Positions 1-64,000 of a DNA stretch of 64,000 bases are shown here, piece after piece. The notes under the pieces are model-generated. The model was given only the letters and a program-made list of their open reading frames with translations, did not search any database and was not told the origin of the DNA. Positions within the stretch are counted from its first letter, which is position 1. The number at the start of each line of letters is the position of its first letter. The DNA is from Desulfoscipio gibsoniae DSM 7213 (lineage in GTDB: Bacteria > Bacillota > Desulfotomaculia > Desulfotomaculales > Desulfallaceae): NCBI RefSeq assembly GCF_000233715.2, contig NC_021184.1, positions 3,124,001-3,188,000 of the forward strand. The letters are read 5' to 3'. A program made the position numbers and the translations under genes.

Positions 1-732
1 AAGTCCATTAAAAAAGTTTTCCAAAAAAAGTCAGTATTACTGGCTACCATTTTCATGGGTGGTATGGTAGCCTTGCTTATACTCTTCGGTATATTGTTTT
101 TCTTAAGTGATTACCTGGAGGAAACCGTGGGTTTAACAGGTATCGTTAAAGGCGCTGCCCTGGCCGTACCCGTGCTGTTCATGTCCGTTACTTCTTACGT
201 CACCGGCCTACTCATCAAAAAGAAAGTTCGGCTGATGAAGTGGTTGGTGGTCACAGGGCTCAGCCTGGTAGCAGCTTCCCTGGCCGCATTAAATCTGTAC
301 CAAAACATTTATTTCTTCTTCGCCGGCATTTCCATTACCGGACTGGGTACGGGTCTGCTGCTGCCTTGTTTAAACACTATTATTACCAGCACCACTGACG
401 CCCAGGAAAGAGGCCTGATCACTTCCGTATATGGCAGCGTGCGCTTTTTAGGTGTGGCCGCGGGGCCTCCCCTGTTTGGCTATCTGATGGGCATAAGCAG
501 CGCCTACATGTACTGGGGCGGTGCCATACTGGCCGGGGTAACGGCTCTAACGGCGTTGTTTTTTATTAGGGTCAAAGATTTAACGATGACGGACGATACG
601 GGACAAGGGCAACAGCCACAAGAGGCAAATGGCTCGGCGGTACAGGCTATAAGACCCGAGTTTGTATTTGACCCGACCCGCAAACCCCTGCCCGAGAAAA
701 AGGAAAACGCGGGGAATAACAAACGAAAGTAA
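1..732 (+). CDS. MFS transporter, C-terminal part (gene starts before the window)
   Basis: The frame is open from base 1, so the first half of the protein lies outside the window. What remains is about six hydrophobic membrane segments with a loop rich in Lys and Arg (KKKVRLMK), as in major facilitator permeases. A glycine-rich helix (GISITGLGTGLLLP) is typical of the second six-helix bundle. The last 45 or so residues are hydrophilic and probably cytoplasmic. The substrate cannot be told. The family call rests on topology and glycine pattern; drug-efflux MFS is the best guess. Confidence 0.75.
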   Translation, partial: KSIKKVFQKKSVLLATIFMGGMVALLILFGILFFLSDYLEETVGLTGIVKGAALAVPVLFMSVTSYVTGLLIKKKVRLMKWLVVTGLSLVAASLAALNLYQNIYFFFAGISITGLGTGLLLPCLNTIITSTTDAQERGLITSVYGSVRFLGVAAGPPLFGYLMGISSAYMYWGGAILAGVTALTALFFIRVKDLTMTDDTGQGQQPQEANGSAVQAIRPEFVFDPTRKPLPEKKENAGNNKRK

Positions 733-920
733 ATCGAATCTGCCTAGCCATGCGAACCCTTAAAACGAGATGACATTTTTCATTGCTCGTGATAGATATC
801 ATGCCATCCCCATCCTGACAAATGACTGAGACGGACGGAAACTGAAAAGAGGCGCCATGCGCGTGGTGGCTCAGGTAGTTAAAATTATCCAACCCCTGAT
901 GCATTACAAGGGATGGCGAA

Positions 921-1226
921 TTAAAGTAAAAACTTATAATCTCTTTTTCCGCTAATAATCCGCCTGATTTCAATCGTTTCGTTGTTTAGCAAAACATAAA
1001 ACACCAAATAATTATCAACTATCAAAATACGATATCCTTGCCGGGTCAGCCTTCTATTTTTCGGTATCGCTCCGATTAGCGGAAAGTCCTCGAGCTGTAA
1101 AATGTTCTGTTCGATTTTATCCACCAGTTTAAGTGCGGCAGCAGAATTGTCGTTTGCGATATAATCAATAATTTCTGCCAGATCCTGCACTGCAGCTTCG
1201 GTGATATTAATTGGATACTTTGGCAT
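921..1226 (-). CDS. ParE/RelE-family toxin
   Basis: A protein of 101 residues with the ParE/RelE fold pattern: an N-terminal strand (YPINITEAAVQDLAEI), two helices, then strands around GYRILIVDNYLVFYVL and the C-terminal IEIRRIISGKRDY. Toxins of this family inhibit gyrase or cut ribosome-bound mRNA; which one cannot be told here. The ATG overlaps the end of the upstream antitoxin gene by 20 bases, so the two are probably translated together. Confidence 0.82.
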   Translation of the reverse strand: MPKYPINITEAAVQDLAEIIDYIANDNSAAALKLVDKIEQNILQLEDFPLIGAIPKNRRLTRQGYRILIVDNYLVFYVLLNNETIEIRRIISGKRDYKFLL

Positions 1227-1482
1227 GGATACGGCTCCTTAAATCTGCCATAGCATCGCGGAATAGGCGGCGCTTTCCAGCGCGGCTTTGTTCTTCGGCC
1301 TCGTCCAGCTTGTCATAAAGTTCTAATAGGGCTTGTTGCTCCTCAAAAAGCTGCTGGCTCATAATGACTAAATGACCGTTGCCATTCTTGGTAATAAAAA
1401 CAGGCTTTTGTTCTTTGATGCAAATTTCCTCAATTTCTGGTGTTTTATTACGCAAATCTGACACAGGACGAATTATTGGCAT
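1207..1482 (-). CDS. Phd/YefM-family antitoxin
   Basis: The N-terminus (MPIIRPVSDLRNKTPEIEEI) matches the Phd/YefM DNA-binding fold, followed by VFITKNGNGHLVIMS, the usual central strand pair. The C-terminal half is helical and charged and should wrap the toxin. The start was placed at the ATG at 1482 because GAGGTG lies 6 bases upstream; an open frame continues ten codons further up without a good site. It is the first gene of a two-gene toxin-antitoxin operon and would normally repress its own promoter. Confidence 0.82.
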   Translation of the reverse strand: MPIIRPVSDLRNKTPEIEEICIKEQKPVFITKNGNGHLVIMSQQLFEEQQALLELYDKLDEAEEQSRAGKRRLFRDAMADLRSRIHAKVSN

Positions 1483-1511
1483 ATCGTTCACCTCATGAAT
1501 AGCTTTTGTCA

Positions 1512-1695
1512 TTATTGTATCATAATTTTGATACTTATAATAGGTACAAGAATCATGGAGATTTCCAGAGTATAGCTTCCGAAAGTAATAAATTCCTTAT
1601 CCTGGCTGTTAAATATCGACATGAGCTGTTCAGGGAACGCCCTTATGATGATAAATCTCAATATGGTAGCCAGAATGTTTATTATGCTACAATAG
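1512..1695 (-). pseudogene. MATE-family efflux transporter, internal fragment
   Basis: About 60 codons resemble part of a MATE multidrug exporter: a membrane helix, then FPEQLMSIFNSQDKEFITFG, which fits the family pattern P-E-x-L-x-x-L-F near the start of a helix pair. There is no start codon with a ribosome site and no downstream half. It lies between the methyltransferase stop and the antitoxin, so it looks like a deletion scar. The opposite-strand reading frame here is only its shadow. Confidence 0.45.
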
Positions 1696-2319
1696 TTAAC
1701 TAACATCATTAGGCTTTCTTGCAATAATAGTTCTTACAACATGCTTATGAGGGATATTACTTGATTCGCAATCAAATATAAACTCATTAGAATAAAGCAT
1801 TTCCCAATCTTTATAATAGCTTTGAAGTTCTTGTCTTTCATAGAGGTATTCATTTTTACCCCAATCCGGGGCAATCTCAACATCTGGATGTTCGACGAAG
1901 GTACACATTACATTTAACCCACCGGCTACTGTATTATTTTTTATGTTATCAAACTGATGTTTTCTAATTTCTGGTCTAATGTATTGTAAAGTTCCAATTG
2001 AATAAACAATATCAAATTTATCTGGTAAAACAAAATCATTTAAATCTGCTTCCATAATTTTAATAGAAGTATTGTTTTCTTTAGCTAGTTTAATTGCCTT
2101 TTCCAAACCAGCCGGTGCAATTTCAACGGCTAAAACATCGAAACCTTGTTTAGCAAAAAAAATACTGTCCCGACCTTCTCCTGCACCTAAATCAACCAAT
2201 TTTTTATTTGTTTGGTTATCGGGTATAAACTCTAAAACTTTACTTACCAAATCATTAGGTTCTTTTCCCCAATAATACTCTGGTTTTAAATAAATTTCTT
2301 GCAACTGTTCTTTATCCAT
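1696..2319 (-). CDS. SAM-dependent methyltransferase, TehB-like
   Basis: A class I methyltransferase of 207 residues. Motif I (LVDLGAGEGRDSIF, about residues 41-54) binds S-adenosylmethionine, the acidic end of the second strand is VLAVEIAP, and motif IV follows as FDIVYSIGTLQYI. Length and order match the TehB/tellurite-resistance type, whose true substrates are often unknown. Its ATG overlaps the stop of the upstream peptidase gene (TAATG), which suggests translational coupling. A rearranged relic of this gene lies at 40917-41095. Confidence 0.85.
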   Translation of the reverse strand: MDKEQLQEIYLKPEYYWGKEPNDLVSKVLEFIPDNQTNKKLVDLGAGEGRDSIFFAKQGFDVLAVEIAPAGLEKAIKLAKENNTSIKIMEADLNDFVLPDKFDIVYSIGTLQYIRPEIRKHQFDNIKNNTVAGGLNVMCTFVEHPDVEIAPDWGKNEYLYERQELQSYYKDWEMLYSNEFIFDCESSNIPHKHVVRTIIARKPNDVS

Positions 2320-3545
2320 TATTTGCCTCCTGGAACCTCTGTTTTTAAAAGTATATCATCTAAAGTATCAATTACAAATAATTCCCTTTCGGTAACTGAT
2401 AGAACCTCATGCCCGTTTTCTTTAATCAAAACCATATCTTCCAATTTAACCGCACCATATTCGGGATGTGTTAAATGAATTTCTATAGTAATTACAGAAT
2501 TTTTTCTTAATTCAAAGTTTGATTTTGTGAATAATACGGGAGGCTCATTGGCATCTAATCCTATTCCGTGACCAATAAAATTACCCTTTCTTGGGTTTAA
2601 CCCTAAAAAGTAATCATTAACCCCTAAGCGACAAGCACTATTATATGCTATATCAAATAAATCACTACATTTTACCCCTTCTTTTAGAGAAAAAAGGACA
2701 TTATCCGATATTTCCCTGAGGCATGCAAATAACGACCTGACTTCCGGGGTAGGTTCTCCTAAAATATATGTACGTGTCTCATCACAATGATACCCGTGGT
2801 AACATGTAGGTATATCTACTATCACTATATCGCCTTTTTTAATTTTTCTTAAAGACGGCCCGGCAGGTATAGCAGGGCTAAGGCCTATACCGGTAATGGT
2901 ATTGGAAAACCCGCTAACCTTAAAAAGGTTTTCACCGGAGGAAAGTGGACCACGACTTATGTAAAAATCAAAATTTCTCATAGATAAGACCCCTTCATGC
3001 CCGGCTTTTCTATGAGCATATTCTATTTCAGCGGCAAGTTCTAATTCTGTGATTCCTTCAGATAGCACGTCAAAAACTCTTAGGTGTCCGGTTTTCATTA
3101 TGTTACAGGCAGATTTAATTAATTCAATTTCCTCTTCGTCCTTTGTCATCCTTTGTAATAATATCTCTTCAGAAATATTTACAGGTGTATAATCAATGAA
3201 TATTTGACTGATCTTAAAAAATAATTCAGCAGGAATTATATCGGTTTCTAAACCTAATTTCCCCTTTTTTACACCTAATTCTCTTAATTTAGATAAAGCT
3301 TCTTTAAAACTACCAGACGAGATAACTTTGTTTGGGTCTATCCATATTTCACTTAACACAAAATCAAGTGCCCTTCGAACTATAAGATAATAATCATTTG
3401 GTGTAACTACTAGAATACAGGGTTGAGCAGTCCCACAATAGTAAAACACATCCCTTGAATGAATTAATAGGGCCACGTCAATTCCTAACTCGCGAAGTCT
3501 AATTTGGAATTTTTTTAACCTTACGGTTTTATCTACGGTTATCAT
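2319..3545 (-). CDS. M24-family Xaa-Pro peptidase
   Basis: An N-terminal creatinase-like domain is followed by the pita-bread metallopeptidase fold. The five metal ligands can be seen in order: Asp in VIVDIPT, Asp in HCDETRTY, His in FIGHGIGLD, Glu in TIEIHL and Glu in VKLEDMVLI. It should remove N-terminal residues before proline, or act on a related dipeptide, in the cytoplasm. The ATG at 3545 was chosen over the GTG four codons upstream because that GTG is part of the AAGGTGA ribosome site. First gene of an operon with the methyltransferase. Confidence 0.87.
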   Translation of the reverse strand: MITVDKTVRLKKFQIRLRELGIDVALLIHSRDVFYYCGTAQPCILVVTPNDYYLIVRRALDFVLSEIWIDPNKVISSGSFKEALSKLRELGVKKGKLGLETDIIPAELFFKISQIFIDYTPVNISEEILLQRMTKDEEEIELIKSACNIMKTGHLRVFDVLSEGITELELAAEIEYAHRKAGHEGVLSMRNFDFYISRGPLSSGENLFKVSGFSNTITGIGLSPAIPAGPSLRKIKKGDIVIVDIPTCYHGYHCDETRTYILGEPTPEVRSLFACLREISDNVLFSLKEGVKCSDLFDIAYNSACRLGVNDYFLGLNPRKGNFIGHGIGLDANEPPVLFTKSNFELRKNSVITIEIHLTHPEYGAVKLEDMVLIKENGHEVLSVTERELFVIDTLDDILLKTEVPGGK

Positions 3546-3603
3546 ATCTAAGTTCACCTTCTTTAAAGACTTTCTTATTTAGTAGCGTTCACTAATATGA
3601 TCT

Positions 3604-4050
3604 CTAATATCTGGGTAGCTTAACCTGCTCGTAATAATATTCGATTACGCCAATTTCCTTCATGCGGTCATTTATATATCTCCAGCGATCTCTTAAACGG
3701 CCGGTAAACTGCTTTTCACAAGGATATTCATTGCATTGAAAGCAAAAATCAACGTTTTTTTCTTTATGGCATGTTTTGGCGGAACAAGTCGTTATCGGAC
3801 ATTGCACATTTTCACCTCTACATCCGCTACATGAGCCATTGGAAAAAGAGGTTAGAATTGCTTCAAACTGAGAGTAACCGTTAAAAATAGGTTGTTTTTC
3901 TGTTTTCATTTTTGCTACCGGCCTGAAATTGCCGAGTAATTGAATAAGCCGTGAACTTAATTGTTTGATTTCTCCGTGTTCATAATCAGCACATCTCATG
4001 CAATCAAGGCCACAAGGAGCAAGATGCTTCACTACATCATTATATTCCAT
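3604..4050 (-). CDS. DUF3795 cysteine-rich protein
   Basis: A protein of 148 residues with many cysteines in the DUF3795 arrangement: APCGLDCMRCADYEHG near the N-terminus, CSGCRGENVQCPITTC in the middle, then CFQCNEYPCEKQF. The cysteine pairs suggest zinc or Fe-S binding. The family has no settled function. It is a single gene just upstream of the peptidase operon on the same strand. Confidence 0.78.
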   Translation of the reverse strand: MEYNDVVKHLAPCGLDCMRCADYEHGEIKQLSSRLIQLLGNFRPVAKMKTEKQPIFNGYSQFEAILTSFSNGSCSGCRGENVQCPITTCSAKTCHKEKNVDFCFQCNEYPCEKQFTGRLRDRWRYINDRMKEIGVIEYYYEQVKLPRY

Positions 4051-4229
4051 TTTTAAACACCTCTTTTTATAAGAAAATAGAATCGCGCCGGTTGCTGGCT
4101 ATTTTCATCCATAATTGCGTCGCCTCGCGGCATGGGAGTTTAGTAAAATTATATTTATTTATCTGAATATTCCCTATTTGAAACCGTTATTCCTGCTTCA
4201 AGTTAATATTTAATGTACATTACTCCACG

Positions 4230-4346
4230 TTAGTGCAACAAGTAGGCTGCTTTTATCCATTCACTTTTTACAAAAAGAGCATCTTCAATTGTATCTTCTA
4301 TTGTATTACCAGTTCCAGTGCAATATTTTAAATCAGGAAATCAAAG
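4230..4346 (-). pseudogene. HicB-like antitoxin fragment
   Basis: A short open stretch reads FPDLKYCTGTGNTIEDTIED and continues with about 20 more residues to a stop. This matches the HicB pattern FPDL-x-GC-x-T-x-G-x-T-x-EEA. It is preceded directly by an in-frame stop, has no start codon, and no hicA is nearby, so it is a remnant. Confidence 0.42.
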
Positions 4347-4751
4347 GCTTTGCATTCATTAAGTCCGGCGAAACGCTGAATATAACTCTCCAGTCGCCGG
4401 CAAGAATTTTTGTGCTTTCATGGCCGGAACTGTGAGTAGAATCCCGAGAACCATTGATATCCATAATTATGGTTGAGGGAATTTCTCCAGATTTACCCTG
4501 ATTGACAATCTACATCCATTCGGAAAGATGTCCAAAGAGGAGCATTTGGGTAAAAAAGCTCAAGATTTTTTTCTCTATTTAGGCTATTTTTTATACATGG
4601 GAATGATCTATGACCTTCTATAAAAACAACCTTGACAAGTTTAGCGTTAGGGACTTCCCGGCAGGTAACTTAAAATTTCATTTAAATTGCGGCCAGCAAA
4701 GCTGGTCTTGAAATTTCGACCAGTGATGCTGCCATGGAGGGGGTATAAATT
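4347..4751. other. Intergenic stretch before the DsrK/HdrD-like gene
   Basis: No reading frame here has both a start and a ribosome site. The minus strand of 4350-4500 has short open pieces with protein-like composition that could not be identified. A good ribosome site (GGAGGGGG, 4737-4744) ends the stretch and serves the gene at 4752. Confidence 0.4.
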
Positions 4752-6134
4752 ATGCCAGTATATAAAGGAATGGTACAGCCGGTTCGGGCCACACCGGACG
4801 AACTGCGTAAGATCCATATTGAACCGGTACCAGATACTGAAAAACCACAAAAAGCACTGGAATTTCTGGATCAAATTCGCAAAAAGTTTCGTTCCTTTGT
4901 TATGGCGATGGAGTCCTGCACTAAGTGCGGCCAGTGTGCGGAAAACTGCCACACTTACCTGGGAACCCGGGATCCCAATAATATTCCCACTAACCGGGCC
5001 GAGCTAATCCGTAAAATTTACAGACGTTACTTTACCCTGGAGGGGCGCTGGTTTGGCAAGCTGGTAGGCGCCGAAGACATTAACCTGGATGTAATTGAAC
5101 AATGGTATTCTTATTTCTACCAGTGCAGCCAGTGCCGCCGCTGCGCGCACGTTTGCCCCTTTGGCATAGATACCTGCGAAGTAACTTTTATCGGCCGCCA
5201 GTTGTTACACTGGCTGGGCATTACCCCCAAACTGCACGCTAGCGTTGGCGCAGCTATGGAAAGGGTCGGCAACCATACAAACTTTCCCAAACCCGGCATT
5301 GTTGACACCCTGGAATTTATGTCAGAGGAAATTATGGAAGAGTTTGGCGTGGAAGTAGATTTTCCGGTCGATAAGCCCGCATCCGACATCATGTATATCC
5401 CCTCGTCAGCGGACTTTATGCTAAACCACTATACTTTGATGGGCGCGGGCATGTACTTTAACTATATCGGCGCCAACTGGACTATTCCCAGTGCTGTCAC
5501 CGAGGCCGGCAATTTTGGTCTCTTGTTTGACCAGTATTATACGCAGCGGCATAATGTTATGCGCCTGCTAAATGCGGCCCAGGAACTGGGTGTGAAAAAG
5601 ATCGTCTGGGGTGAATGCGGTCACGGTTGGCGGGCGGCCAAGATGTACATCCCCTCCCTAGCTGACAGGCCGGTAAAATGGCCTATCATTCATATTCATG
5701 ATGAGATTGCCGAAATGATCCGCAACAAAGAATTAAAACTTGACCCGGCCAAAAACTCAAAGCCCGTAACCCTGCACGACCCGTGCAATTACGTGCGCGC
5801 CTGCGGCTTGAACGAAAACATGCGTGTCATTATGCGCGCAGTGACCACCGACTTTAGGGAAATGACGCCCCATGGTATGGATAACTTTTGCTGTGGCGGT
5901 GGTTCTGGAATCCTGTTCGATGATCCGGAAATGTACCAGCGCCGAATACAACTTAGCCAGAAAAAAGCCGACCAGGTGCGGGCCACTGGTGTAGGCAAAG
6001 ACGGTAATGGTATACTTTGTGCACCGTGTTCCATCTGTAAAGCTCAGCTTTATCCCATGGTGGAGGAGCATGAACTGGGTGTTGAAGTTAAAGGCTTGGT
6101 TGACCTTGTAGGGAGGGCTTTGGTTTGGAAATGA
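4752..6134 (+). CDS. DsrK/HdrD-like iron-sulfur electron-transfer protein
   Basis: A soluble protein of 460 residues. It has two [4Fe-4S] ferredoxin motifs (Cys56/59/62/66 and Cys125/128/131/135), followed by the cysteine-rich CCG region: GECGHG near 287-291, Cys345/Cys351, CCGGGSG at 380-386 and CAPCSIC at 423-429. That order is shared by HdrD, DsrK, HmcF and TmcB, which bind a special [4Fe-4S] cluster that reduces or makes disulfides. In sulfate reducers such subunits usually pair with a membrane cytochrome b (DsrM/HdrE). No such gene lies beside this one, so the partner is elsewhere or soluble. The ATG has GGAGGGGG 7 bases upstream. Confidence 0.85.
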   Translation: MPVYKGMVQPVRATPDELRKIHIEPVPDTEKPQKALEFLDQIRKKFRSFVMAMESCTKCGQCAENCHTYLGTRDPNNIPTNRAELIRKIYRRYFTLEGRWFGKLVGAEDINLDVIEQWYSYFYQCSQCRRCAHVCPFGIDTCEVTFIGRQLLHWLGITPKLHASVGAAMERVGNHTNFPKPGIVDTLEFMSEEIMEEFGVEVDFPVDKPASDIMYIPSSADFMLNHYTLMGAGMYFNYIGANWTIPSAVTEAGNFGLLFDQYYTQRHNVMRLLNAAQELGVKKIVWGECGHGWRAAKMYIPSLADRPVKWPIIHIHDEIAEMIRNKELKLDPAKNSKPVTLHDPCNYVRACGLNENMRVIMRAVTTDFREMTPHGMDNFCCGGGSGILFDDPEMYQRRIQLSQKKADQVRATGVGKDGNGILCAPCSICKAQLYPMVEEHELGVEVKGLVDLVGRALVWK

Positions 6135-6258
6135 TTTAATAATTAATTGAATGTGACGGCATAAAGGGACAATGCTATGGCGGCGGTTCAGGCAAGGGTT
6201 CAATTAGACCTGGTAAGAAGCATTTTCCTGTAGGCGGTTCTTTCTCATTGATGTCTTT

Positions 6259-6285
6259 GCGTCACAGAATCTTAGTCTGTGACGC
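6259..6285 (+). terminator. Hairpin downstream of the DsrK/HdrD-like gene
   Basis: Perfect inverted repeat GCGTCACAGA / TCTGTGACGC with a 7-base loop, 125 bases after the stop codon. No U-run follows directly, so it may stabilise the 3' end rather than terminate by itself. Confidence 0.4.
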
Positions 6286-6403
6286 ACTATGTTAATTAAG
6301 CGAAAAGATAAAAACCACTACCAACCATTATATTATTTACCGTTTTACTTCGGTTTGGGTTATGGGCACAACTAAAAATAAATTTTGTTATTCTTCCCTC
6401 TTT

Positions 6404-6580
6404 TTAATCCTTTTTTTCTTTTATTAAACTATATGCTGAGAAAAAAACAACAATAGCAAAAAAACTAATATATGCCCAATCAGATTTTGTCCACTCAGAA
6501 CTATATCTGGTGAAAAATACCCACAGCAACCACAAAGACCCTAAAATTACAATAATTTGGTTAATTTGTCTTGGTAACAA
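6404..6580 (-). CDS. Small membrane protein with a TTG start
   Basis: An open frame of 58 residues starts at TTG (6578-6580) with a strong AGGAGG seven bases upstream. It has two hydrophobic helices separated by the charged loop TRYSSEWTKSDW and a lysine-rich C-terminus (IKEKKD). It is clearly homologous to the protein at 48232-48417 (shared MGSLWLLWVLFTRY-like helix, shared DW loop and shared EK tail), and the two regions also match at DNA level past the stop. Function unknown. Confidence 0.62.
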   Translation of the reverse strand: MLPRQINQIIVILGSLWLLWVFFTRYSSEWTKSDWAYISFFAIVVFFSAYSLIKEKKD

Positions 6581-6763
6581 ATAAATACCTCCTCTTCATG
6601 GATTTGTTTTCAAAGACATCGGTTTTTTTAGAATAAGCTACTGCTTCTTGTTAAAAAAGCATAGATTTATATTGATTTAAAGCTTGACTTTAATATGATT
6701 TCTTTTGATCCTACTCATTGTAGTTATAGTAAAATTATACCATAATTAACATGGCGATTCACT

Positions 6764-6952
6764 TCATTCCGAGTGAACATAACAAAGATATTGCTCAATA
6801 GCTTTGTCCTCCAGGTGAGGACAGTCTCTTAAACTTTTTTGACCATTAATTAATGCAGCAGCAAACGCCAAACATGTCAGTGTTTGACATGCCCCGCAAT
6901 TTGTTTTCGGAAGCAATCTATAAATCTCTAAAGGGTTGGTTAATTGATTCAC
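6764..6952 (-). CDS. Small Fe-S domain protein (PF04060-like)
   Basis: A protein of 62 residues built around LLPKTNCGACQTLTCLAFA and DCPHL. The spacing C-x2-C-x4-C-x16-C is that of the putative Fe-S domain found at the N-terminus of the corrinoid protein subunit AcsC/CdhE and of RnfB. Here it stands alone, so it probably carries one [4Fe-4S] cluster as a small electron carrier or adaptor. The adjacent DUF2007 gene is on the same strand, 45 bases upstream. Confidence 0.68.
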   Translation of the reverse strand: MNQLTNPLEIYRLLPKTNCGACQTLTCLAFAAALINGQKSLRDCPHLEDKAIEQYLCYVHSE

Positions 6953-6997
6953 ATTTTACCTCTTTTCATACTTAATACCTCTGAAATTTCTGGTAAC

Positions 6998-7255
6998 CTA
7001 ATTGTCAATCTCGTCATTTTCTTGTGGTATCTTTCTAATTTCTTCAATTATTTGTATAACTGTTAATCTGTCTGCTTCTGATGCATATACTGCTCCCCAA
7101 CCTCTTTGTAGTTGAAAAATTCCATCATAGGCTAAGTCATGGTAGCATTCCAAATGATGAGCTATTTGTTGCTCATTTAAAGCAGCTTCAAGCAATTGCG
7201 CCTCAAACTCATTATTAAGAACTGCAATTCTTATATTTTTATCCACTTCATTCAC
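6998..7255 (-). CDS. DUF2007-like putative signal-transducing protein
   Basis: A protein of 85 residues starting MNEVDKNIRIAVLNNEFEAQ and containing GWGAVYASEADRLTVIQII. This is the ferredoxin-like fold of the DUF2007 family: a strand, a helix carrying EAQLLEAAL, and a C-terminal helix. The family is thought to sense or carry small signals, but no member is well defined. GAGGTGA lies 4 bases before the ATG. Probably cotranscribed with the small Fe-S protein. Confidence 0.6.
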   Translation of the reverse strand: MNEVDKNIRIAVLNNEFEAQLLEAALNEQQIAHHLECYHDLAYDGIFQLQRGWGAVYASEADRLTVIQIIEEIRKIPQENDEIDN

Positions 7256-7264
7256 CTCACCATG

Positions 7265-7394
7265 TTATAGTCCTTCCACCGAAACCGTGCCGGCCATTCC
7301 ATCTACCGTTACAACTTGACCGTCGCTTAAAATCTGAGTAGCGTTACCGGTCGCGACTACTGCTGGGATACGGTACTCTCGTGCAATAATAGCC
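7265..7394 (-). pseudogene. PEP-utilising enzyme, C-terminal fragment
   Basis: About 40 codons read AREYRIPAVVATGNATQIL, then a DGQVVTVDG turn and a stop. This is the end of the swivelling phosphohistidine domain of PEP synthase-type enzymes. It is a different sequence from the copy at 12470-12717, so it comes from a second, now lost, gene. No start is present. Confidence 0.6.
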
Positions 7395-7579
7395 TAATAG
7401 CTTATTGAAACACCACCATATTGGATATATAGCTTATATAGCTAATTAATTATGAACATCATATGGTGGTAGGACGAAAATGTCAATACTTGTAAAGCTT
7501 CGGGAAACTAAAGAAACATTTCCCAACTCTTTTCTATTGGCATCCCCTTTTTTAGCCTTTACAAAAATAACCTGCTGTG

Positions 7580-7622
7580 TTATATATAAAGCATAGAACG
7601 CTATTCTATGCTTTATATATAA
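7580..7622. promoter_or_regulatory. Perfect 43-bp palindrome, probable TetR operator
   Basis: Two perfect 19-base arms (TTATATATAAAGCATAGAA and its complement) flank CGCTA. The right arm ends one base before the GGGGG ribosome site of the TetR-family gene at 7634. Position and symmetry suggest that the regulator binds here and controls its own transcription. The AT-rich arms could also form a cruciform. Confidence 0.6.
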
Positions 7623-7633
7623 GGGGGATTTAA

Positions 7634-8245
7634 GTGCCATATCGTACACCCAAACACGTTCAGGAACAAAAAGAAGCCAAGAAACAGCATATTCTCGACC
7701 AGGCGTTACCACTATTTGCTCAAAAAGGTTACGAAAACACATCCATTCAGGATATCTGTAATGCGGCTGGTGTTTCAGTAGGCTCGCTTTACTTTTATTT
7801 TCCCAATAAAGAACTTATTTTTGAGGAAATTTTTAACCGCATTGCCCGGAGTTATTTTAATTGCCAGGAGGAAGCCGTACAGGGTGAAACCGACTTAAGA
7901 CAAATTATATTTAAATCCATGCGTGCAGCGATAAATTGGTGGACAAATGCCAACCCCCATGAAGGTCAATTTATTTTAAACAACCGGCATTTATCCGACC
8001 TTCAACAAAAAAGGGATGAATTTTTACAAGCAATGGTGACTAGATTTAAGGTGCTGCTTGATGACGCTGTTAATAAAGGGCAGATTAAACCTTTAAACAC
8101 TGAACTAGTTTCAGTTATGTATATTCACGGTAACTACCAGCTTATTAGGTATTGGAATTTAACCGGCCGAAAAACTTCTTCGGAAGAGTTAATTAATTTT
8201 TTAATTGAGCATAGTATCCGGGTTCTGGGGCTGGATATACAATGA
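7634..8245 (+). CDS. TetR/AcrR-family transcriptional regulator
   Basis: A protein of 203 residues with an N-terminal helix-turn-helix typical of TetR: ILDQALPLFAQKGYENTSIQ, then ICNAAGVSVGSLYFYFPNKE at about residues 43-62. The rest is helical and should bind an unknown ligand. The start is GTG with GGGGGA seven bases upstream. It sits behind the palindrome at 7580-7622 and 46 bases before a broken PEP-synthase-like gene, which it may once have controlled. Confidence 0.88.
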   Translation: MPYRTPKHVQEQKEAKKQHILDQALPLFAQKGYENTSIQDICNAAGVSVGSLYFYFPNKELIFEEIFNRIARSYFNCQEEAVQGETDLRQIIFKSMRAAINWWTNANPHEGQFILNNRHLSDLQQKRDEFLQAMVTRFKVLLDDAVNKGQIKPLNTELVSVMYIHGNYQLIRYWNLTGRKTSSEELINFLIEHSIRVLGLDIQ

Positions 8246-8291
8246 AGCCATTGTGACAACCAAAATAAATAGAAATTAAGGGGGGACAGTT

Positions 8292-8655
8292 ATGAACGAC
8301 TTTATCAAGGCTTTTGGTGAATTAACCATGAAAGATATCCCTTTGGTAGGTGGAAAAGGGGCGAACCTTGGCGAGTTAATGCGGTCGGACTTCCCGGTTC
8401 CCCCGGTTTTTTGTATCACAGCGGAAGCATACCGTTATTTTACCACTAAAACGGGACTCACCCAACTGTACCGGTCAATATTTGATAGCGGTTCTGCCTA
8501 TACGCAAAACGTTACCTTACAATCCAGCATAATAACAGAAAAGATCCTTGCCGAGAAAATTCCCCAAGAAATAACCGATGCCATTTGTAGCGCTTATGGC
8601 AATTTAGTTGGCCGGGGAACGCTTGTGGCCGTACGTTCCTCCGCTTTGGCGGTAT
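8292..8655 (+). pseudogene. PEP synthase-like enzyme (PpsA/Rph type), N-terminal remnant
   Basis: The frame begins MNDFIKAFGELTMKDIPLVG and includes GGKGANLGELMRSDFPVP and VAVRSSAL. These are the start of the ATP-grasp domain of phosphoenolpyruvate synthase or rifampicin phosphotransferase. Homology stops at about 8655, where an opposite-strand phage terminase fragment begins. The expected next residues (AEDLP and beyond) are missing. The rest of the enzyme appears at 11840-12717. Confidence 0.82.
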
Positions 8656-9301
8656 CATCTTTAAGCAAATCATCTAATAAAACAAGTTGAGGGCGATGCT
8701 GCTTGAAGTGTATTCCACGAAGGGAACCATCAATCCCACGAATCATTATACAGGTATCAATTCCCCCCCTGCCCCTTATCCAGATTTCATTGTTATTCCA
8801 GCGGTTTCCTTTATAGATACCGAAATCTTCAATTAATAGCTGGTTATTTTCCAATTCATCCTTAATCATATCAAGGAAGGGGAGAGCTATCTGCTCGGTT
8901 GCCGATATGATTAGTGTAAACTGTGATTTATTATATATTGTTGAATACAGCGGAAATAAAAAAGAGTTGATGGTGCTTTTACCGTGTTCTCTCGGCAATC
9001 CAAAAGCCTCAATCGACCCTTTGTTATCAAGCATGTATTTTAATTCTTCAAATAACTCTTTGTGAAATTCACCAAACTTCCGATCAAAATATTTCGGGAA
9101 GTAACAAAGAGCAAAAAATTCTATGTCCATCTCACCAAACAACCTGCGAAGCTTGAAAATGAAAACTCCCCGACAAGTTCTTCTATCTTGGCCGGGGAGA
9201 AGTATTTGTTCATGTATTGCAATAGCAGAAGGTTTTGGCGGTGATGGTGTTGATTTATTGTTTGCATTTAGGCTCCTTTCTATAATGGTAGTTATTGCCA
9301 C
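8656..9301 (-). pseudogene. Phage terminase large subunit, N-terminal half
   Basis: The frame holds MDIEFFALCYFPKYF and FGEFHKELFEELKYML, then FGLPREHGKSTINSF (Walker A-like) and LVLLDDLLKDD (Walker B-like), as in the ATPase domain of large terminases. It is cut exactly where the PEP-synthase sequence starts, and the last 20 or so codons of the frame are antisense of that gene. The nuclease domain is absent. The first 35 codons overlap another small frame, so the true start is uncertain. Confidence 0.62.
9121..9267 (-). CDS. Small phage-type open frame overlapping the terminase
   Basis: A frame of 48 residues starts at an ATG with AGGAGCC four bases upstream and contains MNKYFSPAKIEELVGEFSF. 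It ends inside the terminase frame near the likely true terminase start. It may be the tail of a small phage gene just before the terminase. Function unknown; support is the ribosome site and the plausible gene order only. Confidence 0.3.
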   Translation of the reverse strand: MQTINQHHHRQNLLLLQYMNKYFSPAKIEELVGEFSFSSFAGCLVRWT

Positions 9302-9318
9302 GCAATCGTTTAGTTTAA

Positions 9319-9879
9319 TTAATAAGTTTTATGAACTGGTGTTGTGTAATACAAGTTTTGAATGTCTTCTAATTTATCGGCGTTATCAATCATGTTATTA
9401 ACTAGTTTGTTATCAACAGTCAAAAAGCTTATTCCATAAACATTAGCAAGTGTTGCGTTTATTGCATCTGCTGCCCCTAGTTCCTTATATAGTTTCAACT
9501 GTTGCAGGGAACTTTCCTTATTAGAATCGAGTATAATAAGAATATCATTATCAATAAGCTTTTGAAGTGCATCTATTGAATTTCTTTCTATTACGTCAAT
9601 TTCATCTTTAGTAATACTAAAATCAGGGTGTTTGATTCCATACCACTCCAAAGGCTTTCCATTACTTATCAGATTTGTCAATTCATTTTGAATACATGGG
9701 TTGATATATAAAAATAAAGTATCATCATTATTGAAAACAAAGTTTTCAAATAAATTAGATACTGTTTCATGCCAAGAATCGTATTCATTTAGCAACGCAA
9801 GAAGAACTCCCGTATCAACTAAAATATCTTCACTTTTTTGAAACCCGCTAAAATTTACATTGAAATCCACTTTTACCAT
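9319..9879 (-). CDS. PIN-domain protein, probable VapC-like toxin
   Basis: A PIN-type ribonuclease pattern: the first acidic residue in DILVDTGVLLALLNEYDSWH, a central acidic helix, then GAADAINATLANVYGISFLT with DNKLV. The three or four acidic residues needed to bind magnesium are in place. At about 186 residues it is longer than typical VapC (about 135). Met at 9879 was taken as the start. A small gene overlaps its beginning and may encode the antitoxin. Confidence 0.68.
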   Translation of the reverse strand: MVKVDFNVNFSGFQKSEDILVDTGVLLALLNEYDSWHETVSNLFENFVFNNDDTLFLYINPCIQNELTNLISNGKPLEWYGIKHPDFSITKDEIDVIERNSIDALQKLIDNDILIILDSNKESSLQQLKLYKELGAADAINATLANVYGISFLTVDNKLVNNMIDNADKLEDIQNLYYTTPVHKTY

Positions 9880-10006
9880 ATTTCCATTCATCCCTAACCT
9901 TATTTAAATCAATTTTAGGTGATGATGCTGACCCAACTAAGCTTTTAAACAAATTCTTTTTCTCTTTTGTTAAACCTATTATGTTTGACTTATTTATTTT
10001 AGTCAT
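9848..10006 (-). CDS. Small protein, candidate antitoxin of the PIN toxin
   Basis: A frame of 52 residues (MTKINKSNIIGLTKEKKNLF at the N-terminus) with AGGAGG nine bases upstream. It ends 32 bases inside the PIN gene in another frame. The lysine-rich N-terminus and the RDEWKYGKS C-terminal part resemble short AbrB- or RHH-less antitoxins, but no known family was recognised. Overlap and position upstream of the toxin are the evidence. Confidence 0.5.
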   Translation of the reverse strand: MTKINKSNIIGLTKEKKNLFKSLVGSASSPKIDLNKVRDEWKYGKSGFQCKF

Positions 10007-10186
10007 TCCATCATCCCTCCTTCTTTGCCAATTAAATTATAACACATGAACCCTAAACAAGAACAGTTCTTTGTAGTGTTGCAGCCGTTTTCTGAAATTT
10101 TTCATATTATTATAATAGATTTTCTCCGTAAAAATGTCAAAAAAATTTTCACACCATCAGTTGCCGGGGTAATTTTTCATAAATAG

Positions 10187-10214
10187 AAGCACCCCTCCCA
10201 TTGGGAAAGGTGCA
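10187..10214 (-). terminator. Terminator after the recombinase fragment
   Basis: A GC-rich stem (GCACC..CCC / GGG..GGGTGC) reads on the minus strand just past the stop at 10235 and is followed by TTCTATTT. Confidence 0.5.
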
Positions 10215-10234
10215 TTAAAAAAGAGTGATTTTGC

Positions 10235-10858
10235 TTACCACTCTAAGGCTTCCAGGGCATCTACTTTGTCCTGCTCGGTTGTGACGGTATAAAGGTTAGT
10301 GGTCATAATGCTATCGTGGCCGAGAATCTGCTGAATCGTTGTAATTGCTGTGTTTTTGGATTTAACAAGCCTATATCCTAGTGTATGCCTAACGCGGTGC
10401 GGCGTTACCTCAACCATTACCCTTTGACCATATTTTTTAAGGATTAAGTTAATCGCATTTCGTTTTAGGGCTCCACGCTGTCCTATTAATAGGAAGTCAG
10501 TGTCACTTTCTGGCCTAACCGCAAGGTATTCTTTAATTGCTTTCCGAACATCCTTATTAAGTGGAAGCTTCCTATTTATATTTCCTTTACCGATAACCCT
10601 TAGAGAGCCTTTACGTTCGGATATTTCTATATTCTGAAGCCTTAAACCGCAAAGCTCGCTTACCCGAAGCCCTGTTCCAAGCAATACTTCTATAATACAA
10701 ATATGAAGTGGATTGCAGTTTCGGTGAATCTCTGCCCGAAGTTTTCTTAAATCCTTATCATCTAAGCCCTTATATTGCCGAGCATCCCGATTTTTTACTG
10801 CTTTTATATTGTGTTGATTCCACTTAGATTTGACGGTTAAATCCGATGAAAAGTGTCG
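10235..10858 (-). pseudogene. Tyrosine recombinase, C-terminal catalytic domain
   Basis: The frame contains TGLRVSELCGLRL (first catalytic Arg), VTPHRVRHTLGYRLV (H-x-x-R), ILGHDSIMTTNLYTV (GH) and the nucleophile Tyr in NLYTV. It stays open upstream for another 55 codons (AVKNRDARQYKGLDDKDLRK), back to a stop at 10862, but has no start codon. The N-terminal arm-binding domain is missing. A separate recombinase N-terminal piece lies at 11540-11790. Confidence 0.75.
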
Positions 10859-10921
10859 GTACTATAATGCTATTTTCATCATGGATTTGTTTAGCGCATC
10901 GGGACTATAACAGTGGTCAAT

Positions 10922-10962
10922 CCAAAAACAAAATGCCAGCCTCCAATAAGAGCAGCTGGCTT
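10922..10962 (-). terminator. Rho-independent terminator
   Basis: On the minus strand AAGCCAGCTG..GGCTGGCATTTTGTTTTTGG forms a stem followed by a T-rich tail, immediately after the stop at 10972. Its arms and tail resemble the terminator-like hairpin at 33493. Confidence 0.65.
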
Positions 10963-10971
10963 AAATACACA

Positions 10972-11211
10972 TTACAAACCCTGCAAATAATTCCTCCTTA
11001 AAATATCGGCCCTCGCCTCGTCCAATTTTTCCTGAAAAACCCTGGCAAACCAAGCTGTTCTATTACGCTGGGGCGGATACATTTTATGTTTATCAGCCAC
11101 CTTGCAAATCGCCTCAATAATTTCATTTTTACCGCACCCTGCCTGGTCAGCTAACTTTAATGCCAGCGGTAATAAGTCAATGAAACCAGTTGTGCTAAAA
11201 TAATCTTTCAA
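10972..11211 (-). CDS. Hypothetical protein
   Basis: A protein of 79 residues beginning MKDYFSTTGFIDLLPLALKL. It is helical, with a basic, proline-containing middle (HKMYPPQRNRTAWFARVFQE) and no cysteine motif. It has its own terminator. It resembles small accessory proteins of integrative elements, but no family was recognised. Confidence 0.45.
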   Translation of the reverse strand: MKDYFSTTGFIDLLPLALKLADQAGCGKNEIIEAICKVADKHKMYPPQRNRTAWFARVFQEKLDEARADILRRNYLQGL

Positions 11212-11220
11212 CCCCCTCTC

Positions 11221-11300
11221 AATAAAGTTTGATTTTGCAAATAATTCGGGAGGCTCATTGGCATCTAATCCTATTCCGTGACCAATAAAAATATTGCACG
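11221..11300 (-). pseudogene. M24 peptidase fragment, relic copy of the gene at 2319
   Basis: About 70 bases (from AAAGTTTGATTTTGCAAAT to CCAATAAAAAT) match 2514-2584 almost exactly, the part encoding the IGHGIGLDANEPP metal-binding loop. Nothing of the gene remains on either side. Confidence 0.7.
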
Positions 11301-11378
11301 TTACCCCAAGCCACTTCCGAAAAGAGAAATTATATACTCCTTAGCTTTATTTTGATATTTTCACTTTCTATGCTAGGA

Positions 11379-11548
11379 TTATGATCCTGATGATTTTGAT
11401 TTAATAGTAGTATTTTCTTTATTGTGTATTTCAAGAAATTTTTCTATAATCTGGTTGTGATCACCTATCATTTTCTTTAATTCCCTTTTGCGTTTATTTC
11501 TTGCTGAAATAATTTCTTTAAGACTAATATTCCCCCGGATAACTCTTG
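11379..11548 (-). other. Open coiled-coil fragment
   Basis: The minus strand is open for about 56 codons ending in a stop and reads ISLKEIISARNKRKRELKKM, then an Asn/Glu-rich helix. There is no clear start codon. It could be the tail of a recombinase accessory protein, but that is a guess from charge pattern and location. Confidence 0.3.
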
Positions 11549-11790
11549 GCAAATTACACTACATAGAAATCTATTATCCGCCAGGTGGTTATTAATGGTT
11601 GATGCGGCCAGCTTTTGATCCTTAAGTGATGACTGCCAGGTACAATATCAAGCTTGAGACATGCTGAAATACGTTCATGGCCGTATAGCTCATAAAAATA
11701 ATCCCTAAACCTACGAAGGTGGAGGGTGATTTTTTTTGTCACAGCTTCTGACCGGATCCCTTTGATTGCCATTTGAAAATATTTTTCCAT
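11540..11790 (-). pseudogene. Tyrosine recombinase N-terminal fragment with a frameshift
   Basis: The first frame reads LHLRRFRDYFYELYGHERIS and then shifts; in the next frame WQSSLKDQKLAASTINNHLA continues. Together they fit the SAM-like core-binding domain at the start of a phage-type integrase. The shift lies near 11640. The catalytic part is absent, and it is unclear whether this is the missing half of the fragment at 10235. Confidence 0.55.
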
Positions 11791-11839
11791 CCAGGCACTA
11801 AGGCTGCGCTGTTGAGCCGGATGAATACCGCTTTAACTA

Positions 11840-12717
11840 CTGGCTCGGGATAATGAAGAAGACCTGATGGAATACGGGCATCGTGGTATATATGAATTGG
11901 ATGTCATAAATCCTCGCTGGCGGGAAGACCCTTCCTACCTCCTGAATATAATCAGGAGCACCATTGACACCGCTGACATCGGAAGGTTAAGAGCCCGGCA
12001 GAAAGAAAAAACGGATGGAGCCTGGCGGGAAGTTAACCGGAAGTTTCCCTTTTACCGGCGAACGTTGATTAAATACTGGTTAAAACAAGCCCTGAAGAGT
12101 ACGGAACTAAGGGAAATGACCAAGTCTGTGCTGGTTAAGTTTTTTGAGCCCCAGCGCATGGTGTTCCAGGAGGTTGGCCGCCGGTTTGTTGTAAGAGGCA
12201 TACTTGAAGAACAAGGCGACATATATCACTGTACCTGGACTGAACTAGATTCCATTTTGAGGGGGAATTGAGACGGCAGGGGGTTGGCTGCCTTGGTGAC
12301 CGGGCGGAAGGCAAAAATGAAAGAAATGGAAGCTCTTTCCCCCCCGATTTGATTATCGACGATGTGCCCAAGTTCATGGAGTCTGTTACCGCAGGTACGA
12401 GCAATGTTTTGGCGGGTATGGGCGTGGCCGCGGGCAGTGCTTCCGGTTCAGCCAGGCTGATTTATCACCCCGATGAAGGTGGCAAGCTGCAGGGTGGTGA
12501 AGTTTTGGTGGCTCCATCAACCGACCCTGCCTGGACACCTCTGTTTTTAAGGGCCTCTGCCATAGTGATGGAAACGGGAGGATTTATATCCCACGGAGCT
12601 ATTGTGGCAAGGGAATACGGTATTCCAGCGGTGGTGAACGTTCCGGGCGTCATGAAGATAATAAAAGGTGGTCATTTAATTACTGTAGATGGTGATGCTG
12701 GAAAGATATATCTATAA
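11840..12717 (+). pseudogene. PEP synthase-like enzyme, C-terminal remnant
   Basis: The frame starts abruptly with ARDNEEDLMEYGHRGIYELD, a segment between the ATP-grasp and phosphohistidine domains. It runs to an in-frame TGA at 12269-12271, where a Trp is likely in relatives, then shifts frame at a run of seven C (12339-12345). It ends with the swivelling domain, which carries the catalytic His in GGFISHGAIVAREYGIPAVV. About 350 residues of the ATP-grasp region are missing relative to an intact enzyme, so the gene is dead. Confidence 0.8.
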
Positions 12718-12866
12718 TTTTACTTTCTTACGCCACGAGGCGATAGTTCCGTAAAACAAGTTTTCAAGGGGAAGCAGATTTAAGAAAAGTACTAGGCTCA
12801 TAAATTATGCCAGTCCCCTTTTAACACGGGGATGATATCTTTAAGCAGCAACCGGCTTGATCAATT

Positions 12867-13466
12867 TTATGCAAATACATCTTTTAACGCCAGCATCAAA
12901 TCACCGAAAATACCGGGTTCAATGTACCCGTTCACATATGTTTTAGGTACCCCGTACTCGTTGCCGCATAATTTATAAACCATAACCTCTTGCTGCTTAT
13001 AATTTACAATCCAATATTCCTTCACACCGTATTTCTCATAGATATGTAACTTTTTTACATAGTCCATGGACGGCCTTGATGGTGATACGATTTCCACTAT
13101 CAGGCCCGGGGCACCAAGACAATATTTTTCTTTAAGTTTGGACTTATCACATACAACAAAAATATCGGGCTGTACAATGGTGGAGGTATCCTCTATATCT
13201 TTTTCACCTTCAGACAACAATACATCGCACGGTGCACTGATAACCTCGCACCCGTTACCTTTCAAGCGATCCGCAAGAATTAGCAGTATATTGCGCAAAA
13301 CCAATTGGTGCCGTACAGTAGGTGCTGGGGTCATTGCAAACAGTTCACCATTTATTATCTCGCAGCTACAATCACCAGGTAATTGTAAATACTCTTTATA
13401 AGTATATCGCATCGTCATTTGACTGGCCGTGGCATTTACCCACCCCCCTTTTGAATATTTTACCAC
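12867..13466 (-). CDS. Uma2-family (DUF820) putative nuclease
   Basis: The restriction-endonuclease-like fold of the Uma2 family can be followed: YTYKEYLQLPGD, EIINGELFAMTPAPTVRH, VQPDIFVVCDK (catalytic Asp), GAPGLIVEIVSPS (Glu) and KEYWIVNYKQQEV. Members are abundant in cyanobacteria and some Firmicutes, with no proven role. The start is uncertain: the GTG at 13466 and two ATGs at codons 17 and 19 are possible, and none has a clear ribosome site. Single gene. Confidence 0.8.
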   Translation of the reverse strand: MVKYSKGGWVNATASQMTMRYTYKEYLQLPGDCSCEIINGELFAMTPAPTVRHQLVLRNILLILADRLKGNGCEVISAPCDVLLSEGEKDIEDTSTIVQPDIFVVCDKSKLKEKYCLGAPGLIVEIVSPSRPSMDYVKKLHIYEKYGVKEYWIVNYKQQEVMVYKLCGNEYGVPKTYVNGYIEPGIFGDLMLALKDVFA

Positions 13467-13532
13467 AATAACGTTTTTTCAAATATACATTCATTCCGCT
13501 AATGCGGCATAGCAAAAAGGATGAAATCAAAA

Positions 13533-13566
13533 GAAATAACGGCCCCCTGTAAAGAGCCGTTATTTC
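13533..13566 (-). terminator. Terminator of the CO dehydrogenase operon
   Basis: Perfect 11-base arms GAAATAACGGC / GCCGTTATTTC with a 12-base loop, 20 bases past the last stop codon of the operon (13587). Confidence 0.7.
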
Positions 13567-13586
13567 TAAATCGGTTATAAAACCAA

Positions 13587-14843
13587 CTATTTAAAATAAA
13601 ATTCCCCATTCTCCTTTTGGGCAAAGAAATCAGCGTAACTAAGCTCAAATATCCGATGCTCCAACCCGGATATGTCTATGCCGTTTTTAATTAGCGCCCC
13701 AAAAAGGCCGGCTCCGCTGATATCCCCCTGCAAGATGGCGCCTTTAATACGCCCGTCCTGTAATAACACCTTTTTATAACCGGCAGTTCCCTGGTCATCC
13801 ACTAGTTCCCGGAAACTTTCGTCAGGCGGGTTTATTGTTCCAAATGATACCGATGGCAAACCGAAAAAGGTCATGGAATTTTGAAAGGCAAAATTACCCT
13901 TCAGGCGAACGGGTTTGCCGGCCATATTGCTGCCGGCTACCCAACCCTGCCGGACCGCCGCCGGCCAGATGGGCGTAGGCATTATCCTGCCGGTAAACGA
14001 CTCCAGGGATTCGCAAACGTCTCCCGCCGCGTATATCCCGGCCACTGAGGTTTGCTGGCGGTCGTTTACCTTAATCCCCCGGCCTGTTTCTACCGGTGTA
14101 TCCTTTAGAAAATCAATGTTGGGCTTGACCCCGGCGGCCACCACCACCATACCGCAAGGCACCGTCCTGCCGCTTTTAAGCTTCAATCCCTGGACGTTAT
14201 CTTGTTCGTCCAGCATTACCGAGGCAACCATGTCGTTAAATATAAATTCCATATTATGCTCCCGGCATAACTGTTCATAACTTCTGGCCGCCCTTATATC
14301 CAACTGCAGAAGCAGAATATGCCCCGCCACTTCCACCACCGTTACCTTTACCCCCCGTTCGGCCAGGGCATAAGCGGCGTCCATGCCTACCAACCCGGCA
14401 CCGATAACAGCCGCGGTGGCGGTCCCGCCGGACAACCGGGTAATATCCCGGGCGTCCTCCAGGTTACGCAGCGCCCGTACCTGCTTGCCGCGGCCCAGGT
14501 TTTCCACCGGCGGCATCACAGAGGAGGCCCCGGTGGCAATGAGCAGCTGGTCATACCGGTGGACTGCTCCATCCGAGAGTTGTACTTCCTTTGAAACAAC
14601 ATCCATTGTAACCGCCTCCCGGCCGGGCAGCCAGCGGATATTGTTTTGTTTAAAAAAATCATCCTCCACGAAACGGGTTTCGGCCTCGGACCTCTGCCCG
14701 CTGATGATATGGTGCAGCATACAGCGGGAATAGATACGCTCATCCTTACTAATGACGGTAATCTTACCACCGGCATCCAGCCGGCGAATCGCCCTGGCGG
14801 CGCTGATACCGGCGGCGCTGGCCCCTAAAATCAAGTATTTCAT
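13587..14843 (-). CDS. FAD/NAD(P)-dependent oxidoreductase of the CO dehydrogenase operon
   Basis: A pyridine-nucleotide-disulfide-type flavoprotein of 418 residues. It has an N-terminal FAD-binding LGASAAGISAARAIR, an NAD-binding VIGAGLVGMDAAYALAERG near 145-163, and the FAD-contacting IYAAGDVCES near 275. It lacks a redox CxxxxC pair and resembles NADH:rubredoxin or ferredoxin reductases. In several acetogens and clostridia a gene of this type follows cooS and cooF and is thought to pass CO-derived electrons to NAD(P). Its ATG overlaps the cooF stop by four bases. Reductase activity is inferred from context. Confidence 0.85.
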   Translation of the reverse strand: MKYLILGASAAGISAARAIRRLDAGGKITVISKDERIYSRCMLHHIISGQRSEAETRFVEDDFFKQNNIRWLPGREAVTMDVVSKEVQLSDGAVHRYDQLLIATGASSVMPPVENLGRGKQVRALRNLEDARDITRLSGGTATAAVIGAGLVGMDAAYALAERGVKVTVVEVAGHILLLQLDIRAARSYEQLCREHNMEFIFNDMVASVMLDEQDNVQGLKLKSGRTVPCGMVVVAAGVKPNIDFLKDTPVETGRGIKVNDRQQTSVAGIYAAGDVCESLESFTGRIMPTPIWPAAVRQGWVAGSNMAGKPVRLKGNFAFQNSMTFFGLPSVSFGTINPPDESFRELVDDQGTAGYKKVLLQDGRIKGAILQGDISGAGLFGALIKNGIDISGLEHRIFELSYADFFAQKENGEFYFK

Positions 14844-15349
14844 CGCATACCCACCTCGCTTTCAGGGGTTTGTTCCTGAGGGATGACTTCTTTCAACCCG
14901 CCCTGACTATCCAGTTCAATCAGGGTTATGGCACCGCTGGGGCAGGCCTGTACACAGCGGGGCACAGGCCTGGTGGCACAAAAATCACACTTAACCGTTG
15001 TTTTGCCCGCCCGTTTATCCGGGCGAATAATCCCATAAGGGCAGGACATCACGCACATCCAGCACCCGGCACATCTAACCGGGTCATGCTCCACGATACC
15101 TGTTTGCGGGTCCTTGCGCAACGCCCCGGACATGCAGGCGGTAGCGCAGGCCGGGTCATCACAGTGCCGGCACAACAGGGGCACCGGCCGGCCATCAACA
15201 CCTGCTTCAACGAAATTCCGGGCTTGGTTGGCCGGGTCTTCCAGGTCCAGGGTTAACACCGATTTAGCTTCGGTATGCTCTGCCATACAGGCCAGCTGGC
15301 AGTTCCGGCAGCCCTGACACAGTTCCCTATTAATCAGTATCCGTCTCAT
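14840..15349 (-). CDS. cooF: CooF-like four-cluster ferredoxin
   Basis: A protein of 169 residues with sixteen cysteines in four [4Fe-4S] groups: Cys11/14/17/21, 60/63/68/72, 93/96/99/103 and 121/124/132/136. This is the HycB/CooF arrangement of polyferredoxin subunits. Lying between cooS (12-base gap) and the flavoprotein (4-base overlap), it should carry electrons from the CO dehydrogenase D-cluster to the oxidoreductase. No signal peptide, so it is cytoplasmic. Confidence 0.88.
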   Translation of the reverse strand: MRRILINRELCQGCRNCQLACMAEHTEAKSVLTLDLEDPANQARNFVEAGVDGRPVPLLCRHCDDPACATACMSGALRKDPQTGIVEHDPVRCAGCWMCVMSCPYGIIRPDKRAGKTTVKCDFCATRPVPRCVQACPSGAITLIELDSQGGLKEVIPQEQTPESEVGMR

Positions 15350-15361
15350 TGCTCATCCCCC

Positions 15362-17242
15362 CTATAACCCCAGGGCTTTTCTTTTTTGTTCAATGATTTC
15401 CGCCAGCTTCTCGGCTGCCGGTACAATTTCTCCCTCCAGAATCACCCTACCGCCGGTGAGCTGTTCCATATCCTCAGTCAACACACGGCTCACCAGTTTA
15501 CTCCCGGTTACAAAGGGCGGTATGGCCAGATGCAGGGGTAAACCCAGGGCCAGCCCGAAGGCTCCATCAGCCAGGGCCTGCTCCTCCAACCACTGGGGTG
15601 CGGACAGCACCAGGGGTAATTGGGGGATGTCAATTTTTAACGCCCGGGCCAGTTCAGTGGCCACTATTTCCAGGCGGCCAATGGCCAAGCAGGGTCCGAA
15701 GTTCAATACCGGGGGAATACCCAGCTTTCGGCATACTCCCTTCAGTCCCTCACCCGCCATCTCCGCGGCAGCCGGGGACATCAGGCCGCAGTTTTCCAAA
15801 CCGCCGCTGGTGCAGCCCGCGGAAAGGACGATAATATCACGTTTAATCAGTTCCTTGGTCAGCTCCACGGTAAATACATCATGCCCCTTGGCAGTAAGAT
15901 TGGAGCAGCCCACCACGGCGGCAACCCCTTTAATGGTACCAGCGACTATTAAATCTATCAGGGGCTTAAAGGTACCGCCCAGGAATTTCTGCAGTGATTT
16001 TTCACTGACGCCGGTAAGCGCGTCATCGTAACCATGGACCGGCACATCCACCTCCACCTTACCCCGCCGGTTATTATAGCTATCCAAAGCGGCCTGCATA
16101 ACCTTTTGGGCCAGCGCATCGCCCGCCTGAATATCAAACCCGATATATTCGGCGTTGGCCTTTTTAGCCACATCATCCAGGCATAACTGCCTCACCATAA
16201 ACTGTTCGCAGAGCGGTTCCAGCCCGGGCACGGTACAATTAAATTCGGAAACCAGCAGGTCAATACCCCCGGTGGCCAGCAACGCCTCGCTGGTAAAATT
16301 GTTTCCGGCATGGCCGGCAAAAACATTGGCGCAATGTGCCCCCCGCAGCTGCAAGTCCTGGCCTACGCAGGTGCATCCGACAATTTTAAATCCCCTGGCC
16401 CCGGCCTGCTCGGCTATGGCGGAAGCACCGGGAGCGGCTAAACGCTCCTGCAAAACTCCAATTAAAGAGTGCTGGTGGCCGGTAACCATAATATTAATAT
16501 AGTCCGGATCGACTACGGAAAAGCCCACTTTAGCTATCCTGATTTCCGGTGCACCCAGCATTATATCATTTAGATAGTTAGTTAGGGTCAAACCGTATAA
16601 GCCGGTAGCAATACCCAGCTTCAGGGCGTGCAGCAGCATATCTACGGGGTCGCTGGACAGGTTGGTGCTGGTTTTTACAATGGCATCGAAAACTTCGGAC
16701 TTAGCACCGCCGGGAATGATACCCAACTCTCTCCAGCGCTTCAGCCTGGGTTTATAAGCCAGATTACCAACCTGGGTCATCTCCCGGCCCCTGGGCCGGT
16801 ACAGGTCTTCCAACACCAGATTAGCAACCGCAACAGCCTGACTGGCCGGGTCACTTTCCTCAACCCCCATCAGTTCGGCCAGTTCATTCAATAGTTCCGG
16901 TTCCTTAATCGTTAGCCCGGTGCTTCCAAGGCCAACCGCTTTAAGGTTGGAAGCAGCGTTCTCCACTATATGCAAGTAACAGGCCGCCCCGGCAGCCACC
17001 GCCCGCAAGAAGTTGCGGGCCACAATGGTATCAGCGCTGGCCCCGCAGACACCTTTGGGGCTTTGCGGGGTAATACGGCAGGGACCGTTGGAACACAACC
17101 GGCAGCATACCCCCTGCATGCCGAACCCGCATTTGATCGCCTGGTCGGGTACGCGGTGGAATGAAGTCTTCACACCGGTCTTACTACGCATAAAGTCAAT
17201 TAGCTTAACGTCCGCTGAATCACACATTTTCATTACATACAA
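15362..17242 (-). CDS. cooS: Ni-Fe carbon monoxide dehydrogenase catalytic subunit, divergent form
   Basis: A CooS-family protein of 626 residues. B- and D-cluster cysteines are present at 38, 46, 47, 50, 55 and 66. C-cluster ligands can be matched in GHQHSL (His), GCTCVG, FNCTVP, VVGCSN, SAGCTSG and NFGPCL. Two usual features are missing. The histidine run of the proton path (AHSDHGR in CODH-II) is replaced by ACYLHIV at residues 87-93. The active-site Lys of S-E-K-A is Gln in EEQALADG. The cluster is therefore probably assembled, but chemistry may differ from standard CO oxidation. AGGAGG precedes two possible starts (MYVMKM). First structural gene of a three-gene operon. Confidence 0.87.
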   Translation of the reverse strand: MYVMKMCDSADVKLIDFMRSKTGVKTSFHRVPDQAIKCGFGMQGVCCRLCSNGPCRITPQSPKGVCGASADTIVARNFLRAVAAGAACYLHIVENAASNLKAVGLGSTGLTIKEPELLNELAELMGVEESDPASQAVAVANLVLEDLYRPRGREMTQVGNLAYKPRLKRWRELGIIPGGAKSEVFDAIVKTSTNLSSDPVDMLLHALKLGIATGLYGLTLTNYLNDIMLGAPEIRIAKVGFSVVDPDYINIMVTGHQHSLIGVLQERLAAPGASAIAEQAGARGFKIVGCTCVGQDLQLRGAHCANVFAGHAGNNFTSEALLATGGIDLLVSEFNCTVPGLEPLCEQFMVRQLCLDDVAKKANAEYIGFDIQAGDALAQKVMQAALDSYNNRRGKVEVDVPVHGYDDALTGVSEKSLQKFLGGTFKPLIDLIVAGTIKGVAAVVGCSNLTAKGHDVFTVELTKELIKRDIIVLSAGCTSGGLENCGLMSPAAAEMAGEGLKGVCRKLGIPPVLNFGPCLAIGRLEIVATELARALKIDIPQLPLVLSAPQWLEEQALADGAFGLALGLPLHLAIPPFVTGSKLVSRVLTEDMEQLTGGRVILEGEIVPAAEKLAEIIEQKRKALGL

Positions 17243-17256
17243 CCTCCTACATTGAT

Positions 17257-17281
17257 ATACTATACTTAATTTGTATACTTT
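17257..17281. promoter_or_regulatory. Rrf2-operator-like palindrome 1, in the cooS leader
   Basis: ATACTATAC-N7-GTATACTTT: one perfect half and one degenerate half of the 9-7-9 palindrome shared with 17370 and 17893. It lies 15 bases before the cooS start, where bound protein could block transcription or translation. Confidence 0.5.
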
Positions 17282-17369
17282 TAGATAAGCATATTTAGAT
17301 GCTATTAAGCATGTTAAGTTGCTAAAGTTGGCAAATCATGTTTACTGTAAATATTACTTAATAGCTGCT

Positions 17370-17394
17370 AAAGTATACTATTATAGTACACTTA
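17370..17394. promoter_or_regulatory. Rrf2-operator-like palindrome 2, upstream of cooS
   Basis: AAAGTATAC-N7-GTACACTTA, a near-perfect inverted repeat. It has the same arms and spacing as the site before the Rrf2 gene, with the left and right variants exchanged. It lies 128 bases upstream of the cooS start. Confidence 0.6.
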
Positions 17395-17465
17395 CGGGCA
17401 TTAAATAAATCAGGCACACATCCCCTATACTTTTGCCCGGTACGGGTGGCCAGTTCGTTTCCAAG

Positions 17466-17873
17466 TTATCGCTTGCTTAGAGTATCAAAGTCATAGCGCT
17501 CCAATTCCCGGTTGATGGTCTGTTGAATTGAATAAAGGGCTTTATGAATGGAACATTTAGCGGTATTTCGCTTATTGCACTCCTCGGGAGCAATTAAACA
17601 CCTGTTAATGCGCACCGGTCCCTCCACCGCTTCAACAACGTCCTTCAGGGTAATTTCCCCCGGCACTTTAGCCAGCGCATAGCCACCGCCAACTCCCCGG
17701 TAGGATTCAACAATCCCGGCTTGGGTTAACAGGCGGAGTATCTTGAGCATGAAGCGTATGGGGATTTTCTCGTTTTCGGCTATAACCCTGGCCTCTATCA
17801 CCTGCCCTTTAGGTAAACTGGACAAATATAAAACCGCCCGGAAAGCATAGTCTGTTGCTTGGTTTAGCCTCAT
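17466..17873 (-). CDS. Rrf2-family Fe-S transcriptional regulator
   Basis: A protein of 135 residues with a winged helix at the N-terminus (MRLNQATDYAFRAVLYLSSL, then VIAENEKIPIRFMLKIL) and a cysteine loop, Cys at RCLIAP, EECNKR and AKCSIH, with C-x7-C-x7-C spacing. IscR, NsrR and RirA relatives bind an Fe-S cluster through such a loop and sense redox state, NO or iron. It lies directly upstream of cooS on the same strand, flanked by three copies of one palindrome, so it probably controls both itself and the CO dehydrogenase operon. Confidence 0.87.
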   Translation of the reverse strand: MRLNQATDYAFRAVLYLSSLPKGQVIEARVIAENEKIPIRFMLKILRLLTQAGIVESYRGVGGGYALAKVPGEITLKDVVEAVEGPVRINRCLIAPEECNKRNTAKCSIHKALYSIQQTINRELERYDFDTLSKR

Positions 17874-17892
17874 TTACTATTACCTCATAGCT

Positions 17893-17917
17893 AAAGTGTA
17901 CATATTTAGTATACTTT
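17893..17917. promoter_or_regulatory. Rrf2-operator-like palindrome 3, upstream of the Rrf2 gene
   Basis: AAAGTGTAC-N7-GTATACTTT, an inverted repeat with one mismatch, ending 20 bases before the Rrf2 start. It suggests autoregulation by the Rrf2 protein. Confidence 0.6.
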
Positions 17918-18000
17918 TTAAATACTATAACCTTCCTGAAAGCAAATGTCAAGTAGTTTTGAAATTTTTTCTACGGAATCCCGCAGTAAATTTATAGCAT

Positions 18001-18041
18001 AATCCACAAAGCAAGGCTGCTTGCACCCTGCTTTGTGGATT
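18001..18041. terminator. Strong 13-bp hairpin between divergent blocks
   Basis: AATCCACAAAGCA / TGCTTTGTGGATT with a 15-base loop. It lacks a T-run on either strand, so termination is not certain. It separates the CO dehydrogenase regulator from the block of broken genes and is the only structure seen in the 300 bases without a gene here. Confidence 0.4.
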
Positions 18042-18183
18042 ATTGAATCCCTTGGCTTAAGAGGTATAAGATTGCTGCTTTTATTCCAATATACTTATCC
18101 AGGGGAAGATTTATGGGCAGCAGGACTGCTTGTACGGAACGTCAAATTATACTAATGAGCAGCGGAAAGGAATAATCTTATTG

Positions 18184-18294
18184 ATGATTGGCATGCTGCT
18201 GCTTATCACCGCTGTGTCCGGCTGTGGTGGCAACTCCGGACCAGCTGAGCAAAATCATCTGTTTAATGACCTTGGCCCTTGGCGAAGGCATTAA
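18184..18294 (+). pseudogene. Lipoprotein signal peptide remnant
   Basis: A frame of 36 residues: MIGMLLLITAVSGCGGNSGP then a short tail and a stop. AVSGC is a lipobox for signal peptidase II. The mature protein is missing, so this is probably the start of a lost binding lipoprotein rather than a working gene. Confidence 0.4.
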
Positions 18295-18317
18295 CGGGAA
18301 GAAATAGGATAAAATAA

Positions 18318-18552
18318 GAACCTGATCCAAAGCAAAGCTTTAGTGGAGATGCTTGAAAACTCAATTAAAAATTACTACAACAAGATCTTAACAGCGACCG
18401 AAGTTATTGAAGAATTGATTACACTCAATAAAGATATTCAAAAAATGGACAAAGAGCCTCAGGAAATGGGTTTGTCAGAATATGAATATGCTTTTTATAC
18501 AACTTCCAGGCAAAGCTCAATGGCCTCTTTGATCCGCAGTGTAAAGCTATGA
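18318..18552 (+). pseudogene. Type I restriction enzyme HsdR, C-terminal fragment
   Basis: Codons read SIKNYYNKILTATEVIEELI, then LGLSEYEYAFY after a shift in spacing. This matches the helical C-terminal domain (DUF3387) of HsdR, which contacts the modification core. The frame is lost after EYAFY. No hsdM or hsdS is in the window, so a restriction system was probably lost here. Confidence 0.62.
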
Positions 18553-18956
18553 CTAATTTTTTACTCTACCTGGCAACTGTTATTATTTGAGGTACAACTT
18601 GGTTGGCAATAAATTTACAATTAAGTCAAGTGGAACCGGTTTTATCTGTTAGTTATAGGTTTGGTTTGGCAGCAATTGTCTTTATTTTATTTTGCCTAAT
18701 CCGCAAGATATCTCTACGCTTATCAATGAAAAAGCATTTTATCATAGCCTTACAAGGTGTTTTATTATATGGTTTTAGTTATTACTTAAACTACATTGCT
18801 AGTCAATATATTGTTAGTGGATTGGTTGCTGTAATTTTCTCTACCATTATGATAATGAATATATTGAATCTTCCTTTTCTTGGGTCAAAATGCAAGGTGG
18901 CTTACTTGTTTTGGTGGTGTTTTAGGTCTTGTCGGAATCTGCATGATTTTTTGGCA
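18549..18956 (+). pseudogene. EamA-family transporter, N-terminal half
   Basis: The frame begins MTNFLLYLATVII and meets a TGA at 18588 where relatives have Trp (the next residues are GTTWLAINLQ). It continues through three or four membrane helices (GLVAVIFSTIMIMNI) and then shifts frame near 18885; TCFGGVLGLVGICMIFW continues in the new frame. It ends at 18955, joined directly to an antisense kinase fragment through the shared bases CAATTTC. Confidence 0.65.
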
Positions 18957-19402
18957 ATTTCATCACAAATGGACAGACCAATTCCGCTGCCCGCTGACGA
19001 TGTTCCCTTGTATACGTTCCTGACGACCTCGTGTATTACGGTGAGGGATGTTATAAAGCAAACTGCTCCCACCACCTGGTCACCGGATTTAAGGGGATAG
19101 GCTACAGACATGGCCGGTTCGCCGGTATCAGGCAGGTTGCCCTGCCAATGGCCCAATTCTCCCTTCCGGGCTCTTTGAATATCGTCAAAAGTTAGTTTTT
19201 CCACAGCCGGTGCTCCCTGAGAGTCGGCCAGCACCATTCCCCCGGCGTTTATAATTTGCACCTGTGCCGCAGTGGTTGAGGAAAAACTCTCCAAGAGAGA
19301 CCCGGCTTCCCTTCCCAGATCTTGATCGGACAAATAACGGCTGTAAAAACTGCCTGCCACCTCTGCTTGTTTTTTTAGAACATCCTGCACATTATCGTAA
19401 TA
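18957..19402 (-). pseudogene. Sensor histidine kinase, deleted copy of the gene at 37064
   Basis: The sensor part (QDVLKKQAEVAGSFYSRYLS and following) and the final ATP-binding motif (YKGTSSAGSGIGLSICDEI) match the intact kinase at 37064-38443. About 270 residues between them (second membrane helix, HAMP, phospho-accepting His and N-box) are deleted. The frame across the joint is open, but the product could not act as a kinase. Confidence 0.8.
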
Positions 19403-19472
19403 ACTGGAAGTTATGATTATACTAAAGTGTATAAAGCAGAACTAGGCATAAATCCTTGTATGAGCCAGTTTA

Positions 19473-20006
19473 TCAAACGGATTTAAGAACATCTGTTACC
19501 CATTCTTTAAATACAACTTCGGTATCTTCATCTGCCTTTACGCAAATCCAACGTTTGTCCAGTGGTATTTGTGCATAAGCATCTAACTGATTAACACTAA
19601 ACCACTTTTCCTCATTTTCACAGTATTCTTCCAAGAAGATTATCTTTTCTTCGTTATTATCTAAGTAAAAGCAATAACCTTCATATTCTACACCTGCCAT
19701 GGTTACATATAGATGTTCATGATTTTGTTTACATAAGCATACATTTCCATTTAACTCCTTAAAGATTGCTATAAATTTAGAAAAATATTCTTGTTTCACC
19801 GGCACAACAGTTATATAGTTACGATTTTTCCTATAACTAAGTCCTGTATATCTTTCCTCAACCCAAATTTCATGGTAATTATCTTCGATAAAGTCTCCTT
19901 TCCTTTTATCATCCAGATAGTATTTGTAATATTTTCTTATAATTTTATCAATATGTTTAAATGGCGGTAATACAGACCCATATAATAGGAGGACTTTTAC
20001 TTGCAT
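19473..20006 (-). CDS. Hypothetical protein
   Basis: A protein of about 177 residues starting MQVKVLLLYGSVLPPFKHID, rich in aromatic and charged residues (HEIWVEERYTGLSYRKNRNY). It contains a Cys pair in VCLCKQNHEHLYV and several strand-like segments. The Met at 20006 was chosen because GGAG precedes it; an in-frame ATG 12 codons upstream is possible. No family was recognised. It is bounded by gene fragments on both sides, which suggests recent arrival. Confidence 0.5.
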   Translation of the reverse strand: MQVKVLLLYGSVLPPFKHIDKIIRKYYKYYLDDKRKGDFIEDNYHEIWVEERYTGLSYRKNRNYITVVPVKQEYFSKFIAIFKELNGNVCLCKQNHEHLYVTMAGVEYEGYCFYLDNNEEKIIFLEEYCENEEKWFSVNQLDAYAQIPLDKRWICVKADEDTEVVFKEWVTDVLKSV

Positions 20007-20048
20007 AGGTCCAACAACTCCTGTTCTCAAAAAGGAAGTCAACCAAAC

Positions 20049-20247
20049 CGAGCTGGAGAGCTACAAGCTGGTAGTCTACTGCGGCGCGCGCATGATCAAC
20101 CGGCGGAAAATGTTATCCCGCATGATGGCCGCCAGCGCCGCGGGAGTGCCCATTGTTAATTACGGGGTAATAATTGCTTATATGCTGGGAATTTTGCGCA
20201 GAGCCCTGGAACCTTTTCCCGATGTACTGGCGCTGCTGGATAATTAG
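20049..20247 (+). pseudogene. hydF C-terminal fragment, copy 1
   Basis: Codons read LESYKLVVYCGARMINRRKM, then MMAASAAGVPIVNYGVIIAY and end LEPFPDVLALLDN. This is the end of the hydrogenase maturation GTPase HydF, whose conserved HCGxC motif binds a [4Fe-4S] cluster; here the motif is degraded to YCGAR. It has no start and no GTPase domain. Two further copies lie at 25093 and 33622. Confidence 0.75.
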
Positions 20248-20337
20248 CCATACTCTAATCATTAGCGGACGGGCTATAATCCTACTATCCTATTGTCCAA
20301 GTCCAATTTTGATATCGTAATCTCTGGTACATACTGA

Positions 20338-20637
20338 TTAATTTTTTTTATATCCAAAAACAAAAAAGGCTAAACCTAAAAGAATAAATATAAGGAAGAA
20401 TGCGTTAGAAAATAATGGGTTTAGTTCTGGTTGGCTTGGAAAACTACCAGTAATTGAGGCAGCATTCATCTCTCCAATCCATACAAAATAAGAAATAGCC
20501 CTTTCAAAAGTATAGATAATGCTACCTGCAATTATAAAAACAGCTGAAAATATATAACACAATTTTTTATCCAATTTTGAGCACCTTCTTAAAATATGAA
20601 GTTTATAACAAAAAATTTTTTCTGTATTACTAGACAC
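20338..20637 (-). CDS. Small membrane protein
   Basis: A protein of 99 residues with two clear transmembrane helices (LCYIFSAVFIIAGSIIYTF and AFFLIFILLGLAFFVFGY). A polar loop of about 25 residues lies between them and a basic KKN end follows. The start is uncertain, and no family was recognised. It lies downstream of the sigma/DUF4367/secreted-protein operon on the same strand and could be its last gene. Confidence 0.5.
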   Translation of the reverse strand: MSSNTEKIFCYKLHILRRCSKLDKKLCYIFSAVFIIAGSIIYTFERAISYFVWIGEMNAASITGSFPSQPELNPLFSNAFFLIFILLGLAFFVFGYKKN

Positions 20638-20672
20638 TTACCTTATCCCTTTAATTATTTATATATCTAATA

Positions 20673-21104
20673 TTACTTCGCATAAGCCTCATAGCTGCCG
20701 GATACGGTTTCACCGGTACCATTTCGGTAAACCGTTGCGGTAATCGTCAGCCGATATGAATAGCCTGTTGTCACATAATAGGTCTTATCAAAGAGCAGTT
20801 TTTCACCTGTAGTCTTAAGATTGCTCCATGTTTTTACAGCGGTATATGTTCCATCCGAGTTTTTACGTGCCAACACCACTTTGCCGGTGATTTTTGTCAC
20901 ACCTGATTTGCCAAGCACACGAGCGCCGCAAGTTCCTTTTCCGTCATCAAAAGAAAGATTTACATTTACTGAAGTGGTGTTTGTCCATTGCGGGGACAGC
21001 GTTTTCCGTGAATCATTTGCTGTGGCGAGCGCCGCTCCTCCCAGGAAAAAGTACAATGCAAGCGCCAAAAGCAGGAAGGTAGATTTCTTTAACCTCACAA
21101 TCAT
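20673..21104 (-). CDS. Secreted protein, DUF6147-like
   Basis: A signal peptide (LKKSTFLLLALALYFFLGGA) is followed by a small all-beta domain with alternating strands (SVNVNLSFDDGKG, KVVLARKNSDGTYTAVKTW, YSYRLTITATVYRNG). The pattern resembles short secreted proteins of clostridia annotated DUF6147. The ATG at 21104 follows AAGGA by a good spacing; the longer frame lacks one. It follows the DUF4367 gene in the sigma operon and is probably made under that sigma factor. Confidence 0.65.
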   Translation of the reverse strand: MIVRLKKSTFLLLALALYFFLGGAALATANDSRKTLSPQWTNTTSVNVNLSFDDGKGTCGARVLGKSGVTKITGKVVLARKNSDGTYTAVKTWSNLKTTGEKLLFDKTYYVTTGYSYRLTITATVYRNGTGETVSGSYEAYAK

Positions 21105-21207
21105 TATCATTCCTTCTTTCGTTTTTTTTGAGAGATTATTTCGCCCTTTACTATATAAACGATTGAAGGTATGATTTGGTAACACTTTTATTTGAAAAAT
21201 TTTTAAA

Positions 21208-21912
21208 TTATTTTTTCAGGCTTTCTCCGATACGTATTAATTCTGTGCTATCGATTTTGGATATCAGTTCATAAACTAAGCCGTCTGATTGCCAAATCAA
21301 TACATTGGAATCATCTGTAGTCATTGCCTTAAACAAATACGCTGTATTGTCTGATATTTTAACTTTTGTGTACTCTGTATTTTCATTGTCTACTAATGAA
21401 GTTCCTGATTCCGCCGGCCGCTGGTCAAATAGAATTTCCTCCCCGGCATTATTCGTGTATATTATCGTAAATGTATTGCCATACCTTTCAGCAGCTGTTT
21501 CCTTATAGCCCTCCGGCAAATAAGTTGGGCGGTAAACATTGTCTTGTTGACTTTCTTTTTTCGACTCACCAAATTTCACTTCCGTATATTTTTCCTGCCA
21601 GGCAATAATAGCGTTAAATATTGAATTTCTCGTTGCTTCGACGCTCAACAGCACAGCATTTAAAAACGTAAACACTATAGCGATACAGACAGCAACTTTA
21701 GCAAATCTCTTTGCAAAATGCCGTATTTTTGACTTTCGTTGGCTTTGATAAATAAGCTTTTTAATCCGTCTGTCCAGTTCCGGTGACGGCTTATAGGTTT
21801 CATTTAATTCTTCATTAGAGGGGAGCGCGTCCAATTCTTTCTGGAATGTTTCGGTAACGGCTACTTTTAGCAGAGCATCAAACAGCATTTCACTTCGTTC
21901 CTTGCCGGCCAT
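21208..21912 (-). CDS. DUF4367 membrane protein, probable anti-sigma factor
   Basis: A protein of 234 residues. It has a cytoplasmic N-terminal helix region of about 75 residues, one membrane helix (VAVCIAIVFTFLNAVLL), then an outside DUF4367 domain (PTYLPEGYKETAAERYGN, IIYTNNAGEEILFDQ). This one-span layout beside a sigma gene is that of anti-sigma factors: the inside part would hold the sigma factor and the outside part would sense. It overlaps the sigma gene by 23 bases. Confidence 0.75.
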   Translation of the reverse strand: MAGKERSEMLFDALLKVAVTETFQKELDALPSNEELNETYKPSPELDRRIKKLIYQSQRKSKIRHFAKRFAKVAVCIAIVFTFLNAVLLSVEATRNSIFNAIIAWQEKYTEVKFGESKKESQQDNVYRPTYLPEGYKETAAERYGNTFTIIYTNNAGEEILFDQRPAESGTSLVDNENTEYTKVKISDNTAYLFKAMTTDDSNVLIWQSDGLVYELISKIDSTELIRIGESLKK

Positions 21913-22456
21913 AAAAGTCCCCCTCCTTTTGAAGCTGTTTTTTCACAGCTTTTCGCGCCCGGCTAAGGCGCATTTTAACATTCTCCTGGCTGATACCGAG
22001 TATTTTAGCGATTTCTTTATTTGAATGCTCTAACTCCATTTTAAGATATAAAATATCCGAATAATTTTTATTCAGCCTAGCTATGGATTTCGCTATTTTA
22101 TCACAGGCATCTCTTGCGGCAATATCATCAAAAACCGGCTCGTTATATTCCGAGTATCCCATATAGTCCTCAAGCGGCTTTGTTTGATTGCGGTTTTGCC
22201 TTCGCAATAGGTCAAGTGAAATATTTCTAACTATGATAACTACAAATGCCCTTGTTTTGTGATCGTCAATTGTATCAATTTTTTCCAGGTTATCAATTAT
22301 TCTGATAAAGGCTTCAGATACGGCATCCTCCGCCAGATGGGGTTCATGTAAGATGCTGTTGGCTATGTAAAGCATGGTTCCACGATAAAGCTTATAAATC
22401 TGGGTAGCCTTATACCGGTCGTCTTTATTTTCAATTGTTGTTATTAGTGCAAGCAT
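21890..22456 (-). CDS. ECF-type RNA polymerase sigma factor
   Basis: A protein of 188 residues with sigma region 2 (AEDAVSEAFIRIIDNLEKI and FVVIIVRNISLDLLRRQNRN) and region 4 (NYSDILYLKMELEHSNKEI, then AKILGISQENVKMRLSRAR). It should direct RNA polymerase to its own set of promoters, and it starts a three- or four-gene operon with a membrane DUF4367 partner and a secreted protein. Confidence 0.87.
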   Translation of the reverse strand: MLALITTIENKDDRYKATQIYKLYRGTMLYIANSILHEPHLAEDAVSEAFIRIIDNLEKIDTIDDHKTRAFVVIIVRNISLDLLRRQNRNQTKPLEDYMGYSEYNEPVFDDIAARDACDKIAKSIARLNKNYSDILYLKMELEHSNKEIAKILGISQENVKMRLSRARKAVKKQLQKEGDFYGRQGTK

Positions 22457-22751
22457 AACCTTACCCCTGTAACCAAATAAAATATCTGTATTTATGTGTT
22501 CATTATATCGTAAATTTTACTTATTTTCGCCATGTCTTCAAGTTGTTGCAAGTCCGCTCAATACATTTGGTCACTGAACAAGAGTATCGGGAAAATTTCG
22601 CCGGAAAAAGATAGAATACTTCCATACCATGATGATGACGCGGTGACACGCGTTTGTCCGTTCGGAAAGGGGTATGATCCGGGCCTGCAAGAATTACGAC
22701 GGTGATATAAATGTCGGACCCGGTGACTGCGGCATCTGGCGATGATGATAA

Positions 22752-22812
22752 AGATAATCCACCGGCTATTTCAGCAATCAATGCCTGGAAACCGGTGGCT
22801 TTCGCTGTGCTG
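22752..22812 (+). repeat. Dispersed hairpin repeat, copy 1
   Basis: CCACCGGC..AATCAATGCCTGG..CCGGTGG, matching the copies at 25376 and 28333 over about 55 bases. It is joined to a sigma region-4 fragment on its right side. The core GGCTTTCGCTGTGCT is shared with copy 2. Confidence 0.65.
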
Positions 22813-22817
22813 CAACG

Positions 22818-22976
22818 ATGCCGATGCAAGAACTCTTCGCCGCCATCGGCAAGCTCACGGAGATACAACAGAAGCGACTAAAAAAGTATTACTTTGAGGG
22901 CCTAAAACTCCGGGAAATTGCGGAAGCTGATGGCGTGACACATGAACGTGTCGAGCACTCGCTCAGGGTTTTATAA
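22818..22976 (+). pseudogene. Sigma-70 region 4 fragment
   Basis: A frame of 52 residues: LFAAIGKLTEIQQKRLKKYY, then EGLKLREIAEADGVTHERVE, a helix-turn-helix of sigma region 4 in the style of phage or element-borne small sigma factors. The upstream part (22560-22740) has only broken pieces. The left border is the hairpin repeat, so the gene may have been cut by it. Confidence 0.5.
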
Positions 22977-23032
22977 ATCCACTTGCCAAAGGTATTAATT
23001 GATTTCATTTCATTGCCGTGTTAAAATGAAAT

Positions 23033-23287
23033 ATGAAAGGTGGTAAATACTGTATGTTGCCAGCACCTCCCAAAACCCATAACCTTGTCAATCTGTTGAA
23101 ACTTGGACAAGCCAGGTTAACCGATGAGCAAACCAAGTTTGTCACCCGTTTAAATCTAGCCGGGATAGTAACCAGGTACCCCGAAGAACTCAAAAGAGCC
23201 TTAGACGACTACCCACCCCCCGTTACCCGGGAATACTTAAAAAAAACTAGGGACGTGATTAAATGCATAAAGCAACAGCTAGAATAG
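23033..23287 (+). CDS. HEPN-domain protein, short form
   Basis: A protein of 84 residues with the C-terminal half of a HEPN domain: LPAPPKTHNLVNLLKLG, then LAGIVTRYPEELKRAL and YLKKTRDVIKCIKQQLE. Full HEPN proteins have about 120 residues; the first helix pair seems absent, so it may be truncated. HEPN proteins next to a small nucleotidyltransferase form type VII toxin-antitoxin or defence pairs, in which the HEPN protein is the RNA-cleaving toxin. It overlaps the nucleotidyltransferase gene by 25 bases. Confidence 0.68.
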   Translation: MKGGKYCMLPAPPKTHNLVNLLKLGQARLTDEQTKFVTRLNLAGIVTRYPEELKRALDDYPPPVTREYLKKTRDVIKCIKQQLE

Positions 23288-23607
23288 AAGATACTGTCAA
23301 ATCATACCTTCTTATCCTTGAGAAGAAAGGCATTCCCACCCAAAAGGCGTATTTAGTCGGTTCCCAAGCCAGGGGCACAGCCGGGCCGTACAGCGACATC
23401 GATTTAATAGTAGTCTCACCTGCTTTCATTGGTATGCCTCAGTGGAAACGGTGGGAGATTCTCGGTGATGCCTTGGCCGAAATAATGGAACCCATAGAGG
23501 TAAGGGGATACGCACCGGACGAAATCAACCAAGCTAAACAACAAAAAGCCAGCTTTCTTTATGAAGTGTTGACTGAGCCACAGACTATAGAGTATCAGTT
23601 TAAATAA
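23263..23607 (+). CDS. MNT-type minimal nucleotidyltransferase
   Basis: A protein of 114 residues with the polymerase-beta signature VGSQARGTAGPYSDIDLIVV (G-S then D-x-D), which holds the nucleotide and metal. MNT partners of HEPN toxins attach AMP to the toxin and so silence it. The overlap with the HEPN gene supports such a pair, although the short HEPN protein may no longer be toxic. Confidence 0.8.
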   Translation: MHKATARIEDTVKSYLLILEKKGIPTQKAYLVGSQARGTAGPYSDIDLIVVSPAFIGMPQWKRWEILGDALAEIMEPIEVRGYAPDEINQAKQQKASFLYEVLTEPQTIEYQFK

Positions 23608-23805
23608 TGTCTTACTTTGATATTAATTTAAGTATTGAAGTAGTTGCTTTTTTAAATAATTTATGCTACAGCATAATATTGCTTATTTCGCTATGCCCGC
23701 TTCATCCCGAAAACTCCAATTTAACATCAATCACGTTTTTCTTTTCAACAGAGTCCTACCAACCCCTGAGCAATTTCTTAAGTCCTTCCTGCTTATCAAG
23801 AACGA

Positions 23806-24246
23806 ATGGATCCATATGGCATGCAGATAGAATGGAATACTATTGAAGCTATAGCTAAGACAAGAGCAATTGATTTATGGTACCTTTTCCCCTTAGGTGT
23901 TGGAGTAAATAGATTGCTTAAAACAGACGGGAATATTGAAAAAACCCAAAAAGATAAGCTTAACCGCATCTTTGGAGCAATAGATTGGTACGACGCATTT
24001 TATAAAAAGACTAAAGAAAAAAGACTTTTTGAAGATTTGGAGACAGTTAATAAGGTAGCCACCTTTGATTCAATTGCGAAATATATTATTAAAAGACTGA
24101 AAATAGTTTTCCCGGGCGTGGCAGAAAACCCAAGATTACTTTATAATTCTAGAAACAATCCACTGTATTTATTCTGTTTTGCTGCAGCCAATCCTAAAGG
24201 TTCTAAAGTCGCTTTAAAAATTGCACAACATATATTAAAAGGATGA
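23806..24246 (+). pseudogene. tcmP: TcmP (three-Cys-motif partner), C-terminal part
   Basis: The frame reads MDPYGMQIEWNTIEAIAKTR, then IDLWYLFPLGVGVNRLLKTD and ends ALKIAQHILKG, as in TcmP proteins, which resemble class I methyltransferases or nucleases of unknown role. The first half (about 130-150 residues) is missing. The sequence 23608-23805 does not supply it and contains another open piece (RVLPTPEQFLKSF) that was not recognised. The ATG could restart translation, and the stop overlaps the next gene (ATGA), so a short product cannot be ruled out. Confidence 0.6.
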
Positions 24247-24983
24247 ATGTAATGGCGGTTAACTCAAAAATAGAGTGGACAGAGGCAACCTGGAACCCTG
24301 TAACAGGGTGTTCAAAAATAAGCCAGGGTTGCAAAAATTGTTATGCAGAGCGACTCGCAAAACGCTTACATGCCATGGGCAACCCCCGTTATAAAAACGG
24401 TTTTAACGTAACTCTTCATCGCGATTTAGTTAGCCTCCCGTTAAAATGGAAAAAGCCTCGCATGATTTTTGTGAATTCAATGAGTGATTTATTTCATGAG
24501 GAAATTCCGTTCGAGTTTATTAAGGCCGTTTTTAATACAATGGTTAACGCAGATCATCATATTTTTCAGGTACTGACTAAGCGAAATAAGCGTATGATAG
24601 AATTAGCGCCAATGCTCCCATGGCCCAATAATATTTGGATGGGAGTAACAGTGGAAAATCAAGCTGTTATTAATAGAATTCACGACCTACGACAAACACC
24701 AGCTAAAATAAAATTTATTTCTGCTGAACCATTATTAAGCGATTTACCTGATTTCCCTTGTAAAGGCGTTGATTGGGTTATAGCTGGTGGCGAATCTGGC
24801 CCCGGTGCAAGGCCAATGCACCCGGATTGGGCGCGGAGTTTACGAGACCAATGCCAAGATGCCGGAGTACCGTTTTTCTTTAAGCAGTGGGGTGGATTTA
24901 ATAAAAAAGCCGCCGGGCGAATTTTGGACGGTCAGACATGGAACCAGTTGCCAAATCGCTATAATGAAATATCACTTTTCTGA
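24243..24983 (+). CDS. DUF5131 (phage Gp37/Gp68-like) three-Cys-motif protein
   Basis: A protein of 246 residues with the family start SKIEWTEATWNPVTGCSKIS, followed by GCKNCYAERLAKR. Cys23, Cys30 and Cys33 form the three-cysteine motif that resembles a radical-SAM cluster site. Later come VNSMSDLFHEEIPF, TVENQAVINRI, SAEPLLSDL and GGESGPGARPMHPDW. Members occur in phages and beside TcmP. The chemistry is unknown; nucleic-acid or nucleotide modification is the usual guess. It overlaps the TcmP frame by four bases, so the two are coupled. Confidence 0.82.
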   Translation: MNVMAVNSKIEWTEATWNPVTGCSKISQGCKNCYAERLAKRLHAMGNPRYKNGFNVTLHRDLVSLPLKWKKPRMIFVNSMSDLFHEEIPFEFIKAVFNTMVNADHHIFQVLTKRNKRMIELAPMLPWPNNIWMGVTVENQAVINRIHDLRQTPAKIKFISAEPLLSDLPDFPCKGVDWVIAGGESGPGARPMHPDWARSLRDQCQDAGVPFFFKQWGGFNKKAAGRILDGQTWNQLPNRYNEISLF

Positions 24984-25043
24984 ACAAACCCAGCCACACG
25001 GCCAAGAGAATTTTTGATACCACATAAAAACCTGTACTGATCA

Positions 25044-25085
25044 GGTAGATGTTGGGTCCGGCCTGCGCCATTCCCAACATCTACC
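25044..25085. repeat. Hairpin between the DUF5131 gene and the hydF fragment
   Basis: Perfect 13-base arms GGTAGATGTTGGG / CCCAACATCTACC with a 16-base loop. It may act as a terminator for the DUF5131 gene, though no T-run follows. Confidence 0.45.
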
Positions 25086-25092
25086 CCAAAAG

Positions 25093-25363
25093 GACAGTCC
25101 CTCATTAAACTGGCTGCGCCAGTCTTTGGGCGGCGAGCTTGATTTCCACTGGTCCAGCGGCATCGAGATGCCCTCCGACCTGGAGAGCTACAAGCTGATA
25201 GTCCACTGCGGCGCCTGCATGATCAACCGGCGGGAAATGTTATCCCGCATGATGGCCGCCAGTGCCGCAGGAGTGCCGATGGTTAATTACGGGGTAATAA
25301 TTGTTATTTTTGCGCAGAGCCCTGGAACCTTTTCCCGATGTACTGGCACTGCTGGATAATTAA
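25093..25363 (+). pseudogene. hydF C-terminal fragment, copy 2
   Basis: The longest of three hydF 3' pieces: LNWLRQSLGGELDFHWSSG, then LIVHCGACMINRREMLSRMM with the cluster-binding HCGAC intact, and GVPMVNYGVII. After that, a deletion shifts the frame relative to copy 1, but the DNA goes on matching to the final GGATAATTAA. Continues directly into hairpin repeat copy 2. Confidence 0.78.
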
Positions 25364-25375
25364 AACCCCCATTGC

Positions 25376-25450
25376 CAAATAAGCCACCGGCCATTTTAGC
25401 AATCGATGCCTGGAAGCCGGTGGCTTTCGCTGTGCTAAATGCACTTTGTT
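25376..25450 (+). repeat. Dispersed hairpin repeat, copy 2
   Basis: Arms AAGCCACCGGC / GCCGGTGGCTT pair perfectly around a 27-base loop. The following 25 bases (TCGCTGTGCTAAATGCA) are shared with the copies at 22752 and 28333. The repeat begins right after the hydF fragment. Confidence 0.7.
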
Positions 25451-25567
25451 CAATTATTGCTTATAACTCAACTTTCGCACAGCAATAATGGACTAAAACA
25501 TCACGCAATTAAAGGCGTCAAAGCTTGTAAAAAATGTGTCTTGACAATAGAAAGCACATTACAACAG

Positions 25568-25918
25568 CTACTGCTCATCCTTCTCATTGGATTTAAACTT
25601 TTTAATAACATCGGGGATGGTTTCAGCCAGCTTGGCCAGACTGCCCTTCTTGGTTAAGGAATACACCTGCACATTATCCCCTTGAATGATGAGCAGCGCC
25701 GTGGGGGATAGTTTCATGCCGGCCCCCGCGCCGGTACCTTTACCCCCCTGACTCGCCCCATCCTGCCCCTCACCACTGCCCAAACCAAACCCTACGGAAG
25801 CGGTTACGATGGGGATAATGGTGGTGTTGCCACTGATAATGGGCTCACCAATGATGGTTTTAGTGGAGATAAGATTTTCCAACCGGGATACCAGAGATTC
25901 TATATCTTCCTTAAACAT
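25568..25918 (-). CDS. gerW: GerW/YtfJ-family sporulation protein
   Basis: A protein of 116 residues: ESLVSRLENLISTKTIIGEP, then GNTTIIPIVTASVGFGLGSG, a glycine-rich loop, and LSPTALLIIQGDNVQVYSL. The order fits YtfJ (GerW), which is needed for spore germination with some nutrients in Bacillus. The ATG at 25918 was preferred over the GTG three codons earlier because AAGGAGG abuts that GTG. It follows the DUF2953 gene with an 8-base overlap, a common pairing in spore formers. Confidence 0.88.
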   Translation of the reverse strand: MFKEDIESLVSRLENLISTKTIIGEPIISGNTTIIPIVTASVGFGLGSGEGQDGASQGGKGTGAGAGMKLSPTALLIIQGDNVQVYSLTKKGSLAKLAETIPDVIKKFKSNEKDEQ

Positions 25919-26603
25919 ATTGTGCACCCTCCTTGGTTTTTTTTCTGATAATTTTTTTTATTAACTGTGCCCACCAAACCCTCCGCACCGGTTTGGCCAT
26001 CATAAGGCGGATGGTGTACCACAGGATTACAATGGGAACAACCCGGCCTGATGTTTCACCGGCCACATCCAGGATGGGACCGCTAAAATTAGTATCCAGG
26101 TCAAGGATAATACGCTCGGCCCGCAGCACGGCAATTAAGCCGGCTATCATGCCGGTTACGGCCGGGTCATCAGTGCCGTAGACTCCCTTTAACCGTAACT
26201 GCAGGCGAAATGATTTTATAAGATTCTTTAGATAACCCAAAACAACAGCCAGCACTTGCCTGTTAAGCACTGCGTTGATGGCGGAGAAATCGAGCCCGTG
26301 TTTTTTAGGCTCACCCCCGGTTTTCCCGGCGTTTTTTACCTTTTGATCTTTAGCCCCTTTTATTTTTCCCGCCTTTTTACGGGGCCCGGGCATTGCCATC
26401 CCGGCAATACGAAACCGGAAGGTTGGCTTTCTGCCCTTGATTTCCATGTCGGCATCAACCAGCCGCCACCCCCAGGCCATCCTCAACCCCAGGCGCCGGT
26501 CCTCCGCCCCCAGGTACCCACCAGCTTTGAAGGTTAGCGGAACACTTAACAGAACCCCAGGCAGCAAAACCAGGATAATGATCAAAACTGTCCATCCACT
26601 CAA
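25911..26603 (-). CDS. DUF2953 membrane protein (sporulation-associated)
   Basis: A protein of 230 residues with an N-terminal membrane helix (TVLIIILVLLPGVLLSVPLTF), a middle part with YGTDDPAVTGMIAGLIAVLR (glycine-rich helix), and basic ends. DUF2953 proteins are found upstream of ytfJ in many clostridia; the role is unknown. It overlaps both the anti-sigma gene (4 bases) and gerW (8 bases), so the whole run 27618-25568 looks like one operon. Confidence 0.8.
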   Translation of the reverse strand: MSGWTVLIIILVLLPGVLLSVPLTFKAGGYLGAEDRRLGLRMAWGWRLVDADMEIKGRKPTFRFRIAGMAMPGPRKKAGKIKGAKDQKVKNAGKTGGEPKKHGLDFSAINAVLNRQVLAVVLGYLKNLIKSFRLQLRLKGVYGTDDPAVTGMIAGLIAVLRAERIILDLDTNFSGPILDVAGETSGRVVPIVILWYTIRLMMAKPVRRVWWAQLIKKIIRKKTKEGAQYV

Positions 26604-27034
26604 GAACGGTCACGCCTCCTACTTGCTATCGTCCCCCAAAGGGATGAAACACCCCGGATAACGGTGGGCAACCCGCTGCCGGTGGCCTTGGCCAAGCGCA
26701 TCAACTGGCGCGAACCCGGAATTAGCGATACTCCGGTTAGGGCCGGCTGCCAAGCCAATCTTTGAGCATCCCACAAACCGGTTCCCTTTGATTCCCCTGC
26801 CCTTGGTCTGTCCACCCTGGTGCTGGCTATCGCCTGCTGGCGAATAAAAGGCAGTTCCATTGGTATTTCAATTTCCTCATCCTTTTCCAGTTCCAGTTCC
26901 AGCCAAAGTAGTCTCAGCCGGGATAATTCCTGCCGGCAATCGGGACAGCCGGCAAGGTGGAGGCGAACAGCATCCGCTTCAGCCGGTTCCAGTTCGCCAT
27001 CCAGAAAAGATTGCAGCACTTCTGTATTGCACAT
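26600..27034 (-). CDS. Zinc-finger anti-sigma factor
   Basis: A protein of 144 residues beginning MCNTEVLQSFLDGELEPAEA, then HLAGCPDCRQEL: the H-x3-C-x2-C motif of the ZAS/zf-HC2 domain that holds ECF sigma factors. No strong membrane helix is seen in the rest, so it may be a soluble redox-sensing type. The ATG at 27034 lies 8 bases after the sigma stop, with GGGAGTG upstream. Confidence 0.82.
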   Translation of the reverse strand: MCNTEVLQSFLDGELEPAEADAVRLHLAGCPDCRQELSRLRLLWLELELEKDEEIEIPMELPFIRQQAIASTRVDRPRAGESKGTGLWDAQRLAWQPALTGVSLIPGSRQLMRLAKATGSGLPTVIRGVSSLWGTIASRRRDRS

Positions 27035-27042
27035 TAATACTA

Positions 27043-27618
27043 TCACTCCCATCCATAAACACCGGCAAGTTTGCGCCGCAGCTGCCGCCGGGCCCTAAAA
27101 AGATAGGTCTTTACCGTACCCAGGGGCAGGTCGGTGGTTGCCGCTATATCCTCATAGCTAAGCCCCTCCTGGTGCCTCAACACCAGCACCAGCCGCTGCT
27201 GATGGGGAAGTCGGCTCATTTCTTGTTGAATTATTTCCCGGGCATCCCGCCACTGCACCACATCCTCCGGCCCGTCACTACTTCCGGCAAGGGTATCTCC
27301 CAGCACAATTTCTTCGGTAACGGGCTGCTCCAGGGAGACAGTCTTGGGGGCATGCCGCCTCAGATGGTTCAAACAGGCATTTACAGTCACCTGCCTAAGC
27401 CAGGGCTTGAAGGGTAACCCCGGCTGAAACTTGCCCAGTCCCGTCAACACTTTCATCAGTGCCTCCTGGGTGAGGTCCAGGGCTTCCTCCCGCGAGCCGG
27501 CGATCCGATAACACAAACGGTATACGTAAGCTTCGTATCGGGCCAGCAACATACGCCAGGCCTCTTCGTCACCTGCACGACAGCGGATGATTAAATTGTG
27601 CTCCCCGTTACTGTCCAC
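27043..27618 (-). CDS. ECF-type sigma factor (SigW/SigE-like)
   Basis: A protein of 191 residues with region 2 (LLARYEAYVYRLCYRIAGSR and ALDLTQEALMKVL, then PWLRQVTVNACLNHLRR) and region 4 (LPHQQRLVLVLRHQEGLSYE, then DIAATTDLPLGTVKTYLFR). It starts the operon with its zinc-finger anti-sigma factor and the two sporulation-associated genes, which links this sigma factor to spore biology or envelope upkeep. Confidence 0.9.
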   Translation of the reverse strand: MDSNGEHNLIIRCRAGDEEAWRMLLARYEAYVYRLCYRIAGSREEALDLTQEALMKVLTGLGKFQPGLPFKPWLRQVTVNACLNHLRRHAPKTVSLEQPVTEEIVLGDTLAGSSDGPEDVVQWRDAREIIQQEMSRLPHQQRLVLVLRHQEGLSYEDIAATTDLPLGTVKTYLFRARRQLRRKLAGVYGWE

Positions 27619-27816
27619 CTCTGTACCCCCTTTGGGCTTCTAACTATCTAATAAACCATTTAGCATAAAAAGTTTCACTATAACTAGAATATTTTTTGTC
27701 TTTTTTCAGCCAGTTCATTGAGGTAAACGCATCTTTTTGGTAATGGTTTTCAGCACTTAATAAAACCATATTGATCCCTTTCCTCGAGATAGTAATGTGT
27801 AAATGTTTAATTTAAC

Positions 27817-28002
27817 CTATTTTCCATAGCATTCAAGAATGTATAGGAGAACACATAATCTACTTCCTGCTTGCTCTTTGTACGGTAAGTACGAATACCG
27901 GTATAGTTGCGGCAAGTAGTGCTCATAAAGAATTAAGAAAGCATTCGGGTCTGATCCGGCCTTTTCAATCAAATCCAACTCGTTTTCCAAACTCAGTTCC
28001 AA
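27817..28002 (-). pseudogene. Sigma factor region 2 fragment
   Basis: A frame of 61 residues holds LIEKAGSDPNAFLILYEHYL and PQLYRYS, the start of ECF sigma region 2, then loses similarity and stops. No region 4 is nearby. A decayed sigma gene. Confidence 0.5.
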
Positions 28003-28508
28003 ACATAATCCATCCCCGCGCAGGTGTGCCTGTTTATAATGATTAAGTAATTAACAATGCAAAAAGTTACGGTCTTTTTTAGTTGATTTATATTGTGGGG
28101 GATTATGTTTTTTAATTGAGATTCCTGCTTTTGCCTGTGGTCAAAATTCACCTTGGGGGAAAGAAAACACGTTTTAGGAAGCTAGTTTGAAAGAAGTGAG
28201 GATGCGACGTAGGATAATAAAAGGGACATTCCATACTAAAAATGGAAATCCCCTCTCTCTTATTATAAGGCCACCTCTTATAAAGATACTGGAGCTAAAT
28301 AGGAAGATCAGCAGCCAGGTTAAGACCCCCAATGCAAAATAAGCCACCGGCCATTTCAGTAATCAATGCCTGAAACCTGGTGGCTTTCGCTTTTCTAAAT
28401 GCACCTTGCTCAATTGTTATTTATAAAAAGAATCATATCTTGATATGCTTGGCAGGATGATTGATTATTATAATTAGGGGATGACGGGTTAGCAAAACCA
28501 TTTCATTA
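28003..28508. other. Gene-free stretch with a hairpin and a dispersed repeat
   Basis: No supported gene. At 28223-28253 GGGA-CATTCCAT / ATGGAAATCCC forms an imperfect stem. At 28325-28412 lies copy 3 of the dispersed hairpin repeat. The rest shows no feature. Confidence 0.5.
28333..28412 (+). repeat. Dispersed hairpin repeat, copy 3
   Basis: AAGCCACCGGCC..CCTGGTGGCTT, the same element as at 25376, with a one-base bulge in the right arm. The flanks AAGACCCCCAATGC and CTAAATGCACCTTG also match copy 2, so the repeat unit is about 100 bases. Confidence 0.68.
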
Positions 28509-29159
28509 CTACTTAACAACAACACCCCAAAGGCTAATCAAATTTGCTTCTTGAAACATATTGATAATAGCTCCTTTAAGCTCAATGGGAGGAGTGGATA
28601 CCATTGGTGCAACAAACTCATTATTGGTAAAATCTACTGCTGCCAACATCGTTTTGAAAAAGTTATTCTTCACAAATATTGAATCCTCTGCAACAAATCT
28701 TTTTAGCTTTGCTTCAACCATAGACGATTCAGTAAAATCAATGTGATCAAATAAGACATCAGTCATTTTCGTTTTATCGAAATATGAAAACTGAAAATTT
28801 GATTGCTCAAAAGTTATTTGCTTTACAACCGTATCGCTCATATCTACGCCAATACATTTACAGGATACAAACCGGCATCGTTCAAAATAGACTCCTGTAA
28901 ATTTACTGTTTGACAAATCGCAAGATTGAAATACAACATCAACAAAACTTGCTTTTTCAAAGTTGCAATTATGAAAAGTGCACTTCTCAAAAATGCTCTT
29001 TCGGATATCTATTTTAAAAAATCCTGCCCCTTCAATTTGTTCTTCACAAATTTTAATACCCAATATTGGCAATTGTTCTAATAAGAAGTTCTGAGCATAG
29101 GAAGAAAAATCATCAATCTGAATGAGTTCTTTTGATATTTGTGGACGTTTAATATTCAT
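28509..29159 (-). CDS. Pentapeptide-repeat protein
   Basis: A protein of 216 residues with about 20 pentapeptide units (A/C-D/N-L/F-x-x) such as [30 protein letters not shown] and [14 protein letters not shown]. These fold into a right-handed four-sided beta helix that can mimic DNA. Some members protect gyrase, but most have no known role. No signal peptide. Stands alone. Confidence 0.85.
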
Positions 29160-29375
29160 ATTGTTATTTCCTCTTAAATTAACGAGCTGACCTCGCTATA
29201 GTTCTCATATATTTACAGTATCCCAAAGCGGTTTTCTCTCAGTATTATGGCGGTTAGCCATCTATACTAATATCCTTGCCATCAGCACAACCAACGTCAA
29301 AAACACAGATAGCCAATTATTTTTTATTGCAGACAGCATTTCTTAGGCTAGTAAGGTGTGTATAAATGAAAGTGA

Positions 29376-30167
29376 TTAGTTATAAAAACTTGCTATGATT
29401 TTTGCAGCCGGCAAAAATATCACCTGTCCTAATAATGTTCCTATGATTTTAGTTGTGATGAGTAAGACTACCAGGGCTTTTACATCCTCGTACGGTCTTT
29501 TTTCCCTTAGCGCCTGATCCGTAATAATTGCGGACTTTGGGTCAATGAATAAGGTCAGCAGAATCGCAGCCACTCCGTTAATCATGCCCGATGATCCTGC
29601 AGCCGCTAAACGATGCTGCTCGGCAACCAATAACGCTGAATAATTGGCAGCAAGGACACCTATGGTATAAATTCCCGTAACCAGGGCGTTTATAATAAGT
29701 AATCTTTTGGGGATTTCCCGATATCTCAGCCTTTCCAGCATTTTCTTTGAAGGTCTGGCAGCACGCCTTACAATTTGCCTGATATTGTTTACCTGCAATG
29801 CTTCTACGACCAGGGATGGAACAGAACCATTTACCTCTAATCGCCTAACAGCCACTTCAAATACCCTAAGAAAAGTTGGGATAAGTAATGTCCCAGCTAA
29901 CGTACCTATTGTTGAGGCAAAAATTACTTTACGCATATCGCCAAGGGGATCTAGGCCATGTAAAATACTTGTTCCTATGATACCCCCGATGAGTGGGGCC
30001 TGAAATGTATTGGCGGTTCGGGAAATTAGAACGAATACGTTAAAAAGAGAAAACGACAAGGCTACTTGCCCGCTTTTAACTGAGTTCAATCTAACCGAAT
30101 AAGCCAGAGTATCTATCAAATGAATGACAAATGTCAAAAGCAATAATTCCAGCAACGTTCTTTCCAT
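29376..30167 (-). CDS. amj: Lipid II flippase, Amj family
   Basis: A protein of 263 residues with six to eight membrane helices. Family-like segments are FVIHLIDTLAYSVRLNSVKS, SLFNVFVLISRTANTFQAP and GVAAILLTLFIDPKSAIITD. In Bacillus, Amj (YdaH, DUF2837) flips lipid-linked peptidoglycan precursors when MurJ is missing and is itself induced by an ECF sigma factor. The many ECF sigma factors in this window fit such control, but no matching promoter was identified. Confidence 0.85.
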   Translation of the reverse strand: MERTLLELLLLTFVIHLIDTLAYSVRLNSVKSGQVALSFSLFNVFVLISRTANTFQAPLIGGIIGTSILHGLDPLGDMRKVIFASTIGTLAGTLLIPTFLRVFEVAVRRLEVNGSVPSLVVEALQVNNIRQIVRRAARPSKKMLERLRYREIPKRLLIINALVTGIYTIGVLAANYSALLVAEQHRLAAAGSSGMINGVAAILLTLFIDPKSAIITDQALREKRPYEDVKALVVLLITTKIIGTLLGQVIFLPAAKIIASFYN

Positions 30168-30396
30168 TAATAAATCATGCCTTTTCAGAAGTTAAAAGTT
30201 AGCAATATTCCCTTTGATTATAGTGTTAATATTAATGCTTTTTTAGTGGTGTATTTATAATTACTGCTAGATTAGGGGGTTTTTACAATAGGATATCCAC
30301 TTTTAGTCACTTAATTGCAATATCACATTATATGGATAACATAAAGTTTATGCTACATTTTTGAGAAATAAACAGACTTTGTTTTATTGAATTTTT

Positions 30397-32469
30397 TTAT
30401 ATCAATTTGCGTATTATATATCTTGAAATAAAACTAATTTTTTGTAGTTTATCAAAGTTGGCTTGCAATCGCTTTTTTAGTTCGAATGTATCCTCGAAAT
30501 CGTTGCCCACAATTTGTATTATTGTATCAATGTCACGTTCATAAATCCCTAAATCAAGCAACATCTTTTTTTGCTTAGAGGTCGAAAAGTATAGATACTC
30601 AATAGCATCTATTACTTTGTTATTTAAAACATCAATCAAAGAATTTTTGACACTTTCAATTTCCATAAAATATCTAATAAGTATTACCTTAGCATATAAC
30701 TGATGTTCGATATAGCTCATTTTAATACTTATTGTTGTAAAAATTATGTTATCTATCCCTTGTAATGCAAAATACTTTTTTGTGTTATCTACAACTGTTT
30801 TAATTTTAGGGCGACTTCTGTTCAATAGACTATTAACAATATTTGCTCTGTAATTATTGCGGACTCCTTCGATGATATAGTATAGGCACTTCACCAAATT
30901 CAATCTTCCATGTCGGGAATCATTTAAGAATGCTTGAAGTTCTTGAAGCAACTCTTTTTTACTATCTTGATAACGGTAATAAATTGCTTTTACTGTTTCG
31001 AATCTTGGGCGACTACCAATATTTAAAAGGTAATCATTAAGGGTAATTCCTAGTGTTTTAAGAAAGGTAATTACATCTGGGTGATCAGCTATATTACCTT
31101 TTTGAATGTCTATATCCTTGCTTTCATCGGTTAATTCAAACTTAATACTTTTAATTGCATCGATTTTATTATACTCTGGATCAGTTGGAGCTTTTAAGTA
31201 GTATGCAGTTCCAATAAAATGTTTGTTTAGTCTACCTGTTCTACCGACCAAATTATAGAAATCAAATGCAGTAAAATCTGCGTTATTGTCGTTCTTGTCA
31301 GACATTCTGGATGGCTTCGTTATAATTATATTCTTGGAAGTTGTATTTACACCTTCGAGCAACGTGGAGGTACAAAGCAAACGGTTATATACGTCACTAC
31401 TCTCATAAAAATCCAATTGGAACAATCTTGTTCCAATTGGGATTTGTCCATTGTGAATTAAATAACCTCTTTCCATAGCCTTGATTACACACCAGTCCTC
31501 ATGAATTTCTTCCCTTGCCCACTCAAGAAAGAACTTCACAGACTCATCAAGCACATCTATTATTGGTTCTTTAGCAATATAGTCATTAACATATTTATAA
31601 ATGCCTGCCACTGTTGGAAAATAGATTAAGGTTTTTTCATTAAACGGAAAAAATTTTAATAATCTTTGACACTCAGGATACCTATCATCATGTCTTAATA
31701 TCTTAAGCGTTTTGACATCATTAACAACCGGAGAATATGTGGTGTTATAAAATGCAGGACGCTTTTCGAGCTGCTCAATATCTTCTACCGATTTTATAAA
31801 TGGTGCCAATAAAACATATTTTTGGGCTTTTTGAGCCAAATGATAGTACGCCATGTTTAAAACCAAAACCCTGTCATTTTGTGGATCAGTTTCCAGCTTA
31901 TACACCTCGTCAATAACTAAAAAATCAATTTTCTCAATCACTGCATAAGATCTTTCCTGCACTACTCTGTCATGTGTAATAATGAATATATTGTTCTGGT
32001 CAAAGTCATAACTTCTATCTTCATCAATGTGTGTATGAATCTTATATCTTGAAAATAAGGTCTGATACCTTTTTATTACTCGCTTAACGTATTCATCAAC
32101 CAAAGCTAATGTAGGAACAATGAGGACAATATTTTGTGGTAAATAACGAGCAATGTACTCGAAAATACAAAAAGTTTTTCCAAAGCTGGTAGGAGCACTA
32201 ACAATTAGAGCATCGTTTTCCTTGATTTGATTAAGTATTTGGATTTGTTCAGGGTGCATAGCAACCCCATCGTCTAAAACTGATTCTGCAAAAGCTGCAT
32301 AGAGGACAGAATCCAAGGTGTAAGTATTAGAATATACAGTCAGATCCAATGCAAACAAGTCGTCCGCTAGTTCTCGTGCTTTTTGTGTTGGATTTGGTGC
32401 TGCGTCTAAAAATCGGATGTAGTGTTCTCTTAAAATTTGAGGGTCATTACTTTGTTGCTTCGCGTTCAT
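30397..32469 (-). CDS. hamB: Hachiman defence helicase HamB
   Basis: A superfamily 2 helicase of 690 residues. Walker A is SAPTSFGKTF (92-99), Walker B is IDEVYKLE (187-190), and motif VI is NLVGRTGRLNKHF. A long helical C-terminal region follows. Together with the DUF1837 gene upstream this is the two-gene Hachiman anti-phage system, in which HamB scans DNA and releases or activates the HamA nuclease upon damage or phage DNA. It overlaps hamA by 23 bases. The region is AT-rich compared with the CO dehydrogenase operon, which suggests transfer. Confidence 0.9.
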   Translation of the reverse strand: MNAKQQSNDPQILREHYIRFLDAAPNPTQKARELADDLFALDLTVYSNTYTLDSVLYAAFAESVLDDGVAMHPEQIQILNQIKENDALIVSAPTSFGKTFCIFEYIARYLPQNIVLIVPTLALVDEYVKRVIKRYQTLFSRYKIHTHIDEDRSYDFDQNNIFIITHDRVVQERSYAVIEKIDFLVIDEVYKLETDPQNDRVLVLNMAYYHLAQKAQKYVLLAPFIKSVEDIEQLEKRPAFYNTTYSPVVNDVKTLKILRHDDRYPECQRLLKFFPFNEKTLIYFPTVAGIYKYVNDYIAKEPIIDVLDESVKFFLEWAREEIHEDWCVIKAMERGYLIHNGQIPIGTRLFQLDFYESSDVYNRLLCTSTLLEGVNTTSKNIIITKPSRMSDKNDNNADFTAFDFYNLVGRTGRLNKHFIGTAYYLKAPTDPEYNKIDAIKSIKFELTDESKDIDIQKGNIADHPDVITFLKTLGITLNDYLLNIGSRPRFETVKAIYYRYQDSKKELLQELQAFLNDSRHGRLNLVKCLYYIIEGVRNNYRANIVNSLLNRSRPKIKTVVDNTKKYFALQGIDNIIFTTISIKMSYIEHQLYAKVILIRYFMEIESVKNSLIDVLNNKVIDAIEYLYFSTSKQKKMLLDLGIYERDIDTIIQIVGNDFEDTFELKKRLQANFDKLQKISFISRYIIRKLI

Positions 32470-33385
32470 AATATACCCTCCTTTCTGCTATACCTTGCGT
32501 AAAGACGCTAATCATCTTACTCTTATCAAAAATTGGCAGGGAAATTATAACATAAATTGTTTCTAGTCCTAAAATAGTAGTCTTTTGGATCTTGTTTAAT
32601 TTGTCGAAAATTTCGTCTGGTGTGATATTTGTTCCATGTGCAATAAAAATTGGGATACCAATCTTTTTTACATCTGCTTTTTCTATAAAGTTCTCAATAG
32701 AAAGGCATAATTCAACAACGTCAGCATATTTATCACCGAAGATGCCCATGTTGTTTTTAAAAAACCTATTACTAAGCATTAAGGAGAATTCGTCTTTAAT
32801 TTGTTTCTCATATGTTATCAGAGATTTGTTAATCAATCCTATACCATTGGATAATGATTTGCTGAGTTTAGATTCTCCAAACAAAATCATATCGCTCTCA
32901 CGAGAGTAAAACAAAGTATCGATACCATAGACATTCATATTGGGATCAGTTGTCAAATGTACCTTGGGAATAATGCAATCAAACCCGAAATATTCAGAAA
33001 GCAAATTGCAGAATATGTATTCTCCTATTTTACCCATTTTGTCTAATCGGACTTTAAGCTGACCGTTACCGGCATCCTCCAATTCGTACTCATCCGAAAG
33101 AATACGGAGCACTTCCTTTTCAATAGATGCAGGCACCTGCTGTATATTAAAATCGTCAATATATAGTCCCAAGTGTTTGAATAATGTAACATAATTTTTT
33201 ACAGTAGGCTCGAAATGCAAATTGGTTTTATTTTCAGCATATCTCAATAATCGACTTTCTTCAAAAAAGTAATCAAATAAACCTCTATAAAAGCTATGTG
33301 AATCAGCCAAATTGATATGTAGAAAAGAAGTCTGATTGTCTAATAAATGGACCGCAAAATCATTAAATTTTTTTATATCATACAT
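32447..33385 (-). CDS. hamA: Hachiman defence protein HamA (DUF1837 nuclease)
   Basis: A protein of 312 residues with the DUF1837 signature: KMGKIGEYIFCNLLS (GE at 121-122), CIIPKVHLTTDPNMNVYG, then Asp156 in GIDTLFY and Glu171/Lys173 in FGESKLSKS. D..E-x-K is the active centre of PD-(D/E)xK nucleases, so the enzyme seems intact. First gene of the pair; its stop overlaps the hamB start, which allows coupled translation. Confidence 0.9.
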   Translation of the reverse strand: MYDIKKFNDFAVHLLDNQTSFLHINLADSHSFYRGLFDYFFEESRLLRYAENKTNLHFEPTVKNYVTLFKHLGLYIDDFNIQQVPASIEKEVLRILSDEYELEDAGNGQLKVRLDKMGKIGEYIFCNLLSEYFGFDCIIPKVHLTTDPNMNVYGIDTLFYSRESDMILFGESKLSKSLSNGIGLINKSLITYEKQIKDEFSLMLSNRFFKNNMGIFGDKYADVVELCLSIENFIEKADVKKIGIPIFIAHGTNITPDEIFDKLNKIQKTTILGLETIYVIISLPIFDKSKMISVFTQGIAERRVYYEREATK

Positions 33386-33492
33386 AATTAAACAGACTCC
33401 TAAATGCTATTTATCCAACTTCCAGTTATAAACATTAATTGAATATATAAACTAACTAAAGGAAATTTTATCTTTTGTCGATAAAAAACAAA

Positions 33493-33518
33493 TGCCAGCA
33501 TTCACGAGGATGCTGGCA
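33493..33518 (-). terminator. Terminator-like hairpin upstream of hamA
   Basis: TGCCAGCAT / ATGCTGGCA with an 8-base loop, followed on the minus strand by TTTGTTTTTTATCG. It would stop minus-strand transcription coming from upstream, insulating the Hachiman operon. Its arms resemble the terminator at 10922. Confidence 0.65.
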
Positions 33519-33621
33519 CTAGTTGCTAATGCGTTAATTCGCCAAATGGTCCTAATTTCCTTCAATAAAATAAAAAATACACTTTAAGAATATAGTTTTT
33601 TGAAAAATTGGTTGTTTGACT

Positions 33622-33837
33622 GATTTCCACTGGTCCAGTGGCATAGAGATGCCCTCCGACCTGGAGAGCTACAAGCTGATAGTCCACTGCAGCGCCTGCC
33701 TGATTAACCGGTGGAAATATTATCCCGCATGATGGCCGCCAGTACCGATGGTCAATTACGGAGTAGCCTATGTGCTGGACATTTTGCGCAAAGCCCTGGA
33801 GCATTTTCCCGATGTGCTGGCGCTGCTGGATAATTAA
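33622..33837 (+). pseudogene. hydF C-terminal fragment, copy 3
   Basis: Matches the other two copies from GATTTCCACTGGTCC to GGATAATTAA, with the cluster motif changed to HCSAC and a short deletion after the NRWK codons that breaks the frame. The most decayed of the three copies. Confidence 0.72.
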
Positions 33838-33913
33838 TTAGCCATACTTACGCCCCATCGCCGCCGTCCCCCATTGAACACGCCAGCGCAAGATGTGGTA
33901 AAATTACTTGAGC

Positions 33914-34066
33914 TGGATTGGCTTTATCGGTTATTTTGTCTCTATCTCTTTTCAATTTATTGGCACCAAACTTTCTGATGCCCATACAGGTGCTCTGATC
34001 ACATCGGCAACACCGGCCTTTATTGTTTTTTTTGGCCGGTTTGTCCTAAAAGAAACCCTTAAATAA
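33914..34066 (+). pseudogene. EamA-family transporter fragment
   Basis: Fifty codons read WIGFIGYFVSISFQFIGTKL, then SDAHTGALITSATPAFIVFF and VLKETLK to a stop: helices 3 and 4 of an EamA/DMT carrier. The sequence differs from the fragment at 18549, so it comes from another member. Confidence 0.6.
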
Positions 34067-34101
34067 ATAGGTTTCCGTCGCAGTTATTTGGAATCCCGGC
34101 C

Positions 34102-34794
34102 TTATTTTACTTTCAGCTTCCGCAAATACGCCTTTGCTTCGTCGCCGATCCGATAGCTCTCAATCGCTTTCTGGATAGCTTTGTTATGCGTCCACTTCTC
34201 CAAACGTTGTTCCTGAATGTACGGCAAAGCAGCTTCGTACTGCTTGGCCAATGCCGTTGCGAAATACCAGGCGATCATCATGTTTACATAATATTCTTCC
34301 AACCGTATACACGCCACAAGCTCAAGCATCTCCGGCCGGAAATCGTCATCGAGATAGAAGCTCATCAGCATTCCGATCCCGAAGCGCACCGTATAGGTCC
34401 GGCCGGATATCAGCCAGACTTTGATTTTTTCATAGAGCTTGGGTAGATGCTTTTTAAATATCTTCGGTGAAATCAGATCACAGGTTGCCCAGTTGTCTAT
34501 ATACGGCAGAAACTCGTCAACGGCGGCAACGGCGGCATCATAATCCCTGATCGTTTCAATCAACAAGCCGTGCAGGTTATTTTCTTCATAATACGCGTGC
34601 GGCAGGATTTTGAGAAACTCCGAAGCCTCCGGCGTTTTGGAAAACTCCCGGGCGAGCTTCCGCAGGTCCGGCGTGCGGACGCCGATCACGGTTTCCGGAT
34701 TCACCGTCGGCATGAGTTTGCACGCAAACTCTTTGTATTTCAGATCCCGCAGCTCGAATAGCCGGCGCCGGATCTCTTCTTCTGTGCCACTCAT
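34102..34794 (-). CDS. AlkD-like DNA alkylation repair protein
   Basis: A HEAT-repeat protein of 230 residues: ETVIGVRTPDLRKLAREFSK, YYEENNLHGLLIETI, DNWATCDLISPKIF and YTVRFGIGMLMSFYLDDDF. These are the landmarks of the AlkC/AlkD family, which removes bulky or charged methylated bases; the Asp and Trp in DNWATCD match the catalytic area. Single gene. Confidence 0.85.
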   Translation of the reverse strand: MSGTEEEIRRRLFELRDLKYKEFACKLMPTVNPETVIGVRTPDLRKLAREFSKTPEASEFLKILPHAYYEENNLHGLLIETIRDYDAAVAAVDEFLPYIDNWATCDLISPKIFKKHLPKLYEKIKVWLISGRTYTVRFGIGMLMSFYLDDDFRPEMLELVACIRLEEYYVNMMIAWYFATALAKQYEAALPYIQEQRLEKWTHNKAIQKAIESYRIGDEAKAYLRKLKVK

Positions 34795-35010
34795 ATCGTT
34801 TTACCTTTCATCAGTTCACTCTATCCTCTGTATCATATTGGCATACCATCTGTTCAAAAATATCATTTATTTCCATAAAATTTCTCCTAATAGTTTGTTC
34901 ATTTAATAGATAACGTTTGCATTATATGGTGAAAGTCCACTATCTATCAATAATTACTGAAATAGAGCTTGCACAAATATCCACTGCTTTGTCAATTTTC
35001 TCTTCGTTTG

Positions 35011-35073
35011 TGCAGTCACAAATGTCTTGCCTACATCCGTACCGGTTGCTGTGACAAAAAGACCTTTACTCAT
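35011..35073 (-). pseudogene. bioD (dethiobiotin synthetase) N-terminal stub
   Basis: An ATG overlapping the bioB stop begins MSKGLFVTATGTDVGKTFVT, the P-loop start of BioD. Similarity ends after about 21 codons and the frame goes into unrelated sequence. So bioB was followed by bioD, and all but the start of bioD has been deleted. Confidence 0.72.
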
Positions 35074-36037
35074 TCCACAACACAGCCTTATATCCCAATT
35101 CATCTAACATCTTCATGTCTTGCTCAATGGTAATACCTGCCGTCGTCAGCATATCGCCGGAAATCGCTGCATTGGCGCCAGACAAAAAGCACTGCCTCCC
35201 TTTATCAGAAAGAAGTCCTCTTCCGCCTGCAAGTCGAATAAATGCATTAGGTATTAATAAACGGAACACCGCAACAATGCGGCACATTTCTTCGTTAGTT
35301 AATAGCCTGTTGTTTTCATAGGGCGTACCCGGAATGGGGTTAAGCATGTTGACAGGGATGGACCGGACAGCCAGTTCACGAAGATTCAACGCCATGTCGA
35401 TTCTATCTTCCATAGTCTCACCAATCCCCATAATCCCACCGCTGCAAACATTCAACCCTACCCGCTGTGCTGCACATATTGCAGCAATTTTATCGTCGTA
35501 GGTATGGGTTGTGCAAACATTGGGAAAGTTTCTACGTGATGTTTCAAGATTGTTGTGAATTCTTGTAACACCTGCTGCTTTTAACTTTGCAAACTGCGTT
35601 TCATCCAAAAGCCCAAAAGAGGCACAAATAGCAATATTAGATATTTTGCGAATGGCACGGATGCTGTCACACATCTGATCTACCTCAGTATCTGACAATC
35701 TTTTGCCGGACGTTACGATAGAATACCGCAGAACACCACGGTCCTGGTTGTATTTTGCCCGCTCCACGATAACGTCCGTGCCAAGCAACGTATATTCCTC
35801 CGTGGCAGTTTGGTAAAAAGAGGACTGCGCACAATACTTACAGTTTTCAGAGCATTTTCCGCTTTTGCCGTTGATAATGGTGCATATGTCAAAAGTATTT
35901 CCGCAAAAATGCTCCCGAATTGCGTTTGCTGCTATGCAGAGTTCATGAAGTGGCGCTTCGCATATTTCCAAAGCCTCGTCCTTTGAAATTAATGTACCGG
36001 CAAGTATCTTATTTTTGATTTCTCTCAACCTTAACAT
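35066..36037 (-). CDS. bioB: Biotin synthase
   Basis: A radical-SAM protein of 323 residues with the [4Fe-4S] motif GKCSENCKYCAQS (Cys62/66/69). Further cysteines for the sulfur-donating [2Fe-2S] cluster lie in IAICASFGLL and NVCSGGIMGIGE, and the C-terminal RLAGGRG loop carries the Arg ligand. It inserts sulfur into dethiobiotin. No other complete biotin gene lies in the window; a bioD stub follows and a BirA-type operator precedes it. Confidence 0.92.
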   Translation of the reverse strand: MLRLREIKNKILAGTLISKDEALEICEAPLHELCIAANAIREHFCGNTFDICTIINGKSGKCSENCKYCAQSSFYQTATEEYTLLGTDVIVERAKYNQDRGVLRYSIVTSGKRLSDTEVDQMCDSIRAIRKISNIAICASFGLLDETQFAKLKAAGVTRIHNNLETSRRNFPNVCTTHTYDDKIAAICAAQRVGLNVCSGGIMGIGETMEDRIDMALNLRELAVRSIPVNMLNPIPGTPYENNRLLTNEEMCRIVAVFRLLIPNAFIRLAGGRGLLSDKGRQCFLSGANAAISGDMLTTAGITIEQDMKMLDELGYKAVLWNE

Positions 36038-36199
36038 GGTTTAGATCTCTCTTTTCAATTTATTTGTTTTATCATGATAATCAAACGTTTTACTTCAGCC
36101 TGCACCCATCATCTATTGCTTGCAAGCCCAATAAGTGTTACCGGAAAGATGTTCTATCATTCAAATTTGCAAAAACAATTATTACACAAAAAAAGCAGA

Positions 36200-36231
36200 T
36201 TGTAAACTTTTTAAAAAATCATGGTTAACAA
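36200..36231 (-). promoter_or_regulatory. BirA (biotin repressor) operator with overlapping promoter
   Basis: TTGTAAACT-N14-GGTTAACAA, the known BirA half-sites in correct order and spacing, 163 bases upstream of bioB. On the minus strand the sequence TTTACA within the operator and TAATAA 16 bases further could be the -35 and -10 boxes, so bound BirA would block transcription when biotin is plentiful. Confidence 0.7.
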
Positions 36232-36285
36232 TACGATGCTTTTATATTATCATAAATGTAAACCATTTTCCATAAATCAAAGCTA

Positions 36286-36470
36286 CTACTGCAATTTCAT
36301 AGCTGCCTCGTAAGGTTTTCCATTAAGAAAACGACCGATAAACAGAAGCCCCATTTCTTTTTCCCCATCTTCTGAATTTTTTTGTCCCATATCAGCCACA
36401 GTTCCTCTTATGATGTTCTGCTTATCCGGATATCCTGCCCAATAGACAACGGCACATGTACTTTCATTCT
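36286..36470 (-). pseudogene. Cobalt-precorrin-4 methyltransferase (CbiF-like) C-terminal fragment
   Basis: The minus strand reads STCAVVYWAGYPDKQNIIRG, then TVADMGQ and GLLFIGRFLNGKPYE to a stop. This fits the end of CbiF/CobM (AVVYRASWPD..IRGTLADI..LVGRFL). No start and no catalytic core are present. A decayed remnant upstream of the biotin promoter. Confidence 0.5.
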
Positions 36471-36631
36471 ATGATCCCCCATCTATTGTTTAAGTCGAAG
36501 ATGACCTATTCTCTTAGCCACTTCTGCTTTCCCCTTGCAGAAAAAAATTTCCCGGGGGGTTCCGGCTTCTCCATGGTTTTAAGTTTATGAGAATGAATTT
36601 GTGGTACAATATTTTTGAGGTGGTGAAATTT

Positions 36632-36808
36632 ATGATAAAATAAGAGGTTATCAATCTTATCAACAGATTACCGGAAACTGCCACGCTGGAAGATATTATG
36701 TATGAATTGTATATCCTACAGAAACATAAAAATGCCACGGCTGCCATTGAAAAAGGAGATGTTCTCACGGTGGATCAAGTGAAAGGCTTACTTCTCAGGC
36801 AGCAATGA
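36632..36808 (+). pseudogene. Antitoxin of the ParE pair, stop at codon 4
   Basis: After GAGGTGG and ATG-ATA-AAA comes TAA (36641-36643), then a frame that reads EVINLINRLPETATLEDIMY and ends KGDVLTVDQVKGLLLRQQ. Related antitoxins have the same start (ML-K-E-E-x-L-x-L-I-D-R-L-P) without the stop. The end overlaps the toxin ATG. Either the antitoxin is lost, or a weak internal start (ATG of DIMYEL) yields a short form. Confidence 0.65.
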
Positions 36809-37080
36809 CAAAGGTACTTTGGACAAAACCGGCCTTTCAGGATTTACAGTCAATTAAGGACTATATTGCCAGGGATTCAGTTTACTATTCCGACAAATTT
36901 ACCGCCGATATAATTATGGCAACAGAGAGGCTGTCCCAATTTCCCCGAAGTGAACGGATGGTGCCGGAAATCGGTGAGGAAAACACCCGTGAGATTATTT
37001 ACGGCTCATATAGAATAATGTACCAGATACGGCAGGAAGCCATCTATATTACCCAGGTAAACGTTATATGGGGAGAATAA
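36805..37080 (+). CDS. ParE/RelE-family toxin
   Basis: A protein of 91 residues: VLWTKPAFQDLQSIKDYIAR, then FTADIIMATERLSQFPRSER and IIYGSYRIMYQIRQEAIYIT. The ParE fold is complete, including the basic strand near the end. The upstream antitoxin has a premature stop, so the toxin may be inactive, poorly expressed, or held by another antitoxin such as those at 1207 or 41241. Coding overlaps the kinase gene's 3' end (37064) by 17 bases, tail to tail. Confidence 0.82.
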   Translation: MTKVLWTKPAFQDLQSIKDYIARDSVYYSDKFTADIIMATERLSQFPRSERMVPEIGEENTREIIYGSYRIMYQIRQEAIYITQVNVIWGE

Positions 37081-38443
37081 CCCGAACTTCCGTCCCCTGT
37101 TCTGGTACACTATCAATAAACAATTGCCCCCGGTGCAGTCTAACAATTTCATCACAAATGGACAGACCAATTCCGCTGCCCGCTGACGATGTTCCCTTGT
37201 AAAACTTTTGTTTCACTTTGGGTAGCTCTGCGTGAGGGATACCGTTTCCGGTATCGGCTATCTTTATTTGGACTTGCTCCTCCTCTGCCTGAGCGCTAAT
37301 CTTGACAGTTCCCCCGGGAGGGGTAAATTTTAAAGCATTATCCAGCAGATTGATGACGACTTGCTTTAACCTGTTAGGATCAGCTTTAATCACCGGCAAA
37401 TCCTTAGTAGTTTCACACACCAGACAAATTCTCTGCCGCCGGGCTCTTGGATTCAATTGTTTTACGATGGAGTCCAACAGTTCCTGCAGGTGAACCGTAT
37501 CCAGTTGCAGTGTAATTTTCCCTGCAGACAGTCTGGAGAAATCCAACAGTTCATCTACCAGCAGGGTTAACCTGTCACTCTCTCTTTCAATAATGTTTAG
37601 TCCGTCATTTATGTCATCCATATTTTTTACTCCCCCGGTTCTAAGGGTTACCGCCCATCCTTTAATGGATGTTAACGGAGTGCGCAGCTCGTGTGAGATG
37701 GACGCAATAAATTGGTTCTTCAATTGATCGTAACGTACAATTTCTTCCGCCATGTAATTTAACGTATCAGCCAGCTTACCCACTTCGTCATCATATTTTT
37801 TAATAGCCCGGGCACTGAACCGGCCTGCGGCCATTTCCTCAGCCACCCGGGTAATTCTCTCCACCGGTCCGGTGATGGTTGCGGACAATAACACGCTTAC
37901 CGTTGTGACCAGGAGCACCACCAACAGCCCTACAGCAATCAGTATTAAAGCTGCGTTCCTGATAACCCCGTGTATACCGGCGAGGGATGTTATAAAGCGA
38001 ACTGCTCCCACCACTTCACCGTTGGATTTCAGGGGATAGGCCACCGACATGGCCGGTTCGCCGGTAATAGGCAGGTTGCCCTGCCAGTGTCCCGATTCTC
38101 CCGCCAGGGCCCTTTGCATATCGTCAAAAGGCAGCTTCCCCGCGGCCTGTGCTCCCTGGGAATCGGCCAGCACCATCCCCCCGGCGTTTATAATCTGCAC
38201 CTGTGCCGCAGTGGTTGAGGAGTAACTTTTCAAGAGAGCGCCTGCTTCACCTTCCAGATCTTGATAGGATAAATAGCACTCGTAAAAACTGCCTGCCACC
38301 TCTGCTTGTTTTTCAAGCATATCCTTCACATTATCGTAATAATATTGCCTAATTCCCAGCAACAACAAGGTGTCCATTATGATTACCGTAAGCAAAATCA
38401 CCAGCAGGTAGCTGCCGACCAACCTTTTTTTAATGCTCTGCAA
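37064..38443 (-). CDS. Sensor histidine kinase (PhoR/ResE type)
   Basis: A membrane-bound kinase: first helix (LVGSYLLVILLTVIIMDTLLL), an outside region of about 125 residues, second helix (ALILIAVGLLVVLLVTTVSVL), HAMP, then SHELRTPLTSIKG (phosphorylated His), NLLDNALKFTPPGG (N-box), DTGNGIPH and GSGIGLSI. The TTG at 38443 was chosen because GGGAGGAG lies 7 bases upstream, and it overlaps the regulator gene by 14 bases. A partly deleted copy of this gene is at 18957. Confidence 0.9.
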   Translation of the reverse strand: MQSIKKRLVGSYLLVILLTVIIMDTLLLLGIRQYYYDNVKDMLEKQAEVAGSFYECYLSYQDLEGEAGALLKSYSSTTAAQVQIINAGGMVLADSQGAQAAGKLPFDDMQRALAGESGHWQGNLPITGEPAMSVAYPLKSNGEVVGAVRFITSLAGIHGVIRNAALILIAVGLLVVLLVTTVSVLLSATITGPVERITRVAEEMAAGRFSARAIKKYDDEVGKLADTLNYMAEEIVRYDQLKNQFIASISHELRTPLTSIKGWAVTLRTGGVKNMDDINDGLNIIERESDRLTLLVDELLDFSRLSAGKITLQLDTVHLQELLDSIVKQLNPRARRQRICLVCETTKDLPVIKADPNRLKQVVINLLDNALKFTPPGGTVKISAQAEEEQVQIKIADTGNGIPHAELPKVKQKFYKGTSSAGSGIGLSICDEIVRLHRGQLFIDSVPEQGTEVRVILPI

Positions 38444-39143
38444 CTTGTTTCTCCTCCCGCCAGCGGTAACCAAGCCCCCAAACGGTTATAATATAAACCG
38501 GCTTGGAAGGGTTGTCCTCAATTTTTTCCCGCAACCTCCTGATGTGCACGTCAACGGTTTTGGGGTCGCCGAAGAAATCTTCACCCCAGGCCAGATTTAA
38601 CAGCCGGTCCCGGCTTAAGGCCAGATTTTTATTTTCCAGGAAAATCTTCATTAGGTAATACTCCCGGGGGGTCAGGTCCAATTGCTGCTCGTTTTTGTAG
38701 ATTAGCTGGGCGCTGTCATCAAGTCGGAAGGGGCTTTGGCGTATAATTTGACTGATATCCGGCTGAATTGTTTGCATTCGCCTAAGAACAGCCCGGATTC
38801 TGGCCGCCAATTCCAGAGGGTTGAATGGTTTCACCACGTAATCGTCCGCTCCCAGCTCCAGCCCCATCACTTTATCCATATCCTGTCCCCGGGCTGTAAG
38901 CATAATCACCGCTATGCCGGGAAACTCGGCTCGCAGCCGGCGGCAAACTTCAAAGCCGTCCATACCCGGCAGCATGATATCCAGCACCACCAGATGAGGG
39001 CGGAATGTCTTTGCCTTGACTAAGGCTGCTTCTCCGCTGACGGCCTCCATAACCTGGAACGAATTTCTCTCCAGGTTAATAAGAATAAACTTGCGGATGG
39101 AATCTTCATCCTCCACCACGAGAATTCTTTCCCGCCCCTTCAT
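38430..39143 (-). CDS. OmpR/PhoB-family response regulator
   Basis: A receiver domain with acidic pocket VVEDEDS, phosphorylated Asp in VVLDIMLPGMDG, Thr in VIMLTARG and Lys in DYVVKPFNP. A winged-helix DNA-binding domain follows (LTPREYYLMKIF, then VDVHIRRLREKIEDNP). The ATG at 39143 has GAGGTG five bases upstream; the longer open frame lacks a good site. Pairs with the kinase that follows. Confidence 0.91.
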   Translation of the reverse strand: MKGRERILVVEDEDSIRKFILINLERNSFQVMEAVSGEAALVKAKTFRPHLVVLDIMLPGMDGFEVCRRLRAEFPGIAVIMLTARGQDMDKVMGLELGADDYVVKPFNPLELAARIRAVLRRMQTIQPDISQIIRQSPFRLDDSAQLIYKNEQQLDLTPREYYLMKIFLENKNLALSRDRLLNLAWGEDFFGDPKTVDVHIRRLREKIEDNPSKPVYIITVWGLGYRWREEKQVAEH

Positions 39144-39381
39144 TGTTGCACCTCGCTCATGAAAACGCAGAAAACCTGTGTACAAAGAAAACTGCTTTGA
39201 ACACAAGGTTTTCCACATATAATCTACTTTTATCAACTAGTTGTATAAATGAAGCTATTCAGCATTTCTTTTAAGCTTTGAGTCAAATGTCCAAAGTAGA
39301 AGATTCTTGAAGCCCGATTAAAATTCCTTGAATTTTGTTCCATGGTCTTAAACTCTTGACCTTCGATTTTAAACTGAATAG

Positions 39382-40659
39382 TTACAAATTCTCTAAAGCG
39401 CGTTGCACCATAGGCTGTTGTGAAGTGTAGCCGGAGTAGTTGTACCGTTTTTCGGCCTCTTTGATGATTTCCAATGATTTTTCGTAAGCGGCTTTAGCCT
39501 TATCAGTTTCCTTTAAGCCCGCATAGCTTTGCCCCAAATTAAAGTATTCCATGCTTAAGTTGCTGTTTTCCTGCTCCAGTTCTTGGATCGCATTGGTTAA
39601 GGTTGATCTGGCCTCCTCATATTTACCCAACTTGTTCAGGGCTTCTCCCTTCACTGTAAGCCAGTGTTTTGAGTCCTCGGGATCGCCTGATTTTATACCT
39701 TTAGTGATGGATTTCAAGGCGTCTTCGGGTAGATTGGCCCTTACCTGTGCGCGGGCCAGGTAAGACCAGTAATATGGATCTTCGGGCATTTCTTTGACGT
39801 TCTCCCGGTAAAAAGCGACGACTTTCTTATAATAGTCGGGATAAAGGTCTTCGGCACGTGCCCACCCAGTATCCGAACCAAACTTTTCCCAGCGGTATAT
39901 TGTACAACCGGGATAATAGTGTTCTTCCCCGGAATCAGAATTATAGACTTTTTCTCCGCGGGAATCAAGATGGTACCACAGGGCCAGGGCTGCCTGTTTG
40001 CCGGTATCCTCCTGGTCAGTTGGAGCGAGGACTTCCATTTTCTCATAACCAATGCCGGAAAGACGGGCCAGGATTCCCTCCCAATGCTCAAACTTGTCTA
40101 TGTCCGCGCCCTCTCTTATACCGTCACCCTGCCAGCCCTTGCTACTTGTATCGTGGCCCTGCCAGGCGAAGATGTCCACGCCGTTATGTTTACCCACCCC
40201 GCCCAGGCTCTCGGCGTCCACCGTCCAGCCCAGCAGAAGTTCCGGCTGGCCGTCCCCGGTGATATCGGCAAAGCTGGCATGGTCCAGGGCATATGCTAAC
40301 GTATAGTTTAGCTCCCAGACTTTTTGCCACTTGTTTTGCTTTTCCTGTAACAGAACCGCTCCCAATTGGCCGGGGTTTTGCCCCACACGGTAGGTGGCCA
40401 GCAGTTCGGCCTTACCGTCGCCATTCATATCCTGTTGCTGGATGGCCCCGGCCCCGCCGGGATTTTTTGGTTCTTCCAGCTTGGCTCCGGCGGGCAGAAA
40501 CTCTTGCACCACGGTTTTTAGTGGATCGTTATCCTGGGTTTGCGCACTGGCCTGCCGGGGTGCCATAATCGTACTCCCCGGTGACGGCAGCATGGAACAG
40601 CCGCTGATTAACAAGCTCCCTGACAATAGCAATCCTGTAGTCAATAGTTTCCAGTTCAT
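39382..40659 (-). CDS. Lipoprotein with TPR repeats and a VCBS/FG-GAP-like region
   Basis: A signal peptide with lipobox LLISGC is followed by a region with DMNGDGKAELLATYRVG and DITGDGQPELLLGWTVD, calcium-loop-like FG-GAP repeats. The second half has TPR helices (DPYYWSYLARAQVRANLPED, EAYEKSLEI-like repeats). The protein should sit on the outer face of the membrane. It lies downstream of the kinase/regulator pair on the opposite side of a 240-base gap, same strand, so it is transcribed before them. Function unknown. Confidence 0.75.
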   Translation of the reverse strand: MNWKLLTTGLLLSGSLLISGCSMLPSPGSTIMAPRQASAQTQDNDPLKTVVQEFLPAGAKLEEPKNPGGAGAIQQQDMNGDGKAELLATYRVGQNPGQLGAVLLQEKQNKWQKVWELNYTLAYALDHASFADITGDGQPELLLGWTVDAESLGGVGKHNGVDIFAWQGHDTSSKGWQGDGIREGADIDKFEHWEGILARLSGIGYEKMEVLAPTDQEDTGKQAALALWYHLDSRGEKVYNSDSGEEHYYPGCTIYRWEKFGSDTGWARAEDLYPDYYKKVVAFYRENVKEMPEDPYYWSYLARAQVRANLPEDALKSITKGIKSGDPEDSKHWLTVKGEALNKLGKYEEARSTLTNAIQELEQENSNLSMEYFNLGQSYAGLKETDKAKAAYEKSLEIIKEAEKRYNYSGYTSQQPMVQRALENL

Positions 40660-40916
40660 ATGCGTATCCCCTTCTTAACTCCATTTTTTTGACTGACTTT
40701 CCGGTACCGTAAGTTATCTAAAGTATAAATCCTTTAAAAGAAAAAAGGGTTATGAAAGGGTTAAATATGTTTAATAAAAGGTAACGCTTTGTACCTTAAC
40801 AATCTGGAAGGAGAAGATATGGAGGTGATCGCTAATAAAGACCTTTTATAGGAGCTTGAGACCGTACCAGGGTTATTTGTTACACTAATTATGGCACCAA
40901 TGATGAAACTGTTCTT

Positions 40917-41095
40917 ACAGCATGCTGGTGGGGGATATTGCTTGATTTACAATCAAATATAAACTCTTTGGAATAAAGTAACTCCCAATCATTATAATAG
41001 CTTTAAAGTTCCTGTCTTTCGTAAAGGTATTCATTTTTACCCCAATCAGGGGCAATCTCAATATCTGCAATTGCTCTTTATCCATTATTTACCTC
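40917..41095 (-). pseudogene. TehB-like methyltransferase relic, rearranged copy of the gene at 1696
   Basis: About 150 bases match 1735-1885 (the C-terminal part) at roughly 85 percent. They are then joined directly to about 30 bases that match the first codons and ribosome site (2305-2335). The 410 bases between are deleted, and the joint lies in a short TGCA match. Confidence 0.75.
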
Positions 41096-41240
41096 CTAAA
41101 TCTTCATTAGCGCGACATCGCCAATGCCTTTAACCATTGGTAAAGTCAGTTTTTTTTAAGGCTTAAAATATTTATCTATATGCTCAGTATTTATTGATTT
41201 CCCGGTGGGTTTTAGATAAGATTAACTTGAGGTGATTGGC

Positions 41241-41492
41241 GTGGCCACAAGTATTGAGCGCTTAATTGAGGCAATTAAGAACCTATCAGCCGCGGAAAAA
41301 TTTGAACTGGCCCGGCGTTTGGAGGAAACCGGTGTATTGGATGATAACCAATCCTGGTACTGGACGCCTCAGTGGCAGGCTGCTGAAAAAGAAGCCGATG
41401 AGGATATTACAGCCGGTAGGGTTTACCATTATGACAATGTGGATGATTTAATGCGTTCTTTGCGTGCCAAAAGAGAGCAGGCCTCCAAATAA
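41241..41492 (+). CDS. Antitoxin of the RelE-like pair
   Basis: A protein of 83 residues: SIERLIEAIKNLSAAEKFEL, then ARRLEETGVLDDNQSWYWTP and DITAGRVYHYDNVDDLMRSL. Helical N-terminal and acidic C-terminal halves fit small antitoxins of the addiction module type. The GTG at 41241 follows AGGTG by six bases; an upstream GTG is within that site. Its stop overlaps the toxin ATG. Confidence 0.7.
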   Translation: MATSIERLIEAIKNLSAAEKFELARRLEETGVLDDNQSWYWTPQWQAAEKEADEDITAGRVYHYDNVDDLMRSLRAKREQASK

Positions 41493-41758
41493 TGCGCTTT
41501 GTTACTACGGAAAAGTTTGAGCGATCATTTAATCGTTTAAGCAATCAACATGCATTGGCGGTAGAAAAGGCGATCAGGATGTTAACTGAAAACACTAAAC
41601 ACCCTTCTTTACGGGTAAAGCGCGTAAAAGGGACAAAGGACATTTGGGAAGCCAGCGCCACGCGTTCATTAAGAATAACATTCCGGTTTTTAGCGCCCGA
41701 TCTTATTCAACTTAGAAACGTTGGCACGCACGAACAAGTTTTCAGGCCACCTTATTAA
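41492..41758 (+). CDS. RelE-like mRNA interferase toxin
   Basis: A protein of 88 residues: FVTTEKFERSFNRLSNQHAL, then HPSLRVKRVKGTKDIWEASA and RSLRITFRFLAPDLIQLRNV. This is the RelE/HigB-like order of helix pair and basic beta sheet with conserved Arg. The overlap with the antitoxin gene (AATG) marks a two-gene operon. Confidence 0.75.
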   Translation: MRFVTTEKFERSFNRLSNQHALAVEKAIRMLTENTKHPSLRVKRVKGTKDIWEASATRSLRITFRFLAPDLIQLRNVGTHEQVFRPPY

Positions 41759-41857
41759 TACACTACAATGATATAATGAAAAGAATAAGCTCTGGCAAAA
41801 ATATCGTCATTTATATTAGTTTGGCTTTTGTACCACATGACAAAAAGGGTTGTTTTC

Positions 41858-42829
41858 ATGAACGAAAGGTTAGTTTCTTTTACTCAAAAAATTATACAAC
41901 CTGTGTTGGATAATATATCAAAGCGGGAAAAAATTTGGTTGAAGTTCATTGATCATAGTGGGAAATATATTGCCACCACTCATAGTAGGTCACAGTGCTC
42001 ATTTTGCAGGTACATCCGAAGCAGCTATAGCGGTAACAAAAGGTGCCGTGGCTCAGCCAGGCAAGTAGTTTTTGCGTGCCAAGGTAATAACCAACCAAGT
42101 TTTTTTGAATGTCACGCCGGGTTAACTTTAACTTCGGTGCCGGTTACCGTGGCCGGATTATATTTGGGTGCCTTAGCTTTTGGTGAAATTACCGAAAAAC
42201 CAAAGCCATATGTTTTACAAAGAACATCTAATCTGGGTTTAGATGTTCAAACACTGCAGATCCTGTATGAAGAAATGCCGCTTTTTAACCGAAGACAGAT
42301 TTCCATGTTGGCCGAATATCTTTACAGCATCAGCAATTGTTTCATTGAAATAGGCGTTGCACTAACCGAGACTGAACAATTTGAAACTAAAAAAAATTCT
42401 TTCTTTTTTCTAAATAAATACCTGAGCGATGAAAAAATTATTAACGATGAGCTGATAAATACTCCAGTTAGTAATGGCGAGATATCATCACCAAAAATGC
42501 AGAAATTAGTTCATGATGCGGAAAAGTTTATAATTAACAATTATAAACACCCGATAACTTTAACAAATGTAGCTGATTTTATCCACATCAATCCAACTTA
42601 CTTTTCTTACCTCTTCAGACAAGTTAAAGGGTATACGTTTAAACATTATTTAACTCAGCTAAGGATTGAAAAAGCAAAGCAATTACTATTGAATTCTTCG
42701 TTGACGGTAAGTGAAATTTCCCAGTTAATTGGTTATGATGACAGTAATTACTTTAGCCGGGTGTTCAAAAAGGTCACTGGCTTTCCTCCCAGTTTATATC
42801 GCAAGCAACCAAAAAAAGTCCAGATTTAA
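41858..42829 (+). CDS. PocR-AraC transcriptional regulator
   Basis: An N-terminal PocR sensor domain (cysteines in CSFCRYIRSSYSGNKRC, FFECHAGLTLTSVPVTVAG) is followed by a C-terminal AraC double helix-turn-helix (LTNVADFIHINPTYFSYLFR, EISQLIGYDDSNYFSRVFKK, GFPPSLYR). PocR domains bind small molecules such as diols or Fe-S-linked signals in anaerobes. It lies 89 bases upstream of the transporter on the same strand and probably turns it on. The ATG at 41858 has AAAGGG upstream. Confidence 0.86.
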   Translation: MNERLVSFTQKIIQPVLDNISKREKIWLKFIDHSGKYIATTHSRSQCSFCRYIRSSYSGNKRCRGSARQVVFACQGNNQPSFFECHAGLTLTSVPVTVAGLYLGALAFGEITEKPKPYVLQRTSNLGLDVQTLQILYEEMPLFNRRQISMLAEYLYSISNCFIEIGVALTETEQFETKKNSFFFLNKYLSDEKIINDELINTPVSNGEISSPKMQKLVHDAEKFIINNYKHPITLTNVADFIHINPTYFSYLFRQVKGYTFKHYLTQLRIEKAKQLLLNSSLTVSEISQLIGYDDSNYFSRVFKKVTGFPPSLYRKQPKKVQI

Positions 42830-42918
42830 CTTGAGTAAACACAGGAACTTTGCAGCGGTTGGTATTACAATAAAGCTGTAAAGTTTTTTATTTTATTAAA
42901 AACTGGGGGGAAATAGGT

Positions 42919-43971
42919 ATGAAAAACTTTGACGGATTAATACCCAATTTTACACCATCATGGTTTGCCAGCGTTATGGGCACAGGTATTTTAGCTATTG
43001 TCAGTTATTTTTACAGTACCGGTTTTCCCTGGCTAAAGGGCCTGGCTACCGCGGTTTGGATACTGAATATGTTTTTATTTGGGTTGTTGGTGGTACCCTG
43101 GGTGTTAAAATTTATTTGGCATAGTAAAAAAGCACTGGCGGATTTCAGGGAACCGCTTACCGGGCAGTTTTATGCCACCATGCCCATTGCCTGCCTGGTA
43201 ATAGCGGCTGACCTGCTTATTGTGGGTACGGATAGTTTGGGCCCGCATCCGGCCATTGGTATGGCTAAAATTATCTGGATTATGGGCGCGGTATTATCCG
43301 TGTTGGGTGCGGTGGTTATCCCGCTTTTGAACTTTACCAACCGGGAAGTGCAATTGGAAAACATCAACCCGGCCTGGTTTATGCCGCCGGTAGCACTGAT
43401 TGTTATCCCTGTTCCCGGAGCTAAATTGATTGCTTACTGGCCGGAAAGCTGGCAGCTAATCATGCTTATTTTTAACTATGTAGCCTGGGGTAGCGGTTTC
43501 TTCCTTTTCATAGCGTTGGAGGCGATATGCCTGTACCGTTTCTTTTGCTGTCCCCCTTTGCCCGGTAAATTGGTCCCTACCGTCTGGATTAACCTGGGTC
43601 CTATTGGTGTCGGCACCATAGCCCTTTTAAACCTGGCGGCCTCCAGTACGCCCTTTTTAGGTCAACTTGTAGAACCGGTTTTGCAAATACTTGCTCTTTT
43701 TTTGTGGGGTTTTGGTTTCTGGTGGATTATTTGTGCTATTTGTTTAACTACTTACTATTTGAGAAATAATGATTTGCCGTTTTCTTTGGCATGGTGGGCT
43801 TTTACCTTTCCTCTGGGTGCATATACCGGAGCTACGTATCTGGTGGCTACCTTTTTGCATTCATCATTTGTTTACGGCTATGGTTTTCTCTGCTACCTGT
43901 TATTGCTCACGTTATGGTCCATTGTTCTTGTACGTACCTTGGTGGGTGTTAAGAAAATGGAGTTTTTTTAA
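42919..43971 (+). CDS. TDT-family (TehA/Mae1) dicarboxylate or anion transporter
   Basis: A membrane protein of 350 residues with about ten helices. Characteristic stretches are PSWFASVMGTGILAIVSYF, FWLN-like VWILNMFLFGLLVVPW, PAWFMPPVALIVIPVPGA and WWAFTFPLGAYTGATYLVA. The TDT family includes the yeast malate carrier, TehA and plant SLAC1 channels. The substrate cannot be told. GGGGGG precedes the ATG. Likely controlled by the PocR-AraC regulator. Confidence 0.85.
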   Translation: MKNFDGLIPNFTPSWFASVMGTGILAIVSYFYSTGFPWLKGLATAVWILNMFLFGLLVVPWVLKFIWHSKKALADFREPLTGQFYATMPIACLVIAADLLIVGTDSLGPHPAIGMAKIIWIMGAVLSVLGAVVIPLLNFTNREVQLENINPAWFMPPVALIVIPVPGAKLIAYWPESWQLIMLIFNYVAWGSGFFLFIALEAICLYRFFCCPPLPGKLVPTVWINLGPIGVGTIALLNLAASSTPFLGQLVEPVLQILALFLWGFGFWWIICAICLTTYYLRNNDLPFSLAWWAFTFPLGAYTGATYLVATFLHSSFVYGYGFLCYLLLLTLWSIVLVRTLVGVKKMEFF

Positions 43972-43989
43972 TGTTTATTTGTTATTATT

Positions 43990-44199
43990 TTATCGGCTTC
44001 GGAGCAACAGCAATGTGCTGACAACAAAAAGAATTATTGAAAGCGAAATAGTAAAAATCACAGCACCAACAGGATGAATAATGTACCCTTCGTATCTATA
44101 ATTATAATTGGTACTTAATAAAAAATTATATAAGCAGTACGATATTGGAGCAAGTAAGATTGAAAGTGCATAAAGAATAATTATTTTTTTCTTTTGCAT
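43990..44199 (-). CDS. Small membrane protein
   Basis: A protein of 69 residues from the Met at 44199 (MQKKKIIILYALSILLAPIS), with a second helix (AVIFTISLSIILFVVSTLLLL) and an aromatic loop NYNYRYEGY between. Similar in layout to other two-helix proteins of the window, but not clearly homologous. Function unknown. Confidence 0.5.
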   Translation of the reverse strand: MQKKKIIILYALSILLAPISYCLYNFLLSTNYNYRYEGYIIHPVGAVIFTISLSIILFVVSTLLLLRSR

Positions 44200-44251
44200 A
44201 CCAAAGCTTTCCCTTTCTTTTAGAAAACGTAAATTGAAAAAATCCCACACC

Positions 44252-44550
44252 TCAGCGGCCTAACCTTTCCAATAGGTCAGCCGCCCACGTTCCGATTACC
44301 GGCAGGCGACGAACGTCACCAGACCTGATACCTCCCAACGCCACCAGCACCAAGGGATATATCACCATTCCGGCGCATATCGCCAACAATATAGTCCAGG
44401 TATTGCTTCCCCATTGTTGAAGTGCTACGCGGTACATAACCAGGACACAGAACGACATAATCACAGTGGCAATACCTGGCCTTATTAACATCTCTACAGC
44501 TTTGAACTTAAAACCTACCAGGCGTGATAAATACACTATGTAGCAAATAA
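44252..44550 (-). pseudogene. SpoVB/MurJ-type polysaccharide exporter, C-terminal fragment
   Basis: The frame, open from a stop near 44553, reads LSRLVGFKFKAVEMLIRPGI, a helix, WTILLAICAGMVIYPLVLVA and VRRLPVIGTWAADLLERLGR. This is the end of SpoVB-like flippases of the MOP family in spore formers. The first 80 percent is missing and a GTG without a ribosome site is the only start. Confidence 0.65.
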
Positions 44551-44565
44551 ATGAAAACTAACAAT

Positions 44566-45042
44566 CTAATCATTTATTTGTACTATATTACTAGCTTTCT
44601 CCAAGAATTCATTTAATGTGCCTTTATCTTTTTGGATTATTTTTTTATCTGAAGACAGGATAGTTTCTTTCAAACTATTAATATCCAGCAAATAATTACT
44701 AATTTGTTCATCGTTAAAATCGTTAGCATCTATAGTCATGATTTTTCCCATAAAATCGTTCATATAAGTAGATAAACTATTATTCTTATCAAAATGGTTA
44801 CTTATAATATTTGCTTCTATCATCGCAGCATCAGCAGAGTTTTGTGCCCGTGCTAATAAAGAAGGTTCTTTTTCATCTAGATATTTGTCAAGATAAATTC
44901 CAGTAGCATTTAGGTGATGGTAAAAATTATTAAAGGCTTGATCAGTTATGGTTGCATTTTGTTTCCACTGTTCAAATAAAGTAAATCCTAAGAAAATGTT
45001 AAGTAATAAAGAAAATGTCAGAGCATAAAGCATTCTCTTCAT
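44566..45042 (-). CDS. Membrane-anchored hypothetical protein
   Basis: A protein of 158 residues with an N-terminal anchor (MLYALTFSLLLNIFLGFTLF) and a long helical outside region with regular heptad-like spacing (YHHLNATGIYLDKYLDEKEP, LLDINSLKETILSSDKKI). It resembles the outside sensor part of a chemoreceptor without the inner half. GGGGGT precedes the ATG. It lies 53 bases downstream of the VanW gene, in the same direction. Confidence 0.55.
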   Translation of the reverse strand: MKRMLYALTFSLLLNIFLGFTLFEQWKQNATITDQAFNNFYHHLNATGIYLDKYLDEKEPSLLARAQNSADAAMIEANIISNHFDKNNSLSTYMNDFMGKIMTIDANDFNDEQISNYLLDINSLKETILSSDKKIIQKDKGTLNEFLEKASNIVQIND

Positions 45043-45094
45043 TTGGATACCACCCCCATGATAAAAGACTATCTATTGGCACCATGCCCCATAG

Positions 45095-45931
45095 CTAATT
45101 TTTTATTTTACCTTCAGGCAAAAAAGGCGCATACATCATAACCGCATGGTTTTCAGTTATATATTCATCTCTGATTATCTTATCGTTTGTATCAAAAACT
45201 TTACGCCTTAGAACATTATGACGCATGTGGCCTCCCCACTGTTCATGAGTAAAGATATGGTTGGTTTCATACACGTGGTAATATAATTTTGCAGGTTGGC
45301 TGCAGCACCATTGACCATGCAGATATTTGTCACCAACCCAAACATTAAGCTGATATATTTCATCAGTATTATTGGTTATTTGCAGGTCAATATAGTTATA
45401 TGCTACAGTAGCCCCACTACCAAATGGCTGGGTGCGTTTTGAGTCCGGGAAGACATCGTAACTATGTCTCCATCGCTCGGTTACTGTAAGGGGGGTATGT
45501 AAAGTCATCCAATATATTAAATTGGATAACTGGCACAGACCACCGCCCACTTCTGGCCTAAAGGTACCATTATACAAGACCATACCTTCTGCATAACCTT
45601 TAATTTTAGAAGGCTTACCAACTACTCTCCAAAATGATAATGTTTCGCCCGGATTTATTATTATTCCATTAAGGCGTTTTGTAGCTATCCTCAGATTTTT
45701 TATTTTATTATGCTGAAGCCACATGTCCACGTTGCGCAATTCTCGCAGCAGCGGCGTTTTATGATTATAAATAGTGAATTGTAGAGGTTGCTTTTGCTTG
45801 GTTCGGGTATATTTTGTCCGGTTAATTAGCCATATGAGATAACGTCGCCAGGTAAAGTAAAACCTGCCAATGGACATACGTATCCTGGAACGCATTTGTG
45901 GTGACGAATATTTGCCTTGCTGTATCGTCAT
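45095..45931 (-). CDS. VanW-family protein
   Basis: A protein of 278 residues with the VanW core: GETLSFWRVVGKPSKIKGYA, GMVLYNGTFRPEVGGGLCQL (the G-G-G-x-C-Q motif), SNLIYWMTLHTPLTVTERWR and HSYDVFPDSKRTQPFGSGAT. VanW proteins accompany some vancomycin-resistance clusters but are common elsewhere, and their biochemistry is not known. No van genes are present here. Confidence 0.85.
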   Translation of the reverse strand: MTIQQGKYSSPQMRSRIRMSIGRFYFTWRRYLIWLINRTKYTRTKQKQPLQFTIYNHKTPLLRELRNVDMWLQHNKIKNLRIATKRLNGIIINPGETLSFWRVVGKPSKIKGYAEGMVLYNGTFRPEVGGGLCQLSNLIYWMTLHTPLTVTERWRHSYDVFPDSKRTQPFGSGATVAYNYIDLQITNNTDEIYQLNVWVGDKYLHGQWCCSQPAKLYYHVYETNHIFTHEQWGGHMRHNVLRRKVFDTNDKIIRDEYITENHAVMMYAPFLPEGKIKN

Positions 45932-45959
45932 AGGCTAAAACCTCATAAACAAAATCAGT

Positions 45960-46277
45960 TTAATATTTTTGCCTGTTACCAAGTTTATAAATCCCTATCA
46001 CTAATAAACCCATACTGATTGCCCAGTAGACAGCTGCACTTCCAATTAATAATGAGTTATTTTCGGAAAGCATGGAGTTTTGAGGTAATTGACGGGTACC
46101 TATTAACTTTAACCACTGGTAAATACTAATGGATAACATCACTAAATGTGCAACTATCCAGGCGTGAGCATTATTTTTAGTGGTTCTCCATTGTCTAAAC
46201 ATAATGACCAAGGAAAAAATCATTACCATAGCAACACCGGTAATCAGAAGCGGCATCACTTCTTGCTCCATCGGCAT
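45960..46277 (-). CDS. Three-helix membrane protein
   Basis: A protein of 105 residues with helices LLITGVAMVMIFSLVIMF, IVAHLVMLSISIYQWLKL and LIGSAAVYWAISMGLLVIG and a basic C-terminus. It lies 28 bases upstream of the VanW start and is probably cotranscribed. No family was recognised. Confidence 0.5.
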   Translation of the reverse strand: MPMEQEVMPLLITGVAMVMIFSLVIMFRQWRTTKNNAHAWIVAHLVMLSISIYQWLKLIGTRQLPQNSMLSENNSLLIGSAAVYWAISMGLLVIGIYKLGNRQKY

Positions 46278-46500
46278 AGACGAAATTCCCCCTTGTATCT
46301 AATAAGCCAATTGGTTTAGTCCCTCTCCAAATAGTCGTACCAGGCATTTTCAGCCTTGACATGGTACTCATAACCCTGGAGATCCGGATACTGTACCATA
46401 CACTGGTCTAGGGAACTGTTTTTGAGACGATCAATCGATATGGCCTGAACGTAACTAGGGAATTGCTAATTTAAGTATACTTCCCTGGACCACAGACAGA

Positions 46501-47493
46501 CTATTCAAGGGAATTATCCAGGAACTCAATTACCTTTGAGGAATAATCCTTTTGGGCTTTGAAATAGGACTTTAGATGATCTGCTCCCGGCACGACCCAC
46601 AGGTTGGCTTCGATTCCTGCCGCCCGGGCCGCTCGGAAAATTTCCCGGCTGTTGGCCACGGGAATATCCCTGTCGGCATCCCCGTGGATTAATAAAAGTG
46701 CCCGGGGTGATAAGTTCTGTACCGCTCTTACCGGGCTGACTTGCTCGGGGTTGATCCCTGTAAGCAGCGAAAGCTCAGGCAGAAGCAAGGTGTGAAAAGG
46801 ATAAGACCTGGACCCCAGGTGCCGTTTGAGGTCGGCAAAAGGGCTGTCGGCAATGACCGCGTCCACCGCCGGTTCCCGGCTGCCGGCCAGGATGGCCGTA
46901 GCGGCCCCCATGGAAAAACCAAGCACCGCTATTCTGTGCGCAATATCCGGGTGACTGCGCACAAAGTCAATTGCCCCCAGGAGATCCCGTACTTCATACT
47001 GGCCGATGGAAGTCATGTTGCCGTCCGATTCGCCGCAATTACGGAAATCAAACATTAATACATGGTACCCGGCATTGACCAGTTCTTCGGCGAGGGACAG
47101 GGCGGGCACGTCATCCTGCAGCCGGTTGTTGCGGTAACCATGGGCAATGATGACAGTCCGGTCGCTGTTTGCGGCGGGGAGCAGCCATCCCTTGATTTGT
47201 AAATGATCTTCCCGGCTGGGAAAGGTAACATCCTGGTAATCCAGGCCCAACGCGGCGGGAGTTTTGTCTACGGGATAACGACGCGGGTGGGAGATGGACC
47301 AGCACACGCCGAACGATACGAGCAGGGAAAATAACAAAACTATAGCGGTTGCTTGAATGACAAGCCGCCGTTTTTTATTTGGCCTTTTCCGGGCTTCTTG
47401 TTTAACCTTTAATTCGGGCAACCATATCCACCTTCCAAAAACCTTTCTTTCCACCCGGTTAGCCCGGGAAAAACGACCCTTGAACACCGGCAA
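46501..47493 (-). CDS. Membrane-anchored alpha/beta hydrolase
   Basis: A protein of 330 residues. A basic N-terminus and one membrane helix (LVIQATAIVLLFSLLVSFGV) lead to an alpha/beta hydrolase domain outside: oxyanion HGYRNN, nucleophile in VLGFSMGAATA, Asp in LLIHGDADRDIP and His in PGADHLKSY. It resembles BAAT/YqkD-type esterases of the envelope. Single gene. Confidence 0.83.
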   Translation of the reverse strand: MPVFKGRFSRANRVERKVFGRWIWLPELKVKQEARKRPNKKRRLVIQATAIVLLFSLLVSFGVCWSISHPRRYPVDKTPAALGLDYQDVTFPSREDHLQIKGWLLPAANSDRTVIIAHGYRNNRLQDDVPALSLAEELVNAGYHVLMFDFRNCGESDGNMTSIGQYEVRDLLGAIDFVRSHPDIAHRIAVLGFSMGAATAILAGSREPAVDAVIADSPFADLKRHLGSRSYPFHTLLLPELSLLTGINPEQVSPVRAVQNLSPRALLLIHGDADRDIPVANSREIFRAARAAGIEANLWVVPGADHLKSYFKAQKDYSSKVIEFLDNSLE

Positions 47494-47859
47494 ATATTAA
47501 ACAACATCTTTCCATATAATCTTGGCATTTGCTTTCCGTCGACCAGCCAGGTTTATACGAGAGTTCGGTTACCTCAAAAATTATTTTTCCTCCATGGGTG
47601 CACAAAACAGTTATTTAATGGACGTAATTATATATTGCCAAGTTCCCAATTTTTTCTCCTTCTTCCGTTCATCAGACGTCTTGGCCTGGTTTTGGGCATT
47701 GATCGAATAATCTTCACGAGCACCATTGATTAAGTATAACTCGTTTACCGGTAACTCCGTTGAGGGAAATTGGGCCGGGCAATTAGTCCACGGACACAAT
47801 ACCGACCCATTTATATTAAAGACTTAATAATTACCCAAAATGTTCCTGTTAATGCATAA
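47494..47859. other. Gene-free stretch
   Basis: Two short overlapping open frames occur on opposite strands near 47520-47800, but neither has a ribosome site or family pattern. The terminator of the next minus-strand gene lies at its right end. Confidence 0.5.
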
Positions 47860-47888
47860 TAAAAGACCCCAAGAAATAAGGTCTTTTA
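47860..47888 (-). terminator. Terminator of the small membrane protein gene
   Basis: TAAAAGACC / GGTCTTTTA with an 11-base loop, directly after the stop at 47892 and ending in a TTTTATTA tail on the minus strand. Confidence 0.7.
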
Positions 47889-47891
47889 TCT

Positions 47892-48125
47892 TTAAGCTCC
47901 GACTCTTTTTTTTATGTAATATGCCAGTACAAAGGGAATCAGAGGTACAAGTGCGAATAACCTAAACCAATTCTCAAAACCGCTAAAATAAAGCATTGGT
48001 AGTAAAAAAGCCATCCCACTTATAAGTAGTAACGGCCAAGATTTTTTCCATAGTCCGTAAACAGATAAAAACAGAGCAACTCCAATCAATAGCCAGAAGA
48101 TGAATCCTACCCAATAGAAGCCCAT
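47892..48125 (-). CDS. Small membrane protein
   Basis: A protein of 77 residues from the ATG at 48125, which follows GGAGGTGG: GFYWVGFIFWLLIGVALFLS, WPLLLISGMAFLLPMLYF and FRLFALVPLIPFVLAYYI form three helices. Ends with KKRVGA. The longer open frame has no good start. Function unknown; it lies downstream of the two-helix gene at 48232. Confidence 0.6.
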   Translation of the reverse strand: MGFYWVGFIFWLLIGVALFLSVYGLWKKSWPLLLISGMAFLLPMLYFSGFENWFRLFALVPLIPFVLAYYIKKRVGA

Positions 48126-48231
48126 TTGCCCACCTCCCTGAATAGCATATATAAAAAATCCCAGTCCTAAGAAGCCTTTACAGTGGCACATTTAAAATCT
48201 TATTCTCTCATACCACTCTCAATAAATTTTG

Positions 48232-48417
48232 TTATTCTTCCCTCTTTTTAATCCCTTTTTCTTTTATTAACTCATATCCCGAGGATAAAACAGAAATACT
48301 TACTAAACCAATAGCTCCCCATTCTAATGCGGTCCAATCAGAACGATACCTAGTGAATAATACCCATAGTAACCACAAAGATCCCATAATTACAATAATT
48401 AGCCTTTGTAACAACAA
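48232..48417 (-). CDS. Small membrane protein, paralogue of the one at 6404
   Basis: A protein of 61 residues: RLIIVIMGSLWLLWVLFTRY, charged loop RSDWTALEWG, second helix, then the tail LIKEKGIKKREE. It shares order and many residues with the protein at 6404-6580, including the AGGAGGTATTTATTTTG-type ribosome site. Function unknown. Confidence 0.62.
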   Translation of the reverse strand: MLLQRLIIVIMGSLWLLWVLFTRYRSDWTALEWGAIGLVSISVLSSGYELIKEKGIKKREE

Positions 48418-48494
48418 AATAAATACCTCCTTTTCATAGATTTGTTGTTCATAAGCATCGGTTTTTACGGCGCAGGTAGAGCTTTTCGTTTAAA

Positions 48495-49877
48495 CTATTC
48501 CACGGAAATCTGTATAGTAAAAGAACCCAAATTGTCCCGGTACTCCCAGTAACCCGCATTGACCAGTGCTACCGCTTTACTGCCGCGCGGAAGCTCCCAG
48601 CTTAATTTTAAGACATATTCTTTTTCGGTTGCATCACCGGTGGTTTCAGGCTGTTTCCCAATCGCCATACTTACTGAACTTTCCATTTTAGGTCTTGTGC
48701 GATGAATTTTTCCTTGCGCATCTAAAACCTGCCAATCCGAGATTGAAAAGGGCCAGGGGTTTTTTTCGTCGATGAGATAACTAATTGTTGCCTCTTCTAT
48801 GCGCCCGTGTTGCTGTAAATTCATAATCCGCACTTCGCGCCCGTCAGGCGCAACGGCTGATTGTTCACCGCTCAAAGGTAGTCGCGTTTCGCCTTTTTGG
48901 TAAACCCGGCCCGCCAATTCAAGTATTACTTGCTGTGGTACGGGGTCCAGGCGCTGGAATTCAAGGTCATAGGTTTGTTCCCAGACATCACCCACCCTGG
49001 TACCGTGAGCGTCTGCGCCCCGGGGCTCCACCAGGCTACCGGGCGTTCTTAACCTAACTTCTCGGATTGTAAGATCCGGGGCGTGTTCTTCGCCTTTGTA
49101 GCGTAATTTAACCACCGTCTGTGTAGGAACCAGAATAAGTTCTTCAATGAAAAGCGTGCCATTGGGTATTGTTGTGCTTTGATCGACGGGCACACTACGG
49201 GTTAGTTCGGTTAAAGCGGCTCTGGTGACGGGAAAGGATACATCCCAGTTTCCTTTTACATTACCGATTTGACGTACTTGAAGTTTTAAAGTACCGCTTT
49301 CCTCCGGTAAACCATCACTGAGCTCTATGCTGCCCACGAATACGCCGTCCATGATATCTCCTCTGGCACCCATGCCGGATGCCCAGGTTCGACCGTTAAA
49401 AAGAATATCATGTCCTCTAAATCCCCGCGTAATACTAGTGGGATTGTTACCTTCCACGGTATAGATTATCGTTGTCTGAGTCGGGTCGGCCAGTATACGG
49501 TGCACCCGGAAGGTGTATCCTTGATCTGTTTTGGCCGCCAGGATCTCTTGAAACATTTCGTGCTCTTCAGCCCATTGCCACCCCTTTTCAATGCCGGACC
49601 AGTTGGTGATATATCGTCCTACTACCGATAAATTTTCCACCGCCCAGCTGCGCATGCCGGGTGAAATAGTAATAAATGTTATAAAGATTACTGCGGCTGC
49701 AGCTAAACTGCCCAGAATTTTGAAGCGTTGATTTCTTTTTTCCTTTTGAGCAAGATCACTCACCAGTTGTTCCAACCGCTGTGATTTTACCGCAGGTAAT
49801 TTATTCTCTGCTGCCCAGCTGTTTAGTTTTTCCCGGATGTTTTTTTCCTGCTCCGGGGATAGATTATCGAAGTTCAT
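48495..49877 (-). CDS. DUF4179-type membrane protein, probable anti-sigma factor
   Basis: A protein of 460 residues. Its cytoplasmic helical N-terminus starts MNFDNLSPEQEKNIREKLNS, the single membrane helix is FKILGSLAAAAVIFITFITI, and the large outside part holds VENLSVVGRYITNWSGIEKG and a beta-rich C-terminal region of about 300 residues. DUF4179 proteins pair with ECF sigma factors as membrane anti-sigma factors. The ATG at 49877 follows GGAGG and overlaps the sigma gene by 14 bases. Confidence 0.78.
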   Translation of the reverse strand: MNFDNLSPEQEKNIREKLNSWAAENKLPAVKSQRLEQLVSDLAQKEKRNQRFKILGSLAAAAVIFITFITISPGMRSWAVENLSVVGRYITNWSGIEKGWQWAEEHEMFQEILAAKTDQGYTFRVHRILADPTQTTIIYTVEGNNPTSITRGFRGHDILFNGRTWASGMGARGDIMDGVFVGSIELSDGLPEESGTLKLQVRQIGNVKGNWDVSFPVTRAALTELTRSVPVDQSTTIPNGTLFIEELILVPTQTVVKLRYKGEEHAPDLTIREVRLRTPGSLVEPRGADAHGTRVGDVWEQTYDLEFQRLDPVPQQVILELAGRVYQKGETRLPLSGEQSAVAPDGREVRIMNLQQHGRIEEATISYLIDEKNPWPFSISDWQVLDAQGKIHRTRPKMESSVSMAIGKQPETTGDATEKEYVLKLSWELPRGSKAVALVNAGYWEYRDNLGSFTIQISVE

Positions 49878-50373
49878 GGAGTTCCCTCCTTGGCCCTTCA
49901 TCTTCTTCCAACTTTTCCTTCAAACGTTTTAAAGCTCTATTAAGCCGAGATTTTACAGTACCGATGGGTATTTGAAGTTCCATAGCTATATCCTTCAATG
50001 CCAGATCGCCCAGGTAGCGCATGAATAACACCTGTCGGTGTTCCTGATCAAGCAACGCGACCACTTCCCAGATGGCGGATCCTTCCGGTATAACTTCACC
50101 AGATAGCATTTCAACCAAATCCGAAGGTTCAACCGGTATAGTTTTTTTGTTAATTCGCAGTGTATCTAAGCATTGATTGATCAGAATGCGGCGAATCCAG
50201 GCCGGGAAGGCAGAATTACCTCCCTTAAGCTTGTTACGATTGCGCCATGCCTTCTCCACCGTTTGCTGTAATACATCCCAAGCATCGCTTTCCTGGCCTA
50301 GGATTCCCCAGGCAATGTAAAAAAGTTTTCCCTCTTCCTGGTGTAACAGTTCTAAAAATTTACGTTCATGCAA
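49864..50373 (-). CDS. ECF-type sigma factor
   Basis: Region 2 (KLFYIAWGILGQESDAWDVL, QQTVEKAWRNRNKL, PAWIRRILINQCLDTLR) and region 4 (LLDQEHRQVLFMRYLGDLAL, KDIAMELQIPIGTVKSRLNR). The TTG at 50373 is preferred because GGGAGG lies 8 bases upstream; the open frame goes on to 50502 without another site. It heads a two-gene operon with its DUF4179 partner. Confidence 0.87.
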   Translation of the reverse strand: MHERKFLELLHQEEGKLFYIAWGILGQESDAWDVLQQTVEKAWRNRNKLKGGNSAFPAWIRRILINQCLDTLRINKKTIPVEPSDLVEMLSGEVIPEGSAIWEVVALLDQEHRQVLFMRYLGDLALKDIAMELQIPIGTVKSRLNRALKRLKEKLEEDEGPRRELHELR

Positions 50374-50676
50374 ATTGTCAACCTCCCGGACCGGTCCTCT
50401 ATTAAAAAGACTGTTTTGGTCAGGGGAAAGGTTCCAACAAAATAATTTTTTTGATTTGTCACTATCCCTAAAGAAAATGCAACATAATATTAGCAAATTC
50501 ATCTTAGTAATAAAGGAGTAATTTTAGGAATGGAAAAGCAAAATAATAGAGGCTGTAAAAAGTGCGGGCCTACAGAAGTGGCTTTAACATGTTGAAAAAA
50601 GTAACCATTGATCACCATTTATAATCCTGTCATAGGTTTCGCTGTATCCAATTCCAAAAGCCCATTAGATGCCGGG
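50374..50676. other. Leader region of the sigma operon and gap to the helicase operon
   Basis: No supported gene. It should contain the promoter of the sigma operon at 50373. The shared element found before the sigma genes at 56945, 59817 and 62383 is not present here. Confidence 0.4.
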
Positions 50677-51735
50677 CTATTCACTTCCATGGGCGATACA
50701 AATCAGCCGCCCGGCATCGCCTGGTATTAGTCGCCGGGCCGGTTCGCCGCATACGGGGCAGGCAGGGTCTTCAATATCGTTGCTGTAAGGATTATAGACA
50801 ACAATTTGATTATATGACTTGTTTTTGTGCTGCACCTCCAGCTTAATGTGAACGCAGGGCAGGTGGTAGGCTACCAGGTGGTCCAGGCACACCTCCGCTT
50901 CCACGGCATAGCGAGTGGCAACATCTTCCTCCCGCAGCTGGCGGTCACGTAAAGTGGCGGCCAATTGTTTTTCCAGCCGGCTCTTTTTAAACGTATCGTC
51001 TATGGCGCTTATTTTACGCTCAATTTCAATGGCGGATTGCTCATAATAACTGCTTATTTTAGCCAGTTCCTTTTCCCTTAAAACGGCTGCCGACTGGCAT
51101 ACCGGTTCCGCCAGCTGCCGCACCTGCATTTCAACTTGCCGGCAGGCCCGCCGGTGCAGTTGGGGCAGCAGCAGCATATCCGCCTTGGGCAAACGGTAAT
51201 CAGGTTTGGTAACGGGTACTATATATTTCCATAAATCGGAGAAGGACAGCTTGGGCAGGCCGCTGTAACCGTCTATGACCACCGGTAACAGAGCTTCGGT
51301 TTTTTCAAAGGATCGGAATATACAGCGAAAGTTAAACTCAAAAAATACATGATCCACCATCCACTGGTGGATCACACGGGGCGGACGGCAGCGTAGAAAT
51401 TCCAGGCCGGCCATTACCCGCTGCTCCAGGTTGCGGGGCGGGGTGACGCCGATTTGGGGCCGGAACAAACTGGTATAGTGTCCGTAACCCAGGGCCAAAT
51501 CAGTAGCGTTATCCAGCAGGCTGCTGCCATAAGTGACAAATGTACTGCCGGGGTTTTCTCCCGCCACTTCGTAATCGAAGGCCAGCAGCAGGTGGTCATC
51601 CTTGAAATGTGCCGACAATTCTTCGGGCAGCACTGTCTCCAGCAAACCATAGCCGGTTTGTTCCACCAGCGCCCCGGATCGTTTCAAAAGAGATTCCATA
51701 AAGTCCTGTAAAACAAGCCTATTTTGGTTATTCAT
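50677..51735 (-). CDS. Hypothetical partner of the SNF2 helicase
   Basis: A protein of 352 residues: an alpha/beta first half (LLLAFDYEVAGENPGSTFVT, VDHVFFEFNFRCIFRSFEK), a coiled-coil in the middle (REKELAKISSYYEQSAIEIE and following), and a C-terminal zinc ribbon (DPACPVCGEPARRLI). The ATG at 51735 overlaps the helicase stop. A SNF2 helicase followed by a YqhG-like protein is known in Bacillus, but whether this is a YqhG homologue could not be decided. The pairing suggests nucleic-acid work. Confidence 0.6.
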   Translation of the reverse strand: MNNQNRLVLQDFMESLLKRSGALVEQTGYGLLETVLPEELSAHFKDDHLLLAFDYEVAGENPGSTFVTYGSSLLDNATDLALGYGHYTSLFRPQIGVTPPRNLEQRVMAGLEFLRCRPPRVIHQWMVDHVFFEFNFRCIFRSFEKTEALLPVVIDGYSGLPKLSFSDLWKYIVPVTKPDYRLPKADMLLLPQLHRRACRQVEMQVRQLAEPVCQSAAVLREKELAKISSYYEQSAIEIERKISAIDDTFKKSRLEKQLAATLRDRQLREEDVATRYAVEAEVCLDHLVAYHLPCVHIKLEVQHKNKSYNQIVVYNPYSNDIEDPACPVCGEPARRLIPGDAGRLICIAHGSE

Positions 51736-53392
51736 CGGGCAAAAGCTCCCCCAGCAGGCGGTCATCCAGCTCTTTGACCACCCGGTAATGTTCCCTGGCC
51801 GAGATCAGTTCTTCACCCAGGTTGTCCATTTGTTGTTTCAGCTCTTGTTCGTTAGCGTAACGGGACCAGATATCCATGACAATATCCTCGAAATCCCGCT
51901 TTTCTTTAAGGTTGCCCAGTATCATATCCAGCTCGCCCACCACTAGTTGGAACATATTAATCTTGGCGTCCAGCAGCTCGAGAATATATGATTCGATGGT
52001 CCCGGCCGCGGAAAGATTGTATATATACACGTTGCGGGTCTGACCCAGACGGTGAATCCGTCCGATACGTTGTTCAATGCGCATGGGGTTCCAGGGCAGG
52101 TCATAGTTGATCAAGTTGCGGCAAAACTGCAGGTTGCGCCCTTCGCTGCCTGTTTCGGTGGCTACCAGCACCCTGGCATCGCTCATGAACAGCTGTACAT
52201 GCTCTTCCTTTTCTAAACGCCGCATATCTCCGTGCAGTTCAGCAATCTTAAAGCCCCGGTCACGCAGCAGAGTGGACAATGATCGTTGTGTTTCCCGAAA
52301 ACTGGTGAATACCACCACTTGATCATTAATTTGCTCCAGCAGACGTACCAATGTGTCGGCTTTGGAACGCTCCTTAATCTCCCTGGCCTGGGCTGCCAGT
52401 GTACTAAAAACCCGTCGCAGCGGTGCCGGTTGCTCAGGATTGGCAGACATGCGGTCCAGGGTGGTAACAAGAGCCTCCAGGCTGCTGCCCGCCTCCCGCT
52501 GCAGCATTTTTAATACAAACCGGTTTACCCCCGCGGCGGGCTTATCGGCACCCGGGGTATAGTACCCCCGCACAAAGGTGGTCAAACGTTGATAAAATGC
52601 TTTTTCCGCCAGAGACAGGGTTACCTCAATCACTTCAGCCCGGCGCTGGCAGGCGATGGCCCCGGTTTCGCTGCGCCGGTTGCGCACCATCACTTCACGT
52701 ACCAACCGCTTTAAATCCACGGAATTTTTTACTTTCAGCGGGTTGCCCCGGGTGATATATTTGCGTTTAAATGAGGCCGCTGTTTCCAGCTGTCCCGGCA
52801 GCAGTAAGGTAATTAAATTGAACAGTTCGCCCAGGTCATTTTCCACCGGTGTGGCTGTAAGCAGTAAAATATATTTTTTCTTGAGATGACTGACCAGTTG
52901 GTAAGCCTTGGTGCGACTATTTTTCAAGTGGTGTGCCTCATCAACGATAACCAGATCATATTCCGCTTCCAATACCTGCCGGCGGTGATTTTCCCGTTTA
53001 GCGGTATCTAAAGAGGCGATGATGTGAGGAAATGTACTCCAGGGATTGGGCTCTGATTTAAATGCGGCGCTGTCATAGGTTATAAAATCCAGGTTAAACT
53101 TGGTATACATTTCTTCACGCCATTGCTCCACCAGGGTGGGAGGTGTAAGTATCAGCACCCAGCGTATTAGGCCCCGGAGCAGGTATTCCATCATAATCAG
53201 TCCGGCTTCCACGGTTTTACCCAAACCCACTTCGTCGCATAGCAAAGCACGCCCGCGCAGGTGCCGCAGCACATGGCGCACCGTCTGCTGCTGGTATTCC
53301 AATGGCTGAACGTTGCGCACCGCAGACAGTGACAGTAAAGTATCAAAGCCCGGGCTCAGTGACAGTTGCAGAGCCTGGCGGCGCAGCAGCAA
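51728..53392 (-). CDS. SNF2-family helicase (RapA-like)
   Basis: Helicase motifs in order: LLCDEVGLGKTVEAGLIM (I), ILTPPTLVEQW (Ia), IVDEAHHLKN (II), LLTATPVEND (III), VVFTSFRETQR (IV), TETGSEGRNLQFC (V) and QRIGRIHRLGQT (VI). The frame stays open and protein-like for about 95 codons upstream of the TTG at 53392, up to 53680, but has no ATG or GTG. The true start is unclear; the listed start is only the first usual codon. Proteins of this kind remodel protein-DNA complexes or recycle RNA polymerase. Confidence 0.85.
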   Translation of the reverse strand: MLLRRQALQLSLSPGFDTLLSLSAVRNVQPLEYQQQTVRHVLRHLRGRALLCDEVGLGKTVEAGLIMMEYLLRGLIRWVLILTPPTLVEQWREEMYTKFNLDFITYDSAAFKSEPNPWSTFPHIIASLDTAKRENHRRQVLEAEYDLVIVDEAHHLKNSRTKAYQLVSHLKKKYILLLTATPVENDLGELFNLITLLLPGQLETAASFKRKYITRGNPLKVKNSVDLKRLVREVMVRNRRSETGAIACQRRAEVIEVTLSLAEKAFYQRLTTFVRGYYTPGADKPAAGVNRFVLKMLQREAGSSLEALVTTLDRMSANPEQPAPLRRVFSTLAAQAREIKERSKADTLVRLLEQINDQVVVFTSFRETQRSLSTLLRDRGFKIAELHGDMRRLEKEEHVQLFMSDARVLVATETGSEGRNLQFCRNLINYDLPWNPMRIEQRIGRIHRLGQTRNVYIYNLSAAGTIESYILELLDAKINMFQLVVGELDMILGNLKEKRDFEDIVMDIWSRYANEQELKQQMDNLGEELISAREHYRVVKELDDRLLGELLPDE

Positions 53393-53690
53393 ATCGTTAT
53401 ATGGAGTGATTTGTCCGGCGGTCTCGGTTTTCTTTAGTATCAGGGCATCTTCGTCAGGGAAAAATCGTATATTAAGGTTTTGGGCAAAGTCTTTACCAGT
53501 AGCAGTTTGTTGGGTTATACCGGCATTTTCCGGGTTACTTGGTTCGTTGGCGGTATGTTCACTCGTAGATGGGGTACTGATTTCCGTTATCTTTTCCGGT
53601 ATTCCGATCAGCTTTTTCCTTTGGTTGTGACGGTTTGAGCGAGTAGCTTCAACCGTTTTGATAATTTCCTCCGGTACATTTTTATTATCA

Positions 53691-54209
53691 CTAAGGCCTG
53701 TAGACGGGTGGTTTAATTAAGTAATCCTTGATTTTACCGTATTCGAGATACTTATCATATATTTTCATTTCTTCGACCATAAAAGACATAAATAAATCCC
53801 TAATTTTCGGTGAAGTACTGTGAATAAAGGCCATGTTATGAACCGGTAAAAAGGCTTGAATGCCTCTTAGTATCCGTCTGTAAATCTGTTTATCAGATAT
53901 CAACTCAGCATTTACCGTCTTTTGAACATTTTTTGGTGGCCTATTAGGTAAAGGAATGCCATAGTTCAAAAGCTCTTTTTCTAATAACTTGATATGCTTA
54001 GTAAGAGTCTTGCTGCCGGAATTAAGAACTAACTTTAAATCATTATCTTTAACGAAGCTGTTTAAAAGATTGGTAACATGAATGACGTTATATCTCTGCA
54101 TCAAATGATTCCAGAGATGATAAACCTCACTTACATTTATATTTTCTTGTTTATCCATGAGAGACTTGTCTAATTCAGAGATTTTTCCAATGTACTTGAA
54201 TATCTTCAT
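53691..54209 (-). CDS. DUF3231 protein 1
   Basis: A helical protein of 172 residues: VSEVYHLWNHLMQRYNVIHV, LLNYGIPLPNRPPKNVQ, FLPVHNMAFIHSTSPKIRDL and a KPPVYRP end. This is the DUF3231 ferritin-like pattern (Y-G-I-P-x-P-x-R-P-P). Members are frequent in spore formers, often as tandem copies. It is the neighbour of its paralogue at 54234, and its 3' end runs into the helicase reading frame. Confidence 0.75.
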   Translation of the reverse strand: MKIFKYIGKISELDKSLMDKQENINVSEVYHLWNHLMQRYNVIHVTNLLNSFVKDNDLKLVLNSGSKTLTKHIKLLEKELLNYGIPLPNRPPKNVQKTVNAELISDKQIYRRILRGIQAFLPVHNMAFIHSTSPKIRDLFMSFMVEEMKIYDKYLEYGKIKDYLIKPPVYRP

Positions 54210-54233
54210 GATATCAACCTCATTTTTTAAATT

Positions 54234-54800
54234 TTATGGACGATAGACAGGCGGTTGATTCAAAAAGCCTTTTAATTTACCGTATTCAACCAACATTTCC
54301 TGTAATTCAATAGTCAAGATTAAGTGATTTTTTAAGCCTTTTCTGACGTCAGGGGTGGTACTTTGCATAAAGCCGATGCCGAGAATAGGAAAAAATGCAG
54401 CAATAACTTCATAGAACATTTGAAAAATGTCCCTGTCGCTAATAGACTCTATATGAACCGTCGAACTTACATCTGCCGGCGGTCTCATGGGAAAAGGCAA
54501 ATCATAATCGCGCATTAATGCTTCCATATCTTCAATTCCTACGACAAGGCCTTCTTTGACCTTATTTTTTATGATTATTAAATCATTATCTTCGATCATA
54601 TGTTCAAAAATCTGCAAGGTTTCCAAGGCATCCAACTTGCTGACTAAAACATCCCAAATATAAAAAACTTCAACTACATTAATAATTCTTTGTTTTTCCT
54701 TGGTTGACTTACCCATATCAGCTACTTTTTGGACTTTATCCATTAAATCTACTATTTTTAACACTCCTTTTTGTTTCTGCTTTATTATAATTTCCACCAA
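54234..54800 (-). CDS. DUF3231 protein 2
   Basis: A protein of 188 residues: VVEVFYIWDVLVSKLDALET, RDYDLPFPMRPPADVSSTVH, FFPILGIGFMQSTTPDVRKG and the same end QPPVYRP. About 35-40 percent like the protein at 53691, with a 24-base gap. Likely a tandem duplication; the role in spore or stress biology is inferred from the family. Confidence 0.75.
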   Translation of the reverse strand: MVEIIIKQKQKGVLKIVDLMDKVQKVADMGKSTKEKQRIINVVEVFYIWDVLVSKLDALETLQIFEHMIEDNDLIIIKNKVKEGLVVGIEDMEALMRDYDLPFPMRPPADVSSTVHIESISDRDIFQMFYEVIAAFFPILGIGFMQSTTPDVRKGLKNHLILTIELQEMLVEYGKLKGFLNQPPVYRP

Positions 54801-55016
54801 CTTTTTCTATTATACTTTTAGAATCGAATTTGACAGTTTACCCCCAAATTGAGGTTCCTACCACCCGACGAACCCAGTGAAATTAAGGGTAGATGTTTTA
54901 GAAATCTCAAGAGCATAGTGTCACGCTTTTCATATAATTATTATTAGCATATGGCTTACGATGTAAGTCCATCTTAAGAGCATAGGGAGAGGAGCGGCCA
55001 AACTCCATAACTCTTT

Positions 55017-55168
55017 ATTATACTCCCACTCATATTGTTACTTCGAGCAACCCGTCCACCACTTTTACGGATCTGGTTGATGGAAACTATAGAATATACG
55101 TTGTCAACGCTGATCCTTCAACCTCTTGGTCCGGTACTATCTACATGTTGTATACGTATCTTGGGTAA
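55017..55168 (+). pseudogene. Small-protein family fragment (relative of 60267)
   Basis: The frame reads TPTHIVTSSNPSTTFTDLVD, then GNYRIYVVNADPSTSWSGTI to a stop. This is the C-terminal half of the protein at 60267 (TPIHTVTSSNRSTVFTNMIA, then GNYQL). The N-terminal half and the leader are missing. The following hairpin also corresponds. Confidence 0.65.
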
Positions 55169-55185
55169 ATTGCGTGATAACACAA

Positions 55186-55222
55186 GAAGCGGCCCGTTCA
55201 CTTGCAGTGGGCGGGCCGTTTC
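55186..55222 (+). terminator. Terminator after the small-protein fragment
   Basis: AGCGGCCCG / CGGGCCGTT stem, like the one at 60587. It lies between convergent genes. Confidence 0.6.
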
Positions 55223-55339
55223 CATAACTTAAGGAACACGCGAGATCATTAAGCATGCACAACAAAATTCAACATATCTGACGGTTCCTGCAGTAACCAG
55301 TTAATCCAAATATTGTCGGAAGCGTTATTTTAGGGATAT

Positions 55340-56404
55340 TCAATTAATTGGCACAGTAATGGCCAGTTGTGGTATGTTTGGACAGCTTCCTTCTGTGACA
55401 CCCTCTTCGTACATAACCGCCAAAACAGGTTCAACAATAATGGACTTTACATCATCTGGCGGTGTTAAACATCGAAGTATTAGATCGTCCCAAACTACTT
55501 CATTTCCGACTTCTTTCGGGGGATTTATAGCTGTGAACCCTTCGTAAATGGGTGGTTTATGGCTTGATGTATAAACGGTAAATTCCATACCGTTTAAAGG
55601 CATGTAAATCGGGAGTCTGTTGTTCATCTGTAGTGGCTGGCGTACTTGCATTGAAATGGTTGTATATACCGGCCCTTTATTTACTTTGTTAACAGTGATT
55701 GTAATCCCATCATGGGTTTTGCTTGCATCCTTTGGATGAAATGTTTCAATGGCATTATCTATCGCTTCACTGGAAACCGAAACAGATAATGTCCAATTTC
55801 CTTTTATTGTACCTACCTGGTAAATAGGAATCGTCAGCATGCCGCTTCGGGACACCTGATCAGATGATAGGTACCAAACGATATCACCACGGTACGTATT
55901 TGGCAATACCAAATAATCTTTCCCCGTGGCACCATCAATAGGAAGCGGTTTACCGTTCAATAGAATTTTTGCCACAGTAAGGTTTATTTGTGAAACATCA
56001 ATCGGTTCGTACCCTTCCGGCACCTGAATAGCATAAATTAATATCACCTGATTGCCATCGTAATAGGCTTTTGGCACAGACACGGTAATTCCTTTGTCAG
56101 TTACCGATGGGTTAGCTTCCGACGCGTACTGGTTTAGTTTAGGGATGTTAGTAAACGAGTATAACTCGCCAATGATGGGTACCTTTTGCAATACCTTGGC
56201 CATCACCGGTGAAACGAAACCAGAGATACCAATCGCCATGATTAATAATATTGCAGCATAGGCTCCGTAAGCAAGCAGTCGACGTTTCCAGTTCGCTTTT
56301 TTACGTTTGCGTCCACGGCTTTGTTTGACTTGTTTCCATGTCTTATGGGATACATTGATCCGTGCAGCATCTTCTGTTAATGCTTTGTGAAATATGTCAG
56401 ACAT
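55340..56404 (-). CDS. DUF4179-type anti-sigma membrane protein, copy A
   Basis: A protein of 354 residues. The inside part starts MSDIFHKALTEDAARINVSH and ends in a KRKKANWKRR patch; the membrane helix is LLAYGAYAAILLIMAIGISGF; the outside part begins VSPVMAKVLQKVPIIGELYS and is beta-rich. It pairs with the sigma gene it overlaps by 8 bases. The paralogue at 60724 shares the layout, but only about half of its residues. Confidence 0.8.
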   Translation of the reverse strand: MSDIFHKALTEDAARINVSHKTWKQVKQSRGRKRKKANWKRRLLAYGAYAAILLIMAIGISGFVSPVMAKVLQKVPIIGELYSFTNIPKLNQYASEANPSVTDKGITVSVPKAYYDGNQVILIYAIQVPEGYEPIDVSQINLTVAKILLNGKPLPIDGATGKDYLVLPNTYRGDIVWYLSSDQVSRSGMLTIPIYQVGTIKGNWTLSVSVSSEAIDNAIETFHPKDASKTHDGITITVNKVNKGPVYTTISMQVRQPLQMNNRLPIYMPLNGMEFTVYTSSHKPPIYEGFTAINPPKEVGNEVVWDDLILRCLTPPDDVKSIIVEPVLAVMYEEGVTEGSCPNIPQLAITVPIN

Positions 56405-56945
56405 CCTGAACGCCTCCTTTTACTTCCTTATTAATAGCCTGGGCAAGTATATGTCGTGCCCGATTAAGGCGATATTTGAGCTTTCCCAGTTTCCATCCGG
56501 CGGCCTCGGCGGCCTCGGCCTCCGTACATCCAATGAAATGTACCAGGACGACGGCGGTTCTCTCGCCATATGAGAGATGCCGCATGGCCTCGTCTATGAG
56601 CATTCGGCGTTCAGCCTGCTGGATATCGTCGCTTTGGCTGGAAAGACGAATTTCGTCAATGTTTATAACGGTCTTCCGCTTGCGTACTTTGTCCAGGGCT
56701 GTGTTCACTAAAATTCGGTAGAACCAGCTGCGAAACGCGCGTACATCTTGTAATTGTTGTCTATGTACATAGAGTTTAAGAAACGCTTCCTGGGCGACTT
56801 CCTCGGCATCGTGTTGATGCCTTATAATGAGCCAGCAAGTTCGAACAGCTTGATCCCAACTAAGCTGGAATAACTCCTCGTACGCTTGCTCTTCTTTATG
56901 GCGCACACGTTCGATAATTTCCTCCGGTATATCCACCTGATTCAC
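56397..56945 (-). CDS. ECF-type sigma factor, copy A
   Basis: A protein of 182 residues: region 2 (HDAEEVAQEAFLKLYVHRQQ and AFRSWFYRILVNTALDKVRK) and region 4 (LSYGERTAVVLVHFIGCTEA, then AAGWKLGKLKYRLNRARH). Its DNA is nearly identical to the sigma gene at 61820 over about 480 bases, up to region 4. GGGAGTG precedes the ATG. The shared upstream element at 56951 suggests that the gene controls itself. Confidence 0.9.
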   Translation of the reverse strand: MNQVDIPEEIIERVRHKEEQAYEELFQLSWDQAVRTCWLIIRHQHDAEEVAQEAFLKLYVHRQQLQDVRAFRSWFYRILVNTALDKVRKRKTVINIDEIRLSSQSDDIQQAERRMLIDEAMRHLSYGERTAVVLVHFIGCTEAEAAEAAGWKLGKLKYRLNRARHILAQAINKEVKGGVQDV

Positions 56946-56950
56946 TCCCT

Positions 56951-57000
56951 TCTATAATATAGACGTTGGAAATGGAGAAATCGTAGGATTGAATTTGAAA
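56951..57000 (-). promoter_or_regulatory. Shared sigma-operon upstream element A
   Basis: On the minus strand ATCCTACGA and CGTCTATATTATAGA stand 17 bases apart. The same element lies at 59939 and 62389, each just before a sigma gene. CGTCTA is typical of ECF -10 boxes, so this is probably an ECF promoter. Confidence 0.6.
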
Positions 57001-57044
57001 ATTTTTTATAATCCTTACGGCACAGTAAGAGCCAATAAAGTGTA

Positions 57045-57200
57045 GTTTTGGAATTAATTAAACTTTTCAAGAGACCATAAAAAAATCCCTTATTCTATAC
57101 AAAAGGAAAAGGGATTTTTTTTGATTTTAGGTTGTATTCCTATCGTCTAATTTGCCTTTATAAGTGAAAGGGTCAACTGAAATAGAAATTTCCAATGAAA
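57045..57200 (+). repeat. Degraded copy of the rsoA-tail/terminator/leader repeat
   Basis: Starts with the last codons of the RsoA-like gene (TTGGAATTAATTAAACTTTT), then hairpin AAAAAATCCCTT / AAGGGATTTTTT, then ATCGTCTAATTTGCC and AAGGGTCAACTGAA. These match 60040-60190 and 63655-63790 in order. No small-protein gene follows. Confidence 0.7.
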
Positions 57201-57224
57201 ACTTGCGCCAGATAGTATCAAATT

Positions 57225-57263
57225 AACTAGAAAAGAGCAGGTCATACCTGCTCTTTTCTAGTT
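57225..57263 (-). terminator. Strong terminator of the gene at 57258
   Basis: Perfect 18-base arms AACTAGAAAAGAGCAGGT / ACCTGCTCTTTTCTAGTT with a 3-base loop; the stop codon TAG lies inside the stem. Confidence 0.75.
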
Positions 57264-57737
57264 AAAATTCGTTTTTTGATAATCCTGATAAAATTTGATT
57301 AAATAGTCTACTTCCTCTCTACTTGATCCAAGCTCTTTTATTAATACTTTTTGAATATAACCTTCTTCTATAGTCGAACCATTAGCCGGTCTGGTAGGAC
57401 TAATTAAGCCAAATATGGTTTGTCTTATCTTGATTCTGGCCATATCCTTTGCAGTCGGATTATTACCCTCTCCCCATACCCACTGTCCGTCAATCTGGCA
57501 AGGGAAATCATAAATAATATAGGCTGTACTGGGATCTTGATGCTTGTCAGATGCTGGACCTCCGGAAATTTGATAGTACCTTCCACCGATTGAAATATAG
57601 TGATTGAATTTTTCTAAAGCGATTTTTAAGTTATGTTTCATCCTGGTTTCCCATGCGAATTTGTCACTCTTGAGTATCTCGTTTTCTATATCTCTTACAC
57701 TTTTCGGGCGATTCTCCCATGACGCGATTGTAAGCAA
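57258..57737 (-). CDS. Hypothetical protein, possibly truncated
   Basis: A protein of 159 residues starting at TTG: SWENRPKSVRDIENEILKSD, HYISIGGRYYQISGGPASDK, YIIYDFPCQIDGQWVWGEGN and a helical end. No family recognised. The left border meets an unrelated nuclease fragment head to head, so the N-terminus may be lost. Confidence 0.45.
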   Translation of the reverse strand: MLTIASWENRPKSVRDIENEILKSDKFAWETRMKHNLKIALEKFNHYISIGGRYYQISGGPASDKHQDPSTAYIIYDFPCQIDGQWVWGEGNNPTAKDMARIKIRQTIFGLISPTRPANGSTIEEGYIQKVLIKELGSSREEVDYLIKFYQDYQKTNFN

Positions 57738-58201
57738 ATACCCCTTGACAACTGCCCTAACAGTTTACATGCCTAAAGTAAAGGACAAAGAAGATCGCAG
57801 CTTTCTTCTCGCCCGTGCGGATTTTGGCAGCACCTACCTGTATGCAGGAACATTCCACTTAGGTTTGGAAGGCGATAGCGAAAATCAGGCTCAACAGATA
57901 AAGGACGAGTTATACAACAACGGTTATTCAGATAAGAAATTGATTATTGGTGGCGACCTGAATGATAAAGAAGGTTCATCAGACACTTACAACAAAATGC
58001 TTTGGAATGTATTTCCCATGGCTGATACTGGACCTGGAGGTGTGTGTACAAATAATTGCTGGCCGGATGCTCCGGGCAAACCGAGAAAGATTGATTTTTG
58101 GTTTAAACGAGGTCTGGCAAATAGAAGAAGAAAAGAGTAAAGTATTGCCAATTGATATTTCTGATCACCGACCAGTGCTGGCTTATATCTATACCGGTTA
58201 A
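57738..58201 (+). pseudogene. Endonuclease/exonuclease/phosphatase (EEP) domain, C-terminal part
   Basis: The frame reads AIVSKYPLTTALTVYMPKVK, TFHLGLEG (His), LIIGGDLNDKEGSSDTY (D-x-N) and KIDFWF. It then needs a shift near 58110 to reach VLPIDISDHRPVLAYI with the final catalytic Asp-His. Start and N-terminal half are missing. Followed by a strong terminator. Confidence 0.7.
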
Positions 58202-58202
58202 T

Positions 58203-58235
58203 GAAAGGGGGGAGCATTCCCCCCTTTTCTTTTTT
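58203..58235 (+). terminator. Rho-independent terminator
   Basis: GGGGGGA / TCCCCCC stem followed by TTTTCTTTTTT on the plus strand, after the EEP fragment. Confidence 0.75.
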
Positions 58236-58245
58236 GTTTCTGATT

Positions 58246-59271
58246 TTAATCTCTGGTGACTTCAGTACTAATAAAATTGGCTATCGGTGTGCCATCTTTC
58301 AACAGTTTCCACACCCTTGTACAGTTTCCTGTATCTGAATCTGTAATTAACAAAACGTATTCCCCGTCACCTGTCTTAATCAAATCTACCACTTCCCAAT
58401 AATACATCTCATCTAAAGCTCCGTCAAAAATCTGTTGCAAAATGCCAGTACTCAGCCTATACCTGTATAGCTCCCAAGCGTGCCTGAAAAATAACGAATC
58501 ATCTTCATACTCTAATACTGGCACCCATGGGTCTCTAGTTTTTAGAATATCCTGAGGTTTATATGTATTTATTATATCCCCACTGCTATTTAGTTCTAAA
58601 ACAACCCGACTAAAATCATTATAGTGTGGCGGGTGAGTATTATTTTGTAATACAACAAAAAGATGATCATTTTTGCCTACTAAAAGTTTACTAAAATATG
58701 CATCTTGTTGACGTTGATTGGATGGCAAGTTATCAAAATCAAAAATTACATTTTCTTTACCCTCAGGCGTCATTCTTAACACCTGTTTGGCTGAAGAGAG
58801 ATAAAAATTACCTTTTTGATCCACATCTAATGAATTATAGTTGGACAGTAGTGCTGGCGGCTTTTTTTTAGAGAAGATCTTTTTTATCTCTTTTTTTTCA
58901 ACATCAATTAAGTTGAGAGTAGATTCTTGTACGACACCCTGTTCATATTGGCAATTTAAAACCACCAATTTTAAAGGGCTTACCACAGAAAAGTCTTCTA
59001 TGGTTCCTTTTTTAATTTCCTGCTCCTCAGGTATCCAGGCCATAAGGTCATAAATTTCCCCGTGGTCATACATTTTTATTGTTGAATAATTGTCTAAAAA
59101 ATATAGATAATGATCGTACGATTCTATCTGAGTAGGGTTATTTAGCTGGCTTTTTACTTTCCAGGATGCACTTGAACAGGAAGTTATTGTAGCTATAATC
59201 AGTAAAGACAAAACCACCAGAATGATTATTATCAAATGTGATATTTTCCCACAATCTTTAAGCATATTTTT
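58246..59271 (-). CDS. Membrane-anchored or lipoprotein, propeller-like
   Basis: About 340 residues. The hydrophobic anchor LIIIILVVLSLLIIATITSC ends in a lipobox-like Cys. A repetitive beta-rich outside part follows (YDHYLYFLDNYSTIKMYDHG, SLDVDQKGNFYLSSAKQVLR, KTGDGEYVLLITDSDTGNC), as in beta-propellers. The TTG at 59271 has GGGGGGG upstream. It lies directly downstream of the sigma gene at 59326 and is the likely partner or anti-sigma in place of a DUF4179 protein. Confidence 0.62.
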   Translation of the reverse strand, partial: KNMLKDCGKISHLIIIILVVLSLLIIATITSCSSASWKVKSQLNNPTQIESYDHYLYFLDNYSTIKMYDHGEIYDLMAWIPEEQEIKKGTIEDFSVVSPLKLVVLNCQYEQGVVQESTLNLIDVEKKEIKKIFSKKKPPALLSNYNSLDVDQKGNFYLSSAKQVLRMTPEGKENVIFDFDNLPSNQRQQDAYFSKLLVGKNDHLFVVLQNNTHPPHYNDFSRVVLELNSSGDIINTYKPQDILKTRDPWVPVLEYEDDSLFFRHAWELYRYRLSTGILQQIFDGALDEMYYWEVVDLIKTGDGEYVLLITDSDTGNCTRVWKLLKDGTPIANFISTEVTRD

Positions 59272-59325
59272 CAAATAGCCCCCCCCCATTAAGCTCATTT
59301 GGCCTTTTCCTTGCACAATTGCAAC

Positions 59326-59817
59326 TTACTTCGCAACAGAGTATTTTTCGGGCTGTCTGCTTTTTCCCGGAGGCGGTACTAGTTGTTTTCGCAATGCCCA
59401 CCGTCCCGTATTCAACAGCCGGGTTACCGCCGTTTTTTCTATACCAGTCATCTCTGCAATCTCGACATAACCCAGCCCTAATACTTCTCGCAAAACCAAT
59501 ACCAGCCTTTCTGCAGGCGGCAGCGTTAAAAGGGCTTCCTGAACTTTGTTTGTACTATTGTTCTTTTTTGGTAAGCTTCTTTTATCTTTAGGTGAGTTTT
59601 TACCCAGGCTGGATGTGGCTTTATTTATGTATATTAAACAGAGGCTTTTCAAAGCTGTGTTTAAGTTTATATTGCCGTTTAATGCGTTAAAAACATCCTT
59701 TAATAGCTTTTGGGTTTCCCTATGACTGCCGGTTAATCTGTAGCCTGTGTTGTAGAGTAAATTTACTATTTGTTCGGAGGAATTACCCCGTTTAGATATT
59801 TCCCTCAGTTTGGGCAT
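59326..59817 (-). CDS. Sigma-70 family (ECF-like) factor
   Basis: A protein of 163 residues. Region 2 is weak (EQIVNLLYNTGYRLTGSHRE, TQKLLKDVFNALNG); region 4 is clear (ALLTLPPAERLVLVLREVLG, GYVEIAEMTGIEKTAVTRLL). A basic, Ser/Pro-rich linker lies between. It is preceded by the same upstream element as the other two sigma operons of this region, so it belongs to the same circuit. Confidence 0.8.
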   Translation of the reverse strand: MPKLREISKRGNSSEQIVNLLYNTGYRLTGSHRETQKLLKDVFNALNGNINLNTALKSLCLIYINKATSSLGKNSPKDKRSLPKKNNSTNKVQEALLTLPPAERLVLVLREVLGLGYVEIAEMTGIEKTAVTRLLNTGRWALRKQLVPPPGKSRQPEKYSVAK

Positions 59818-59938
59818 GGTCCCTTCTCCTTCTTGTTTAAAATCGCTTTAACATGCGGCATCAAGTTCTAAATTAACCTTGGACACTCTCCTCTCACACC
59901 TCTCAACTGCAAAGTAAGCCGATCGTTAAATTTACTAT

Positions 59939-59990
59939 CTCTATAAATATAGACGTTGGAAATAGGGAAATCGTAGGATTGAATTTGAAA
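59939..59990 (-). promoter_or_regulatory. Shared sigma-operon upstream element B
   Basis: Near-identical to the elements at 56951 and 62389 (CGTCTATATTTATAG and ATCCTACGATTTC on the minus strand), about 120 bases before the sigma gene at 59817. Confidence 0.6.
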
Positions 59991-60039
59991 TTTTTTTATA
60001 CAATCTTTAAGAGCGGGAAATACGTCATACAAAGTATTA

Positions 60040-60265
60040 TTTTGGAGTTAATTGAACTCTGCAAGAAGTCGGATTAAAAAATCCCTTATCCAATAAAAAG
60101 GAGAAGGGATTTTTTTATAATTTAGGTTGTATTTCTATCGTCTAATTTACCTTAATAAGTGAGAGGGTCAACTGAAAAGGAATTTTATGAGTTTGGGAAC
60201 GGCCATAAAAAAATTCCTTCGCTCCCTTCAGGGGCCTTTTAAATTATAGGAAAGGAGGTATTTGC
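60040..60265 (+). promoter_or_regulatory. Conserved leader of the small-protein gene, copy 2
   Basis: It has the RsoA-like 3' end relic, the AAAATCCCTT..AAGGGATTTT terminator, ATTTCTATCGTCTAATTTACC, AGAGGGTCAACTGAAA and a stem AAGGAATTTTATG / CATAAAAAAATTCCTT around GAGTTTGGGAACGGC, then a strong ribosome site. The 3' half is also found before the gene at 63877, which suggests a regulatory RNA leader. Confidence 0.65.
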
Positions 60266-60266
60266 A

Positions 60267-60566
60267 GTGGCTCAATATAGTTATCCTTTCGACGCATATC
60301 CGAATTACACGGTACCCCATGATGGCTCTACGTTTTATGTGGCTGGCAACGTGTCGGTAGCTATTTCAAATGCCAGAAGCGACGTATCGGACTGGGCGCT
60401 TGGGTTAATATTGCATAACCCGAATACCGGAAATAACACTCCTATTCACACAGTGACTTCAAGTAACCGGTCTACCGTGTTTACGAACATGATAGCTGGA
60501 AATTATCAACTTATTTTGAGAAGCGCTTCTGATTGGGTGATCGGCACCGTCACCATCTCTAATTAA
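60267..60566 (+). CDS. Small beta-rich protein behind a conserved leader
   Basis: A protein of 99 residues starting at GTG with GGAGG eight bases upstream: YSYPFDAYPNYTVPHDGSTF, VAGNVSVAISNARSDVSDWA, TVTSSNRSTVFTNMIAGNYQ, then SDWVIGTVTISN. It is polar, rich in Ser/Thr/Asn/Tyr and in alternating strands, with no signal peptide or cysteine. A relative's fragment is at 55017, and the start of another protein with the same leader is at 63877. Function unknown; probably an abundant product of the local sigma circuit. Confidence 0.7.
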   Translation: MAQYSYPFDAYPNYTVPHDGSTFYVAGNVSVAISNARSDVSDWALGLILHNPNTGNNTPIHTVTSSNRSTVFTNMIAGNYQLILRSASDWVIGTVTISN

Positions 60567-60586
60567 ATTGGTGCGACAACCCGGGA

Positions 60587-60623
60587 AACGGCCTGCTCAC
60601 CTAAAGTGAGCGGGCCGTTTCCA
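60587..60623 (+). terminator. Terminator of the small-protein gene
   Basis: GAAACGGCC-GCTCAC / GTGAGC-GGCCGTTTC, an almost perfect 16-base stem with a CTAAA loop, 20 bases past the stop. Confidence 0.75.
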
Positions 60624-60723
60624 TGACTCCGGAGAACCATACGCAATCTAAAATATATCCTGTGTACTATGACAGTCCTTTTGATCGCCGGCTAATTCAA
60701 GTGCTGCCGTAAATATAGGATAT

Positions 60724-61827
60724 TCAATTAAGTGGAACAGTAACAGCCAGTTGCGGCATCGTTGGACAGTTGCCCTCTGTTACACCCTTTTCATAAAGAA
60801 CCATCAAAATAGGTTCGATAACAATGGCCTTTACGTCGCTGGATGGAGTTTTGCATTCGATTGTAAAGTCCCAAATTTTTTCATTCCCGACCTCCTTAAA
60901 ATGTTGATCGTTAACTTTCGGAGAACTCAGCTTAATGACCTGGTGGTTTGTGTCGAGAATACGGAATTCCATCGGCAACCCGAAATCTTCAAGCAGGCTC
61001 GTCTTACTTACCGGCTTGCCATCCGCCCGTAATCCCTGGCGCAATTGCATGGTGATGTCGGTATATACCGGCCCTTTGATTACTTTACTGACGGTAAGTG
61101 TCATTCCATCATAGCTGGTGCTTGCATTCTGTGGAAACATAGTTTCGGCGCCACTATTTATTGCCGTACCGGAAACCGGGACAGATAATGTCCAGTCTCC
61201 CTTTACCATGCCTATCTGTTTAACAGGAATGGTCAGTACACTATCCTGGGGTATTGTCTGATCAGATGCCAGGTGATAAGACAAATATCCACCGTACATA
61301 TTTTTTGATACCAGCGAATCAGTGGACGAGGCGCCCAGAATTTTAAAACCTGAATAATCCCAAAGAGGTTTACCGTTCAGCTGAACTTTATTATCAATAT
61401 CAAGTAATATTTTAAGCTGTACATCCGGGGCAGGTATATACCCCTCGGGTACCTGAATGGCATAGAGCATATTTAGCCGCTTGCCGTCGTAATAGATTTT
61501 TTGCACAGAAAAGGTTATTCCCTTGTCGGTTACCGACAGGTCAGGTTCTGATGCATACTGGCTGAGCTTAGGATTATCCGACCAGTATAACTCACCAATG
61601 ATTGGCACTTTTTGCAAAGCCTTGGACATTACGGGTGAAACGAAGCCTAAACCGCCAATGACTATGATTACCAGTGCCGCGGCACTGGCATAGACCAGTA
61701 GCCGGCGTTTCCAGTCAGCCTTTCCACGTGCGCGCCTGTGACCCTGTTTGACTTGTTTCCATGTCATTTGAGGCACATTTATACGGGCAGCATCTTCCAT
61801 TAACGCCTTGCGGAATATGTCAGACAT
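60724..61827 (-). CDS. DUF4179-type anti-sigma membrane protein, copy B
   Basis: A protein of 367 residues with the layout of copy A: MSDIFRKALMEDAARINVPQ, basic KADWKRR, membrane helix LVYASAAALVIIVIGGLGF, then SPVMSKALQKVPIIGELYWS and a beta-rich outside part ending AVTVPLN. The ATG at 61827 has GGGGGGG upstream. It overlaps the sigma gene by 8 bases. The outside part has diverged far more than the neighbouring sigma gene. Confidence 0.8.
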   Translation of the reverse strand: MSDIFRKALMEDAARINVPQMTWKQVKQGHRRARGKADWKRRLLVYASAAALVIIVIGGLGFVSPVMSKALQKVPIIGELYWSDNPKLSQYASEPDLSVTDKGITFSVQKIYYDGKRLNMLYAIQVPEGYIPAPDVQLKILLDIDNKVQLNGKPLWDYSGFKILGASSTDSLVSKNMYGGYLSYHLASDQTIPQDSVLTIPVKQIGMVKGDWTLSVPVSGTAINSGAETMFPQNASTSYDGMTLTVSKVIKGPVYTDITMQLRQGLRADGKPVSKTSLLEDFGLPMEFRILDTNHQVIKLSSPKVNDQHFKEVGNEKIWDFTIECKTPSSDVKAIVIEPILMVLYEKGVTEGNCPTMPQLAVTVPLN

Positions 61828-62383
61828 ACTGAACCCCCCCTTTGTCAACCCCGTTTTTTATTTCCTCGTTTATCTCCCGAGCGAGAACACGCCGCCCACG
61901 ATTCAGGCGATATTTGAGCTTTCCCAGTTTCCATCCGGCGGCCTCGGCAGCCTCGGCCTCCGTACATCCAATGAAATGTACCAAGACGACGGCGGTTCTC
62001 TCGCCATATGAGAGATGCCGCATGGCCTCGTCTATGAGCATTCGGCGTTCAGCCTGCTGGATATCGTCGCTTTGGCTGGAAAGACGAATTTCGTCAATGT
62101 TTATAACGGTCTTCCGCTTGCGTACTTTGTCCAGGGCTGTGTTCACTAAAATTCGGTAGAACCAGCTGCGAAACGCGCGTACATCTTGTAATTGTTGTCT
62201 ATGTACATAGAGTTTAAGAAACGCTTCCTGGGCGACTTCCTCGGCATCGTGTTGATGCCTTAGAATGAGCCAGCAAGTTCGTACAGCTTGGTCCCAACTA
62301 AGCTGGAATAATTCCTCGTACGCTTGCTCTTCTTTATGGCGCACACGTTCGATAATTTCCTCCGGTATATCCACCTGATTCAC
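61820..62383 (-). CDS. ECF-type sigma factor, copy B
   Basis: A protein of 187 residues identical to copy A except for a few residues until region 4, then a different end (GRRVLAREINEEIKNGVDKG). All sigma motifs are intact. The near identity of the two sigma genes means that both probably read the same promoters, so the two anti-sigma proteins may sense different cues for one response. Confidence 0.9.
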   Translation of the reverse strand: MNQVDIPEEIIERVRHKEEQAYEELFQLSWDQAVRTCWLILRHQHDAEEVAQEAFLKLYVHRQQLQDVRAFRSWFYRILVNTALDKVRKRKTVINIDEIRLSSQSDDIQQAERRMLIDEAMRHLSYGERTAVVLVHFIGCTEAEAAEAAGWKLGKLKYRLNRGRRVLAREINEEIKNGVDKGGVQYV

Positions 62384-62388
62384 TCCCT

Positions 62389-62438
62389 TCTATAATATAG
62401 ACGCTGAAAATGAAGAAATAGTAGGATTGAATTTGAAA
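62389..62438 (-). promoter_or_regulatory. Shared sigma-operon upstream element C
   Basis: CGTCTATATTATAGA with ATCCTACTATTTC 17 bases upstream on the minus strand; the third copy of the element before a sigma gene. Confidence 0.6.
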
Positions 62439-62800
62439 TTTTTTTGTAATCCCTACAGTACAATAAAAGCCAATAAAGTATAGTTTTAGAATTAATTGAA
62501 CTTCTTATGAAATCAGATTTAAAATCCCTTATCCAATAAAGAGGACAAGGGATTTTTTTGATTTTTATCGACGAGCAGAAGAATAATTTTGTTCCAGCTT
62601 TTAGGTATTTCAACACCAGTATTTTTTCGTCGGATACTGTCGGATAAATACGACAAGTTCTCGCATCCAGTTGGAAACATTTATACATTTGTTAACGTCA
62701 TAAATGTTAAATAGTACCTACAGTAACAATATAAGCTAGTTTAAAATGCTTCGTTATGGCACAGTTGCTGAGTTGAGTTGATACATAATAAACCACGTCA
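62439..62800. other. Gene-free stretch with a relic of the terminator repeat
   Basis: At 62485-62556 it carries a shortened copy of the repeat (AGAATTAATTGAACTT, then AAAATCCCTTATCC..AAGGGATTTTTT). An open frame over 62380-62688 on the minus strand has no ribosome site and runs through this repeat and the promoter, so it is not taken as a gene. Confidence 0.55.
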
Positions 62801-63010
62801 TCAAATAAAATCAGCTATTATTAAATTATAAGATTTATTTTCCAGCTTCACGTTCATCTCTTTTATCGTTTCGTTAAGTTTGTTCAGAGAATCATTGAGT
62901 TGATCCAATTTTTCCGCCATGGTTTGAAGTACATAGCGGAGCAATATAAAGCATAATACAACCGGAAACCCCACGTTTGCAGTCATTGAGATAATTTCTT
63001 CTATATTCAT
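62801..63010 (-). CDS. YvrJ-family small membrane protein
   Basis: A protein of 69 residues from the ATG at 63010 (GGGAGAG upstream): NIEEIISMTANVGFPVVLCF, helix, then EKLDQLNDSLNKLNETIKEM. The N-V-G-F-P motif before a single helix, followed by heptads of Leu, is the YvrJ pattern. In Bacillus subtilis yvrJ lies with the genes of the split sigma factor SigO-RsoA. The same neighbourhood appears here, divergently transcribed. Confidence 0.72.
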   Translation of the reverse strand: MNIEEIISMTANVGFPVVLCFILLRYVLQTMAEKLDQLNDSLNKLNETIKEMNVKLENKSYNLIIADFI

Positions 63011-63180
63011 AAATTTCTCTCCCATCTTTAAATAAACGGCTCTTACTTTTAAGGAAATAAATAGCTCTTTTAACAACCAACAAAATATGGAACCGACACA
63101 AAAGGGCATTATTTTTGGTTGTTAAATTAATCTATAAATCTCCCTATATAGTAAGAACTGTAGAATAGGGAGGAGATAAT

Positions 63181-63522
63181 ATGAGCAATGAATCCAACGT
63201 TATCGATTCTTACAGAAGGGAATTAAAACGCATTGCCTAGCGTTTGCAATATAAAACCAGGTCTAAGTTGAAACATGAGCTTCCCCTAAAAGACAATCTC
63301 AGCCATAGCGATCCTTTCACAGAGCATTCAGATAAAAAAATATTAATACAACAGTTACTTGATTCAATTCCTTCGGATATCCGCAAAAGAATTATTTATG
63401 AAATTTACTTTGATAACAAAACGGAGGCTCAAGTCGCCAGAGAAATGAACATTAGCCAACAGGTGGTGAATAAATGGAAAAAAAAGGCCCTCCAATCACT
63501 ATGTCGGAAACTGAGTTCCTAA
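63181..63522 (+). pseudogene. SigO (YvrI)-like sigma subunit with an amber codon at position 20
   Basis: GGGAGGAG precedes an ATG; the frame reads MSNESNVIDSYRRELKRIA, then TAG (63238-63240), then continues RLQYKTRSKLKHELPLKD and a region 4 helix-turn-helix (AQVAREMNISQQVVNKWKKK). The part after TAG is intact and protein-like. It could be a nonsense mutation, or restart at the TTG at 63244, which has no ribosome site. It overlaps the next gene by 49 bases. Confidence 0.65.
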
Positions 63523-63689
63523 AACTGTTATCGTTAGCTAAACAAAACGATGCAGAGGCAATCCTCAAACTGCTGGCGTTTTTCAAGGAAGATATTTTAG
63601 CCTTAAGTAAATATATTCATACAGATCGGGAAGACGCCATACAAAGCATGACTTTGAAGTTAATTGAACTTTTCAAGAAGTCGGATTAA
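63474..63689 (+). CDS. RsoA (YvrHa)-like sigma co-factor
   Basis: A protein of 71 residues: FLKLLSLAKQNDAEAILKLL, AFFKEDILALSKYI and HTDREDAIQSMTLKLIELFK. It is like the N-terminal half of sigma region 2 found in YvrHa and in HTH_16 proteins of clostridial elements. AGGTGG lies 7 bases before the ATG, within the sigma gene. With the upstream region-4 protein it would form a two-piece sigma factor. Its last codons recur at 57045, 60040 and 62485. Confidence 0.7.
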   Translation: MEKKGPPITMSETEFLKLLSLAKQNDAEAILKLLAFFKEDILALSKYIHTDREDAIQSMTLKLIELFKKSD

Positions 63690-63876
63690 AAATCCCTTAT
63701 CCAATAAAAAGGAGAAGGGATTTTTTTTATTTCAGGTTGTATTTCTATCGTCTAATTTACCTTAATAGGTGAGAGGGTCAACTGAAAAGTAATTTTATGA
63801 GTTTGGGAACGGCCATAAAATTCCTTCGTTTCCTTCAGTGGTCTTTCTTAAAATTATTGAAAAGGAGAGATATATT
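63655..63876 (+). promoter_or_regulatory. Conserved leader, copy 3, before the last gene
   Basis: RsoA-like 3' end, terminator AAAATCCCTT..AAGGGATTTTTTTT, ATTTCTATCGTCTAATTTACC, GAGAGGGTCAACTGAAAAG, and stem AATTTTATG / CATAAAATT around AGTTTGGGAACGGC, then AAAGGAGAG. Nearly identical to 60040-60250. Confidence 0.65.
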
Positions 63877-64000
63877 ATGGCTACGGGGGAAAGTTTCGTA
63901 AAAGTTTATACTACAAACAATTATTATGGGATAAAGTGTGATGTTGTTATTCCGGCTAACCCCGCGGTAGGGGGTAATAGTGACTATTTTGACCTATTCA
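63877..64000 (+). CDS. Small protein behind the conserved leader (runs past the window)
   Basis: The first 41 codons are visible: MATGESFVKVYTTNNYYGIK, then CDVVIPANPAVGGNSDYFDL. Tyr/Asn/Gly-rich and beta-like, comparable in style with the protein at 60267 but not clearly homologous in this part. GGAGAG lies 8 bases before the ATG. Confidence 0.6.
   Translation, partial: MATGESFVKVYTTNNYYGIKCDVVIPANPAVGGNSDYFDLF

Follow-up and report, generated by a model that had tools for sequence, protein, structure and literature searches.

The cooS gene of Desulfoscipio gibsoniae DSM 7213 (15362..17242, minus strand) encodes the catalytic subunit of a clade C CO dehydrogenase (CODH) of C-2-like type, which stands in an operon of the order Rrf2-CooS-CooF-FNOR, as indicated by the family model TIGR01702 and by phylogenetic trees. 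The replacement of catalytic residues in this enzyme is, judging from the aligned sequences, a property of the whole clade and not an oddity of a single protein. The first-pass annotation of this DNA had treated the protein as new or singular; this idea, and with it that of a new kind of CODH, had to be abandoned, since the changes are shared by the clade, are tabulated by Inoue 2019 as defining it, and the locus appears in the genome paper of D. gibsoniae. The observation thus amounts to a signature known for the clade, at a locus that had been listed before.

All coordinates refer to the window, the whole stretch of 64,000 nucleotides that was analysed (bases 3124001-3188000 of the single-contig genome of 4,855,529 bases).

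The cooS gene and its product

The reading frame is intact and comprises 626 codons, enough for a full-length CooS, with the ATG at 17233, located 8 nt after an AGGAGGT sequence, as the likelier start, giving a product of 623 aa. In profile searches the protein matches TIGR01702 with an E value of 1e-234 and 780 bits (cut-off 478) and Pfam PF03063 with 2.9e-151, and a search of the genome indicates that five full CooS proteins are encoded, this one included. Among the paralogues, the closest match of L001 is CooS-V (7b7q, 943 bits), L002 and L004 are nearest to the M. thermoacetica CODH, and L003 groups with the latter two by tree placement alone. According to the genome paper (PMC4148979), three of five cooS genes lie beside acetyl-CoA synthase genes, the other two being Desgi_2753 and Desgi_3080. 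Rfam, at gathering scores, gives zero matches within the 64-kb window.

The AlphaFold model of the 623 aa protein has a mean pLDDT of 86.8 and a pTM of 0.90, the stretch 35-53, in the vicinity of clusters B and D, falling below 50. Its best Foldseek match is CooS-V (7b7q), and its best VIA-align match is 6t7j (Z 56.6, rmsd 2.1, 609 residues aligned). CooS-V itself aligns with Z 53.9 and rmsd 2.1 over 616 residues at 33% identity, and the class III HCP 7e0l has a related fold (Z 28.9, rmsd 3.0, 422 aligned). The predicted structure confirms the CooS fold, and decides for neither of the two chemistries considered below. The fold, the B-cluster and the six C-cluster ligands are shared with the canonical clade E/F CODHs (6t7j, 6vwy, 1jqk, 1mjg).

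Active-site residues

Residues are numbered as in CODH-II, by way of CooS-V and of the names of PDB entries (H93A, K563A); the CooS-V numbers match those of Jeoung 2022. In the 626-aa frame, Tyr93 corresponds to Tyr89, Cys295 to Cys292, Glu561 to Glu553 and Gln563 to Gln555.

In the alignment with 6t7j, the segment GAACYLHIVEN stands opposite GAAAHSDHARD, so that His93 is replaced by Tyr, Asp95 by His and His96 by Ile, and position 99 is Asn. It had been claimed that the string ACYLHIV (codons 16964..16984, minus strand; residues 87-93) takes the place of His93, His96 and His99. The string is present and the histidine path is absent, but the pairing of the seven residues was one residue off; the loss of the path appears to be fuller than in that earlier register, with a histidine at position 95. 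Lys563 is replaced by Gln in the context WLEEQA (15575..15592, minus strand), as had been stated, where an HCP-type Glu occupies position 561. In contrast, the R. rubrum CODH (1jqk) has the usual AHSEHGRH and SEKA. No alternative register restoring the histidine run or the lysine at nearby positions, which had been named as a refutation of the first reading, was found in the alignments made. The description of a divergent CODH deprived of its acid-base residues is borne out by Tyr93 and Gln563.

The metal ligands are kept, also in agreement with the earlier reading. All six C-cluster ligands (H261, C295, C333, C446, C476 and C526) are aligned, the Cys295 equivalent being residue 292 (codon 16367..16369, minus strand), the D-cluster is of type II (C-x7-CC), the type that characterises groups C-1, C-2 and C-4, and the B-cluster cysteines were located by eye. 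Cys333 is preceded by Asn332 (16235..16240, minus strand), as in HCP and CooS-V, the canonical CODHs having Gln. Upstream of the D-cluster Cys38 there is a single cysteine, C7, and not the two to four extra cysteines of the C-1 motif; because of this single N-terminal Cys the protein is considered C-2-like and not C-1. CODH-V had been cited as an example of an altered active site; for the window protein, the CooS-V type (D-1) is ruled out by Cys295 and by the type of D-cluster; the CooS-V-like protein of this genome is the product of another gene, that of L001.

Placement in clade C and extent of the signature

The fetched loci gave 215 CooS, after 7 ORF pieces had been dropped, and the removal of 6 identical ones left 209 non-identical sequences, which together with four PDB chains were used as input for FastTree. 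In the resulting tree, as had been proposed as a check of the first reading, the protein falls within clade C: it belongs to a group of 88 of the 213 rows, delimited by tree topology (node support 0.84), which includes C. ljungdahlii L019, the clade label being taken from what the text of Inoue 2019 says of the CooF/FNOR-linked gene of C. ljungdahlii. In an IQ-TREE analysis of 62 rows, the clade C group (16 rows) has 100% SH-aLRT support and a long stem of 1.22, and a further branch with 100% SH-aLRT joins it to the clade D side.

Tyr93, His95, Cys295, Asn332, Glu561, Glu562 and Gln563 are found in 88/88 clade C rows of the FastTree alignment, although 79 of these rows were gathered with patterns that include APQWLEEQ, a string that all 79 contain, and they therefore prove little for positions 561-563; the other nine are the window protein itself and eight rows obtained through the family model. 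Position 96 is Ile in 28 rows and Val in 60, the six C-cluster ligands are invariant, and a type II D-cluster (C-x7-13-CC, by regular expression) is present in every row. It has to be noted that this sample, far from being drawn at random, consists for the most part of the window protein's 80 closest relatives. As a pattern-free check set we used the full-length matches with at least 64% identity in a protein search of 398 genomes (18 with the window protein included). The other 17, five of which are also in the pattern-gathered set, all have the same series of residues (Tyr, His, Ile/Val, Asn, His, Cys, Asn, Cys, Cys, Cys, Cys, Glu, Glu, Gln). A chance origin of the signature can be dismissed, and these comparisons indicate that it is common to the clade.

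Outside the clade, the 63 rows of the D side have Tyr (61) or Asn (2) at position 93, Asn332, Glu561 and Lys563, with Glu (48) or Cys (15) at position 295, and the 62 rows outside C and D have His93, His96, Gln332 and Lys563, with Glu561 in 0/62.

The identity of the window protein is 84% to a Desulfallas sp. sequence, 68% to that of C. ljungdahlii and at least 64% to the other clade matches. Clade C matches at this last level occur in 20 of the 398 sampled genomes of the phylum (own genome counted; two of the matches partial). Among the full-length matches in these genomes there is a gap from 64% to 45% identity, and neither an early-branching clade C sequence nor the T. kivui CooS was seen.

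These data agree with those of Inoue 2019 (PMC6344411), where clade C is characterised by a complete C-cluster, with Tyr in place of the His and Gln in place of the Lys (Table 2), the signature being given for all clade C groups, and where groups C-1 and C-2 are linked to CooF and FNOR. Compared with the clade C CODHs (C-1 to C-4; C. autoethanogenum cooS1, L019), the window protein has no clade-defining difference: the C-cluster ligands, the two replacements, the type II D-cluster, and the CooF and FNOR genes downstream, often with Rrf2 upstream, are shared, although in C. ljungdahlii (L019), unlike in the window locus, Rrf2 was not found beside the gene.

An intermediate between CODH and HCP

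The HCP encoded in the same genome has TTNC at the site of Asn332-Cys333 and WFEQKA at that of Glu561 in the alignment, and its AAYAYH stands, by eye, opposite the Tyr93 region. The Asn-Cys pair and the Glu at 561 are thus shared by both proteins, whereas HCP has a Glu where the CooS keeps Cys295, and the CooS scores 21 bits against the HCP model, whose cut-off is 361. CooS-V of C. hydrogenoformans (clade D-1, 7b7q) shares Tyr93, Asn332 and Glu561 besides the fold. It differs in that its position 295 is Glu, its D-cluster is of type III, Lys563 and His96 are present, and it belongs to another supported tree group. In CooS-V, Glu556 (position 561) is an iron ligand and Asn337 contacts a water of the cluster; the equivalent of this Glu556 ligand is present in the window protein as Glu553. 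Inoue 2019 (PMC6344411) notes the Glu for group D-1; for clade C, an HCP-type Glu is unstated in the texts of Bohm, Inoue and Jeoung, as far as these were available, and Figure 2 of Inoue may mark it for clade C. By its aligned residues, the clade C site is an intermediate, in which the HCP-type Tyr93, Asn332 and Glu561 are combined with the Cys295 of CODHs and with an Ile/Val96 and a Gln563 of its own.

Operon partners

Downstream of cooS lie the gene for a CooF-like ferredoxin of 169 aa (14840..15349, minus strand; Pfam Fer4_11 and others), with four Cys4 motifs recognised by eye, and that for FNOR, an FAD/NAD(P) oxidoreductase of 418 aa (13587..14843, minus strand; Pfam Pyr_redox_2, 2.4e-56), which overlaps cooF by 4 nt. 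The best NCBIfam match of FNOR is PadH (1e-83, below its cut-off). The FNOR gene is followed by a terminator-like hairpin of 16 pairs (13532..13567, minus strand), a kind of structure that is not enriched across the region (4 found vs 5.8 in shuffles). The earlier suggestion that electrons are exchanged through CooF and the flavoprotein is upheld as probable by these two genes.

The genome paper (PMC4148979) describes 3081 as a transcriptional regulator, 3079 as a ferredoxin and 3078 as a 'nitrite reductase', all three as companions of Desgi_3080. From its gene content, we infer that the window locus is Desgi_3078-3081, FNOR being 3078, CooF 3079, cooS 3080 and the Rrf2 gene 3081. The CooS-CooF-FNOR cluster of Dsm. 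gibsoniae is named in Geelhoed 2016 (PMC4703632), where Rrf2 also appears as a label in the legend to a figure, and Matson 2011 (PMC3082573), using clade letters of its own, reports that Rrf2 precedes several such cooS genes. The Rrf2-CooS-CooF-FNOR unit is, therefore, already in print. Of the clade C operons examined by Bohm 2026 (PMC13056359), 72% had FeS partners, 71% oxidoreductases and 58% transcription regulators.

In our sample, 81 clade C loci had enough flank for context to be counted (7 of the 88 were omitted, having too little): CooF and FNOR are present at 58 of them and Rrf2 is located upstream at 51, 29 loci having Rrf2, CooF and FNOR, 29 CooF and FNOR, 22 Rrf2 and CooS alone, and 1 none of these. 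At eight listed loci of the Rrf2-and-CooS-alone type, no common downstream partner was recognised among ORFs compared by eye. Taking into account the 22/81 loci that have Rrf2 and CooS alone, the electron route proposed below is not universal.

The Rrf2 regulator and its predicted operators

Upstream of cooS, an Rrf2-family repressor of 135 aa is encoded (17466..17873, minus strand; Pfam Rrf2, 1.4e-34), which scores above the TIGR00738 cut-off. It has C92, C99, C107 and H110, three Cys and a His with a last Cys-xx-His, which we take to be the IscR ligand set; the cysteines are conserved in 56/56 Rrf2 rows and the histidine in 54/56 (these rows representing 55 loci, with the window entered twice). 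Against the NCBIfam IscR model it reaches 62.3 bits, with a cut-off of 207.55, and for missing this cut-off it is called IscR-like and no more.

By its match to the consensus alone (11/12), an rrf2 promoter, TTGACA-17-TATAGT, is predicted at 17924..17952 (minus strand). Right after its -10 box lies a predicted Rrf2 operator, O1 (AAGTATACTAAATATGTACACTT, 17894..17916), with 1 mismatch, and a second one, O2 (AAGTGTACTATAATAGTATACTT, 17371..17393), with 0 mismatches, is located between rrf2 and cooS. A weaker third palindrome, with 3 mismatches, lies near the ribosome site of cooS (17258..17280). The window thus contains three sites of the operator pattern vs 0.09 expected; O1 and O2 are the only sites in the whole genome within one mismatch, and up to three mismatches there are 9 genome-wide, three of them at this locus, vs 4 for the reversed control.

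A relaxed form of the motif was sought in the 200 bases before rrf2 and in the rrf2-cooS gap or, where Rrf2 is lacking, in 490 bases round the cooS start, 2 of the 88 clade C loci being dropped for having <700 bases upstream. It is present in 51/54 Rrf2-linked clade C loci (in both stretches in 42; the exceptions are L080, L082 and L183) and in 8/32 without Rrf2, in clade D in 0/9 loci with Rrf2 and 1/52 without, and in 1/58 other loci without Rrf2, the reversed motif giving 1/54 and 0/32 in clade C; the motif was relaxed after matches in the same loci, and these counts, like those in ten other genomes given below, are therefore partly circular. A test independent of the motif was made by counting inverted repeats with odd spacers of 3-11: 11-23 of the 54 stretches preceding rrf2 contain them, as do 11-27/54 rrf2-cooS gaps, vs ~2.3-3.8 for both stretches in shuffles of two-base blocks, with the qualification that related loci are not independent and that even spacers are also raised in the gap (6-12).

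A wide Rrf2 regulon was considered and rejected: at two mismatches the relaxed motif gives 51 sites in the ten other genomes vs 50 for the reversed control, and in C. ljungdahlii 8 vs 7. Since the sites hardly differ from the control, no Rrf2 targets beyond the locus are claimed. Among the literature matches listed, titles and beginnings of abstracts name no Rrf2 operator for CO dehydrogenase genes, and neither the IscR-like ligands nor the predicted operator was met in the clade C literature compared, in the parts available (Inoue, Geelhoed, Matson and Bohm).

Measured relatives

The CooSF1 of T. kivui has been reported to oxidise CO with 13.9 U/mg with viologen and 0.5 U/mg with ferredoxin, and a Km for CO of 5 uM, the values for AcsAB of the same organism being 213.9 with viologen and 111.5 with ferredoxin (PMC8683389). 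The earlier suspicion of a slow CO chemistry, or of another reaction, was a sound one. Bohm 2026 (PMC13056359) places the T. kivui CooS in clade C, but as an early-branching member from a CO-adapted strain, regards clades C and D as more likely to have little or no activity, and leaves the activity of clade C without conclusion.

In C. autoethanogenum, cooS1 is the copy that is followed by genes for a ferredoxin-like protein and an oxidoreductase (PMC4895105). On fructose and CO, the wild type consumed 8.52 mmol CO, whereas 2.03 mmol CO was produced by an acsA mutant that retained both cooS1 and cooS2; a cooS1 mutant had a longer lag and a lower yield on CO, and on H2/CO2 its lag was gone and its density doubled (PMC4895105). 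By analogy, the lack of CO oxidation by cooS1 in vivo would fit a slow or absent CO chemistry.

Proposed function and alternatives

On the basis of these sequence comparisons, it is proposed that the unit works as a slow, redox-regulated CO/CO2 enzyme that exchanges electrons with NAD(P)H, a mechanism to which, taken as a whole, we would give an even chance. A Ni,Fe C-cluster is predicted to be assembled on the six canonical ligands. The interconversion of CO and CO2 would be slow because the His93/Lys563 pair and the His96/His99 relay are replaced by Tyr93, Gln563, Ile/Val96 and Asn/Thr99. Electrons would travel over clusters B and D to CooF and be passed on to NAD(P)H, or received from it, by way of FNOR, and the chemistry could perhaps be CO2-reducing, coupled to NAD(P)H. 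The unit might thus act as a low-capacity redox valve or CO scavenger and not as the main CO enzyme, a task that would presumably correspond to the three ACS-linked paralogues. An Fe-S-carrying Rrf2 would repress the operon and itself through the predicted palindromic operators, and the operon would be made upon loss or change of the Rrf2 cluster, with redox, NO or Fe-S stress as the presumed signal.

The main rival is an HCP-like reductase, with a chimeric site carrying an Fe-S-O hybrid-type or switchable cluster, in which NO, hydroxylamine or a reactive oxygen product would be reduced via FNOR and CooF under the control of Rrf2. It is favoured by Tyr93, Asn332 and Glu561, which are of HCP type, all three matching CooS-V and differing from every one of the 62 rows outside C and D, and by the grouping of clade C with clade D, whose CooS-V has been described as lacking CO activity and carrying a hybrid cluster. 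Furthermore, relatives of Rrf2 include NO and Fe-S sensors (PMC5015018), and Matson 2011 (PMC3082573) likened the partners of its clade C to NarB and NarC of nitrate reductase. However, Cys295 is kept in all clade rows, and the exchange for Glu was considered probably a prerequisite for the hybrid cluster (Jeoung 2022); a separate HCP is encoded in the genome; CO is oxidised by T. kivui CooSF1 (PMC8683389); and CooS-V itself has been reported as a poor hydroxylamine reductase, with NO reduction undetected. Taken together, we regard such a reductase as rather unlikely. The bolder idea that the clade C cluster may switch between C-cluster-like and hybrid-like states, reducing a stress molecule with NAD(P)H, and that Rrf2 controls itself and has this operon as its sole target, is put forward as a speculation that is unlikely to hold in full.

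A protein that binds CO or senses redox with negligible turnover, storing electrons and tuning the ferredoxin/NAD(P)H balance or gene expression, would agree with the redox-sensing or regulatory roles proposed for clades C and D (Bohm 2026, PMC13056359) and with the dispensability of C. autoethanogenum cooS1 for autotrophy (PMC4895105). Nevertheless, the operon has its own NAD(P)H oxidoreductase and ferredoxin, which point to electron flow, its regulator is already separate and probably an Fe-S protein, and the cooS1 mutant had clear growth effects (PMC4895105), so that this role seems decidedly unlikely. It is highly improbable that Tyr93, His95 and Gln563 serve as alternative proton relays of an ordinary, efficient CODH: although the metal ligands are all kept, His95 is invariant in the clade and T. 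kivui cannot grow on CO without its CooS (PMC8683389), the activity reported is 15 to 231 times below that of AcsAB (PMC8683389) and net CO use was absent in the C. autoethanogenum acsA mutant (PMC4895105). The decay of a functionless cooS, which nothing but the lost catalytic residues would suggest, is barely conceivable, the frame being intact, the identity to relatives high (84% and at least 64%, as given above) and the altered residues fixed in the clade, which refutes it. The slow CO/CO2 enzyme is, at the strength stated above, the reading that we prefer.

Significance

Clade C CODHs are widespread, yet Bohm 2026 (PMC13056359) counts a single isolated enzyme, the T. kivui CODH-I, which is termed untypical. 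The HCP-type residues and the predicted operator described here turn this gap into questions on the type of cluster that clade C enzymes may carry and on the signal to which their repressor may respond.

Operator at clade C and clade D loci

The relaxed-motif scan placed the predicted operator, the Rrf2 palindrome of clade C, before cooS in 8 of the 32 clade C loci with no adjacent Rrf2 detected (L008, L010, L014, L016, L019, L025, L076 and L181), among them those of C. ljungdahlii and C. ragsdalei. The presence of the operator before cooS, where no neighbouring Rrf2 is detected, suggests that in these genomes rrf2 is unlinked or has escaped detection. In the same scan, no copies were found in nine clade D CODH loci having an upstream Rrf2 gene (L149, L153, L156, L157, L168, L169, L171, L175 and L221). 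Thus, the Rrf2 proteins of these loci probably differ in specificity from those of clade C.

In Orenia metallireducens, the genome to which locus L023 belongs, one extra operator copy with one mismatch lies outside the coo locus (sequence L265, about 1892-1914). It sits within a long ORF (1566-4145) resembling, by eye, an arabinofuranosidase, and is probably due to chance.

Other CODH variants

The CODHs of L216-L219 carry Asp instead of the C-cluster Cys333, with Asn at position 561 (CODH-II numbering), resembling the Asp-bearing clade B groups of Inoue 2019 (PMC6344411); L216 forms a long branch in the 62-row IQ-TREE phylogeny. The L165 protein, from genome G046, matches CooS-V of C. hydrogenoformans along its full length except the ends and, therefore, judging by this sequence, G046 is probably C. 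hydrogenoformans.

Neighbours and distribution of the locus

Beside the operon, Pfam identifies an orphan PEP-utiliser mobile domain (12268-12717, + strand) and a Uma2-family ORF (12867-13466, - strand). The region 18603-19390 contains overlapping ORFs on opposite strands, which by eye resemble remnants of a drug/metabolite transporter and a sensor kinase.

In the protein search of 398 genomes, the window CooS had no match at 1e-100 in G393, a genome of the same genus as Desulfoscipio gibsoniae DSM 7213; thus, even closely related genomes differ in whether they have the locus, and its distribution is patchy.
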